Shown: positions 1-37,727, counted from the first letter of the stretch. The stretch: 37,727 nt of DNA from a virus (IMGVR_UViG_3300042539_000290:1-37727), one strand, 5' to 3'. Notes: generated by a model from the sequence alone, not told the origin. Numbers and translations are program-made.

Positions 1-3000
1 AGAGAGAGGATTGCAAACGTAAGGGCCGACAAAAAACTAACCCAAGCACAGAAGGATGCAAAGATCAAGGAGATACAAGATGAGTATCAAGCTACAAAGA
101 AAGCGGTAGGTGCTACTCCTGCCCCTATAATCAAGACTAAGGAACAAAAGGCACCGGATAAGGAAGCTAAAGCGGCACCTAAGAAACCTGCCCCAGCTAA
201 GGAAGAGAAGGCTCCTGCTAAGGAAGAGAAGGCTCCAGCTAAGGAAGAGAAGGCTCCGGCTAAGGAAGATAAGAAGCTAGCCAAGTTAAAAGAAGAAGCG
301 GATAGAATACAAAAAGATATTGACTACAATGAGTTTCAGATAGAAGACTTAGAGGAAGAAATAAGAAACACTGAATACAATCGCAAGACAGATACAGAAG
401 AAGTTAAGAAAGAAATAGCAGAGCTAAAGAAGAAGAAACCAGAGAGGATAAAAAAGAAAAAGGAAGAACTCGAGAAGAGTGGTTTATCCAAAGCAGAGGT
501 CAGTGAAGCGATGTATGAATTTAAAGAGCAACTCAAAGAAGAGGAAGAGGACTTAAAGGCAAAGATCGATCAGATAAACGAAGATAGTGACGACTATCGT
601 GATGGATACAAAGAGGAAATAAAAGAAACTAAGGCTGAACTAAAAAAACTCAATAAGCAACTAGAAAAAAAGAATGCAGAGATAGCCGCAAGAGAAGAGG
701 CCCCAAGCTATGCTATCATAGATAAGCTGGACAACAACACTGCATTAGAGGCTGCTCTTGGATATCTAGAGGATTTGGAAAATGATATTGATGAATTCTC
801 TAAAGGGAATTTATCCATGGGTATAGCAATCCCAACTTTAAAGCTGATGATAAAAGCCACCAAAGCATTGGTGAAGGGAGGTATTAAAATACAGGATGCT
901 TTAACTCAAGTCGCCGCTCAGTATAACGTAACCAAGCAAGAGTTTATGGATGCCATAAAGGCATTGCATGCAAAGACAACAGCCCTTGTTGACATGAAGC
1001 AAGAAATCAAGGATGAGATTCAGTCTTTCCGTCAAGGCAAGATGGACATCAATCAGAAGAGAGCTGCTCTTACAAAGGTTATAAACTCAATGAAGCAGAA
1101 GGGTAGGATTAATACCAATCAAGCAAAAGCATTGTTGAGTAGGATAAGCAAAGTAAACTTGGATAATCAAGCGAAGGTTGATGAGTTCATAAACTATGTA
1201 ACTAATGTGTTTAACAACGCAGAGTACGATCAGTATATTGCTGCACTAAACAAGAGATTACCAAGGGCAAAGAATGCAGTAGAAAAAAAGATTGGTACAG
1301 CAAATGCATTGACAATAGAACTAAGGAAGTTATTCTCTATAAATCCAAGTAAAATCCCTGTGTCTTCGTTATATCAATATGGTTCACTTGTAGATACATT
1401 CTCAAAGAATTCAGCAATACTACCAATAGGTGACATCAACACTGTTACTCAAATGGTCACAGACATATTGGCTGATGTTGATGCTGAGTTGTCTACTATT
1501 CCCGGATTGACTACTAAGTTCTACAACACCACAAGTACAGTGATGAATGCTCAAGGGTCAGTGGATTATGCTGCCACCTTGGATGCTATGTTAAAGAACA
1601 ATGAGATAACTGAGAACGAGAGAGACTTAATGAAGAAGTATAAGTCAGAAATACTTCCTTCTCCATCAACGGTTAAACCTACTCAACAACAGACACAGCA
1701 AGAAAAGGATGATGCTATAGATGAGATAATAAATAACGTATCCATTACAACTGTTGGATTATCTAGTGACCTAGAAAAGGGGTTGGCATTAAGTATCAGC
1801 AGGCTTATTAAGAATAGAGAAATCCTCAAGCGATTGAGCATAAACGAACTCAATAATATTATAGCTCTTGCCGACAACATAAACAACGGAATTCTTCCTG
1901 CAATAGCAAATACCATCAATAATAGGTTAGTGAATATAAACAACGCCATACCTGTTAGTAAAAGTGTAGACAATGCAAAGCTCACAATAAAGAGCAAGAT
2001 GCTAAAGAATTTTATGAGCACACCAAAAGCTATAATGGAGTCGTTTAAGAATAATCCTCTTCGACTTATAGACGAAATGTTTGGTGATTTCAAAACTCAA
2101 ACACTATACAATGGTATATTCGATAGGCTAGCGAAGATGTTTAATTCGTATGAATCAAGACTAGGGAAGATAAACAATAAGCTAGACTCTGCTTTAGATG
2201 GTGTTGTTAAGTCATTTAAAAGATCACCAAATAAAATTATTGAATCAAAAATGAAAATGGCTTTGTATAGAATTCAAAGGGAGTACGAAGCAAACCCCGG
2301 AGACCCTAGAGCAAAGCCAGCACTAGCATATTTGGATTCTATATTAGAAGCTATCCCTGATGGAGATATAATGTACAATGAAAGAGATGGGGAGATACTT
2401 AGGGGTATAAGAGAGAAGTATGGCGTGAGAGATAGCAACGGCAAAGTTGTTGGCTTAGATTTGAATTCCCTTGAGGCTTCATTCAATCAAGCAGAGAATA
2501 ATGCATTAAAGGTATTTGATGAGATAAACCTAAGTATAGAGCCGGAAGCTGTATTCACTGCTGATGTAATAAGAAACAACAAGATTAGACTACTCAATAA
2601 ATACAATCACATAGTTAGAGTTTCGTCTAAAGGTAATCCAGTTGACTATGTTCAAGAGGCATTGGATTCGTTCAATCAAAACAACATATCAACAGAATCT
2701 GGAGCATTGCAAGACCGTGGTACAACGGTTGGTCCTATTAACCTAGACATATTCTCAACTGTTCAGTCTGGGGCTAAGTCAGTATTGTTGGATTACTATA
2801 TGACTGATGCTGTTCGTCAAGCGAGAGGTACCCTAAAGGAGTCTATGAATATATCAAAAGAAGATGGCCCATTGAGCGCAGACACTAGTGGTATATACTC
2901 TGCTTTAGACACAGCAGTTGAGCAGGTATTAAAGAATGTCCTTAGTAATTCTTATGCTATGGATGGTATGAGCGATGCCACTCTGAAGTTCCTTCAAAGA

Positions 3001-4647
3001 ATGGGATACAAGTCAATGCTTGCTAGTGTTCCTAGGGCTGCATCTGAATTGACATCAAACATGGCATACGTTGTTGCCGCTGGTTGGTCAGACTTTACAG
3101 AAGGTGTAAAGTATAGAGATGTTATCATGAACCCTTCGGCTGGAGATGTTATGATAAATCTAAATAGTTCTATGACTACTAGGGTTCTTGGTAAAGAAGG
3201 GCTGACTGGTAGAGCATTAGATAGCAACGTAACAAAAAGGGCAATAGGGACTAGTAGATCAAGAGCTAATTCTGCTGTAGTTGATAAGGCCATGCAGATA
3301 TACAACTACACATTGAATCCAGTTAGAGGAGGTATAGATGCATTAGCTACCAACCTAATTACTATATCAGATAAGGTAATGCTTCGTCCTTTATGGTTTG
3401 GTGCGTTTGCTAAAGAGTTCAAAAATATCACAGGTACTGAAGTTGACTTTGAAAAGATAGCAAACAACGACCAATCCTACATGAGGCAGTATCAAGCCCA
3501 ATTAGAGGAAGCCACAAAGTATGCTGATAATAAAACAGCTATGGCTGGTAGTACATCTAATCCATTCATGTCTTCATTGGGTAGGCAGATAAACGCAACC
3601 GATTCAAGCCTCAAGAAATTCTGGAAGACATTCGATAACTTCATGAACCAATTTGTTATCAATGAATTCTTTGTAGCAAGAAGAGCAGTTCATGACTTGG
3701 TTTTCCAAGGCACATTATCAAAAAAAGAAGCAGCCGCCTTATTGGCTGGAGTTGTTTTGAGAAGTAGCATATACTTTACAATGTCAAAGGTTATTAGCAA
3801 TGCTTTCTTTGGTATGCTTTTATCTGGATTAGGATTGAAGGAAGTAGATGATGAGGATGATGATGACGAGAAAACAATGGCACAAGCTTTTGGCCAAGGA
3901 TTTGCTTCAGCAGCTACAACCCTCATACTTGGACAAAACCTTGGTAACATATCAAGAAGCTTCGTTAACTATGGAGTAGAGAAAGTAAACGAGAACTACT
4001 TTGACTTCTTAAGAAGTGGGGAGTATAATGCTTACGAAGATGCTATTCAATACAATATAGTTCCTCCATCCGGGAAGACACCTCAGTTTAAAGATATCTT
4101 AATAGGATTGTCTGGTCCATATGCTCCTACTTTAAGAACATCTGAGTTTGCTTATAAGAAATTTACAGAAGCCACAAAGAAAGAAGAAGACGCAATAAAA
4201 AGGCAAGACAGAGAAATGTATTACAGATTACCAATAGAGGTTTTGGGTAGTACAGGTTTTGTACCGTTGTATAAAGACGTTAGAACTTTAACCAACAAGT
4301 GGATCTATCAGGAACTTGACAAAGAAAGGGCTGAGCAAAACAATAAGGACGAGTCAGAAAAAGAAACGCCATACGGCATGAACATGTCGGACCTAAAGAG
4401 GTATCATCCAGATGTATATGAAGAATACTATGGCAAGGGGACCGAGGCTGAAGCGCAAAGAAAACTAAAGAAAGAAAAAGCTGACGCAGAGAGGGCAATA
4501 AAAGATGCGCTATATGGATATGAACCATCTGTATCAAGAAGAAAAGACAGAGAGTCTGTTGGCTTTGGATCATCCAAGTTTGGCTCTAAGAGTAAATCTA
4601 AGAGAGGTGGATTTGGATCTTCTAGATTTGCTCTTAGAAGAAAGTAA
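1..4647 (+). CDS. Giant virion-associated protein, LPD38-like C-terminus (5' partial)
   Basis: The frame is open from base 1, so the gene starts upstream; 1548 residues are visible and the first in-window ATG (511) is not the true start. The visible N-terminus is a charged, Lys/Glu-rich coiled-coil region with a short PAKEEKA repeat (residues 65-91). A long helical middle follows. The C-terminal third has a hydrophobic stretch near residues 1240-1290, an acidic DEDDDDE patch, and segments like those of the large polyvalent protein-associated domain 38 family of phage polyproteins. The tail is basic and low complexity (GFGSSKFG, GGFGSSRFA). In related phages such proteins are carried inside the capsid or ejected with the DNA; that role is inferred here. 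It ends 5 bp from the stop of a convergent gene. Confidence 0.7.
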   Translation, partial: RERIANVRADKKLTQAQKDAKIKEIQDEYQATKKAVGATPAPIIKTKEQKAPDKEAKAAPKKPAPAKEEKAPAKEEKAPAKEEKAPAKEDKKLAKLKEEADRIQKDIDYNEFQIEDLEEEIRNTEYNRKTDTEEVKKEIAELKKKKPERIKKKKEELEKSGLSKAEVSEAMYEFKEQLKEEEEDLKAKIDQINEDSDDYRDGYKEEIKETKAELKKLNKQLEKKNAEIAAREEAPSYAIIDKLDNNTALEAALGYLEDLENDIDEFSKGNLSMGIAIPTLKLMIKATKALVKGGIKIQDALTQVAAQYNVTKQEFMDAIKALHAKTTALVDMKQEIKDEIQSFRQGKMDINQKRAALTKVINSMKQKGRINTNQAKALLSRISKVNLDNQAKVDEFINYVTNVFNNAEYDQYIAALNKRLPRAKNAVEKKIGTANALTIELRKLFSINPSKIPVSSLYQYGSLVDTFSKNSAILPIGDINTVTQMVTDILADVDAELSTIPGLTTKFYNTTSTVMNAQGSVDYAATLDAMLKNNEITENERDLMKKYKSEILPSPSTVKPTQQQTQQEKDDAIDEIINNVSITTVGLSSDLEKGLALSISRLIKNREILKRLSINELNNIIALADNINNGILPAIANTINNRLVNINNAIPVSKSVDNAKLTIKSKMLKNFMSTPKAIMESFKNNPLRLIDEMFGDFKTQTLYNGIFDRLAKMFNSYESRLGKINNKLDSALDGVVKSFKRSPNKIIESKMKMALYRIQREYEANPGDPRAKPALAYLDSILEAIPDGDIMYNERDGEILRGIREKYGVRDSNGKVVGLDLNSLEASFNQAENNALKVFDEINLSIEPEAVFTADVIRNNKIRLLNKYNHIVRVSSKGNPVDYVQEALDSFNQNNISTESGALQDRGTTVGPINLDIFSTVQSGAKSVLLDYYMTDAVRQARGTLKESMNISKEDGPLSADTSGIYSALDTAVEQVLKNVLSNSYAMDGMSDATLKFLQRMGYKSMLASVPRAASELTSNMAYVVAAGWSDFTEGVKYRDVIMNPSAGDVMINLNSSMTTRVLGKEGLTGRALDSNVTKRAIGTSRSRANSAVVDKAMQIYNYTLNPVRGGIDALATNLITISDKVMLRPLWFGAFAKEFKNITGTEVDFEKIANNDQSYMRQYQAQLEEATKYADNKTAMAGSTSNPFMSSLGRQINATDSSLKKFWKTFDNFMNQFVINEFFVARRAVHDLVFQGTLSKKEAAALLAGVVLRSSIYFTMSKVISNAFFGMLLSGLGLKEVDDEDDDDEKTMAQAFGQGFASAATTLILGQNLGNISRSFVNYGVEKVNENYFDFLRSGEYNAYEDAIQYNIVPPSGKTPQFKDILIGLSGPYAPTLRTSEFAYKKFTEATKKEEDAIKRQDREMYYRLPIEVLGSTGFVPLYKDVRTLTNKWIYQELDKERAEQNNKDESEKETPYGMNMSDLKRYHPDVYEEYYGKGTEAEAQRKLKKEKADAERAIKDALYGYEPSVSRRKDRESVGFGSSKFGSKSKSKRGGFGSSRFALRRK
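193..273 (+). repeat. 21-bp in-frame tandem repeat (PAKEEKA)
   Basis: Three full copies and one partial copy of a 21-bp unit lie head to tail inside the giant virion gene and encode PAKEEKA, ending in PAKEDK. The unit is a whole number of codons, so copy-number change keeps the frame. It forms a charged Pro-containing linker between coiled-coil segments. Confidence 0.9.
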
Positions 4648-4652
4648 TAGTA

Positions 4653-5045
4653 TCAAGTATATTTTATATATTTGAACTGTTTCTGTTTCTCAAAGAAACA
4701 AATTAGTTCTCCATATTCTGGTTTCGTGGCTTGGGGGAGTTCGCTCCCCCATTTCATTTCACACACGAGGTCTTTAATCTTGCCGTAAATAATCCCATCA
4801 TCACAAGCCCATATCATTACAGGGTTGAGTCTCTTGTCCACTAGCTTCACGAGTGTCGATGCCTTTACTATAAGTGGGTACGCTGTTGATATCGTTCGGT
4901 TTCTCTTCACTACATCAGCATACGCTATGATGTTCTTGTCCTTGTCGAGCACCTTGTATTTGGTGTCGGGTTGAACAAGTTTAACGTATGAGCCAGAGAA
5001 GATATTTACGAACGCATTGATCGCTTTGTCTTCACTAGAAATCAT
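4653..5045 (-). CDS. Hypothetical phage protein, 130 aa
   Basis: I do not recognise this protein. It has mixed alpha/beta composition, no signal peptide or membrane segment, and an aromatic, basic C-terminus (KQFKYIKYT). It begins with MISSEDKA and its start overlaps the end of the upstream VRR-NUC gene by 11 bp, so the two are probably co-transcribed and translationally coupled. It is the last gene of the leftward block, facing the giant virion gene with only 5 bp between stops. No obvious intrinsic terminator lies in that gap. Confidence 0.75.
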   Translation of the reverse strand: MISSEDKAINAFVNIFSGSYVKLVQPDTKYKVLDKDKNIIAYADVVKRNRTISTAYPLIVKASTLVKLVDKRLNPVMIWACDDGIIYGKIKDLVCEMKWGSELPQATKPEYGELICFFEKQKQFKYIKYT

Positions 5046-5472
5046 CCTCTGAAATTGATTTGATTATTATCTTTAGTTCTTCTATTAGTTTGGTTGCATC
5101 TTTTCTTGCGGAGTCGAAGTCCCTATCTACTAAGTTCTCGTAGATATCTGTGAGCATCTCTTGGCATTCGTCTATGTTAAAAAAGATTCTCTCAGCTCTG
5201 TTTGTTTCGTTTCTTTTATTCTGGTCCATTGGAGTTCCCCTATATATTTCTACTTTTATTCCATGTTCCTTTAGTTCGTTTATTCTGTACTCTTGTAGCG
5301 GAGATATTTTCCCAGTCTCAGTCTTAACCTCAACAAACAAGGCTCTACTATACTTTGGTATTGCGACAATGTCCGGGATCCCATTCTTGTTTGTCTTGAT
5401 TAATTTGATTACATAATAACCTGATGCCTCAAGTTGCTTGATCTTTTTTGATTGTATCTGTTGTTCTGTCAT
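5035..5472 (-). CDS. VRR-NUC (PD-(D/E)XK) nuclease
   Basis: The core reads KQLEASGYYVIKL, then GIPDIVAI, then FVEVKTETGKISPLQ, which is the VRR-NUC pattern: catalytic Asp in PD, Glu-x-Lys in EVK, then a conserved Gln. Such enzymes cut branched or replication-intermediate DNA; structure-specific cleavage is expected from the family, not shown here. I start it at the ATG at 5472 (MTEQQIQSKK), where the nuclease fold begins, rather than the longer ORF from 5520. An AAAGAAG stretch precedes this ATG. About 70 residues after the domain are acidic and helical and unassigned. It overlaps the upstream gene by 44 bp. Confidence 0.85.
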   Translation of the reverse strand: MTEQQIQSKKIKQLEASGYYVIKLIKTNKNGIPDIVAIPKYSRALFVEVKTETGKISPLQEYRINELKEHGIKVEIYRGTPMDQNKRNETNRAERIFFNIDECQEMLTDIYENLVDRDFDSARKDATKLIEELKIIIKSISEDDF

Positions 5473-5794
5473 AGTTCTTCTTTGCATATTCAACAGCCTC
5501 ATCAACGGACACGAAGTCATTTATCATCTCCTGTTTGTAGTATAATCTCTGATACCATATACCATTCACCCAAGACTTGACTATGTGTACGTTGTCCATG
5601 AATGATTCGTATCTACTCCTGTAGTAATCAGAAGCATACCCATTTCTTAACGACCCATGAAAGTGAGCAATCTCAATTTCATCTTGGTTTCTTTTGATTA
5701 TCTCCTGCTTTTCCTTGAGTAACCACTCAACGAAATCAATCCATTTCATCTCACTGTACTTTGAGAATATGTATTGTGCTGTTGTTTGTTGCAT
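5429..5794 (-). CDS. Hypothetical phage protein, 121 aa
   Basis: I do not recognise a family. The protein is rich in aromatic and charged residues, with an N-terminal amphipathic helix (EWLLKEKQEIIKRNQDE) and a Tyr-rich middle (DYYRSRYESF). No membrane segment or cysteine cluster is visible. It lies downstream of a candidate promoter (5816-5846) and upstream of the VRR-NUC gene, so it may head a three-gene nuclease operon. Confidence 0.75.
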   Translation of the reverse strand: MQQTTAQYIFSKYSEMKWIDFVEWLLKEKQEIIKRNQDEIEIAHFHGSLRNGYASDYYRSRYESFMDNVHIVKSWVNGIWYQRLYYKQEMINDFVSVDEAVEYAKKNYDRTTDTIKKDQAT

Positions 5795-5815
5795 TTTAAA
5801 TATATTAATCCTTTA

Positions 5816-5846
5816 CGAAATTATAAAAAATCAAAGCGAAAGCAAA
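5816..5846 (-). promoter_or_regulatory. Candidate Bacteroidota-type promoter
   Basis: On the minus strand a TTTG lies 19 bp before TAATTTCG, one mismatch from the TAnnTTTG -7 consensus. It overlaps the helicase 3' end and reads toward the 121-aa gene that starts at 5794. Confidence 0.4.
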
Positions 5847-7291
5847 TCTTTTTTGAAGTGATTAACTGTGTAGTCCTTCTTATCGGACACTGCTTTGTAT
5901 ATCTTATCCTCTATCCCATCCTTTGAGAACACCCAATAGATTGTGTTTTCTTTCCTCTCTTTAGTGGTCATCCTGTCCCTTGATTGCCAGTAACTAGTGG
6001 CACTGAAGTCTATGTTGTAGTAAACCAAATACTCAGCAAGCCTCAATGAAATTCCTTCCCGGCCAGAGACAATCTGAAGTGCAATGTTCTTCCAAGAATT
6101 ATTAAACTCATCAAGCTCTGTGGTCAACTCATCACCGAATACCTGCTTGAGCGCCTCGTACTCTTCCTTGAACTTATAGAAGATCCCAATCTTGCACCCC
6201 TCAAAGTTCTCCTTTATGAACTCAGCCTTGGTTGTATCTATTACCATGGACTTACCACTCTCAAACTTTACGGTACCACTGTACATCTGATGTAGCTTGG
6301 TCATCAACTTGACTGACGTGTCGGCTAGGATAACTTCTTCCTTCCCTTGGATGACTAAATCATTCTTCAATCTCTTAATCATATTATAGGTTGAGGGCTT
6401 CAAACTACAATAAAGGATTTCTTCTTTTATCTTGGACTCGAAACCTGCTTCCTGTTGTGTGTAAGATATTGTGTATGGCTTCATCTCATTCAGGATGGAT
6501 TCTTTCCCGTGGCTGTAGTCATTGATGAACATACTATTTACTTTCTTCTGCTTCACATCCACATAGTCAGCAGCGAACTTGTAGAACGTCTTGTATTCCT
6601 TGAAGGGGTTTCCCGGTATGCCGTACACCTGATGGTACATTTGCCCATATGATTCTGGTGTTGGTGTACCAGACAACAAGATAACCTTTGGCTTGTTCTT
6701 CTTGATTATATCGGCCACAGCAATTGCTCTAGCACTGGGCTTTGGAAATGCACCAAGAGAGTGAGCCTCATCAACGATGATAGCATCCCAATTCTTGGTA
6801 CCGGCTATAGTGTGTAGGCTTTCGTAGTTTATCACATCGATAGAATACGATGGCGATAGTAGAGCATAGTCATTCTCTATTGACGATATAGCTTTCTTCT
6901 TGGTCACGAACAACACGCTCTTGGATCCAATCTTCCTGCATATGCCCAGTGAGGTTAATGTCTTCCCGGTTCTTACTTCCATGGCAAGATAAACGAAGCC
7001 ATGCTTGTTGATACATTCCGATCCACGATCGATGATGTCTAGTTGGTAGTCTCTAAAAGAAAGTCCTTTTTCTCCCATTAGTTTTGCGTAATGCTTTATG
7101 CTGTTTGATATTCTGTTCTTGGTGTCTTTGTCTGTGTCATACTTGAACACTTCCATCTTCTCTTTCTTGTTGCCAACCTTCACATCCTTGATGATGGTTG
7201 CATTGATAACGCTATCGAGTAGGAGGCAGTACTCGTACATCTCCTTGTCAGAGTAACCTATTACTCTTTCGATGATATCCTTGCTTTCCAT
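5831..7291 (-). CDS. SNF2-like superfamily 2 DNA helicase/ATPase
   Basis: At 486 aa it carries the SF2 motifs in order: a Walker A variant RTGKT (about residue 105), DEAH (about 174), the SGTP motif III (about 205), and a motif VI-like QSRDRM (about 437) after a GREGISLRLAEYLVYY segment typical of SNF2 helicase C-terminal lobes. Phage SNF2-like enzymes are usually associated with replication, recombination or transcription; the exact role is not readable here. The start at 7291 overlaps the preceding zinc-finger gene by 31 bp, so the two are probably coupled. Confidence 0.9.
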   Translation of the reverse strand: MESKDIIERVIGYSDKEMYEYCLLLDSVINATIIKDVKVGNKKEKMEVFKYDTDKDTKNRISNSIKHYAKLMGEKGLSFRDYQLDIIDRGSECINKHGFVYLAMEVRTGKTLTSLGICRKIGSKSVLFVTKKKAISSIENDYALLSPSYSIDVINYESLHTIAGTKNWDAIIVDEAHSLGAFPKPSARAIAVADIIKKNKPKVILLSGTPTPESYGQMYHQVYGIPGNPFKEYKTFYKFAADYVDVKQKKVNSMFINDYSHGKESILNEMKPYTISYTQQEAGFESKIKEEILYCSLKPSTYNMIKRLKNDLVIQGKEEVILADTSVKLMTKLHQMYSGTVKFESGKSMVIDTTKAEFIKENFEGCKIGIFYKFKEEYEALKQVFGDELTTELDEFNNSWKNIALQIVSGREGISLRLAEYLVYYNIDFSATSYWQSRDRMTTKERKENTIYWVFSKDGIEDKIYKAVSDKKDYTVNHFKKDLLSL

Positions 7292-7491
7292 AGTTCCTTT
7301 CTTCTCATTGCTACTTTAATCCTGTACTCTCTCTGCTTAGATTTCTCGTGATAGTAATCATTGGTTTTCTTCTTGTAGCACTCTTTACAAGATTTGTTAT
7401 AACCATCCTTAGTCTTTACAGCTTTGTAGTAATCGCTGATAGGTTTCAACTGATTACACTTGATACAAATTTTTTTAGTTTCGTTATTCAT
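7261..7491 (-). CDS. Small zinc-finger protein, 76 aa
   Basis: Two CxxC pairs (CIKCNQ and CKECYKKK) about 25 residues apart form a treble-clef or zinc-ribbon core like the metal-binding half of HNH-type proteins, but no catalytic HNH histidines are visible. The C-terminal half is strongly basic, which suits nucleic-acid binding. It sits just upstream of the helicase and overlaps it by 31 bp, so a linked role in DNA handling is plausible. Confidence 0.75.
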   Translation of the reverse strand: MNNETKKICIKCNQLKPISDYYKAVKTKDGYNKSCKECYKKKTNDYYHEKSKQREYRIKVAMRRKELWKARISSKE

Positions 7492-7672
7492 TTTTATCGT
7501 AGTAAATTAATCCTGTTTCTTGACAGTCATATAAATAAATGGCATGCATCTCGCTACCTATAACCAGTCCGTTCTCAAATACATCCAAACATATAGAGCA
7601 TGAGCAATGGTTGTTCTCTCGAAAGATTCTTTTCCCTATTCTATCGATGAACCACTGCTTATCTTTTATCAT
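7484..7672 (-). CDS. Small Cys-containing phage protein, 62 aa
   Basis: It contains a CSCSIC cluster and a fourth Cys near the C-terminus (YDCQ), so it may bind a metal; no family is recognised. Its start is preceded by GGAGGTGACAAATG, whose bases also encode the GGDK tail of the upstream protein, and its start overlaps that gene's stop as ATGA. It overlaps the next gene by 8 bp. Confidence 0.75.
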   Translation of the reverse strand: MIKDKQWFIDRIGKRIFRENNHCSCSICLDVFENGLVIGSEMHAIYLYDCQETGLIYYDKNE

Positions 7673-7989
7673 TTGTCACCTCCTTGTATTACTTTTTGAA
7701 TCCTATCAAATAACTCTTGTAAGTCATTTACGTTATCAATGCTCCATCCGTCAGTTTTTAAAACATAAAAGCAACCTTCATCGTTATCTATTCCAAGAGG
7801 AGATTCGCATTCAATGGTTAAAATTTCAACGTCATCAGTAGTGCCTTTAGTGTTTCCTTCTTGGTTAAACGTAAAGGAGCATCTTTCAAGTTTTGGTTTC
7901 ATTTGTTTGTCGATTTTATTTAATTCTTCTGGTGTCGTTTCGTTTATTAATTCATTAATTAATGGCGAATCATAGTCTCTTGCTTTCAT
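7669..7989 (-). CDS. Hypothetical acidic phage protein, 106 aa
   Basis: An acidic soluble protein with no recognised domain. It ends in GGDK, the translation of the next gene's Shine-Dalgarno (GGAGGTGACAAATGA). Its own start has the same strong site (GGAGGTAACAAATG) in a 16-bp gap after the 57-aa membrane gene. Confidence 0.75.
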   Translation of the reverse strand: MKARDYDSPLINELINETTPEELNKIDKQMKPKLERCSFTFNQEGNTKGTTDDVEILTIECESPLGIDNDEGCFYVLKTDGWSIDNVNDLQELFDRIQKVIQGGDK

Positions 7990-8005
7990 TTGTTACCTCC
8001 GTATG

Positions 8006-8179
8006 TTATCTTAAAAATCCCATAGCCCAAATTGGACATACTAAAAGCCACCATAAAAATCTTTCCTTTAAACTTACTCCTAAATTTTCTTTGCCAATTT
8101 TTTTACAATCTATTATCCAAGTTATATAAAACGGTATAAAAAGAATAAACTGCACTGTTATCAATATTAAATGTATCAT
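8006..8179 (-). CDS. Small membrane protein, 57 aa
   Basis: The start is fixed by GGAGGTAACAAATG and an ATGA overlap with the preceding stop. The product has an N-terminal hydrophobic helix (residues 4-23, ILITVQFILFIPFY) and a second, Trp-rich hydrophobic segment near the C-terminus (FLWWLLVCPIWAMGF), joined by a short basic loop (CKKIGK). That suggests a two-pass inner-membrane peptide. Function is unknown; it lies among early small genes, far from the lysis cassette. Confidence 0.7.
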   Translation of the reverse strand: MIHLILITVQFILFIPFYITWIIDCKKIGKENLGVSLKERFLWWLLVCPIWAMGFLR

Positions 8180-8313
8180 TTGTTACCTCCGTTTATATTT
8201 CCCCAATAAAATCTTGAATAGTTACGATAATATTCTATGCCACATATTGTGTATAATTTAAACTCAACCAATCTATATCCCGTTATTGTTATAAATTCTG
8301 CTAATCTTTTCAT
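8176..8313 (-). CDS. Tiny hypothetical protein, 45 aa
   Basis: The start at 8313 has GGAGGTAGCAAATG directly upstream and overlaps the previous stop as ATGA. The product is basic and Tyr-rich and ends in NGGNK, encoded by the Shine-Dalgarno of the next gene. No family is recognised; the tight junctions on both sides are the main support for it being real. Confidence 0.65.
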   Translation of the reverse strand: MKRLAEFITITGYRLVEFKLYTICGIEYYRNYSRFYWGNINGGNK

Positions 8314-8441
8314 TTGCTACCTCCGTAAATTACTACTTTATCAAATTTTAATCCACCCCAATATCTTATCATAACACATTTGTTATTGTAGCAAAATTCT
8401 ACACTTGGGAATTTACATTTTAAATCAAAGTTTATTTTCAT
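8310..8441 (-). CDS. Tiny hypothetical protein, 43 aa
   Basis: The start at 8441 follows GGAGGTAACAAATG. It has three cysteines (KCKF, FCYN, KCVM) and ends in YGGSK, again the translated ribosome binding site of the following gene. No family is recognised. Confidence 0.65.
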   Translation of the reverse strand: MKINFDLKCKFPSVEFCYNNKCVMIRYWGGLKFDKVVIYGGSK

Positions 8442-8674
8442 TTGTTACCTCCTTCGTTAATTAATGGAACTCCTTCAAGAATGGGAGCATCTGTTAATGG
8501 TTTGTGTGCAATGATTAATTTGCAATCACTTAAATCCGTTAAGTAATTGGGAAATTGGTTGATAATGTAACCTTTTTCAAGATGATATTTACCCTTATGT
8601 GGTCTAACATCTTTAATTTGTTCATCACTTACAATAAGTGCGTAGTGTTCTGTGTAAATTATTTCTTGTTTCAT
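8438..8674 (-). CDS. Hypothetical phage protein, 78 aa
   Basis: A small soluble protein (MKQEIIYTEHYALIV...) of a type seen often in early regions of Bacteroidota phages; no function is assigned. The strong GGAGGTAACAAATG site lies in the 3' end of the preceding gene, and its own C-terminal EGGNK is encoded by the next gene's site. Confidence 0.75.
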   Translation of the reverse strand: MKQEIIYTEHYALIVSDEQIKDVRPHKGKYHLEKGYIINQFPNYLTDLSDCKLIIAHKPLTDAPILEGVPLINEGGNK

Positions 8675-8889
8675 TTGTTACCTCCGTATGTTTCGTTGTA
8701 GTATTGTTCTGGTTCAATATCTGTATAAGGCCTTTTTTTAAAGTAATCAATTCCATCAATAATCTGCTCCCTCTCCATTTCTTTGGCTTGTTTTTTAATT
8801 TCGTCAATATGCTTCTGTTGTAGTGTTATTGCAGGAGTTAGTTGCTCCACCAACCAATCTACTGCTGTTTGTTGTTTATTGTTATTCAT
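8671..8889 (-). CDS. Hypothetical helical phage protein, 72 aa
   Basis: It starts MNNNKQQTAVDWLVEQL and is predicted to be mostly helical with a charged middle (IDEIKKQAKEMEREQ). I recall many Bacteroidota phage and prophage proteins with this opening, none with a known function. It begins 1 bp after the primase-helicase stop without a Shine-Dalgarno, and is the first of five genes here that end in a GGNK-type tail. Confidence 0.8.
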   Translation of the reverse strand: MNNNKQQTAVDWLVEQLTPAITLQQKHIDEIKKQAKEMEREQIIDGIDYFKKRPYTDIEPEQYYNETYGGNK

Positions 8890-8890
8890 A

Positions 8891-11284
8891 TTATTCGGTT
8901 ATTTGTTCTCTTATTATCATCCATTTACCTACCATGTCTCTTCCCTCTTCAGGTACTAACCCCGTCTTGAATACCGAGTAGGCTACCACCCACTTCGAGA
9001 ATCTCTGACGGGACACTGTCATCTTTGATCGTGGACCATAGTCCGGGTACACATCAATGAAGTCATTGTACAGGTCGTTCATTCTTATTCTTTGGTTAGG
9101 TCTAAGCAAGCTATTGGTCTCGGTGTTCTCTATTAATCCGCACCACTCTATGAAGTCATGACATGTCTCTGCTGACAGTTGGCGTATCTTAAGGTTGACA
9201 AACTTACTCTTAACCAATCCGCTATTCAGGTACCCCTTCAGTGCATTGACCATGTAGTTGTCGAACTCACACCAATCATCATCATTCCAATCACCAAACA
9301 TTAGCTTACCAAACTCATCAAGTGGCGTGAATGATTTGCTGTAGTATTGATGCAACTCCAACTCCCACTTTCTTCTAGCGAAAGAATTACCAGCACCCTT
9401 GATTGCGTAGTTGGTAGTGATAGCAATCTTCGGTGACTTACTGAATGGAATCTTGATTGCGTCCTTGTTCTTCTTCTCCAATGTCAATCCCTCAGTAACT
9501 ACACTGAACAATCTCTCAAAGTCGAAATGTTTTTTCACGTCATCAAACACGAGCACCTGTGTATCGGCACTCACCAATTGATATGCGAACGATCTCTCAA
9601 ACGTAAAAGACTTACCGTCAATGGTAACCACCTTCTTCATTTGGCTTAGAGCATTCATGAACAAACCCTTCCCGGTACCACCCTCTGGGTTGTCACTGAT
9701 GACCTCATCATTGAGGATAACCGCAGGGCAATACGACAAGTTCTTGTACCCATGCAGCAGGAATCCTATGGTAGATTCCATTGATTCAATCCTGTCAGCA
9801 TCACCACCACACACATTGGATATGAATCTCCTGTAGTAACAAGCATTGGTCACGCTACACATAACGAAGTTGCGATCAATGACGTGGTCCTTCCAAACAT
9901 ATCCACCTAAATCCAAGTAGTCAATCGATATCACTTTATCTTTGGTAATCTTTACTGCACAGTTTTTATAGTACAAATACGATGAATCCTTTGTGTCCTC
10001 AATAAAGTAGATATCAATGGTAGAAAGCATAGACAGGAATTCCTCCTTGAAGAATCGGGTGTTGTCAGCAAAGTAATTGTACACCGACACATCATCCAAC
10101 TCAATCAAGTGATTCAACACGAAGTCCTTTATCTCCTTCTCTGAGGTGTGGTCAATCAGGTTATTGGTAACCTTCACGAACACATAGTTCTTGCCACCCT
10201 CCGGGCAGTACTTGTAGAACCCACTGTCTTCCAAGAATTGCTTGAAGTGTATGTGGATTATCTTGATGACTCCCTTATCAGTCTTCATCCAAAATGTCTG
10301 CTTTGAATTCTCCTCTTCTATCTTGGTGAGCACTGATTCAATTACATCGCTATCCAAATTAGAGTCCTGTAGTTGGATGCGTATCTCCTTTTTTGGCACG
10401 CCCCTCCTGACCTTGGCTCTGATCTGATTCACTCTCTCCTCATCCTCGTAATACTTGGTTCCAAACTTCCCTGTGTTTTGATACGCTGAGTCTATCGTTG
10501 TAGCAATCTCATGCAATGGGAAGCTATCGTTGGCGTACCTATTCAACACATACCCAGCGAGACTCTTGTTTATACCGAAGTCATTGAATGCCATGGCAAG
10601 TATGTATGCATTCTGATTCCTTTGTCCCTCCTCCATAGGGAACTTCTTCTCCCACCACTTGATTAAGATATCTACAATCTTATTCTCATCCGTGATGGGG
10701 ATAGTTGGCATGTCTTTAATCTTGTCAACCTCTACATACTCAGTCTCTTCTATCTTATCCCATATCGATGAGTTCTCGTTGATGAAAATCAATGGGTCAT
10801 AAGACTCATAGCAAACCCTTGATAGGTTCTTTGATGTCCTATCAAAGTACATCGAGTTGAAGTACTTGTCAAGGCTATTGAAATAGTTCTGATGGTTCTC
10901 CGGGTCAGCAGGTATCTTCACTAGAACCTTGAGTCCATTGCCTGATGGCGATATAAAAACGCTGTACACATACTTGTTCTTTGATAAGTTCTCTTTGTCC
11001 TCTAGCAGAGCCTTCTGCTTTTCATACCCATCGAAGTCCAAACATATCAACCCAGAGTGTTCGATAAGGGATTGATCGTTGCGTTTATTGAACATACCTG
11101 AAAAGCAAATCGCAGGTAGTTGTTTCTTCAATTCATTTCTGTCATTCTTGTTCTTCTCTAGTCTTATTTTCTTGACCAAATCTTTACTTGATCCATCTTT
11201 TATTCTCTGAAGAATAGAATTTGCGTCCCTAAAAAAGGGCGTTGCGGTATCTTTGATACTCTTGAATATAGTTACTTGATTCAT
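8891..11284 (-). CDS. Primase-SF3 helicase (BT4734-like N-terminus, DUF5906-like helicase)
   Basis: This 797-aa replication protein has two parts. Residues 1-190 match the BT4734/VirE-N primase-like domain: a DFDG acidic motif (83-86), SPSGNGLKV (112-120) and a later segment with RVCYESYDP. The C-terminal half is a superfamily 3-type helicase with Walker A GGTGKG (about residue 535) and Walker B VLVFDDV (about 578), as in DUF5906 phage proteins. Together they would prime and unwind phage DNA at the fork. It is transcribed away from the origin-like block at 11341-11469, which fits an initiator/replicase next to its origin. Confidence 0.85.
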   Translation of the reverse strand: MNQVTIFKSIKDTATPFFRDANSILQRIKDGSSKDLVKKIRLEKNKNDRNELKKQLPAICFSGMFNKRNDQSLIEHSGLICLDFDGYEKQKALLEDKENLSKNKYVYSVFISPSGNGLKVLVKIPADPENHQNYFNSLDKYFNSMYFDRTSKNLSRVCYESYDPLIFINENSSIWDKIEETEYVEVDKIKDMPTIPITDENKIVDILIKWWEKKFPMEEGQRNQNAYILAMAFNDFGINKSLAGYVLNRYANDSFPLHEIATTIDSAYQNTGKFGTKYYEDEERVNQIRAKVRRGVPKKEIRIQLQDSNLDSDVIESVLTKIEEENSKQTFWMKTDKGVIKIIHIHFKQFLEDSGFYKYCPEGGKNYVFVKVTNNLIDHTSEKEIKDFVLNHLIELDDVSVYNYFADNTRFFKEEFLSMLSTIDIYFIEDTKDSSYLYYKNCAVKITKDKVISIDYLDLGGYVWKDHVIDRNFVMCSVTNACYYRRFISNVCGGDADRIESMESTIGFLLHGYKNLSYCPAVILNDEVISDNPEGGTGKGLFMNALSQMKKVVTIDGKSFTFERSFAYQLVSADTQVLVFDDVKKHFDFERLFSVVTEGLTLEKKNKDAIKIPFSKSPKIAITTNYAIKGAGNSFARRKWELELHQYYSKSFTPLDEFGKLMFGDWNDDDWCEFDNYMVNALKGYLNSGLVKSKFVNLKIRQLSAETCHDFIEWCGLIENTETNSLLRPNQRIRMNDLYNDFIDVYPDYGPRSKMTVSRQRFSKWVVAYSVFKTGLVPEEGRDMVGKWMIIREQITE

Positions 11285-11340
11285 ATTGTGGTGTGGTTTA
11301 ACATTTTGTATGGTGTATCGATGTTGCTTTTTTTTATCTA

Positions 11341-11469
11341 ACTTATTATATATTAATATCTATGTTAATTATGTTAATTTAAAAAATGAACTGTAGTAAT
11401 AAATAAAAAGAAAGAGATAGTAAATATATATAGAGAATAGGGAAGATTAGAAAATAACATTTCAACATT
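11341..11469. other. AT-rich origin-like block, copy 1
   Basis: This lies in the 241-bp gap upstream of the primase gene. It holds a palindrome ATATTAATAT (11350-11359), two adjacent TATGTTAA-type repeats (11361-11378), and an about 85-bp conserved block containing AAAAATGAACTGTAGT and AATAGGGAAGATTAGAAAA. The same elements recur in the same order and orientation at 24731-24916. Iteron-like repeats plus a palindrome plus AT richness beside a primase suggest a replication origin; a regulatory region is the alternative. Confidence 0.5.
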
Positions 11470-11478
11470 GATAGGGGT

Positions 11479-11513
11479 AAAAAAAGGGGAGCATATACTC
11501 CCCTTTCTTTTTT
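11479..11513 (-). terminator. Intrinsic terminator (bidirectional shape)
   Basis: A GGGGAG/CTCCCC stem with a CATATA loop (11486-11503) is flanked by an A-tract on the left and a T-rich tract on the right, so it can work on either strand. It lies 12 bp after the stop of the SSB-like gene and would end the leftward recombination operon. Confidence 0.85.
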
Positions 11514-11525
11514 GGTGAATGAAAT

Positions 11526-11846
11526 CTAGAAGGGTAATTGGTCCTCCTCTTGGTCTACAAAGTCCTGTATCTCAGCCTCTTTGAACTGTTGTTCGATGTT
11601 ACTTGGCTTCGGCTTTGGTGTGGAAGCCGGTGTCTTTTGCTCCACTTGATAGGTATCAAGTTCAACATAAGGGTTACCAGTTCTAGCGTACTTGATTTGA
11701 ACATTGACCCAACCATTTTGTTGGTGTTCCTTCATGAATGCTATCGCATCATCGACCTTCATTGAAAGGCGACCTACTACAAACTCGGGGGCTTTCTCGT
11801 TTCTCTTGAAAATAAAGCCGTTGGCAAAGATTTTTTCTTCTGACAT
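11526..11846 (-). CDS. SSB-like single-stranded DNA-binding protein
   Basis: At 106 aa it has a beta-rich N-terminal part, a Pro/Lys-rich linker and an acidic C-terminal tail ending DQLPF. The tail resembles the DDDIPF tip of bacterial SSBs that recruits partner proteins. I infer single-strand DNA binding from this tail and from its place after an annealing protein and an exonuclease. The N-terminal fold is too diverged to confirm by eye. A strong terminator follows. Confidence 0.6.
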   Translation of the reverse strand: MSEEKIFANGFIFKRNEKAPEFVVGRLSMKVDDAIAFMKEHQQNGWVNVQIKYARTGNPYVELDTYQVEQKTPASTPKPKPSNIEQQFKEAEIQDFVDQEEDQLPF

Positions 11847-11857
11847 GTTTTTTAAAA

Positions 11858-12595
11858 TTAAAGTTCTTGGTTAATGTAATGATTGATAATGTCCTCGGAT
11901 GCACCGGGACCGAAGTAACGATTGTAAACTTCGCAAGCTGCTTCCACTTTACGAGCACCTGAGTCGATGAACTCCTGTGATGGGGTGAACTTGCCAAGCT
12001 GTAGAGTTTCTTTGTCAACGACAAGGAAAGTTAGAGGCTTACCAAAAAGAGTTTGGTAGATGAAGCACTGACTGTCGTAGTTGTAAGACTTGGCAGAGTA
12101 TCTGAACTTGTTGATGTCCGCTGTTGTCTTGAGGTCTATGACATGCGTTGGCGTAACGATATCCGCTTTGCCTTTCCAATTGAGATCAAAGAAAGCACCA
12201 ACCTCTGGCACCTCGTATTGATTTCCATCTTGGTATATCATCTCGTAGAAGGAATAGTTTTGCTTGATAGCGGAAGCCCACTTCTCAACTGCTTCAACTT
12301 CTTTCTTGAGCATGCAGAACTGAATGCCCAACTCTTCTAGCTTTGCTTTATACTCCTTGGTTGTGCGTGTTGACACATCAACTATCGGGAAGTCTTGAAC
12401 CTTGTCGGGCTCAAGTAAAAGCTGATGAAACAAACGACCTTCAGCCAAGGCTTTGTCATCCTTTCGAACACGACCATATGCGCTTGGGTTGTTAAGTAAA
12501 ACTCCGATGTCAGAGTTTGACAGGAACGACTTGCCTATCCCACGATAGTATTCTTGGTCGTTTTCAAGCGATTTAAGCAACTCAATCCTATCCAT
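11858..12595 (-). CDS. PD-(D/E)XK exonuclease, RecE/lambda-exo-like
   Basis: At 245 aa it matches the PDDEXK/DUF3799-type phage exonucleases: an early LSNSDIGVLLNNP motif, the catalytic core WKGKAD...VIDLKTT (Asp, then Asp-x-Lys), and a YDSQCFIYQ helix after it. These enzymes resect one strand of duplex DNA 5' to 3' so that an annealing protein can pair the exposed strand. It overlaps the annealing-protein gene by 8 bp, the usual pairing of a phage recombination system. Confidence 0.85.
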   Translation of the reverse strand: MDRIELLKSLENDQEYYRGIGKSFLSNSDIGVLLNNPSAYGRVRKDDKALAEGRLFHQLLLEPDKVQDFPIVDVSTRTTKEYKAKLEELGIQFCMLKKEVEAVEKWASAIKQNYSFYEMIYQDGNQYEVPEVGAFFDLNWKGKADIVTPTHVIDLKTTADINKFRYSAKSYNYDSQCFIYQTLFGKPLTFLVVDKETLQLGKFTPSQEFIDSGARKVEAACEVYNRYFGPGASEDIINHYINQEL

Positions 12596-13286
12596 TGGTA
12601 TCTAATATAGTCTTGATCTCTTTTAACGCAGCAGGAGTCACCGTAAAGCGTTGCTTTAAAATCTTCTCGATATCATCGATTGACTTGCTTTTGTTTTCGC
12701 CTAGCCATTTGACTACTTTGTCCCAGTCTTCGGTGCCTTTCTTGAGTTGTTTATTCACTTGTGCTTCCTCCTTTACTGAGGGAGCCGCTTTTACTGGGGC
12801 TGATACCACTGGCTCAACTTCCGGTAAGTCTTCACCTGCAAAGATGTAGTGTCCCAATCCGAACATGGCTAGGTTCTTTGTCAAGCATCTCATCAAAGTC
12901 TTGTTGATGTCAAACATGTCTGCTGCATCAACGGTCTTGTCGATAAGTATCTTACGACCACTCTCCCACTTGGTTGATTGGTAAGTGTAAGGCTCTGACT
13001 TCATGGGTTTGTTTGCTCCGTCCATAACTGGAAGCCACATCTCCAATGCCTCTCCTTCAATCTCAACCTCGGTCATTACCATGTACCCAAGAGTCTTGCT
13101 GTAGGTGTAAATCTCACCGGTGTTGAGGTCTCTGATGATTCGGTAGCTTGCACTTGGGTAAACCTTCTTTACTTCACCCCATGCCCATGCCCAACTCAGG
13201 TAAGTTAGCCCGTTTTTTTTCTCCACTTTGTCGTTAACATTGATAGCACTCAATGTTTCGAATACTGATTTCTTTTTTTCTGACAT
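12588..13286 (-). CDS. Single-strand annealing recombinase, DUF1071/Sak-type
   Basis: The N-terminal 160 residues carry the family signature LTYLSWAWAWGEVKKVYP and a later DINKTLMRCLTKNLAMFGLG. Members are phage single-strand annealing proteins that promote recombination with an exonuclease partner. After a Pro/Ala/Val linker, a C-terminal segment (about 170-232) resembles a small helical DNA-binding module. It is 232 aa, a typical length. The exonuclease and SSB-like genes follow directly. Confidence 0.85.
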   Translation of the reverse strand: MSEKKKSVFETLSAINVNDKVEKKNGLTYLSWAWAWGEVKKVYPSASYRIIRDLNTGEIYTYSKTLGYMVMTEVEIEGEALEMWLPVMDGANKPMKSEPYTYQSTKWESGRKILIDKTVDAADMFDINKTLMRCLTKNLAMFGLGHYIFAGEDLPEVEPVVSAPVKAAPSVKEEAQVNKQLKKGTEDWDKVVKWLGENKSKSIDDIEKILKQRFTVTPAALKEIKTILDTNG

Positions 13287-13297
13287 ATTAAATTAAA

Positions 13298-13621
13298 TTA
13301 AATTTGGTCTTGTGTCTCAAACGATACAGCTTTTTGTATCCTGCCTACTAGTATTTTGTAGTCGTTGTCTTTCTTTACTTTCTTAGATACTGATTCGATA
13401 CCATGCTTCACTGAAGGGTAGTCTATCTTGTATCCATTCTCATCCATGTATCTTATTATTTCCATGACTGTTATGTCACGCTTGTAACAAAGATAGTAGA
13501 TCAAGTGCCTAGCTGCAACAAGTTCTGTCTTCCGGTTCTTTTTAAATACTTCTGATGGGTCTTGCATACTGAATGTACTGCATACCCATTCTACAAATTG
13601 ATTGAATAATTGTCGCTTCAT
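13298..13621 (-). CDS. DnaA domain IV-like DNA-binding protein
   Basis: Residues 30-97 read like bacterial DnaA domain IV: a basic NRKTELVAARHLIYYL helix, EIIRYM, then DYPSVKHGIESV where DnaA has its DHSTVLHA signature. The ATPase domain of DnaA is absent; the protein is only 107 aa. It could bind an origin or promoter and either load replication proteins or compete with host DnaA. It overlaps the next upstream gene by 4 bp and leads into the recombination genes. Confidence 0.7.
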   Translation of the reverse strand: MKRQLFNQFVEWVCSTFSMQDPSEVFKKNRKTELVAARHLIYYLCYKRDITVMEIIRYMDENGYKIDYPSVKHGIESVSKKVKKDNDYKILVGRIQKAVSFETQDQI

Positions 13622-14004
13622 TTTATTTTATTAAATTTATTATTAGCCTCTGAATTCCATATAAAAGATACGCAATCTTTAATATTGTTAGCCACGATTT
13701 TTGTGTGCATCTCATCTGCTTCGTTGTTGTCGAACACCTCGTACAAGTAAGACCCACTGTCTAACTTCTGAATGTAGTACCCACCAACAAATGCCAGTAC
13801 CAATCTACACTCGGGTCTCAATGGTACAGGGCCACCGAAGTATTCCTGTACGCTATCAACTGTACGCATGGTGTTAGCGAAGTCAGGTTTGGTAACCATG
13901 TAACCTTCGATAACCTTCTGCAAGAACTGAACGGATGCTTTATTTGGTTGCTCTCTCATCTTCTCCTTCAACAAGAGCGCTTCTATCTCTAATTTGGTTG
14001 TCAT
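13618..14004 (-). CDS. Hypothetical phage protein, 128 aa
   Basis: No family is recognised. The ATG at 14004 (MTTKLEIEALLLKEK) is chosen because a TATATTTG box ends 9 nt before it; the longer form would start at a TTG. The N-terminus is helical, the middle is beta-rich (RLVLAFVGGYYIQKL). It is the first gene of the recombination operon. Confidence 0.75.
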   Translation of the reverse strand: MTTKLEIEALLLKEKMREQPNKASVQFLQKVIEGYMVTKPDFANTMRTVDSVQEYFGGPVPLRPECRLVLAFVGGYYIQKLDSGSYLYEVFDNNEADEMHTKIVANNIKDCVSFIWNSEANNKFNKIK

Positions 14005-14013
14005 TGTTTTGTA

Positions 14014-14021
14014 CAAATATA
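14014..14021 (-). promoter_or_regulatory. TATATTTG -7 box for the recombination operon
   Basis: A perfect TAnnTTTG element lies 9 nt before the ATG at 14004. No TTTG -33 element is visible at the expected spacing; the upstream DNA is a run of A and T. Transcription would give an almost leaderless mRNA. Confidence 0.5.
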
Positions 14022-14047
14022 ATAGTTTTTATAATAAAAAAATATAA

Positions 14048-14224
14048 TTATTTTATATTATCTCTAACTTCATTGGCTAGCTCTTCTAGTTCCTGCTTCC
14101 ACTTTGTAACAAGCACTGCATCTTGTGGTTCATCAGGTGTTTCTTCTGTCCATTTACCTATCTTGTTCTGTTCTATCTCTTCAAGAATAGACGATAGTCT
14201 TCTAAATATTTCTTGGTGTGTCAT
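14048..14224 (-). CDS. Small acidic helical protein, 58 aa
   Basis: An acidic, helical peptide (MTHQEIFRRLSSILEEIEQ... to NEVRDNIK) with no recognised family. It is the last gene of the leftward operon whose promoter lies at 17694-17725. Confidence 0.6.
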   Translation of the reverse strand: MTHQEIFRRLSSILEEIEQNKIGKWTEETPDEPQDAVLVTKWKQELEELANEVRDNIK

Positions 14225-14240
14225 AATGATTCAAAGTTAA

Positions 14241-14333
14241 TTAGAATTTACCCTGACCGCAGAATATCATTGCTTTAATTCTTTCCTGCTCTAGCCACTT
14301 GAGTTTGCTAAGTATCTTCTTAATCAGTCTCAT
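14241..14333 (-). CDS. Tiny basic peptide, 30 aa
   Basis: It starts 2 bp after the upstream stop and encodes a basic amphipathic helix (MRLIKKILSKLKWLEQERIK) followed by a short Cys/Gly tail (FCGQGKF). Small peptides of this pattern occur in phage operons, but no function is known to me. The tight spacing is the main support. Confidence 0.5.
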   Translation of the reverse strand: MRLIKKILSKLKWLEQERIKAMIFCGQGKF

Positions 14334-14335
14334 AA

Positions 14336-14725
14336 TTAGAATATAACCTTTGACATTACCATATACTGCATAGCTATATCTATGGGATTAGTAAATACAA
14401 AATCATCATGGTTACCTGACAATATTGCCATCATAACAGCTGGCATTTTCACCGCTAACTTGTTTAGCCTCTTCTCTATATTAGCCTCAGTAAGTACACC
14501 AAGGAACTCATTATGGTCTAGTTTATGTATGACCGGCAATGCGTATCCATGGTCTAGTATGCACTTTACTACAGCGGAGCTGAGTGTTTCGCTCGGCTCT
14601 AGATTGTTTATCATGTCTAGTGTTTCACTTGAGAATGCCATCCAATGTTGGCAGTCACCTTGCTCGATGGCTGATTCAAATATCGAAGCAATCAAGTCGT
14701 TGTCTATTTCTATTGTTACTTTCAT
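14336..14725 (-). CDS. Hypothetical phage protein, 129 aa
   Basis: The N-terminus MKVTIEIDNDLIASIFESAIEQG resembles a short phage protein family of unknown function. The rest is helical with no catalytic motif or membrane segment. It overlaps the upstream gene by 4 bp. Confidence 0.75.
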   Translation of the reverse strand: MKVTIEIDNDLIASIFESAIEQGDCQHWMAFSSETLDMINNLEPSETLSSAVVKCILDHGYALPVIHKLDHNEFLGVLTEANIEKRLNKLAVKMPAVMMAILSGNHDDFVFTNPIDIAMQYMVMSKVIF

Positions 14726-14946
14726 AGTGGTTTGTATATTTTTGTGTTACCGTTGTCAAGGATTTTTATCCTTGGTTTAAATTCATTAAGCGTGCTTTTG
14801 ATGTTGTCGATAAACGACCCTCTCTCTTCATCAGGTAGATAAAGAAGTCTGTCGATAATCTCTTGGACGAATTCTCTTCTCTCGTCCACTGTCATCTTTG
14901 GTTTGAGTTGCTGTTGCATAGCAACAATCTTGGTTCTGTTTCTCAT
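14722..14946 (-). CDS. Hypothetical phage protein, 74 aa
   Basis: A basic, mainly helical small protein (RNRTKIVAMQQQLKPK... NGNTKIYKPL). No family is recognised. It overlaps the next gene by 4 bp and lies 1 bp after the upstream stop. Confidence 0.7.
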   Translation of the reverse strand: MRNRTKIVAMQQQLKPKMTVDERREFVQEIIDRLLYLPDEERGSFIDNIKSTLNEFKPRIKILDNGNTKIYKPL

Positions 14947-14947
14947 G

Positions 14948-15202
14948 TTAATTAAATATTAGTTCTACGGTTACTCTAATGTACTTGTGGTTGTACATCA
15001 TGGTCCAGCTTTGTTTCTTCACACAGTCACAATCACATTCTTCATGATGCCCACACGTCTTTGGTTGTTCGCTTGCTTTCTTGCAGAACATAAGGACTTT
15101 CATTATCCTTTCGTTGGTTACCTTCCCGGGAAGATCCCTCTCTAATACCAACCACTTGTGGTCTTGCTCTACGGTTTTGTATTTGTTGGTCTTACTTATC
15201 AT
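14948..15202 (-). CDS. Cys-rich small protein, 84 aa
   Basis: A cluster CGHHEECDCDC in the middle, plus an earlier FCKK, could hold a metal ion. The flanks are basic. No family is recognised. It overlaps its upstream neighbour by 4 bp. Confidence 0.7.
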   Translation of the reverse strand: MISKTNKYKTVEQDHKWLVLERDLPGKVTNERIMKVLMFCKKASEQPKTCGHHEECDCDCVKKQSWTMMYNHKYIRVTVELIFN

Positions 15203-15702
15203 ATCGTTATTGTTAAGTCTACTATTTCATTGTCGATACTTTTACGCATGCTTAGTATGTAGTCTCCGTTCTCTACCTCAGACAACATGCCGTAGTCATA
15301 TACTGCACCGCCTGATTTAGACGAGTTGGTAATCTTTGACATAGCACAGTACCACAAGTCTCCATCCCGGTGAAGTTCATAATTCTCCACAGGCATACTC
15401 TTGGCTGCTTCGTCATTACGATAGTCGGCATGATCGAATATACCTATCTGACTACTGATGACCGGTATCTCTATCTCTGCTGAACTACTGAGTAATATGC
15501 GTGCGTTCTCGTGGCACGCAGTTATGTACAGTAAGTTCAGGTCGTTGTCATATGTCAGCTCGCCATACCATACGCCCTTGAGTACGTTGACTATGAGTGC
15601 TTCTGATTTGTCTACAGATGGATCGTCTACTACCATCATGCCTGATGTGTTAATGAATTTAGCTTGTGATTTTATCATCGTTTGGTCTTTGTTCTCTGTC
15701 AT
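15199..15702 (-). CDS. Hypothetical beta-rich protein, 167 aa
   Basis: No family is recognised. It is acidic and beta-rich with no membrane segment. The start at 15702 (MTENKDQ) overlaps the upstream gene by 44 bp; MIKSQAKF at 15678 would cut that to 20 bp and is the alternative start. I cannot decide between them. Confidence 0.7.
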   Translation of the reverse strand: MTENKDQTMIKSQAKFINTSGMMVVDDPSVDKSEALIVNVLKGVWYGELTYDNDLNLLYITACHENARILLSSSAEIEIPVISSQIGIFDHADYRNDEAAKSMPVENYELHRDGDLWYCAMSKITNSSKSGGAVYDYGMLSEVENGDYILSMRKSIDNEIVDLTITI

Positions 15703-15952
15703 TACTAAACACCATGTCTATCAATACTTCCGTAGCAATAGCCTCCTTCTCTTCTTGAGATAAATCTAGGTCGTCTGATTTGGTTATGTATGTACAGCCC
15801 ACTACCAAACTTACTAATTTTTCTTCAACTGCTCTCATTACTTTCACTTGCTTGAACGGTTCCATAGTCATGTAAACGTGTCTGCTTTGGAGCGAACCCT
15901 CAATATCCTTGAGGGCTGCTCGCAATAATTTTTCTAGTTCGTGTATTGTCAT
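15659..15952 (-). CDS. Hypothetical phage protein, 97 aa
   Basis: A helical protein with an acidic second half (KSDDLDLSQEEKEAIATEVL). No family is recognised. It starts with an ATGA overlap of the upstream stop. Confidence 0.7.
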   Translation of the reverse strand: MTIHELEKLLRAALKDIEGSLQSRHVYMTMEPFKQVKVMRAVEEKLVSLVVGCTYITKSDDLDLSQEEKEAIATEVLIDMVFSNDREQRPNDDKITS

Positions 15953-16215
15953 ATCTCAATTAATTTATTACCTACCATTTCAAATTGATGGTCACATTCG
16001 GGCCACTCGGTCCAGTACAATTCGTCCTCGTTGTATACCGTGTTGATTATATCAAGGTCGGTTCTGTCTACAAACTCAGGTCGCTCTGCCTTTATGAATG
16101 CAATGAAGTCCGCTTGATACTTGAAGTACTTACCATCAAGGTAGCCATCCCTGTATACAAACCCTTCGTTCATGCCCTCACCTGTGATGTCACACTTTCT
16201 TGCGTATGTTGTCAT
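15949..16215 (-). CDS. Small Cys-containing conserved phage protein, 88 aa
   Basis: It opens MTTYARKCDITGEGMNEGFV, a pattern I recall from small Bacteroidota phage and chromosome proteins whose function is unknown. Two cysteines (RKCDITG and PECDHQF) are the only possible metal ligands. It is acidic and aromatic in its C-terminal half. Confidence 0.75.
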   Translation of the reverse strand: MTTYARKCDITGEGMNEGFVYRDGYLDGKYFKYQADFIAFIKAERPEFVDRTDLDIINTVYNEDELYWTEWPECDHQFEMVGNKLIEI

Positions 16216-16610
16216 AGTAATCCTCCGTAAACAATATCTCCACTTGAATTAATAACCCTGTACCAATAGTCTGATGTGTGTTCTTCAGGCACTGACTTGT
16301 AAACTAGTTGGTGCTCTATTTTTTCTTGCCATAATCCATGGTTTGTGTGTAGGTAGTCAAATACATCACCATCATCTATGGTCTTTGGTATCTCTATTAG
16401 TATCTCAGCCTTTACGATTTGAGTTATCTCGGCTTCAATCCTAACTGTCTTTGTGGTGCCGTACTCATCCTGTATAGCAGCCCTCTCTAATAGTAACTCG
16501 TCTAATTTTTGTTGGCTTGCTGACAATACCAATTGACGTAGCATTTGTTCCTCCATTCCAATTGTCTTTAGGAATTCTTGAGTGATTTCTCCTGTGATTT
16601 TTGTGTTCAT
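16212..16610 (-). CDS. Hypothetical phage protein, 132 aa
   Basis: The N-terminal half is helical and Leu/Gln-rich (LRQLVLSASQQKLDELLLER); the C-terminal half is mixed (YWYRVINSSGDIVYGGLL). No family is recognised. It overlaps the next gene by 4 bp and starts 10 bp after the upstream stop. Confidence 0.75.
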   Translation of the reverse strand: MNTKITGEITQEFLKTIGMEEQMLRQLVLSASQQKLDELLLERAAIQDEYGTTKTVRIEAEITQIVKAEILIEIPKTIDDGDVFDYLHTNHGLWQEKIEHQLVYKSVPEEHTSDYWYRVINSSGDIVYGGLL

Positions 16611-16620
16611 GTTTATGTTA

Positions 16621-16884
16621 TTAGTCTTGTATTAAAAATAAAGTTCCTGCATCGTACCATTCAAAGTACCATCCGTTCTCCTCTACGAGTTCATTCATCA
16701 TGGGATTGATTCCGAATGTGTCGGGCCATCCTTCGTAGTAGTCGAATAGTTCCGGTGTGTCCTCCGCTGAGATCCATAGTCCATCGGTTACATCCATTGG
16801 ATCCTTACCGAAGAACTCGCTGATTGTTCCTACCACACGAGCACCGTGTGATGTCATTAGTTGTTTGATTTCTTGTAGTGTCAT
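16621..16884 (-). CDS. Acidic hypothetical protein, 87 aa
   Basis: A small, acidic, Trp-rich protein (GLWISAEDTPELFDYYEGW). No family is recognised. It lies 2 bp after the Cys-rich 242-aa gene and is probably coupled to it. Confidence 0.75.
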   Translation of the reverse strand: MTLQEIKQLMTSHGARVVGTISEFFGKDPMDVTDGLWISAEDTPELFDYYEGWPDTFGINPMMNELVEENGWYFEWYDAGTLFLIQD

Positions 16885-16886
16885 AG

Positions 16887-17615
16887 TTATGAGTGATTAA
16901 ATATATATACTGATTTCTTTCCTTTGCCTTTTGTCCCGGAACATAGACTGCATTTAGCACAGTCTGATTTGTATCCGTTCTCCTCGGATGCAGGGCATCC
17001 AATCATGTGAGTTCTGCGTTGCTTGTCGATGTCGTCCATGAATACTCTCCATCCCATAGTCTCTGCTTGAAGACTCTCATCTAACCCTTGCGTAGATGCC
17101 ATGAAGAATTCTCTGTAGTCATAGTAGGGCACACGCCTCCATTGGTGGGTGTACCCCGTCCATGACTTTGCAACAAAACACACACGCTCAACGAGGTCGA
17201 TAGGTAGAAGCACAGGCTCACCATATGTACCGAACCGTACATATTTGTCCATGCACATATTGACTATGGCTCGTTGAATATCTTCATTGAAGACCGGGAT
17301 GTTGTCCCAATCTCCGTAAATTCTTCCAATGCTACGCAGTTGCGATAGCATGCCACTATATTGGTCTCTCTTGTGGGTGTAGCAACCCTTTAAACTCGCA
17401 CCATTACCCATGGCATACACACAATCCATACACACATCAGAGTCAAGGCCAAAGAACTTGTTCATCGTTGTCTTGCTTTGTCCTTCCTCATACTGAGCCC
17501 TGCTGTAATGGTAGGTCTGAATCATTTTCAAATCGCTTGGAGCAATCTTGTCGTTTAGTGTGGTGCCCAATCGTATCACGTTCAGTACACCGTTGTAAAT
17601 AAATTCGTAACGCAT
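16887..17615 (-). CDS. DUF7227-like Cys-rich phage protein, 242 aa
   Basis: It matches a phage family of unknown function by its ordered motifs: CMDCVYAMG, GCYTHK, RFGTYGEP, TGYTHQWRR, MASTQG, GWRVF, CPASEE and CAKCSLC. The four Cys clusters could hold zinc or an iron-sulfur centre; neither is proven. It is the first gene of an operon. A TATCTTTG promoter lies at 17694-17725, and the leader carries two adjacent hairpins and a CAA-rich unstructured stretch with no Shine-Dalgarno before the ATG. Confidence 0.8.
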   Translation of the reverse strand: MRYEFIYNGVLNVIRLGTTLNDKIAPSDLKMIQTYHYSRAQYEEGQSKTTMNKFFGLDSDVCMDCVYAMGNGASLKGCYTHKRDQYSGMLSQLRSIGRIYGDWDNIPVFNEDIQRAIVNMCMDKYVRFGTYGEPVLLPIDLVERVCFVAKSWTGYTHQWRRVPYYDYREFFMASTQGLDESLQAETMGWRVFMDDIDKQRRTHMIGCPASEENGYKSDCAKCSLCSGTKGKGKKSVYIFNHS

Positions 17616-17638
17616 TGTTTTGTTGTTTGTTGTTTGTT

Positions 17639-17676
17639 GTCTCTTCGAAGAGACAGCGTGTCGTTGAAGACACGCT
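17639..17676 (-). repeat. Paired leader hairpins (palindrome family member)
   Basis: GTCTCTTCGAAGAGAC (17639-17654) is a perfect palindrome, 18 bp with its flanks. A second inverted repeat, AGCGTGTC/GACACGCT with a GTTGAA loop, follows at 17655-17676. Both lie in the leader of the 242-aa gene, 23 nt or more before its ATG. Confidence 0.85.
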
Positions 17677-17693
17677 ACCTCTCAATAGTTTTA

Positions 17694-17725
17694 CAAAGAT
17701 ACTACAAAAGATTGACAAAAGCAAA
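17694..17725 (-). promoter_or_regulatory. Bacteroidota-type promoter, near-duplicate of 22814-22845
   Basis: TTTG, 20 bp, TATCTTTG on the minus strand. About 30 bp here match the promoter at 22814-22845 almost base for base (ACAAAGATACTACAAAA and TTGACAAAAGCAAA on the plus strand). Confidence 0.75.
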
Positions 17726-17728
17726 TCT

Positions 17729-18106
17729 TTAGAAGTTCTCGTCCTCCCAATCGTCTTCGTCATCATAGTCGTCTTCGTCATAGAAGAATCCCTGATCTCT
17801 GCATGACTTTGGTTCTTCGTTTCTCCATGTCCACTTTGGTGACTCAGTTAAGTTCGGTGTCAGATATGGTTGAGCAGGTATGCTATATGCAATACTGATG
17901 CCTTCCCCTCTTGTCTCCTTGCCATTCATCTTTGCAAGCAGCTCATAGAAATCCATGCCACCGAATACACCGTACCCATCGTACTCTGACTCAGTCCATA
18001 CATTGCCATTGTTGTCATGCATATGCACCTTGAATGGCTTTTTTCTACTGTGCACATTACAGATAGACCTACCTGTGTCCTGTGTTTTCCAACTAAAGAA
18101 TCCCAT
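17729..18106 (-). CDS. Conserved phage protein with acidic tail, 125 aa
   Basis: It starts MGFFSWKTQDTGRSI and continues with YGVFGGMDFYELLAKMNG and TRGEGI, an order I recognise from conserved phage proteins of unknown function. The last 20 residues are almost all Asp, Glu and Tyr. Such tails can mimic nucleic acid, but that is only a suggestion. It is the last gene of the leftward 22.7-17.7 kb operon. Confidence 0.8.
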   Translation of the reverse strand: MGFFSWKTQDTGRSICNVHSRKKPFKVHMHDNNGNVWTESEYDGYGVFGGMDFYELLAKMNGKETRGEGISIAYSIPAQPYLTPNLTESPKWTWRNEEPKSCRDQGFFYDEDDYDDEDDWEDENF

Positions 18107-18147
18107 AATTATTTTAATTCATTTATTTTTTGAATGATTGATTCGTT
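18105..18147. repeat. 43-bp exact direct repeat, copy 1
   Basis: This sequence is identical to 18365-18407, 260 bp away. Read on the minus strand it would encode NESIIQKINELK and a stop, the C-terminus of the neighbouring 102-aa protein, but here it lies after the stop of the 68-aa gene. It therefore looks like a duplicated gene end. Confidence 0.9.
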
Positions 18148-18352
18148 AACCTTTGGAGTCGTGAAAAACAACTTGGTGCGACCTAATTAGTTCGGGTATA
18201 CAATACGCGTCCCAATCACCGCTCTCTATTTTGTTGTCAGCATACTCAATTGCCTCGTCAATTGGCATGTTTACATAGGGGCAGTTTGCATAGATTTCGT
18301 TTGGAATTCCACTAACGAATATGTCGTTGTAGTAGATTGTTACTAGTTGCAT
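18146..18352 (-). CDS. Small acidic hypothetical protein, 68 aa
   Basis: An acidic protein (MQLVTIYYNDIFVSGIP... to FHDSKG) of unknown family. It sits between the two copies of the 43-bp repeat, so it may be a gene cassette inserted into the end of the 102-aa gene. Its stop lies at the inner edge of copy 1. Confidence 0.7.
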   Translation of the reverse strand: MQLVTIYYNDIFVSGIPNEIYANCPYVNMPIDEAIEYADNKIESGDWDAYCIPELIRSHQVVFHDSKG

Positions 18353-18364
18353 ATGTTTAAATTT

Positions 18365-18407
18365 ATAATTATTTTAATTCATTTATTTTTTGAATGATTG
18401 ATTCGTT
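18365..18407. repeat. 43-bp exact direct repeat, copy 2
   Basis: The partner of 18105-18147. This copy encodes the in-frame C-terminus of the 102-aa protein, so it is probably the original. Confidence 0.9.
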
Positions 18408-18677
18408 GTGCTCATCAAAGAAGTTGGTCATCTTTTCATGGCTGCCATCGAAATCTTCTGGCGACCAAATCAAACATGAATAGCCGACCGCTTGATTGTC
18501 TTTTGCGACCATGTCATTGATGTCTTCATTGATTTCCGTCTCCGTGACGATGCATCTTTGTTTCTTTGCTTCTACTATGAGTGCAGGTAAGCACTCAACA
18601 TAGAGCCTGTCGTCTTGAAAGGTAGCCACCAACTCTGAGTGGCTACCCGTTAATGATTGAAAATATACTTTGATCAT
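18369..18677 (-). CDS. Hypothetical phage protein, 102 aa
   Basis: An acidic alpha/beta protein (MIKVYFQSLTGSHSELV) of unknown family. It overlaps its upstream neighbour by 4 bp. Its last 12 codons are repeated 260 bp downstream as part of a direct repeat. Confidence 0.75.
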   Translation of the reverse strand: MIKVYFQSLTGSHSELVATFQDDRLYVECLPALIVEAKKQRCIVTETEINEDINDMVAKDNQAVGYSCLIWSPEDFDGSHEKMTNFFDEHNESIIQKINELK

Positions 18678-19039
18678 AATTCTGCTGTAAATTCACACGC
18701 TCCGTTTTCTTCTAATGACTCTGCGATTTTGTAACCCAATAGTAAATCTGCATACTCGCTCAAGTCTTGATCGCTAATGTTAATTTCTTTTAGTTCTTCG
18801 TCTTGATATGAGATTTTACCTTCTTGATTGAAGAATGCATCTAGCCTTGCTTTCTTGTCTCCGAGTTTTGTTTCTATCTCGGAAATTTCCTGCCTTACTG
18901 TTGGTAAATCTTCTATCTCAAAGTAGTACTCTAAATAACAAGGAGGATTCCCTGTCTTGCCGAACCTATCGGCTGCGTCTGATGATTGGACACCGAACCA
19001 AAACTTGCCTTCGATGTCTCCTGAATAATAGCGTCCCAT
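18674..19039 (-). CDS. Conserved phage protein, MGRYYSGDIEGKFWF type, 121 aa
   Basis: The opening MGRYYSGDIEGKFWFGVQSS followed by DAADRFG and CYLEYYFE is a conserved phage family of unknown function. A coiled-coil segment (RQEISEIETKLGDKKARL) follows, then an acidic C-terminus. It overlaps the next gene by 4 bp. Confidence 0.8.
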   Translation of the reverse strand: MGRYYSGDIEGKFWFGVQSSDAADRFGKTGNPPCYLEYYFEIEDLPTVRQEISEIETKLGDKKARLDAFFNQEGKISYQDEELKEINISDQDLSEYADLLLGYKIAESLEENGACEFTAEL

Positions 19040-19046
19040 AATTTTA

Positions 19047-19571
19047 TCAATTTATTTTGTGATACAAGTGTGTGATGTAGGATTTAAATTTGTCTGTGTT
19101 GATGAACGAATCAAACTTACGCATCTGATCAGAGTCACTTGTGAATCCATAAAATACATCCGCTGTTGGCTCATACACTTTTAACCCATTTTTACTGTGG
19201 TATTTCAAGAAGACTTTCACATATATAAAGAACCAATCGTCCCCTGATTTGGGATGGTCAATCTTCACGCTCGCTGAACAATACTGTGAGTCAGGTGAAT
19301 ATCTAAGCTTATCCCTGCTGTCCTCTACTTCGATGCCTAACTTTTTGCACTCCGTCTTTAGATATGCCATGTTCTTGTCATGTTGAGTCTTCAGTTCATT
19401 GAACAGGGCATGACTCTTCAATGCGATTTCATCGAACTCTTTACGAGTCTGTGCAATGTCGTTGAGTAATACTTCAGCAAATGATGTTGGCTCTTCCGTG
19501 CCATTCATAGTCAAGAATTCATTCTTGATTTGCTCGATTAGTTTTTCTTGATTTTCTGTTAGTGTTTTCAT
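19047..19571 (-). CDS. Hypothetical coiled-coil protein, 174 aa
   Basis: The first 90 residues are a long charged helix (EKLIEQIKNEFL, ARTRKEF-like heptads); the second half is mixed with several aromatic residues. It ends HLYHKIN. No family is recognised. Confidence 0.75.
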   Translation of the reverse strand: MKTLTENQEKLIEQIKNEFLTMNGTEEPTSFAEVLLNDIAQTRKEFDEIALKSHALFNELKTQHDKNMAYLKTECKKLGIEVEDSRDKLRYSPDSQYCSASVKIDHPKSGDDWFFIYVKVFLKYHSKNGLKVYEPTADVFYGFTSDSDQMRKFDSFINTDKFKSYITHLYHKIN

Positions 19572-19575
19572 GGTT

Positions 19576-19758
19576 TTAAATTGTTACTATGGTTGGTTCT
19601 TTTTTACTGTTGGTTTCATACACATAGAAGTGAAGTCCCGGAAATAATAATGACAGCCTGTCAACTTCTTTCTCGGCATCAGCACGCTGAGTGTAGTACC
19701 CACGACTTGCAATTCTGTCGTGGGTATTCTCTTCGATTACATGATAATAGATTTTCAT
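19576..19758 (-). CDS. Small hypothetical protein, 60 aa
   Basis: A short alpha/beta protein (MKIYYHVIEENTHDRIASRG) with no recognised family. It overlaps the 214-aa gene's stop by 4 bp. Confidence 0.7.
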   Translation of the reverse strand: MKIYYHVIEENTHDRIASRGYYTQRADAEKEVDRLSLLFPGLHFYVYETNSKKEPTIVTI

Positions 19759-20399
19759 TTCATTAGTTTTAATATTTCTTCACATGTATACGTCTTGTCA
19801 TGGTCGTACTCATCCACCACGGTGATGTAATCGTTTTCCAATTCCTCTTTTATTTCACCCTGACACATATACTCATACAGGTACTCATGTATCATGCTGT
19901 CTTCGCTACACTTGAATAGTTTGGCATCGGTGTACCCACCACGAACATCGCATCCATTGTGGATTTGGAGCAGCAAATACTCATCCCCATTTACATCTAT
20001 CCAACCTCCTTGGAGTACCTGAGATAGGTCTGAGTCTCCATTATAAGTGTTGAATACATGCCTAACCTTCAATTTCAAGCCGGCCTTCCAGCACAGCCAT
20101 CTCCATTGATTGTCGCTGACTCCAAACACCTCCTCGGCATCCCAATCAGGGCATGGCATAGCATTGAATTCCTCGCACAATTCGTCCTGCTCCAACTGTG
20201 ATAGATAATGGAACACAGATACGGTTCTGCATATGTAGTGTCCATCCCATATGTACAGCTGTTCGGGTTCATTCTCGAAGTCCTCGATGCTGCGTTTTTG
20301 ATTTCTCTCCCAATGCCTGCCATAGGCACCGCCTGAGTCAAGCATGTGTGCTCCTGTACTTTCAGTGAGCATGCTGTAAATTAATTCTTTCGTGTTCAT
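19755..20399 (-). CDS. Conserved phage protein, LDSGGAYGRHW type, 214 aa
   Basis: The N-terminus MLTESTGAHMLDSGGAYGRHWERNQ is a conserved motif of a widespread phage family of unknown function. Several Cys and Trp residues follow (CRTVSVFHYL, WRWLCWKAGL), and a Gly-rich centre (QGGWIDVNGDEY). Its leader contains the palindrome at 20423-20438. Confidence 0.8.
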   Translation of the reverse strand: MNTKELIYSMLTESTGAHMLDSGGAYGRHWERNQKRSIEDFENEPEQLYIWDGHYICRTVSVFHYLSQLEQDELCEEFNAMPCPDWDAEEVFGVSDNQWRWLCWKAGLKLKVRHVFNTYNGDSDLSQVLQGGWIDVNGDEYLLLQIHNGCDVRGGYTDAKLFKCSEDSMIHEYLYEYMCQGEIKEELENDYITVVDEYDHDKTYTCEEILKLMK

Positions 20400-20415
20400 T
20401 TTGTTGCGTGTTGTT

Positions 20416-20700
20416 TTAATTTGTCTCTTCGAAGAGACTTACTTTCTCTCTTGGTTTGCCATCGATATCCGTGAGCAGGTCATACATCATGTTGATGTAG
20501 TTGAAGTAGAAGTTTGGATGAAACAATGCAAACTTGCCTTGCTTCTCAAGTTCATCATTCTCCTTGACAATTGCAGGAAGATGCTTTTTGATTTCCTTAC
20601 AGTCAGCCTCAAGCCTTTGGATTAAGTAGAGCGAATACATTGGATGCATACCCTCGATGCCATCCACTAATGTTTTGATTGGTGATTTCTTGTTAGTCAT
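20416..20700 (-). CDS. Hypothetical helical protein, 94 aa
   Basis: A helical, Tyr- and Lys-rich protein with no recognised family. Its last residues SLFEETN are encoded by the palindrome that also lies 23 nt before the next gene's ATG, so coding and leader signal overlap. Confidence 0.7.
   Translation of the reverse strand: MTNKKSPIKTLVDGIEGMHPMYSLYLIQRLEADCKEIKKHLPAIVKENDELEKQGKFALFHPNFYFNYINMMYDLLTDIDGKPREKVSLFEETN
20423..20438 (-). repeat. GTCTCTTCGAAGAGAC palindrome
   Basis: A perfect 16-bp palindrome in the coding end of the 94-aa gene, 23 nt before the ATG at 20399. Same family as 17639, 22015, 22527, 22751 and 24051. Confidence 0.9.
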
Positions 20701-20869
20701 TTTGTAAATTGATTAATAGGTTTTCGATTTTAGATAGTTGTTGCATGTGCCACATGATTGTAGCCCTGTCATCTGAGTTGTTGTACATTACTTCAAGTTT
20801 GTACATTGCATCTTGCAGAGCATCAATCATGTCCTGCAATTCTGAATTGGTTAAGTCTTGTGTGTTCAT
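20693..20869 (-). CDS. Small helical protein, 58 aa
   Basis: The start at 20869 (MNTQDLTNSELQDMI) is chosen over an ORF from 20899 because a strong Shine-Dalgarno (GGAGGTAAGATAATG) precedes it and the ATG overlaps the preceding stop as TAATG. Helical, mildly acidic, no recognised family. Confidence 0.75.
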   Translation of the reverse strand: MNTQDLTNSELQDMIDALQDAMYKLEVMYNNSDDRATIMWHMQQLSKIENLLINLQND

Positions 20870-21171
20870 TATCTTACCTCCTCCGTATTGTAGCCCCACT
20901 CTTCAAACTTGTCCAAGATCTGCTCAGGAATTGAGAACACTCCGTCATAGTCTACGATATAGCGTAGAGTTTCGTCCATGAATACCTTGCCCTCGGCATA
21001 CCATTCCTCGCCTCCACTCTCGATGTCATAGAGTTCAAACCATCCCGACTCACCACTCTCGTGGATGCCGATTGTTAATTCAACTGCGATGTCATTCTGC
21101 TGTTTGATAGTGCCGAATGAGTTTCCTAACGACAGGCTTACATAGTCTGTCCATGTGATTTCTTTTTTCAT
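20869..21171 (-). CDS. Acidic hypothetical protein, 100 aa
   Basis: An acidic, beta-rich protein (MKKEITWTDYVSLSLG, then GESGWFELYDIESGGEEWYAEG). No family is recognised. Its stop overlaps the next gene's ATG. Confidence 0.75.
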   Translation of the reverse strand: MKKEITWTDYVSLSLGNSFGTIKQQNDIAVELTIGIHESGESGWFELYDIESGGEEWYAEGKVFMDETLRYIVDYDGVFSIPEQILDKFEEWGYNTEEVR

Positions 21172-21749
21172 AATTGATTTATTAATTGGTTTAATTGTTC
21201 TTCTGTTAACTTGTCTTTCAGTTCTGCTTTCAGTTCGTCCATTAGTCCACTCGTGTCATGGTCACCTATGAATCCCCATTGTTGGTTGCACTCAATCTCT
21301 TCCGTGTCTTCAAAGACACGAAATCCGAACACATTCCCATCCATCCAATTCTTATATTCCTCAAACTCTGATTCAACAACCTGCCTTGCCTTCTCATCCC
21401 AATCTGTACCCAATGCAAAGTTTGAGAACACGTCACTCTCGCTCAGACAAACGAACCCTACCATACCCGAATCCCACTTGTCTTTGAATGGACGAAGGGA
21501 TAGGGTTGCCGCACCATGGTCGAGCATATACACTGTGAATACCCAATTGTAATCCTTGCATAGTTCAACGCTTACTTCCTCCCACGAGTCATAGTCATCG
21601 AACTGAAAGTCGATTTCATTGGGAAGGTCATACCTATTGTGATCCATCACAAACTTGGTCATTGGACTCCACAGGCGTGGACTCTCTGAATCTGAGTCGT
21701 AGTATATCTCTACCGAGATATTACCTACTGATAATTTTCTTTCTATCAT
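21168..21749 (-). CDS. Conserved acidic phage protein, 193 aa
   Basis: An acidic, Trp-rich protein with KDKWDSGMVGFVCLSES and WGFIGDHDTSGLMDEL, a pattern I recall from conserved phage proteins of unknown function. It is 193 aa. A hairpin, CGTGTCTT/AAGACACG, lies inside it at 21303-21320 encoding part of FRVFEDTEE. Confidence 0.75.
   Translation of the reverse strand: MIERKLSVGNISVEIYYDSDSESPRLWSPMTKFVMDHNRYDLPNEIDFQFDDYDSWEEVSVELCKDYNWVFTVYMLDHGAATLSLRPFKDKWDSGMVGFVCLSESDVFSNFALGTDWDEKARQVVESEFEEYKNWMDGNVFGFRVFEDTEEIECNQQWGFIGDHDTSGLMDELKAELKDKLTEEQLNQLINQL
21303..21320. repeat. Hairpin inside coding sequence
   Basis: CGTGTCTT and AAGACACG with a 2-nt loop. It resembles the palindrome family in shape and in encoding a FEDTEE/LFEET-like peptide, but sits in the middle of a gene, so I treat it as a weaker member. 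Confidence 0.6.
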
Positions 21750-21988
21750 ATAGTATAAACTAGTTTATCTTGTCCACCGTTTTGTACCCATAATGCTCCA
21801 CCATTATTGCCCTCATCATCCATTTGAGGGACAATCATTGAGCCATCATTGAGCGTTATAATCAATGGTCGTTTGCTCCACATCAGAGCATCCGCTTCTT
21901 CTTGCGTCATGTATCTGACACTTGTAATTCTCTTGGCAACCAAGAACATAAACTCGTTTGCCATTCTTCTATCTTCCATACTTTTCAT
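21746..21988 (-). CDS. Hypothetical phage protein, 80 aa
   Basis: The start at 21988 (MKSMEDRRMANEFMF) is chosen; the longer form would begin at a TTG inside the palindrome. A central DGSMIVPQMDDEGNNGGAL segment resembles small phage proteins of unknown function. The palindrome at 22015-22030 lies 26 nt before the ATG. Confidence 0.75.
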   Translation of the reverse strand: MKSMEDRRMANEFMFLVAKRITSVRYMTQEEADALMWSKRPLIITLNDGSMIVPQMDDEGNNGGALWVQNGGQDKLVYTI

Positions 21989-22014
21989 GGTTTTATTTTT
22001 GTTTTTATTTTTTT

Positions 22015-22030
22015 GTCTCTTCAAAGAGAC
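22015..22030 (-). repeat. GTCTCTTCAAAGAGAC leader hairpin
   Basis: A 7-bp stem copy of the palindrome family in the short gap before the 80-aa gene. It is followed on the minus strand by an A-rich, T-poor stretch and the ATG. Confidence 0.85.
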
Positions 22031-22034
22031 GATT

Positions 22035-22508
22035 TTACATTAGTCCCCTATCTGCAAGTGATGTATAACTGTGCTTGGTCAGTATGATATGGTCGAGCAT
22101 AGAGATACCCATAATTTTGCCCGATTCTTTCAGGTCATTTGTCAATCTTATATCTTCATCGCTCGGCTCTGTCGCTCCGCTTGGATGGTTATGACAGACC
22201 ATAAACGAGGACGCATTCGATAGAATAAGCATCTGCATTATTTGTCTGATGTCCACCACACAGGCATACAGTCCACCCGATGAAACTTGAGTGTATGCAA
22301 TGGGTCGATTGCTTCTCGATAACGCACACACCCAGAACTCTTCATGATGCTCCACCACATCATCGGTGATCATGTGCCTGAACATTTGTGCTGAATGAGA
22401 TGAGTTCCGTACATTCAAGTCCATTGATGGAATCAGTAACGCTTCATCGGTCTTGTACGATATCTTCGCCTCGCCAAGATACCATTTTGGTTTAGTTGAT
22501 TTACTCAT
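22035..22508 (-). CDS. RadC-like JAB/MPN domain protein
   Basis: At 157 aa it contains the RadC signature HNHPSG (about 106-111) and EPSDEDIRLT, with an upstream EEFWVCALSRSNRPI strand and a downstream GISMLDHIILT. These are the metal-binding residues of the JAB/MPN fold. RadC-like proteins are common in phages and mobile elements; their reaction is still debated. The N-terminal helix-hairpin region of cellular RadC is missing. The palindrome at 22527-22542 lies 18 nt before its ATG. Confidence 0.85.
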   Translation of the reverse strand: MSKSTKPKWYLGEAKISYKTDEALLIPSMDLNVRNSSHSAQMFRHMITDDVVEHHEEFWVCALSRSNRPIAYTQVSSGGLYACVVDIRQIMQMLILSNASSFMVCHNHPSGATEPSDEDIRLTNDLKESGKIMGISMLDHIILTKHSYTSLADRGLM

Positions 22509-22719
22509 GGTTTTCTACTAATTTTTGTCTCTTCGAAGAGACGATTTGTTTGATTTGGTTTACATTCTCATTCACTCTGTAGAATCCGAATGGTGTTTGT
22601 AACTCTGTGCATTCATCATGCTCGACAGCATTATAAATGTACTTTGCATTCAATAAGATTGAACGTGTGTACACGAATCCATCATGGTCATGTACAATTT
22701 CATTTAGTGTAATTAACAT
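22501..22719 (-). CDS. Hypothetical phage protein, 72 aa, first of operon
   Basis: I choose the start at 22719 (MLITLNEIVHDHDGF), which leaves a leader of about 90 nt with a palindrome in it. Two in-frame ATGs at 22806 and 22803 (MMARLN) lie only 7-10 nt after a TACCTTTG box and would be leaderless starts, so a 101-aa form is possible. No family is recognised. It overlaps RadC-like by 8 bp. Confidence 0.65.
   Translation of the reverse strand: MLITLNEIVHDHDGFVYTRSILLNAKYIYNAVEHDECTELQTPFGFYRVNENVNQIKQIVSSKRQKLVENHE
22527..22542 (-). repeat. GTCTCTTCGAAGAGAC palindrome
   Basis: A perfect palindrome inside the 3' end of the 72-aa gene (encoding VSSKR), 18 nt before the RadC-like ATG. Confidence 0.9.
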
Positions 22720-22750
22720 ATCGTTTGTTTTAAATTGGTTTCTATTTTTT

Positions 22751-22766
22751 GTCTCTTCAAAGAGAC
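22751..22766 (-). repeat. GTCTCTTCAAAGAGAC leader hairpin
   Basis: A palindrome-family copy in the leader of the operon's first gene, 31 nt before the ATG at 22719. Confidence 0.85.
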
Positions 22767-22813
22767 ATTTTACTTTGATAGTTGTAGCATTGAGCCTTGC
22801 CATCATTGTAATA

Positions 22814-22845
22814 CAAAGGTACTACAAAACTTTGACAAAAGCAAA
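22814..22845 (-). promoter_or_regulatory. Bacteroidota-type promoter for the 22.7-17.7 kb operon
   Basis: TTTG, 20 bp, TACCTTTG on the minus strand. Its about 30 bp match the promoter at 17694-17725 with few differences, which suggests the two operons are co-regulated or arose by duplication. Confidence 0.75.
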
Positions 22846-23146
22846 CTATTGAAGGGACTGTCCCAATGCAGGACAAACCAAACGAGCCTTGCCATTTTCT
22901 ATGCGTTTCATGGATGTATTTTTTCGGTGAGCCTTGCCATTTCCACCATAGTAAAAACTATTTCCACCACGAAAAAATCCGTGTCTTTAAAGACATGAAC
23001 CAATGGAGGCAACCAATGGAGGCAACCAATGGAGGCTTAAATAGAGACGTTTTAAGGCCTTGAAAATGTACTTGTGTAGGTATACACCACAAGAGATAAA
23101 ATAGGGCTTTAAACGGGCTAAAATAGGGCTAAAATAGAAATAATAA
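22846..23146. other. Gene-less repeat-rich spacer
   Basis: About 300 bp with no convincing gene. It contains two further copies of GAGCCTTGCCAT (22884-22895, 22929-22940), also present at 22792-22803 over the MMARLN start; a TGTCTTTAAAGACA palindrome (22982-22995); three 13-bp tandem repeats; and AAATAGGGCT-type repeats near 23100. It reads like DNA rearranged by duplication. Confidence 0.7.
22998..23036. repeat. 13-bp tandem repeat, three copies
   Basis: AACCAATGGAGGC is repeated three times head to tail without mismatch. It lies in the gene-less spacer. Confidence 0.95.
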
Positions 23147-23165
23147 AGCCCGTATTGAACGGGCT
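23147..23165 (-). terminator. Distal copy of the tandem terminator hairpin
   Basis: AGCCCGT/ACGGGCT stem with an ATTGA loop, followed on the minus strand by TTATTATTTC. The same 19 bp occur at 23196-23214. Confidence 0.65.
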
Positions 23166-23187
23166 AAATTAGACGGGTTAATAGGGC

Positions 23188-23214
23188 AAAAAAAAAGCCC
23201 GTATTGAACGGGCT
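23188..23214 (-). terminator. Intrinsic terminator after the 249-aa gene
   Basis: The stem AGCCCGT/ACGGGCT is followed on the minus strand by nine T residues. It lies 23 bp after the stop at 23237. Confidence 0.9.
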
Positions 23215-23236
23215 AATTTGTCGGGCTTGTGGGCTT

Positions 23237-23986
23237 TTAAGCCTTTACAAGTTCGGGCTTTTGAACGGGCTTTTTGGCTTGTAATTTTGTGGCGTTTCTC
23301 TTGGCTACAACCTTGGCTTGTTTTGTTGCGGCTTCAATCTTGAACGTGCTATTTATGTGGGCTTGTAATTCACTAACGACGGCACGTAATTCAAGGGCAG
23401 TATAACCATTGTTTTCGCTTGTGCCGTCTGAGTAATAAGTGAATGAATTTTTACCTAAGGTGAACTTTGCTACAATTGATTTTGTCACTTGTTTGACGGG
23501 CTTGTTAGCCTTAAGGCTTTCTTTTGTAGGTATTAAAGCCCCTTTGTGACTATCAAAATCGTTAACCCAACTTTGTAGAGCCTCCATTGAATAAACGGGT
23601 TTGTCCCCTTCTTTTTCGGCTTTATCGCAATTGCTCAAATAAAGTGCTTTCTTGCTTTGCTCAACTTTGCCAATTGACAATAACTTGTAATACCATTTGA
23701 CTTGAAACCCGTAGACCAATTCACAAATCTCTGCTTTTGTCGGTTTCTCAATTTTCAAGTCTTTTGCCTTGTTTTTTACCGACTCGAAGAAAGTAGTGAA
23801 ATGCTCTTCGGTTAACTTAATCTCATGCGCCAATTGGAGCGAAATTGTAAACCTTGTTTTTTCGGCTTTCTCAATTGATTGGTTCAATTCTTTAATCTTT
23901 GCAACGTTCAAAGCCTTTGTTTGTTGTCCTTTGTGTGCGGTTAACATGCCGTTAACTAATGCACTAATGTTTTGTGTGTGTATCAT
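23237..23986 (-). CDS. Basic protein of unknown function, 249 aa
   Basis: The start at 23986 (MIHTQNISALVNGML) is chosen because a TATCTTTG box lies 8 nt before it; upstream in-frame sequence is low-complexity DNA. The N-terminal half is helical (KIKELNQSIEKAEKTRF), the C-terminal third is strongly basic (TKQAKVVAKRNATKLQAKKP). That suits nucleic-acid binding but no family is recognised. It is a monocistronic unit with tandem terminators. Confidence 0.8.
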   Translation of the reverse strand: MIHTQNISALVNGMLTAHKGQQTKALNVAKIKELNQSIEKAEKTRFTISLQLAHEIKLTEEHFTTFFESVKNKAKDLKIEKPTKAEICELVYGFQVKWYYKLLSIGKVEQSKKALYLSNCDKAEKEGDKPVYSMEALQSWVNDFDSHKGALIPTKESLKANKPVKQVTKSIVAKFTLGKNSFTYYSDGTSENNGYTALELRAVVSELQAHINSTFKIEAATKQAKVVAKRNATKLQAKKPVQKPELVKA

Positions 23987-23994
23987 AACGTCAA

Positions 23995-24002
23995 CAAAGA
24001 TA
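23995..24002 (-). promoter_or_regulatory. TATCTTTG -7 box for the 249-aa gene
   Basis: A perfect TAnnTTTG element 8 nt before the ATG at 23986. A GTTG lies 19 bp upstream in the -33 position. Confidence 0.55.
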
Positions 24003-24050
24003 GTATAAAACTTTAATAAAACAACTATAAAAGAAAATATTTTTAAAATT

Positions 24051-24066
24051 GTCTCTTCGAAGAGAC
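24051..24066. repeat. GTCTCTTCGAAGAGAC palindrome, intergenic
   Basis: A perfect palindrome, 20 bp with its flanks (24049-24068), upstream of the promoter of the 249-aa gene, unlike the other copies, which follow their promoters. Confidence 0.9.
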
Positions 24067-24240
24067 AAAGGTATGCGGACACGGACACGGGCAAAGGGAA
24101 ACGGGCAAGGCAAACAAAGGAAGGACGGGCAAAGGGGCGTATTAAAGGACGTGAACGGATAACAAGGCAAGGCAACAAAGGACGGCAAGGACAAAACGCC
24201 AAAAAATGGACGGGAAACGGGCAAAAGTTAGACCCCCCCC
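24067..24240. other. T-poor, G-run-rich spacer between divergent genes
   Basis: This DNA on the + strand is almost free of T and full of ACGGGCAA and AAGG motifs. Five G3-G4 runs lie in 24089-24137, so G-quadruplex or R-loop formation is possible. It ends in a C8 run that pairs with GGGGGTC at 24265-24271. A small TGGGG/CCCCA hairpin follows at 24286-24300. I see no gene here. Confidence 0.7.
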
Positions 24241-24327
24241 ATGAAACGCAGGTCGGTTTCGGTTGGGGGTCGGTCACGCAGATCGTGGGGTATTACCCCA
24301 AGACTCCAAGTATTTAAACCTATTTAC

Positions 24328-24335
24328 TATCTTTG
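24328..24335 (+). promoter_or_regulatory. TATCTTTG -7 box for the 69-aa gene
   Basis: A perfect TAnnTTTG element 4 nt before the ATG at 24340. No clear -33 TTTG. Confidence 0.5.
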
Positions 24336-24339
24336 TTAC

Positions 24340-24549
24340 ATGTATAACGATTTGAAAGTTAAGGGTGGACGTTTGATAAATGAAAGCCCAAAGAATCCAG
24401 AGATGGGGATCACTAGAATTGCAAGACAGGTTAAAGAGATGAAGAAGCAGGAGAAAGTTGGGATGATGAGGGATGCTTTTTATCAGGCTGAGATGATGTC
24501 AGAAGCAAAAGAAATGATCATGGAAATGAAGTTGGGGAAGAAATATTGA
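24340..24549 (+). CDS. Small Met/Lys-rich protein, 69 aa
   Basis: The start at 24340 is fixed by the promoter box 4 nt upstream; a longer ORF would read through it. The second half is a Met- and Lys-rich helix (EMKKQEKVGMMRDAF, EMIMEMKLGKKY). No family is recognised. A clear terminator follows at 24613, so this is a one-gene unit. Confidence 0.7.
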   Translation: MYNDLKVKGGRLINESPKNPEMGITRIARQVKEMKKQEKVGMMRDAFYQAEMMSEAKEMIMEMKLGKKY

Positions 24550-24612
24550 CATAGAATTTCAACATGAACCTATGGTTTTTGTTGATGTTCTGTATTTGTT
24601 TTGTTGCAAATT

Positions 24613-24635
24613 GGGGTCTTTTGACCCCTTTTTTT
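24613..24635 (+). terminator. Intrinsic terminator
   Basis: GGGGTC, TTTT loop, GACCCC, then seven T. It closes the 69-aa gene's unit. Confidence 0.9.
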
Positions 24636-24730
24636 ATACCCTCTTCACCATGGTTACAAATTTTTAACATGGGGTTTTCTTAAAAAAATACAAAATACTT
24701 ACAAAACCTTCTTATTAAAAACTACTATTA

Positions 24731-24916
24731 TTATACTATTAACATTAATTATGTTATAAATATGTTAAAATAGAATATTATAATATATTGAATATCAATA
24801 TATTAAAAAGAGAAATGTTAAATATGTTAAAAATAAAAATGAACTGTAGTCAGAAATAAAATACGCATATAAAGAAATATATATATATAATAGGGAGGAT
24901 TAGAAAACAACATTTT
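24731..24916. other. AT-rich origin-like block, copy 2
   Basis: This region of the 458-bp gap before groEL holds four TATGTTA/ATGTTAA-type repeats, an 11-bp-stem inverted repeat TAATATATTGA/TCAATATATTA (24781-24805), and the conserved block AAAAATGAACTGTAGT ... AATAGGGAGGATTAGAAAA shared with 11381-11463 in the same orientation. Origin function is inferred from the repeats and AT richness; a transcriptional control region for groEL is the alternative. Confidence 0.5.
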
Positions 24917-24921
24917 GCCAT

Positions 24922-24955
24922 TACCCCCTATCCGGGTATCCCTATCCGGGGGGTA
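24922..24955. repeat. GC-rich inverted and direct repeats before groEL
   Basis: TACCCCC and GGGGGTA can pair around a loop that contains two TATCCGGG direct repeats. The element lies directly before the groEL -33 box, where an operator would be expected. Confidence 0.65.
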
Positions 24956-24986
24956 TTTGGTATTTCATTACATCGATGTATATTTG
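24956..24986 (+). promoter_or_regulatory. groEL-groES promoter, Bacteroidota type
   Basis: TTTG, exactly 19 bp, TATATTTG: a full match to the Bacteroidota consensus. The ATG of groEL lies 22 nt further on. Confidence 0.8.
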
Positions 24987-25007
24987 CTCTGCAATCAAAT
25001 CAAATTT

Positions 25008-26621
25008 ATGAATAGTAGTATGGGATATTCCCCAAAGGATTTAGACTTTGACGAGCGTGCACGCAAGAAGCTTGTGGATGGCATAGTCAAGTTATCGAAA
25101 GCAGTTAAGAGCACGTTGGGTCCAAATGGAAACACAGTGCTTATTGAATCACCCAATCACACGCATGGGATTACAGTCACCAAGGATGGTGTCACAGTGG
25201 CCAAGTCGATTGACTTGATAGACCCCATTGAGAACCTTGCGGTGAAGATTATGAAGCAGGCGGCAGATAGAACTGCTAGTGATGCTGGTGATGGTACCAC
25301 TACGAGCATTGTCCTTACGGAGGCGTTGGTGCTTGAGGGGATGAAATACATCACGAGCAGGACGACCAACCGAACGGTGTTGCTTAGGCATTTGGTGGAA
25401 TTGAGCAATCAGGTGGTGGACAAGTTGAAGAAGCGCAGCAAGAAGCTGACGAGTTCGATGTTGCTCGATGTGGCAACTATATCGGCAAATAACGATAAAT
25501 CAATCGGGAAGATTATTGCTGAGGTTTATGCTGACGTTGGGCGTAATGGCATCGTGACGGTTGAGAGAAGCCAGAGTACTGAGACTTATGCTGAGACCAC
25601 ACTGGGTCTGAAAATTGACAGGGGGTATTTGAGTCCGCTGTTCATCAATGACCAGAAGAAGGACGAGTGTGTATACGAGGATGTGATGGTGTTGGTGGCT
25701 GACATGGAGATAAGCAATATCTTGCAGCTTGAGTTGGCGCTGAAGCCAATCATTCACGAGAATAAAAAGATTTTATTGATCGCTCCATGTAGCAATAACG
25801 TGGTGAACACGCTAGCTGCGAACGTGATGAAGAACAATCTGAAGATTGTGGCCATCCAACCGCCTAGCTTTGGCTACAAACAGCACGAGCTGATGCAAGA
25901 TATCGCACTGTCTGTTGGGGCAACGTACTTTTCCGAGAAGACAGGGGACGATTTGAGTCTGATCAATTACTCAGATTTGGGCCATGCAGCGAAGATTATC
26001 GTGTCAGCTGATAAAACTATCATCCTTAAGAGCGATCTGCGCTCAGATGGGCTGAGAATCGATGAGAGGGTCAAACAATTGTGGGACGCACATGCCCAAG
26101 CTACCAAAAAAGCGGACAAGGACTTCCTGTTGGAGCGCATTGCATCGCTAACCGGTGGCATTGGAGTGATCTATGTGGGTGGAAATACGGACTTGGAGCA
26201 GAAAGAACTGTACGACAGGGTCGATGATGCTGTCTGTGCGGTGAGGTCAGCTCTTGAAGAGGGAATTTTACCCGGTGCTGGCAAGGCATTGGCTGAAGAA
26301 TCAGTGGACTTGGTGCCAAACATAGACGAATCGGACGAATACAACGCAGCTCTTAGCATACTTAAGCAGGCATTGACTGCTCCGGCTATCCAAATCCTTG
26401 ACAATGCAGGGGTAGACGTGGAGAAAATCTACGGAGAGGTGGTCGAGCGTGGCCATGGCTACGATGTGAAGAGTGGACAGATGGGTGACCTGATAAAAAT
26501 GGGCGTAATTGACCCGTTGAAGGTGACACGCAGCGCACTTCAGAACGCAGTCAGTGTAGCTGTGACCATATTGTCAACCAACGCCATCGTCACTATGGCA
26601 AGATCCTACACAACCGAGTAA
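25008..26621 (+). CDS. groEL: Phage chaperonin GroEL (Hsp60)
   Basis: It encodes 537 aa from the ATG at 25008 (MNSSMGYSPKDLDFD); the ATG at 25020 is an alternative. Group I chaperonin motifs are intact: VKSTLGPNGN, TKDGVTVAKSI, the ATP-binding GDGTTT (about 94-99), IDRGYLSP at the apical domain edge, YDRVDDAVCAVRSALEEG with the Asp that catalyses ATP hydrolysis, GAG, and VTRSALQNAVSVA near the end. It would form a cage that folds phage proteins with GroES. It is diverged from cellular GroEL and lacks the C-terminal Gly-Gly-Met tail, ending ARSYTTE. groES follows 9 bp later. Confidence 0.95.
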   Translation: MNSSMGYSPKDLDFDERARKKLVDGIVKLSKAVKSTLGPNGNTVLIESPNHTHGITVTKDGVTVAKSIDLIDPIENLAVKIMKQAADRTASDAGDGTTTSIVLTEALVLEGMKYITSRTTNRTVLLRHLVELSNQVVDKLKKRSKKLTSSMLLDVATISANNDKSIGKIIAEVYADVGRNGIVTVERSQSTETYAETTLGLKIDRGYLSPLFINDQKKDECVYEDVMVLVADMEISNILQLELALKPIIHENKKILLIAPCSNNVVNTLAANVMKNNLKIVAIQPPSFGYKQHELMQDIALSVGATYFSEKTGDDLSLINYSDLGHAAKIIVSADKTIILKSDLRSDGLRIDERVKQLWDAHAQATKKADKDFLLERIASLTGGIGVIYVGGNTDLEQKELYDRVDDAVCAVRSALEEGILPGAGKALAEESVDLVPNIDESDEYNAALSILKQALTAPAIQILDNAGVDVEKIYGEVVERGHGYDVKSGQMGDLIKMGVIDPLKVTRSALQNAVSVAVTILSTNAIVTMARSYTTE

Positions 26622-26630
26622 TATCAGAGT

Positions 26631-26888
26631 ATGCAAGCAATAGGTAAGTACATAGTGGTGGTGAATATCACAGAGGAGATCCGCACAGAGGGTGGGCTAC
26701 TCCTTTCATCGCAAGATTCCGATGAGTTCAGATACAAAAAAGCCAAGGTGATAAACCCCGGCTCTGATGTGTCTGTGATAAAGGCTGATGACTTGGTCTA
26801 TTACGACAAGGGACACAGCTTTACCATGGTAATCAATAACATTCAGTATACAATCATTCAGGAGCGAGACGTTGTGGTGGTTCTTTGA
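26631..26888 (+). CDS. groES: Phage co-chaperonin GroES
   Basis: At 85 aa it fits GroES: an N-terminal strand IGKYIVVVNI, a mobile loop EEIRTEGGLLLSSQDSDEF whose GGLLL corresponds to the hydrophobic GGIVL anchor that docks onto GroEL, KAKVINPGS, and DDLVYYDKG before a terminal RDVVVVL strand. The usual roof-loop residues are shortened. It starts 9 bp after groEL and shares its transcript. Its last 31 bp overlap the end of a convergent gene. Confidence 0.85.
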   Translation: MQAIGKYIVVVNITEEIRTEGGLLLSSQDSDEFRYKKAKVINPGSDVSVIKADDLVYYDKGHSFTMVINNIQYTIIQERDVVVVL

Positions 26889-27319
26889 TCCTCCAATCTT
26901 TTGCGCTCTTTCTCCTGCTCGATTTCCTCCATCATCTCGATGAGGAACCGAGTGTATCTACGCTCCATATAGGGAAGGTCAGCTAAGTTCTGGCCTTTTT
27001 CTATGTATGGGCCTGCCTCACGGTTGAGGATGTTGTACATATGGGTGATGACTCTCTTGCCTTTCGGACTGATCTCGTAAATCTTTCTGTCTTTCTTCGT
27101 TGGGCTGTCGAACGCACCGAGCCATCCGTTGGTGCACATCTTTGTGATGCGGTCTTTGTCCCAAGAGAAAAGTTTCTCTAACTTGTCAAGTTTCCTTGTG
27201 CTGAAGTACCCTAGGTCGTAGATGTAAAGCAAGATATCTAACTCTTCCTGAGACAGACCATACTTCATCTTGAAGTAGTAGCGTACTGCCTTCCAATACT
27301 TTAGGTAATTAGTTTTCAT
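26858..27319 (-). CDS. Winged-helix (MarR-like) DNA-binding protein
   Basis: The start at 27319 (MKTNYLKYWKAVRYYF) is preferred; the longer ORF adds a hydrophobic stretch from intergenic DNA. Residues 20-100 follow a winged-helix pattern: GLSQEELDILLYIYDLGYF, a recognition helix region KLFSWDKDRITKM, and a wing (FDSPTKKDRKIYEISPKGKRV). The C-terminus is a long charged helix. It may regulate phage genes. It is convergent with groES and overlaps it by 31 bp. Confidence 0.7.
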   Translation of the reverse strand: MKTNYLKYWKAVRYYFKMKYGLSQEELDILLYIYDLGYFSTRKLDKLEKLFSWDKDRITKMCTNGWLGAFDSPTKKDRKIYEISPKGKRVITHMYNILNREAGPYIEKGQNLADLPYMERRYTRFLIEMMEEIEQEKERKRLEDQRTTTTSRS

Positions 27320-27334
27320 TTTAATAGATTTAAT

Positions 27335-27342
27335 TATATTTG
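27335..27342 (+). promoter_or_regulatory. TATATTTG -7 box for the small basic-protein operon
   Basis: A perfect TAnnTTTG element 20 nt before the ATG at 27363. A TATTTTTG reading leftward at 27347-27354 could serve the convergent winged-helix gene, so this is a possible divergent promoter pair. Confidence 0.5.
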
Positions 27343-27362
27343 TATGCAAAAATATAAAACAA

Positions 27363-27443
27363 ATGCCAAGTTGTAACCAAAACCCAATCACCCAGAGAGT
27401 AAAATCTGGTAGTTCAAAAGTTAAAACTTCTAAAAAGAAATAA
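27363..27443 (+). CDS. Tiny basic peptide, 26 aa
   Basis: It encodes MPSCNQNPITQRVKSGSSKV and ends KTSKKK. It lies downstream of a -7 box and 2 bp before the next gene, and shares the Lys-rich ending of its neighbours. Coding is likely but unproven at this length. Confidence 0.5.
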   Translation: MPSCNQNPITQRVKSGSSKVKTSKKK

Positions 27444-27445
27444 TT

Positions 27446-27613
27446 ATGAAAAACTCAGGTAAAGCAGGAAGCGGATTGCCGAAGGCATCTGTCCTAACAG
27501 CAAAGTCAAAGCCAGACATGAAAGCTATGAAGCCAACTGGCAAAGGTGCTACCGCTAAGGTAATGTCTATGGCAAAGAAAGGCGCAAAAGCTGCAAAAAA
27601 GAAAGGCTATTAA
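27446..27613 (+). CDS. Lys/Ala-rich small protein, 55 aa
   Basis: A highly basic protein (KSKPDMKAMKPTGKGATAK) ending KKKGY, the same ending as the next protein. Lys/Ala-rich phage proteins can bind DNA or pack with it inside the capsid; that is a suggestion only. The next ATG follows its stop as TAATCATGG. Confidence 0.65.
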   Translation: MKNSGKAGSGLPKASVLTAKSKPDMKAMKPTGKGATAKVMSMAKKGAKAAKKKGY

Positions 27614-27615
27614 TC

Positions 27616-27798
27616 ATGGCGATTAAGAAGAACAACCTCACTCCGGGTATGGGTCATAACTTGCAGTATGATCCAATGAAAGAAAAAGCTAACAAACCCA
27701 AGGGCCAAACCTTGAAGGCTACGCCTGCAAAGGCTAAGACAGGTCCATCTTTTGTGAAGACTCCTGTTAAACCAGCAACAAAAAAGAAAGGATATTAA
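27616..27798 (+). CDS. Lys-rich small protein, 60 aa
   Basis: MAIKKNNLTPGMGHNLQ, then a C-terminal module GQTLKATPAKAKTGPS...KKKGY that is nearly repeated at the end of the next protein. The two are paralogous. The stop and next start form TAATCATGG. Confidence 0.75.
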   Translation: MAIKKNNLTPGMGHNLQYDPMKEKANKPKGQTLKATPAKAKTGPSFVKTPVKPATKKKGY

Positions 27799-27800
27799 TC

Positions 27801-28322
27801 ATGGCAATCAAGAAAAAGAAAAACCCTGAACCTCCAAAGGGTACGACATTAAAGGCAAGTGCTGCTCGCTACTCTGAGACTCGTCAGCAGTTTAGAGATA
27901 AGATGGCTGATAAATATCATAATAGTGATTTTGATTATGATGAGAAGTCTGGTCAGTATAATCGAAAGTATGGTATAAGTTCTTTCAGAAGAGATATTCG
28001 AGATGACGATGACCAAAGGGAAAGAGGCCTCAAGTCAAAAGACAAAGGTATGATTGGAATGAAAGAGCGTGAGGAAATTGGGGGTGGTCTTACTAAATAT
28101 GGCAAGGCTGTACAGGCTGTAAAGAAAGTAGGAGAGACTTCAAAAGCAAAGGCAGCGGAAAAAAAGAAGCCAATATCAATGCAGGCTTATTCTGATGGCA
28201 TGGCTTATAAGGCTAATCAAATAAAAGGACAAACTTTAAAGGCTACACCAGTAAAACCTAAATCAGGCCCATCTTCTGTTAAGATGCCTACTAAACCAAC
28301 AGCAAAAAAGAAAAGAAGATAA
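27801..28322 (+). CDS. Basic protein sharing a C-terminal module with its neighbour, 173 aa
   Basis: It starts MAIKKKKNPEPP and ends with GQTLKATPVKPKSGPSS...KKKRR, a near copy of the 60-aa protein's C-terminus; a weaker GTTLKAS copy lies near residue 15. The middle is charged and Tyr-rich (FDYDEKSGQYNRKYG). No family is recognised. Virion or DNA-associated roles are possible from charge and position only. Confidence 0.75.
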   Translation: MAIKKKKNPEPPKGTTLKASAARYSETRQQFRDKMADKYHNSDFDYDEKSGQYNRKYGISSFRRDIRDDDDQRERGLKSKDKGMIGMKEREEIGGGLTKYGKAVQAVKKVGETSKAKAAEKKKPISMQAYSDGMAYKANQIKGQTLKATPVKPKSGPSSVKMPTKPTAKKKRR

Positions 28323-28324
28323 TC

Positions 28325-28615
28325 ATGGCAGAGAAATCAAGAATGGCGTGCAATAGACCTGTGGCTTCTGACCGTCCCGGAAAGAAGAAGATGGTCAAGG
28401 CTTGTGCAAATGGGCAGGAGAAACTCTTGCACTTCGGTGCAAAGGGATACGGACATAACTATTCTGCTGCTGCTCGCAAGTCATTTAAGGCACGTCATTC
28501 TTGTGACACTGCTACCAACAAGTTAACGCCTAGATACTGGGCGTGTAAAAATCTTTGGGCTGGTGCCGGTGGGTCCACTCAAAGTAGTCCGAAAGGAAGA
28601 AGGGGAAAATACTAA
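28325..28615 (+). CDS. DUF6321-like basic phage protein, 96 aa
   Basis: It contains CNRPVASDRPGKKKMVKAC, LLHFGAKGYGHNYS, ARKSFKARHSCD and LTPRYWACKNLWAG, the order of a small conserved protein family seen in many tailed phages (I recall it as DUF6321). Function is unknown. Five cysteines could bind metal. The stop overlaps the next ATG (TAATG). Confidence 0.75.
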   Translation: MAEKSRMACNRPVASDRPGKKKMVKACANGQEKLLHFGAKGYGHNYSAAARKSFKARHSCDTATNKLTPRYWACKNLWAGAGGSTQSSPKGRRGKY

Positions 28616-28965
28616 TGGCAAATCCAAAACCAATCACCACATTCAGGAAGCAGAAAGCTCGAGCCATGCGTAAGGGCATGGGAGAGATGCAGACTGAACA
28701 TGGCCCAGCTACGCACTTAATGGCTAGCGCATCGGTTGGCAAGAAGACTGCTGTATTCCCTACTATAACTCCAACTAGCCCTAACAATTACAAGCCTCAG
28801 TCATTAGAGGAGGCTTACAAGAAAGGGGAAGTGTTTGAGTTCAGAAACGAAAGGAAAGCGGAGAAGTTCGCTATGGGGAGTTGGAAGAAAGGTCCAGCTA
28901 GGAGAGATGCTATGAGAGAGTATCGCCAAATGAGAAAAGAACAAAGACAAAACAAAGGGAAATGA
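28615..28965 (+). CDS. Basic hypothetical phage protein, 116 aa
   Basis: Basic at both ends (FRKQKARAMRKG; EYRQMRKEQRQNKGK) with a central segment AYKKGEVFEFRNERKAEKFAMGSWKKG that repeats a motif seen in phage head-region proteins. No firm family. It overlaps the next gene by 4 bp. Confidence 0.75.
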   Translation: MANPKPITTFRKQKARAMRKGMGEMQTEHGPATHLMASASVGKKTAVFPTITPTSPNNYKPQSLEEAYKKGEVFEFRNERKAEKFAMGSWKKGPARRDAMREYRQMRKEQRQNKGK

Positions 28966-29297
28966 AAGACGCTTGCTACAAAAAAGTCAAAGCACAGTAT
29001 GATGTGTTCCCCTCTGCAAGAGCATCTCAAGCGATTGCTAAATGCAGGAAGGGGTCAGGCGATGTACGCAAGAGCGAGAAGGGCACAAGCCTAAAAAGAT
29101 GGGAGAGTGAGAAGTGGCAGGATACAAAGACAGGTAAAGCTTGTGGTGCCGGTGGCAAGAATGAGTATTGCCGTCCAACCAAAAGAGTTTCTGCTCAGAC
29201 TCCCAAAACAAAAAGTGAAATATCCCCGGCCAAACTAGCAGCCAAAAAGGCAGAGAAGTCTAGAGTGGGCATGGGTAAAAGAATATCGAAAGTATAA
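28962..29297 (+). CDS. DUF5872-like protein, 111 aa
   Basis: Two blocks match a small protein family (I recall DUF5872) found in phages and in large eukaryotic DNA viruses: KDACYKKVKAQYDVFPSARASQAIAKCRKGSG, then SLKRWESEKWQDTKTGKAC...YCRPTKRVSAQTPKTKSE. The invariant Cys and aromatic residues are kept. Function is unknown. Confidence 0.8.
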   Translation: MKDACYKKVKAQYDVFPSARASQAIAKCRKGSGDVRKSEKGTSLKRWESEKWQDTKTGKACGAGGKNEYCRPTKRVSAQTPKTKSEISPAKLAAKKAEKSRVGMGKRISKV

Positions 29298-29298
29298 C

Positions 29299-29306
29299 TA
29301 TATTTG
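29299..29306 (+). promoter_or_regulatory. TATATTTG box 4 nt before an ATG
   Basis: A perfect -7 element directly before the 54-aa gene. Transcription would start at or next to the ATG, giving a leaderless mRNA. Confidence 0.55.
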
Positions 29307-29310
29307 CACT

Positions 29311-29475
29311 ATGGACAACAAACAAAGCAAAGGACTCGGTGATACAATTGAAAAGATCACAACAGCGACCGGCATCAAAGCGGTTGTCGAGAAAGTAGCG
29401 CAAGCTACAGGCAAGCCTTGCGGCTGCGCAGAAAGAAAAGATAAATTAAACCGGGCTTTCCCATATAATAAATAA
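29311..29475 (+). CDS. Conserved small phage protein, GLGDTIEKITxATGIK type, 54 aa
   Basis: It contains GLGDTIEKITTATGIKAVV, a CGCAERKD pair of cysteines and a FPYNK end, a pattern I recall from many Bacteroidota phages. Function is unknown. The next ATG follows as TAATCATGG. Confidence 0.75.
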   Translation: MDNKQSKGLGDTIEKITTATGIKAVVEKVAQATGKPCGCAERKDKLNRAFPYNK

Positions 29476-29477
29476 TC

Positions 29478-29501
29478 ATGGCACTCTGTGGTCATTTATG
29501 A
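29478..29501 (+). pseudogene. Possible gene remnant, 7 codons
   Basis: After a TAATCATGG junction identical to those of the preceding gene series, the reading frame MALCGHL ends at once in TGA. A homing endonuclease gene begins 40 bp later. This may be the cut-off 5' end of a gene disrupted by that insertion, or a chance short ORF. Confidence 0.35.
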
Positions 29502-29517
29502 TGTTATTTAAAATTCA

Positions 29518-29525
29518 TATATTTG
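29518..29525 (+). promoter_or_regulatory. TATATTTG box for the homing endonuclease
   Basis: A perfect -7 element with TTTA 19 bp upstream, 16 nt before the ATG at 29542. The endonuclease carries its own promoter. Confidence 0.55.
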
Positions 29526-29541
29526 TACCACAAGACAAAGC

Positions 29542-30108
29542 ATGGCCTGTGTTTATAGACATATAAGACTCGATACCAATATGCCATTTTATGTGGGCAT
29601 GGGCGAGAATGTTAAGCGCGCGTATTCTTCATCGAAAAGAAATAAAAACTGGCACGAAATAGTCAAGAGCACTTCTTACAAAGTGCAAGTTATTTTCGAA
29701 GATTTAGATACCGAAGAGGCTGCTGAGAAAGAAAGGGAATTTATATCCATCTATGGAAGATTGGATTTAGGTACCGGTACTTTGTGTAATCTAACCAACG
29801 GTGGTATTGGAACATTTGGGAGGATCGTCCCTGATGTTGAGAAGAAGTCTAGAAGCATTTCTGCAAAGAAAATGTCTGATGAAACGAAAAGAAAAATGTC
29901 CGAATCGGCTAAGTTAAAGCAAATAACAAAGAGCCATATGGATAATATTTCTGATGCGAAGTCAATGCCAGTCATTGATTTAGAGACAGGTATAAAATTT
30001 GTATCTTTGCGTAGAGCCTGTGAGCACTTCAATGAAAGTTATAGGAAGCACAGGGGAAGGCAATACAACAATTCTAAAAAAATAAGATTTAAAAGAATAG
30101 ACTCATGA
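29542..30108 (+). CDS. GIY-YIG homing endonuclease
   Basis: At 188 aa it has the GIY-YIG core: VYRHIRLDTNMPFYVGMG, the conserved Arg in NVKRAYSS, RNKNWHEIV, and E...FISIYGRLDLGTGTLCN. A NUMOD3 motif (KMSDETKRKMSESAK) and a NUMOD1-like DNA-binding end (VIDLETGIKFVSLRRACEHFN) follow. Such free-standing enzymes cut phage DNA lacking the gene and copy themselves in. It overlaps the next gene by 4 bp. Confidence 0.9.
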   Translation: MACVYRHIRLDTNMPFYVGMGENVKRAYSSSKRNKNWHEIVKSTSYKVQVIFEDLDTEEAAEKEREFISIYGRLDLGTGTLCNLTNGGIGTFGRIVPDVEKKSRSISAKKMSDETKRKMSESAKLKQITKSHMDNISDAKSMPVIDLETGIKFVSLRRACEHFNESYRKHRGRQYNNSKKIRFKRIDS

Positions 30109-30371
30109 GTTATCAGAAACTTCAAGCATATCGTGCAGCTGCTGTTACCCCAAGCGATAGCACAAACATACCGAGTGTATCAACTCAAGATGGAACCGGT
30201 AATAATGGATGTGTTCTTTACATTGGGGGAGATGGAGACATAAAAGTTACTACCGCTGGTGGTGATGATGTAACATTTGTTGGGTTAACGGCTGGGTCTT
30301 TCGTCCCTGTTCAAGTGGTTCGAGTTTGGGCTACTGGCACTAACGCAACTGATATTGTAGCCTTATGGTAA
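30105..30371 (+). CDS. Small structural protein, spike/tail type, 88 aa
   Basis: It starts MSYQKLQAYRAAAVTPSDS and ends TAGSFVPVQVVRVWATGTNA...DIVALW, matching a small protein common beside tail genes of marine and Bacteroidota phages. The beta-rich pattern with LYIGGDGDIKVTTAGGDDV suits a virion surface protein; that role is inferred. Confidence 0.75.
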   Translation: MSYQKLQAYRAAAVTPSDSTNIPSVSTQDGTGNNGCVLYIGGDGDIKVTTAGGDDVTFVGLTAGSFVPVQVVRVWATGTNATDIVALW

Positions 30372-30508
30372 TTGCGATAGCTAATTTAATTAGAGGAGCG
30401 AAGACAAAGGCTATTATTTTAGTCACCGGTCTTTTGGTTGCTGACAATGGTAATTACATTGTCACAGATTCTGGTGATCGTTTTATTGTAACAACAAGAG
30501 TACCTTAA
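30365..30508 (+). CDS. Small protein with phage adhesin-like motif, 47 aa
   Basis: Its ATG overlaps the upstream stop. The N-terminus is basic and hydrophobic (IAIANLIRGAKTKAIILV), the C-terminus NGNYIVTDSGDRFIVTT resembles a strand motif often seen next to phage tail genes. It ends 1 bp before the fibre gene. Confidence 0.6.
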   Translation: MVIAIANLIRGAKTKAIILVTGLLVADNGNYIVTDSGDRFIVTTRVP

Positions 30509-30509
30509 C

Positions 30510-31688
30510 ATGGCAGATATTTTTATTTATAACCTGACCACCATTGGAGGCATAGATCCATCCAATGACTGGATGATAATAGAAGATACTAGTTCTGGAG
30601 AAACCAAGAAGGTTGCTCCGGGTTCTTTACCCATTTCCACTGCAACACAAACAGCATTAGATGGTAAGGTAGACGAAAACGCTTCAATTACAGGAGCAAC
30701 CAAGACTAAAATAACCTACGACAGCAAGGGATTGGTAACTGCTGGTGCAGATTTGGCCGCTAGCGATATGCCTACAGGTATAGATGCACAAAAGATTGGA
30801 GCTGGATCGGTAGACAACACAGAGTTTGGGTATTTAAATGGAGTATCTTCTGCTATTCAAACTCAATTGAACGCTAAGCAGGGTACGCTGACGTTGACTA
30901 CTACTGGATCTAGTGGTGCTGCTACGTTGATTGGCAATACGTTGAACATACCTCAGTACTCTGGAGGTGGAGGTGGAGGAGTTGTTTCTTTAGAGGGACT
31001 AAGTGGTGCATTGCAGTTAGCGGCTGGTTCAGGCATATCTATTACTGATAACGGTACAGATACTATTACCATCACCAATACTGGTGGAGGTGGAGGGTCT
31101 GTTGCTTGGGGTAGTATTACAGGCACATTATCAAATCAGACTGACTTACAGACTGCGTTGGATGGGAAGGTAGACGAGAATGCTGCTATCACCGGAGCTA
31201 CTAAGACTAAGATTACTTACGACAGTAAGGGCTTGGTTACTGCTGGTGCAGACTTATCTGCTGGTGATATTCCAAGTGGGATTGATGCTACTAAGATAGG
31301 TGCAGGGTCTGTAGATAATACTGAATTTGGTTATTTAAACGGAGTGTCTTCTGCTATTCAGACTCAACTTGACTCCAAGACAAACAAAATAATTACGGCT
31401 AACAGACAAACTGCATCATATACATTGGTTTCTGGTGACGCTGACAAATTAGTAGAGATGAATGTGGGTAGTGCTAATAACTTAACTGTGCCTGCTTCTA
31501 CATTTATTGCAGGACAGCAAATATTGATAGCTCAATACGGAGCAGGTCAAACTACGATTGTAGCAGGAGCAGGTATGACAATAAGAAGTAATGGTGGTAA
31601 ATTGAAATTATCTGGTCAGTATAGTGGTGCAACATTGGTATTCTTATCAGCCAGTGAATGCTACCTCTTTGGTGACATAACTGCATAA
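30510..31688 (+). CDS. Tail fibre protein with internal duplication, 392 aa
   Basis: A fibre-type protein with Gly-rich hinges (GGGGGG near 152, GGGGG near 194). A block of about 75 residues (from ALDGKVDENASITGATKTK to SSAIQTQLNAK, about 48-123) is nearly repeated at about 215-290. The two copies use different synonymous codons, so the duplication is old and kept by selection on protein. The C-terminus (NKIITANRQTASYTLVSGDADKL) is a beta-rich head domain like other phage tail tips. Confidence 0.85.
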   Translation: MADIFIYNLTTIGGIDPSNDWMIIEDTSSGETKKVAPGSLPISTATQTALDGKVDENASITGATKTKITYDSKGLVTAGADLAASDMPTGIDAQKIGAGSVDNTEFGYLNGVSSAIQTQLNAKQGTLTLTTTGSSGAATLIGNTLNIPQYSGGGGGGVVSLEGLSGALQLAAGSGISITDNGTDTITITNTGGGGGSVAWGSITGTLSNQTDLQTALDGKVDENAAITGATKTKITYDSKGLVTAGADLSAGDIPSGIDATKIGAGSVDNTEFGYLNGVSSAIQTQLDSKTNKIITANRQTASYTLVSGDADKLVEMNVGSANNLTVPASTFIAGQQILIAQYGAGQTTIVAGAGMTIRSNGGKLKLSGQYSGATLVFLSASECYLFGDITA

Positions 31689-31690
31689 TT

Positions 31691-32746
31691 ATGATATTAG
31701 CAACACACGGAATAGTAGCATCACAGATAGTTACAGTGCCAGTGGCAACTGCTGCAACTGGTGTTGGTGAAACATCATTTACGGCTAATTGGAACGCATT
31801 TTCTGGCGCTTCATATTACTTGCTTGACGTATCCACTAGCAGTTCATTCTCATCGTTCGTAGGGTCGTACCAGAACTTTGTCGTTATTAGTAACTCACAG
31901 GTTGTTAGTGGGCTGACTGCAAACACAACTTACTACTACAGATTACGTGCAGTCACTGGCGTTGACGCTGATGCTGCATCATTCTTTGGCCGTGTTTATA
32001 CAGCAGGTGGAACGCTTTCATACGCTGAGGTATTGGCTACAGAGACATTGGTTGCTGATTTAAAAGCCTATGGTATTTGGTCTGCAATGAAAGCCATATA
32101 TCCAATGGTTGGAGGTGGTACGGGTACAACTGCTGCAAGACAAGCAGCGTGTGCTCAGAATTTGAAGAGTTCAAGTTTTACCAGTACATTTAGTAGTGGC
32201 TGGACGTTTGCAAGTACGGGAGTCCAAGGAAATGGAAGTAGCGCGTTTATGAATACTAATTTAAACACATTATCTGAATTAACACAAACAAATACCCATT
32301 TAAGCGTATATGTAAGAAATAATGTTAATGCTGGTTCGCCATACGATTTTGGTAACGCTTCTAATGCTGGTATGACAACAAATCCCACTTTTTTAATAAC
32401 AAGATATAGTACAAGTTTAGCATATCTTGGTATTGCGGATATTTCCTATTCATCTTCTTTTGCCTCTCTCGATTCAAGAGGTTTTTGGGTTGGTTGTACG
32501 AATGGAAGTTTAGCACAAGTTTTGTATCGCAATGCAAGTTCATTTTTAACAGGAACAGCAACCGCTGGAACATTTGCAAATAATAATTTATATTTAGGCG
32601 GAGCAAATGCTGGAGGGAATGGCGCATTTTTCACAGATAAGGAATATGCATTTGCATCTATCGGAGATGGGTTAAGCTCTACTGAAGATTCCAACTTTTA
32701 CACCGCAGTTCAAGCATTTCAAACAACCCTTTCACGTCAAGTATAA
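31691..32746 (+). CDS. Tail fibre/adhesin with FN3 domain, 351 aa
   Basis: Residues 17-105 form a fibronectin type III domain (SFTANWNAFSGASYYLLDVS, then VVSGLTANTTYYYRLRAV). A LamG/concanavalin-like beta-rich region follows (STGVQGNGSSAFMNTN, to NNLYLGGANAGGNGAF). These bind host surface carbohydrate in related adhesins; that function is inferred. It overlaps the next gene by 1 bp (TAATG). Confidence 0.8.
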   Translation: MILATHGIVASQIVTVPVATAATGVGETSFTANWNAFSGASYYLLDVSTSSSFSSFVGSYQNFVVISNSQVVSGLTANTTYYYRLRAVTGVDADAASFFGRVYTAGGTLSYAEVLATETLVADLKAYGIWSAMKAIYPMVGGGTGTTAARQAACAQNLKSSSFTSTFSSGWTFASTGVQGNGSSAFMNTNLNTLSELTQTNTHLSVYVRNNVNAGSPYDFGNASNAGMTTNPTFLITRYSTSLAYLGIADISYSSSFASLDSRGFWVGCTNGSLAQVLYRNASSFLTGTATAGTFANNNLYLGGANAGGNGAFFTDKEYAFASIGDGLSSTEDSNFYTAVQAFQTTLSRQV

Positions 32747-32973
32747 TGATAGGATATATTTTAACAATAGAACAAAAAGACGCTATACAAGGTGTATATT
32801 ATGGCTCTTATGTATTTTTTAATTGCGTACAAGATATTAACGGAGTATGGTACTTATTTTTATCTGAGCAGGACAAAGAGGAAATTTTAAATACAGAATG
32901 GGATTACCTACTTACCTTACCCGAAGCCGAGTACGTACCACCACCAGCACCACCATTCCCCCCAACTGAATAA
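32746..32973 (+). CDS. Small fibre-associated protein, 75 aa
   Basis: It has NGVWYLFLSEQDKEEIL and a Pro-rich end (PPPAPPFPPTE). The gene at 33787 has a similar layout (DGFWYIQHVEGLEAVL ... PNPFP), so these may be fibre assembly or capping proteins, each paired with the fibre before it. That role is inferred from position. Confidence 0.7.
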   Translation: MIGYILTIEQKDAIQGVYYGSYVFFNCVQDINGVWYLFLSEQDKEEILNTEWDYLLTLPEAEYVPPPAPPFPPTE

Positions 32974-33797
32974 TGCCAATCACAGGATACTCAAATACCA
33001 TCTCAGTAACAACACTGGCACCGAGCCTTTTGCTGGACTTATACCCATCAGCAGCGGCTGCATATTCTTTGCGTAAATTAAGGTCTGCCTATAGCGGTAG
33101 TGCTATTCGTGTTCGTAGGTCAAGTGACAATACAGAACAAGATATAGGTTTTTCTAACAATCAACTTGACACATCATCATTGACTACCTTTTGCAGCGGT
33201 ACAAATGGATTTGTCAAGACTTGGTATGATCAAAGCGGTAACGCAAGACACGCTACACAAACAACGGCAGCAAATCAACCGCAAATAGTTAGTGGCGGGA
33301 GTGTAATAATAGAGAATGGTAATCCAACTATTGACCACACGTCAAGTCAAGAATTAAAAATTTCTGCAGATTTAAATTTGTTAAAAATTTATTCACTGTT
33401 TGGAGTAGTAAAATTTGATTCTTATCAGAAAGAAATTTTTGGATCATTAACACCAGGTGTTCAAGCAAGTTATGGAATATATCAAGATGTAAATATAGTT
33501 TATCATACGGCTGGTTCTTCTTTTGGTTCTTCCAATGCTGGATTTGGGTTAAACTTTGCTTTATTATCAATTTATAGAAATAATACACAATCTATAAGCG
33601 TGTATAAAAATACAAGCATTTTAGGTGCATCATTTAACATAAATAATAATAATAATTTTATTTTTAGGTCTTTAAGCGGTGAGGGTAATCCAGTTAATTT
33701 AGATGGTAAATTATCCGAAGCAATAATATACGCTACAAATGAATTTTCAAATCAAACAGGATTAGAGAATAATATAAAAACATATTATGGTTTATAA
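32973..33797 (+). CDS. Tail fibre with arabinofuranosidase-like/LamG fold, 274 aa
   Basis: It begins with TGYSNTISVTTLAP, which looks like the last strand of an FN3 domain whose start is missing. After that, LDLYPSAAAAYSLRKLRSAY, IRVRRSSDNTEQDIGF and VKTWYDQSGNARHATQ match the ArabFuran-type beta fold common in phage fibres. Catalytic residues cannot be confirmed; carbohydrate binding is more likely than hydrolysis. It overlaps the next gene by 11 bp. Confidence 0.75.
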   Translation: MPITGYSNTISVTTLAPSLLLDLYPSAAAAYSLRKLRSAYSGSAIRVRRSSDNTEQDIGFSNNQLDTSSLTTFCSGTNGFVKTWYDQSGNARHATQTTAANQPQIVSGGSVIIENGNPTIDHTSSQELKISADLNLLKIYSLFGVVKFDSYQKEIFGSLTPGVQASYGIYQDVNIVYHTAGSSFGSSNAGFGLNFALLSIYRNNTQSISVYKNTSILGASFNINNNNNFIFRSLSGEGNPVNLDGKLSEAIIYATNEFSNQTGLENNIKTYYGL

Positions 33798-34017
33798 AGG
33801 CTACAAATATCATATCGAAACCGAAGCAATCGCAGCACGTCAAACCGCAGCGACTTATATGGGCTTACCAGTGCCAAACGGAGAAACGCTTTATTGGGTT
33901 AACTACAATTACTCCGACCTTGACGGCTTTTGGTACATTCAACACGTTGAAGGATTAGAGGCGGTATTAGGAGAGCCAACAGAATTTGAAGTAATACAAC
34001 CTAACCCATTCCCATAA
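33787..34017 (+). CDS. Small fibre-associated protein, 76 aa
   Basis: It resembles the 75-aa protein at 32746 in length, in a central WYI/WYL motif followed by an acidic helix, and in a Pro-containing end. It follows the second of the two interleaved fibre genes. Probable fibre assembly partner; inference only. Confidence 0.7.
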   Translation: MVYKGYKYHIETEAIAARQTAATYMGLPVPNGETLYWVNYNYSDLDGFWYIQHVEGLEAVLGEPTEFEVIQPNPFP

Positions 34018-34021
34018 TTAA

Positions 34022-35560
34022 ATGTCTATTAGCCGCATCAGGGAAGTAATAATGAATCAAGGAGATCCATCTCCTAGTGATGCCGCTAAGGATCAAAGCA
34101 GGCTATTAACCAATGCTGATATTGAAGCCCTTAGAGGAATAAATGGAAACATTCAGGCTCAGTTAGTTAACAAGCAAGATATACTTAGGAGCGGTTCCAA
34201 TATTAAGACTATAAATAATCAGTCTATATTAGGCGGTGGGAATTTAACAATATCTAGCGAAACATATTGGGGCGATATCCTTGGCAATATAATAGACCAA
34301 ACAGATTTAGTAGTAGCCTTGAGTGCAAAGCAGGACCTGCTCGTCAATCAAGTAAACATAAAATCCATCAATGGGATATCTTTACTTGGTAGTGGAAACA
34401 TTACTGTTGGCGGTGGAGGAGGTAGTGGTACGGTCACCTCTGTAGCGATGACTGTTCCTACAGGACTAAGTGTATCTCCTGCAACAATTACTAGTTCAGG
34501 TACTTTTGCAATAACTTATGCGGCAGGATACGCTCTTCCTACTACGGCTTCTCAGGCAAACTGGGATACAGCTTATACAAACCGTATAACCTCACTCACA
34601 ACCACAGGCTCTAGTGGGGCAGCTACATTAGTAAGCAATGTTCTTAATATTCCTAACTACGGAAGTGCGTTGACGGGGTATGTTCCTTACACGGGAGCTA
34701 CAACTAATGTAAATCTAGGAACCCATCAATTATTAGCTGCCCGTGGAACATTTTCAAACAACGGAAGTACTAACACGCTTACTGTCGACCATACGAGCGG
34801 CAGTGGGTATGGAATAGTAGTGACTAAAGGCGGTTCCAATGAGGCCCTTTATGTAAATAAGACAAGCGGTAGCGGAAACGCAATGACCGTAGTCGGTGGA
34901 AGAACATCGCTAGTTGATTTGGCATTGTCTTCTGTTAGTAATGCAGCAGGTGATTTCTTGACCTTGAGTGGCGGTGTAGTCCATCGCAGGACGGCTGCTC
35001 AAGTGCTTTCGGATATTTCCGTTCCAACTCCTACTCTAGCACAAGTAACTACTGCTGGTAATACTACTACAAATTCCATTACTATAGGCGGCTTAACTGT
35101 AGATACTAATACTCTTTACGTTGATTCAACAAACAATAGAGTAGGAGTAGGCACTACAACTCCTACAGCTTCTCTTCAAGTTATAGGCACAAATATTGCA
35201 CTTAGGGCAACATTAGCAAGTGGGGATGGGGGCATTATTTCTAATGACGCAACAACATCTTACTTTCAAGCATTGACAGTGGGAAATGCTGCGAGAGATA
35301 TTGGCATTTCTGGTAAAGAAGTAATATTCAAAAGTGGAACTGTATATTCCGAATCGATGAGAATTTTTAGTTCGAGAAATGTTGCAATCGGGACTAATGT
35401 TGACAATGTCTATAAGTTAAATGTTAATGGCGATGTCAATTCAACTTCATACTTTGTAAATGGAGTTGCAGGATATACTGGAATGTTAGTAATTCCAACA
35501 AACCCCCCGGGTCAACAGAACATTGACATTCAAGGGGGGATAATTGTAAATGTTTTTTAA
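34022..35560 (+). CDS. Long tail fibre protein, 512 aa
   Basis: The N-terminus is helical. Two INNQSILGGGNLTI / INGISLLGSGNITV repeats and a Gly-rich hinge follow. LTTTGSSGAATLVSNVLNIPNY recurs from the 392-aa fibre (TTTGSSGAATLIGNTLNIPQY), so the two share a module. The C-terminal 200 residues are beta-rich (GVGTTTPTASLQVIGTN, DNVYKLNVNGDVNST) as in phage fibres that precede a chaperone domain, but no S74 peptidase is visible. Confidence 0.8.
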   Translation: MSISRIREVIMNQGDPSPSDAAKDQSRLLTNADIEALRGINGNIQAQLVNKQDILRSGSNIKTINNQSILGGGNLTISSETYWGDILGNIIDQTDLVVALSAKQDLLVNQVNIKSINGISLLGSGNITVGGGGGSGTVTSVAMTVPTGLSVSPATITSSGTFAITYAAGYALPTTASQANWDTAYTNRITSLTTTGSSGAATLVSNVLNIPNYGSALTGYVPYTGATTNVNLGTHQLLAARGTFSNNGSTNTLTVDHTSGSGYGIVVTKGGSNEALYVNKTSGSGNAMTVVGGRTSLVDLALSSVSNAAGDFLTLSGGVVHRRTAAQVLSDISVPTPTLAQVTTAGNTTTNSITIGGLTVDTNTLYVDSTNNRVGVGTTTPTASLQVIGTNIALRATLASGDGGIISNDATTSYFQALTVGNAARDIGISGKEVIFKSGTVYSESMRIFSSRNVAIGTNVDNVYKLNVNGDVNSTSYFVNGVAGYTGMLVIPTNPPGQQNIDIQGGIIVNVF

Positions 35561-35568
35561 TAGATTTG
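35561..35568 (+). promoter_or_regulatory. TAGATTTG box 3 nt before an ATG
   Basis: A TAnnTTTG match ends 3 nt before the ATG at 35572, directly after the fibre stop. A leaderless mRNA is expected if it is used. Confidence 0.45.
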
Positions 35569-35571
35569 TAC

Positions 35572-35853
35572 ATGCAATACACTGTAATACAAGATGTAGT
35601 AGTTCCAACCAAAGGTGTTGGTAAATTATTTTATATGACAGCAATATCTATTCCATTACCGGGGACTGGAGCTAGCTTTTATTGGTCAGTAAGCACCGAG
35701 GTCGTAGATCCAGAAACACTAGAAACTCAAGCTGGCGTTGTTGTATTAGAGGGTAATCTTTATATGGATGACCAAACATATTCTCAGTGGGGAACTGATG
35801 ATGAATATGCTATAGACTGGGCACTACAACAATTAGGATTCACTAAAATATGA
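35572..35853 (+). CDS. Hypothetical tail-region protein, 93 aa
   Basis: I use the ATG at 35572 (MQYTVIQDVVVPTKG) instead of an upstream TTG. It is acidic and beta-rich with Trp/Tyr. No family is recognised. Its stop overlaps the next ATG by 4 bp. Confidence 0.7.
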   Translation: MQYTVIQDVVVPTKGVGKLFYMTAISIPLPGTGASFYWSVSTEVVDPETLETQAGVVVLEGNLYMDDQTYSQWGTDDEYAIDWALQQLGFTKI

Positions 35854-36116
35854 AATTAAATCTAAATTTACCAATCGTTGCATTGGACGGAACTGAGATT
35901 GCTGATTCAAATATCGGCAAATTAATTGCACAAGTTTTAGCACAGGGTTCAAAGGGAGATGCCTTAAAATTTTGGCACTGGGCTCAGAAACTTTATGCAG
36001 GAGAAGAGTTGGACTTGGATCCAACAGATGCAGAAACATTAAAGAATGCAATCAAGGATAATGAAGCTTTGACTATTCTTGCCAAGGCTCAGGCTCTTGC
36101 TTGCTTCTCAAAATAG
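35850..36116 (+). CDS. Conserved phage protein, 88 aa
   Basis: A helical protein (MKLNLNLPIVALDGTEIAD, then SKGDALKFWHWAQKLYAGEEL, then EALTILAKAQALA), a layout I recall from phages near tail or lysis genes. Function unknown. Confidence 0.75.
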   Translation: MKLNLNLPIVALDGTEIADSNIGKLIAQVLAQGSKGDALKFWHWAQKLYAGEELDLDPTDAETLKNAIKDNEALTILAKAQALACFSK

Positions 36117-36134
36117 CATTTGATATTTTGGTAT

Positions 36135-36142
36135 TATATTTG
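36135..36142 (+). promoter_or_regulatory. TATATTTG box for the lysis cassette
   Basis: A perfect -7 element 7 nt before the ATG at 36150, in the 33-bp gap before the lysis genes. No -33 match at the normal spacing. Confidence 0.5.
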
Positions 36143-36149
36143 AACAATA

Positions 36150-36407
36150 ATGAAATTCCCAATTGACTTTGATCAATTCAAAAGTGACCCAGCAAAAGCG
36201 ATTACATTCTTAATGTTGATCGTTGTGAGTGTTTTATATTATCGTGCAGAAAGCCAAAGCAAAGACATCAATGATCGATGTGAAGACCGGTTACAGCAAT
36301 GCGAAGCAAAACTTGAGCAACTATCAAAGCAGTTAAAAACGCAAGATTCACTTTGCTCTGCATTGATTACTGAGATATCAATTTATAAAAATTTAGGCAA
36401 AATATGA
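36150..36407 (+). CDS. Inner-membrane spanin-like protein, 85 aa
   Basis: One N-terminal membrane helix (ITFLMLIVVSVLYYRA, about residues 18-33) is followed by a charged coiled coil (CEDRLQQCEAKLEQLSKQLK). That is the layout of an i-spanin, which links the inner and outer membranes during lysis. It overlaps the next gene by 4 bp. Confidence 0.65.
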   Translation: MKFPIDFDQFKSDPAKAITFLMLIVVSVLYYRAESQSKDINDRCEDRLQQCEAKLEQLSKQLKTQDSLCSALITEISIYKNLGKI

Positions 36408-36598
36408 AACTACTTTACGCCCTAGTAGCTATCGCCTTGATTATGGCGGTAACAATTGAACCAAGTATCGAAGAAAAAGCAGAGGAGCAGATACACCACT
36501 CCGAAATGATGTGCGATAGTGCTGCAATGGTTTTGGATGAAATCCACAATTTGAACGATAGTTTAATGATTCAAAAATATTTCTATGAAAGTAAGTGA
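36404..36598 (+). CDS. Small secreted or membrane protein, 64 aa
   Basis: An N-terminal hydrophobic segment (LLYALVAIALIMAV) is followed by an acidic, His/Met-rich region. It has no lipobox, so it is not an o-spanin by sequence. It lies inside the lysis cassette and overlaps the holin candidate by 14 bp; a role in lysis timing is possible. Confidence 0.6.
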   Translation: MKLLYALVAIALIMAVTIEPSIEEKAEEQIHHSEMMCDSAAMVLDEIHNLNDSLMIQKYFYESK

Positions 36599-36806
36599 AG
36601 TATTTAAAGGCGACAAGGGCGAGTTCAGTTCTAAAAGATTCGTGGGCATCGTTGGTGCTTTGGTTCTTTTTGGCAGCTTGGTTTATTACAATACTCCTCA
36701 GCTCGTTGAGGCGGTGGAGTTTATCACTATTTTCTCGTTAGGATACACAGTAATAGATAAGTACACAAATGGCAAAGCAAGCACAGATAGCAAAGCACAA
36801 GGCTAA
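36585..36806 (+). CDS. Holin candidate, 73 aa
   Basis: Two hydrophobic segments (FVGIVGALVLFGSLVYY, about 19-35; FITIFSLGYTVI, about 46-57) with charged ends and a Lys-rich tail fit a small class II-type holin. The position between spanin-like and endolysin genes supports this. Confidence 0.65.
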   Translation: MKVSEVFKGDKGEFSSKRFVGIVGALVLFGSLVYYNTPQLVEAVEFITIFSLGYTVIDKYTNGKASTDSKAQG

Positions 36807-36882
36807 GCCTAAAAGGAGAAGGCCCGGAGTACACTCTAAAAACAATAAACCATGCAAAAAATATCGTGGGCAGGGGCGCTAA
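36769..36882 (+). CDS. Tiny Arg/Lys-rich protein overlapping two lysis genes, 37 aa
   Basis: It reads MAKQAQIAKHKAKPKRRRPG, with VHSKNNK and an end KKYRGQGR. I recall the RRPGVHSK...YRGQGR pattern from many Bacteroidota phages at this spot. It overlaps the holin end by 38 bp and the next gene's start by 31 bp, in different frames. Confidence 0.7.
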   Translation: MAKQAQIAKHKAKPKRRRPGVHSKNNKPCKKYRGQGR

Positions 36883-37247
36883 TACTATTGCTGTCTAGCT
36901 GCTCTGCGCAGTGGCATCTAAAGAAGGCGTGCAAGAAAGATCCCGTAATCTGTCAACCACAGGTCGTAAAGTTCGATACAATTATCTACACAGACTCAGT
37001 TGAGATTTTTGAAACCTTTTACACCGAGGTAAGCGACACCATTGTGATAGATACCGGGAGTGTTATAGTCAAGATAATCAGAGACCATGACATTATAAGG
37101 ACTTATGTAAAGCAGAAGCCAGATACTATCAAGGTTTCAAAGACAATTACTTTACCTCCAAGGATTTCTGTAAAAGAATGCGATTACCCATGGTGGTTGG
37201 TTATTGTCTCAATAGTATTATTTTTGCTAATAGTATTAAGAAAATAA
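36852..37247 (+). CDS. u-spanin candidate (lipoprotein with C-terminal membrane helix)
   Basis: The N-terminus MQKISWAGALILLLSSCSAQ is a lipoprotein signal with lipobox LSSC. The middle is beta-rich and periplasmic. The C-terminus PWWLVIVSIVLFLLIVLRK is a membrane helix. A lipid anchor at one end and a membrane helix at the other is the layout of a unimolecular spanin, which fuses the two membranes in the last step of lysis. 131 aa, a typical size. Confidence 0.75.
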   Translation: MQKISWAGALILLLSSCSAQWHLKKACKKDPVICQPQVVKFDTIIYTDSVEIFETFYTEVSDTIVIDTGSVIVKIIRDHDIIRTYVKQKPDTIKVSKTITLPPRISVKECDYPWWLVIVSIVLFLLIVLRK

Positions 37248-37251
37248 GATT

Positions 37252-37727
37252 ATGAACATTACAGAAAACTTTACTTTGCGTGAATTGACATATAGTCAAA
37301 CAGCAATCAAAAACGAAATTCCAAACATCCCAAAGGACCCGGCTGTATTGGAGAACTTAAAGACATTGTGCGAGCAGGTACTTGAGCCTTTGCGTGAGGG
37401 CTTGGGTATGCCAATCAAAATCACTAGTGGGTACAGGTCAATCGCATTGAACAAGTACATCGGTGGCTCTAAGACTAGCCAGCACAACACAGGTGAAGCT
37501 GTTGACTTTGACTTGAATGAGAATAACGCAAAAGCATTCGAGTACATTGCAAGCAACCTTGAGTTTGATCAGATGATATGGGAGTTCGGTACCGATGAGA
37601 ATCCCGATTGGGTTCACGTTTCATTCAGAGAGGGTCAAAACAGAAAGCAACTGTTGAAGGCTTACAGAATGGAAAAGAATACCCATTACACAGTAATGCC
37701 ACATCCTTCACAAGTGGAAGCCAAGGC
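37252..37727 (+). CDS. Endolysin, peptidase M15 type (3' partial)
   Basis: The open frame runs off the window; 158 codons are visible. It has the M15 zinc-site motifs: SGYRS, GGSKTSQHNTGEAVDFD (His and Asp) and PDWVHVSF (His). These enzymes cut peptide bonds of the cell wall. M15 proteins of this kind are about 150-170 aa, so only the last residues are probably missing. It closes the lysis cassette 4 bp after the u-spanin candidate. Confidence 0.9.
   Translation, partial: MNITENFTLRELTYSQTAIKNEIPNIPKDPAVLENLKTLCEQVLEPLREGLGMPIKITSGYRSIALNKYIGGSKTSQHNTGEAVDFDLNENNAKAFEYIASNLEFDQMIWEFGTDENPDWVHVSFREGQNRKQLLKAYRMEKNTHYTVMPHPSQVEAK

What the first reader, a model, noticed from the sequence alone, without database searches (positions are those of the whole stretch)
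17639..24066. Family of GTCTCTTC(G/A)AAGAGAC hairpins placed before start codons
Six near-identical palindromes lie at 17639, 20423, 22015, 22527, 22751 and 24051. Five end 18-31 nt before an ATG on the minus strand, followed by A-rich leader with no Shine-Dalgarno, regardless of whether the hairpin is intergenic or inside the upstream gene (where it encodes LFEET or VSSKR). Conserved spacing to the ATG suggests an RNA or DNA signal: translation control, an RNase processing or stability site, or an operator. It is confined to the 17.6-24.1 kb accessory region. The 24051 copy lies upstream of its promoter and is an exception.
Basis: seen in the sequence. Interest (0 to 1): 0.75.

Follow-up and report, generated by a model that had tools for sequence, protein, structure and literature searches.

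The report
Repeated leader hairpins in Bacteroidota phages
A virus of Bacteroidota bacteria carries the same small RNA hairpin just ahead of several genes, and in its relatives that hairpin sits right next to self-cutting RNAs and tRNA-like elements, suggesting these viruses cut and cap long messages into per-gene units.

Summary
Six copies of GTCTCTTC[G/A]AAGAGAC lie at the stated places and nowhere else in the window. Five end 18, 23, 23, 26 and 31 nt before an ATG (about 3e-7 by chance under my gene calls). The family is widespread. MW202828.1 (primase 77% identical) has 14 identical copies of GTGTCGTTAACGACAC, and other relatives have 6-14 copies of GTGTCT-N4-AGACAC per 45-65 kb record.

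Relatives show that the element acts as RNA. One orthologous leader in 14 phages keeps a bulged hairpin with compensatory changes at 8 of 10 pairs (0/500 shuffles). Of 160 distinct core hairpins, 25 are followed directly by type III hammerhead ribozymes, 11 by tRNA-like elements and 46 by a start codon within 50 nt. Inside the helicase gene, synonymous positions are frozen at the stem.

Each genome uses one version throughout (GTGTC or GTCTC), which implies a sequence-specific partner. Best reading: a boundary module that caps and insulates the mRNA of individual cistrons, paired in sister phages with self-cleaving or tRNA-like cutters. The window itself has no such cutter, so cleavage there is inferred. 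DNA-operator and antitermination readings remain open.

The parts
17639..17654 (-). core hairpin GTCTCTTCGAAGAGAC, 23 nt before the ATG at 17615
   Evidence: orthologous leaders in L126, L224, L154 also carry two tandem hairpins
17655..17676 (-). second, upstream tandem hairpin AGCGTGTCTTCAACGACACGCT
17694..17725 (-). predicted Bacteroidota promoter TTTG-N-TATCTTTG ahead of the tandem hairpins
   Evidence: consensus only
16887..17615 (-). 242-aa conserved phage protein of unknown function (phrog_2554), gene downstream of the 17639 hairpin
20423..20438 (-). core hairpin overlapping the 3' end of ORF 20416-20700, 23 nt before the ATG at 20399
21304..21319 (-). variant GTGTCTTTGAAGACAC inside ORF 21168-21749 (encodes RVFEDT); L126 and L224 carry a similar site in an apparently homologous context
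22015..22030 (-). core hairpin GTCTCTTTGAAGAGAC, 4 nt after the RadC-like stop and 26 nt before the ATG at 21988
22527..22542 (-). core hairpin overlapping the end of ORF 22501-22719, 18 nt before the RadC-like ATG at 22508
22035..22508 (-). RadC-like JAB-domain protein
   Evidence: PF04002, 2.9e-36
22751..22766 (-). core hairpin GTCTCTTTGAAGAGAC in the predicted 5' UTR, 31 nt before the ATG at 22719
22814..22845 (-). predicted promoter TTTG-N-TACCTTTG
   Evidence: consensus only
24051..24066 (-). core hairpin directly abutting the -7-like box TACCTTTG (24073-24066), 64 nt before the ATG at 23986, with a second predicted promoter (24024-23995) between

Best explanation
The palindrome is an RNA hairpin that marks cistron boundaries in the long early transcripts of a group of Bacteroidota-infecting, roughly 60-kb tailed phages. 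In the mRNA it forms a 6-bp stem with a 4-nt loop and leaves an unstructured A-rich leader of 18-31 nt free for initiation without Shine-Dalgarno. Most likely it caps and insulates the ends of mRNA units made from the polycistronic transcript, protecting ends or defining cleavage points. In sister phages the same slot is followed at once by a hammerhead ribozyme, a tRNA or a tRNA-like minihelix, which would cut directly 3' of the hairpin; the upstream mRNA would then end in the hairpin and the downstream mRNA would start just before its leader. Shown from sequence: the conserved RNA structure, the placement, and the coupling to ribozymes and tRNA-like elements in relatives. Inferred: that the window's own copies mark cleavage or protection sites, and that a sequence-specific factor binds the core, which would explain why each genome uses one core version throughout.
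For: Orthologous leader in 14 phages (gene MCVIIIK...): 97.1% of cells paired, compensatory change at 8 of 10 pairs, 0/500 shuffles. The outer stem is bulged, so it is not a symmetric DNA dyad. L256, L226 and L276 keep the hairpin with an altered core there, so structure itself matters at that leader. 160 distinct core hairpins: 25 followed by a hammerhead core (random 0.6%), 11 by a tRNA-like T-loop (random 0.2%), 46 by an ATG within 50 nt outside an ORF (random 12.6%). Hammerheads match Rfam RF00008 just below its gathering score (40.9-47.5 bits against 48.5; E 2.2e-7 to 1.9e-5). All 33 from the retrieved loci lie on the gene strand. A bona fide tRNA starts 5 nt after the L256 hairpin. L248, which uses the window's GTCTC core, has a hammerhead preceded by a GTCTCC...AGAGAC hairpin and a GTCTC core directly followed by a tRNA-like element. 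The leader of the window's 242-aa gene has two tandem hairpins in the window, L126, L224 and L154, the second with unrelated sequence in several of them. MW202828: 9 of 14 copies lie at gene junctions, several exactly 3 nt after a stop.
Against: The window, MW202828 and L126 contain no hammerhead or tRNA, so cutting at the window's copies is by analogy. About a quarter of copies in relatives lie inside ORFs (helicase, a terminase-region gene), where a boundary role does not fit. Single-base core variants do not favour G.U over A.C (13 against 9). No transcript data exist, and promoters and gene starts are predictions.
Confidence: 0.55

Rival explanations
1. The hairpin is the binding site of a phage RNA-binding protein that modifies transcription (boxB/nut-like processive antitermination) or otherwise marks early mRNA; repeated copies keep the long operon transcribed.
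For: Copies lie just after predicted promoters and are repeated through the operon and inside long genes. The core changes in concert genome by genome: six records have 66 GTGTC and no GTCTC sites, while G006 has six GTCTC sites, two hybrids and no GTGTC site. Helicase codons are frozen at stem positions.
Against: No boxA-like conserved partner was noticed beside the hairpin (not searched for systematically) and no antiterminator was identified. It does not explain the hammerhead and tRNA adjacency or the replacement of the core by unrelated hairpins in leaders and ribozyme slots.
Confidence: 0.2
2. It is a DNA operator or stoperator-like site bound by a dimeric phage regulator; the RNA hairpin is a by-product of DNA symmetry.
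For: Perfect palindromes including the centre in MW202828 (14 identical copies, 5 inside CDS). Concerted core change. Distribution like the Cluster O 17-bp palindromes (PMC4351075). A winged-helix-like regulator gene lies at 26858-27391 (phrog_12817, weak).
Against: Loops vary and are often not palindromic. Outer stems are bulged and covary at an orthologous leader, and extended stems with G.U on the gene strand are common beside ribozymes. Placement directly 5' of hammerheads and tRNAs has no reason under this view.
Confidence: 0.13
3. It controls translation directly: a structural insulator that keeps the A-rich leader unpaired or provides a standby site, with no role in processing.
For: Spacing of 16-39 nt to ATG is just outside a ribosome footprint; leaders are A-rich and unpaired in folds.
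Against: Copies inside genes, far from starts, and copies placed 5' of a ribozyme or tRNA are not explained.
Confidence: 0.1

Closest known systems
Hammerhead ribozyme clusters in prophage transcripts (Perreault et al. 2011, PMC3088659)
   Same: Intercistronic RNA elements proposed to cut long phage transcripts into single-gene or operon-length mRNAs; sister phages of the window carry type III hammerheads at the same kind of junction.
   Different: The window has only the hairpin. A recurrent sequence-conserved hairpin directly 5' of the ribozyme was not among the passages read.
17-bp palindromic repeats of Cluster O mycobacteriophages (PMC4351075)
   Same: Many identical palindromes in one phage genome, many in short intergenic gaps, about a third inside genes, function unknown.
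   Different: Those were interpreted as likely dimer-binding DNA sites and not closely linked to starts; here outer stems covary and ribozymes or tRNAs follow.
Start-Associated Sequences (SAS/ESAS) of Cluster K mycobacteriophages (PMC3203893)
   Same: Repeats tied to start codons across many genes, some with inverted repeats, unknown function.
   Different: SAS is an asymmetric 13-mer; here the element is a hairpin 16-39 nt upstream in a host without Shine-Dalgarno.
HDV-like theta ribozymes next to phage tRNAs (PMC10879173)
   Same: Small self-cleaving RNAs combined with tRNAs in phage genomes of the gut.
   Different: Different ribozyme class; no hairpin module is described in the abstract read.

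Membership tests
Type III hammerhead ribozyme | CUGANGA / GAAA core with stems I-III in the window | tested here: not met
   No core in the window by pattern or Rfam at E<=1
Type III hammerhead ribozyme (relatives) | Core plus three stems, GUH cleavage site, Rfam similarity | tested here: met
   33 found on the gene strand; RF00008 at E 1.9e-5 to 2.2e-7, just below the gathering score; activity not testable here
Intrinsic terminator | Hairpin followed by a U-run on the transcribed strand | tested here: not met
   On the gene strand A-rich leaders follow each of the five start-linked window hairpins
Cluster A stoperator | Asymmetric 13-mer oriented with transcription, bound by an immunity repressor | tested here: not met
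   Sites are symmetric; the asymmetry criterion is from PMC4351075
Start-Associated Sequence (SAS) | 13-bp GGGATAGGAGCCC-like sequence next to the start codon | tested here: not met
   Different sequence and spacing
Cluster O-type palindromic repeat | Many copies of one palindrome, intergenic plus some in genes, one genome-specific consensus | tested here: met
   similarity of distribution only, no sequence relation
boxB/nut antitermination site | Hairpin bound by an N-like protein with a boxA element | not tested
   No systematic boxA or N-like protein search was made

The most novel reading that the evidence does not exclude
A group of Bacteroidota phages uses a modular RNA boundary code. 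A hairpin core that co-evolves with a genome-specific partner marks cistron ends and plugs into interchangeable cutters (hammerhead ribozyme, tRNA, tRNA-like minihelix, or an unknown nuclease, as in the window), dividing long transcripts into capped single-gene mRNAs suited to initiation without Shine-Dalgarno.
Probability: 0.4. Interest if true: 0.82.

Novelty: new variant of a known kind. Interest (0 to 1): 0.66.

Why it matters
How phages of Bacteroidota organise mRNA for hosts that initiate without Shine-Dalgarno is little known. A repeated hairpin that pairs with hammerheads and tRNA-like elements at gene boundaries gives a concrete, testable rule for mRNA segmentation, and its concerted sequence change offers a handle to find a new sequence-specific RNA (or DNA) binding factor. 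The hammerheads fall below Rfam's gathering score, so standard annotation would miss them. A hammerhead in the cultured Flavobacterium phage elemoE makes ribozyme cleavage in this wider phage group testable.

Tried and rejected
Intrinsic terminator: no U-run follows on the gene strand. Rfam families in the window: none credible. Virion-RNA-polymerase hairpin promoter (N4/crAss-like): considered because MW202828 encodes a 3859-aa protein in its virion gene region; dropped without a direct test because many copies lie inside genes and predicted host-type promoters precede several hairpins, and the literature search gave nothing relevant. G.U against A.C in single-base core variants: not decisive (13 against 9). 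Outer-stem G.U against A.C by longest extension: 23 against 15, not significant overall; the extensions of 4 or more pairs lean to G.U but the sequences are related. blastn of the region against named phages: no match. GTGTCGTTAACGACAC in viral contigs: 8 stretches, mostly in unrelated coding contexts. A first hammerhead pattern was one base too short and found nothing; corrected. Exact-core ribozyme hits L024 and L111 with the window's own 16-mer resemble hammerheads with a U.U first pair in stem II and failed my strict filter, so they are not counted. The totals (107 hammerheads, 81 with core hairpin) are biased by having searched for that combination; the less biased figures are.

Full report
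Observation. The six palindromes are exact and unique to the 17.6-24.1 kb region of the window. Under my gene calls, five end 18-31 nt before a minus-strand ATG, with a chance of about 3e-7. Two more members exist: an imperfect tandem partner at 17655-17676 and a variant at 21304 inside a gene. Four TTTG-N-TAnnTTTG promoter-like sites lie on the minus strand of the region; they and the A-rich leaders point to a Bacteroidota host. The 24051 copy starts at the last base of one of these boxes. In several relatives the first copy of the early region also follows a C/T-rich stretch ending in TTT, so 24051 may be a regular position rather than an exception; this is weak.

Relatives. The closest named genome is MW202828.1 (Podoviridae sp. 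ctfjg026, 60.85 kb, primase 77% identical). It has 14 identical GTGTCGTTAACGACAC sites, all within 43.7-55.2 kb; nine sit at gene junctions, most of them 16-39 nt before a start and often 3 nt after a stop, and five lie inside genes. L126 has a 15-mer GTGTCGTTACGACAC family and GTGTCTTCGAAGACAC. Retrieving contigs by the primase gave many more genomes with GTGTCT-N4-AGACAC, and a few with GTCTC like the window.

RNA, not just DNA symmetry. For one orthologous gene (MCVIIIK...) 14 leaders were aligned. A bulged two-part stem is kept in 97.1% of cells, with changes on both sides at 8 of 10 pairs and no shuffle out of 500 reaching this. The two outer arms are at unequal distances from the centre, so a symmetric DNA dyad does not explain them. 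In L256, L226 and L276 the core sequence is altered but the hairpin remains. The leader of the window's own 242-aa gene shows the same at a smaller scale: two tandem hairpins in the window, L126, L224 and L154, with the start-proximal one built from unrelated sequence in several of them. The window is not part of the 14-leader set because no copy of that gene was found in it.

Coupling to RNA cutters. A search of the retrieved loci found 33 hammerhead-like ribozymes, all on the gene strand and most directly 3' of a GC-rich hairpin. Rfam RF00008 recognises them just below its gathering score, which is why the standard scan missed them. Of 160 distinct core hairpins, 25 precede a hammerhead core, 11 a tRNA-like T-loop, and 46 a start codon within 50 nt; random positions give 0.6%, 0.2% and 12.6%. 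A bona fide tRNA begins 5 nt after a hairpin in L256. Other hairpins of unrelated sequence can occupy the slot before the ribozyme. L248, whose genome uses the window's GTCTC version, has a hammerhead preceded by a closely related hairpin and a core hairpin followed by a tRNA-like element. Ninety-two stretches in viral contigs match core hairpin plus CTGANGA within 48 nt; one genome contig with two such cassettes is binned as Cytophagales. The cultured Flavobacterium phage elemoE has a hammerhead just upstream of its first early gene, although it lacks the repeated core.

A second layer: sequence. Seven relatives have 8-14 copies per record, dense in the early region and sparse elsewhere. Six of them use GTGTC only (66 sites); G006 uses GTCTC (six sites, plus two hybrids). 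Late copies include an interior site in a terminase-region gene (gene identity is my guess), whose codons read KCLQRH or ECLQRH in GTGTC genomes and ESLQRD in G006. At the helicase interior site, synonymous codons are nearly fixed exactly at stem positions while loop and flanking codons vary (26 of 38 perfect stems). This argues for a sequence-specific partner, or for mutual pairing of copies, and is not explained by structure alone. It is the part for which a DNA-binding or antitermination reading remains possible.

Conclusion. The element is best seen as an RNA boundary hairpin of early, and some late, phage mRNAs. Its presence as conserved RNA structure is well supported. The processing/stability role is the best-supported mechanism, but for the window it rests on analogy with sister phages.

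Noticed in passing
L314 28912-28968 (MT497078.1, Flavobacterium phage elemoE): A type III hammerhead (RF00008, E 2.1e-6, below the gathering score) lies about 20 nt upstream of the first early gene of a cultured phage.
   Followed up: partly
L155 1946-5430, L162 9043-12305, L165 9072-11590: Another hairpin family, GAGCGCC-N4-GGCGCTC followed by GGTTATCTGTTAA, precedes many consecutive starts; its flanking pairs covary by eye.
   Followed up: partly
L258 5378, L259 3095, L254 2507, L248 1615, L285 831: Mini tRNA-like elements (acceptor stem plus T-arm, lacking an anticodon arm) directly 3' of the core hairpin.
   Followed up: partly
window 26858-27391 (-): Winged-helix-like regulator (phrog_12817, weak) next to groES/groEL-like genes at 24915-26888; MW202828 has a gene annotated 'repressor' beside its chaperonin genes. 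Homology of the two was not tested. A candidate trans-acting factor.
   Followed up: no
window 22998-23240: Short direct repeats (CCAATGGAGGCAA) and repeated AGCCCGTATTGAACGGGCT inverted repeats in a non-coding stretch upstream of the early gene block.
   Followed up: no
window 24070-24240: Strongly purine-rich + strand, low-complexity stretch beside the first hairpin; a similar stretch occurs in L126 near 3800-4000.
   Followed up: no
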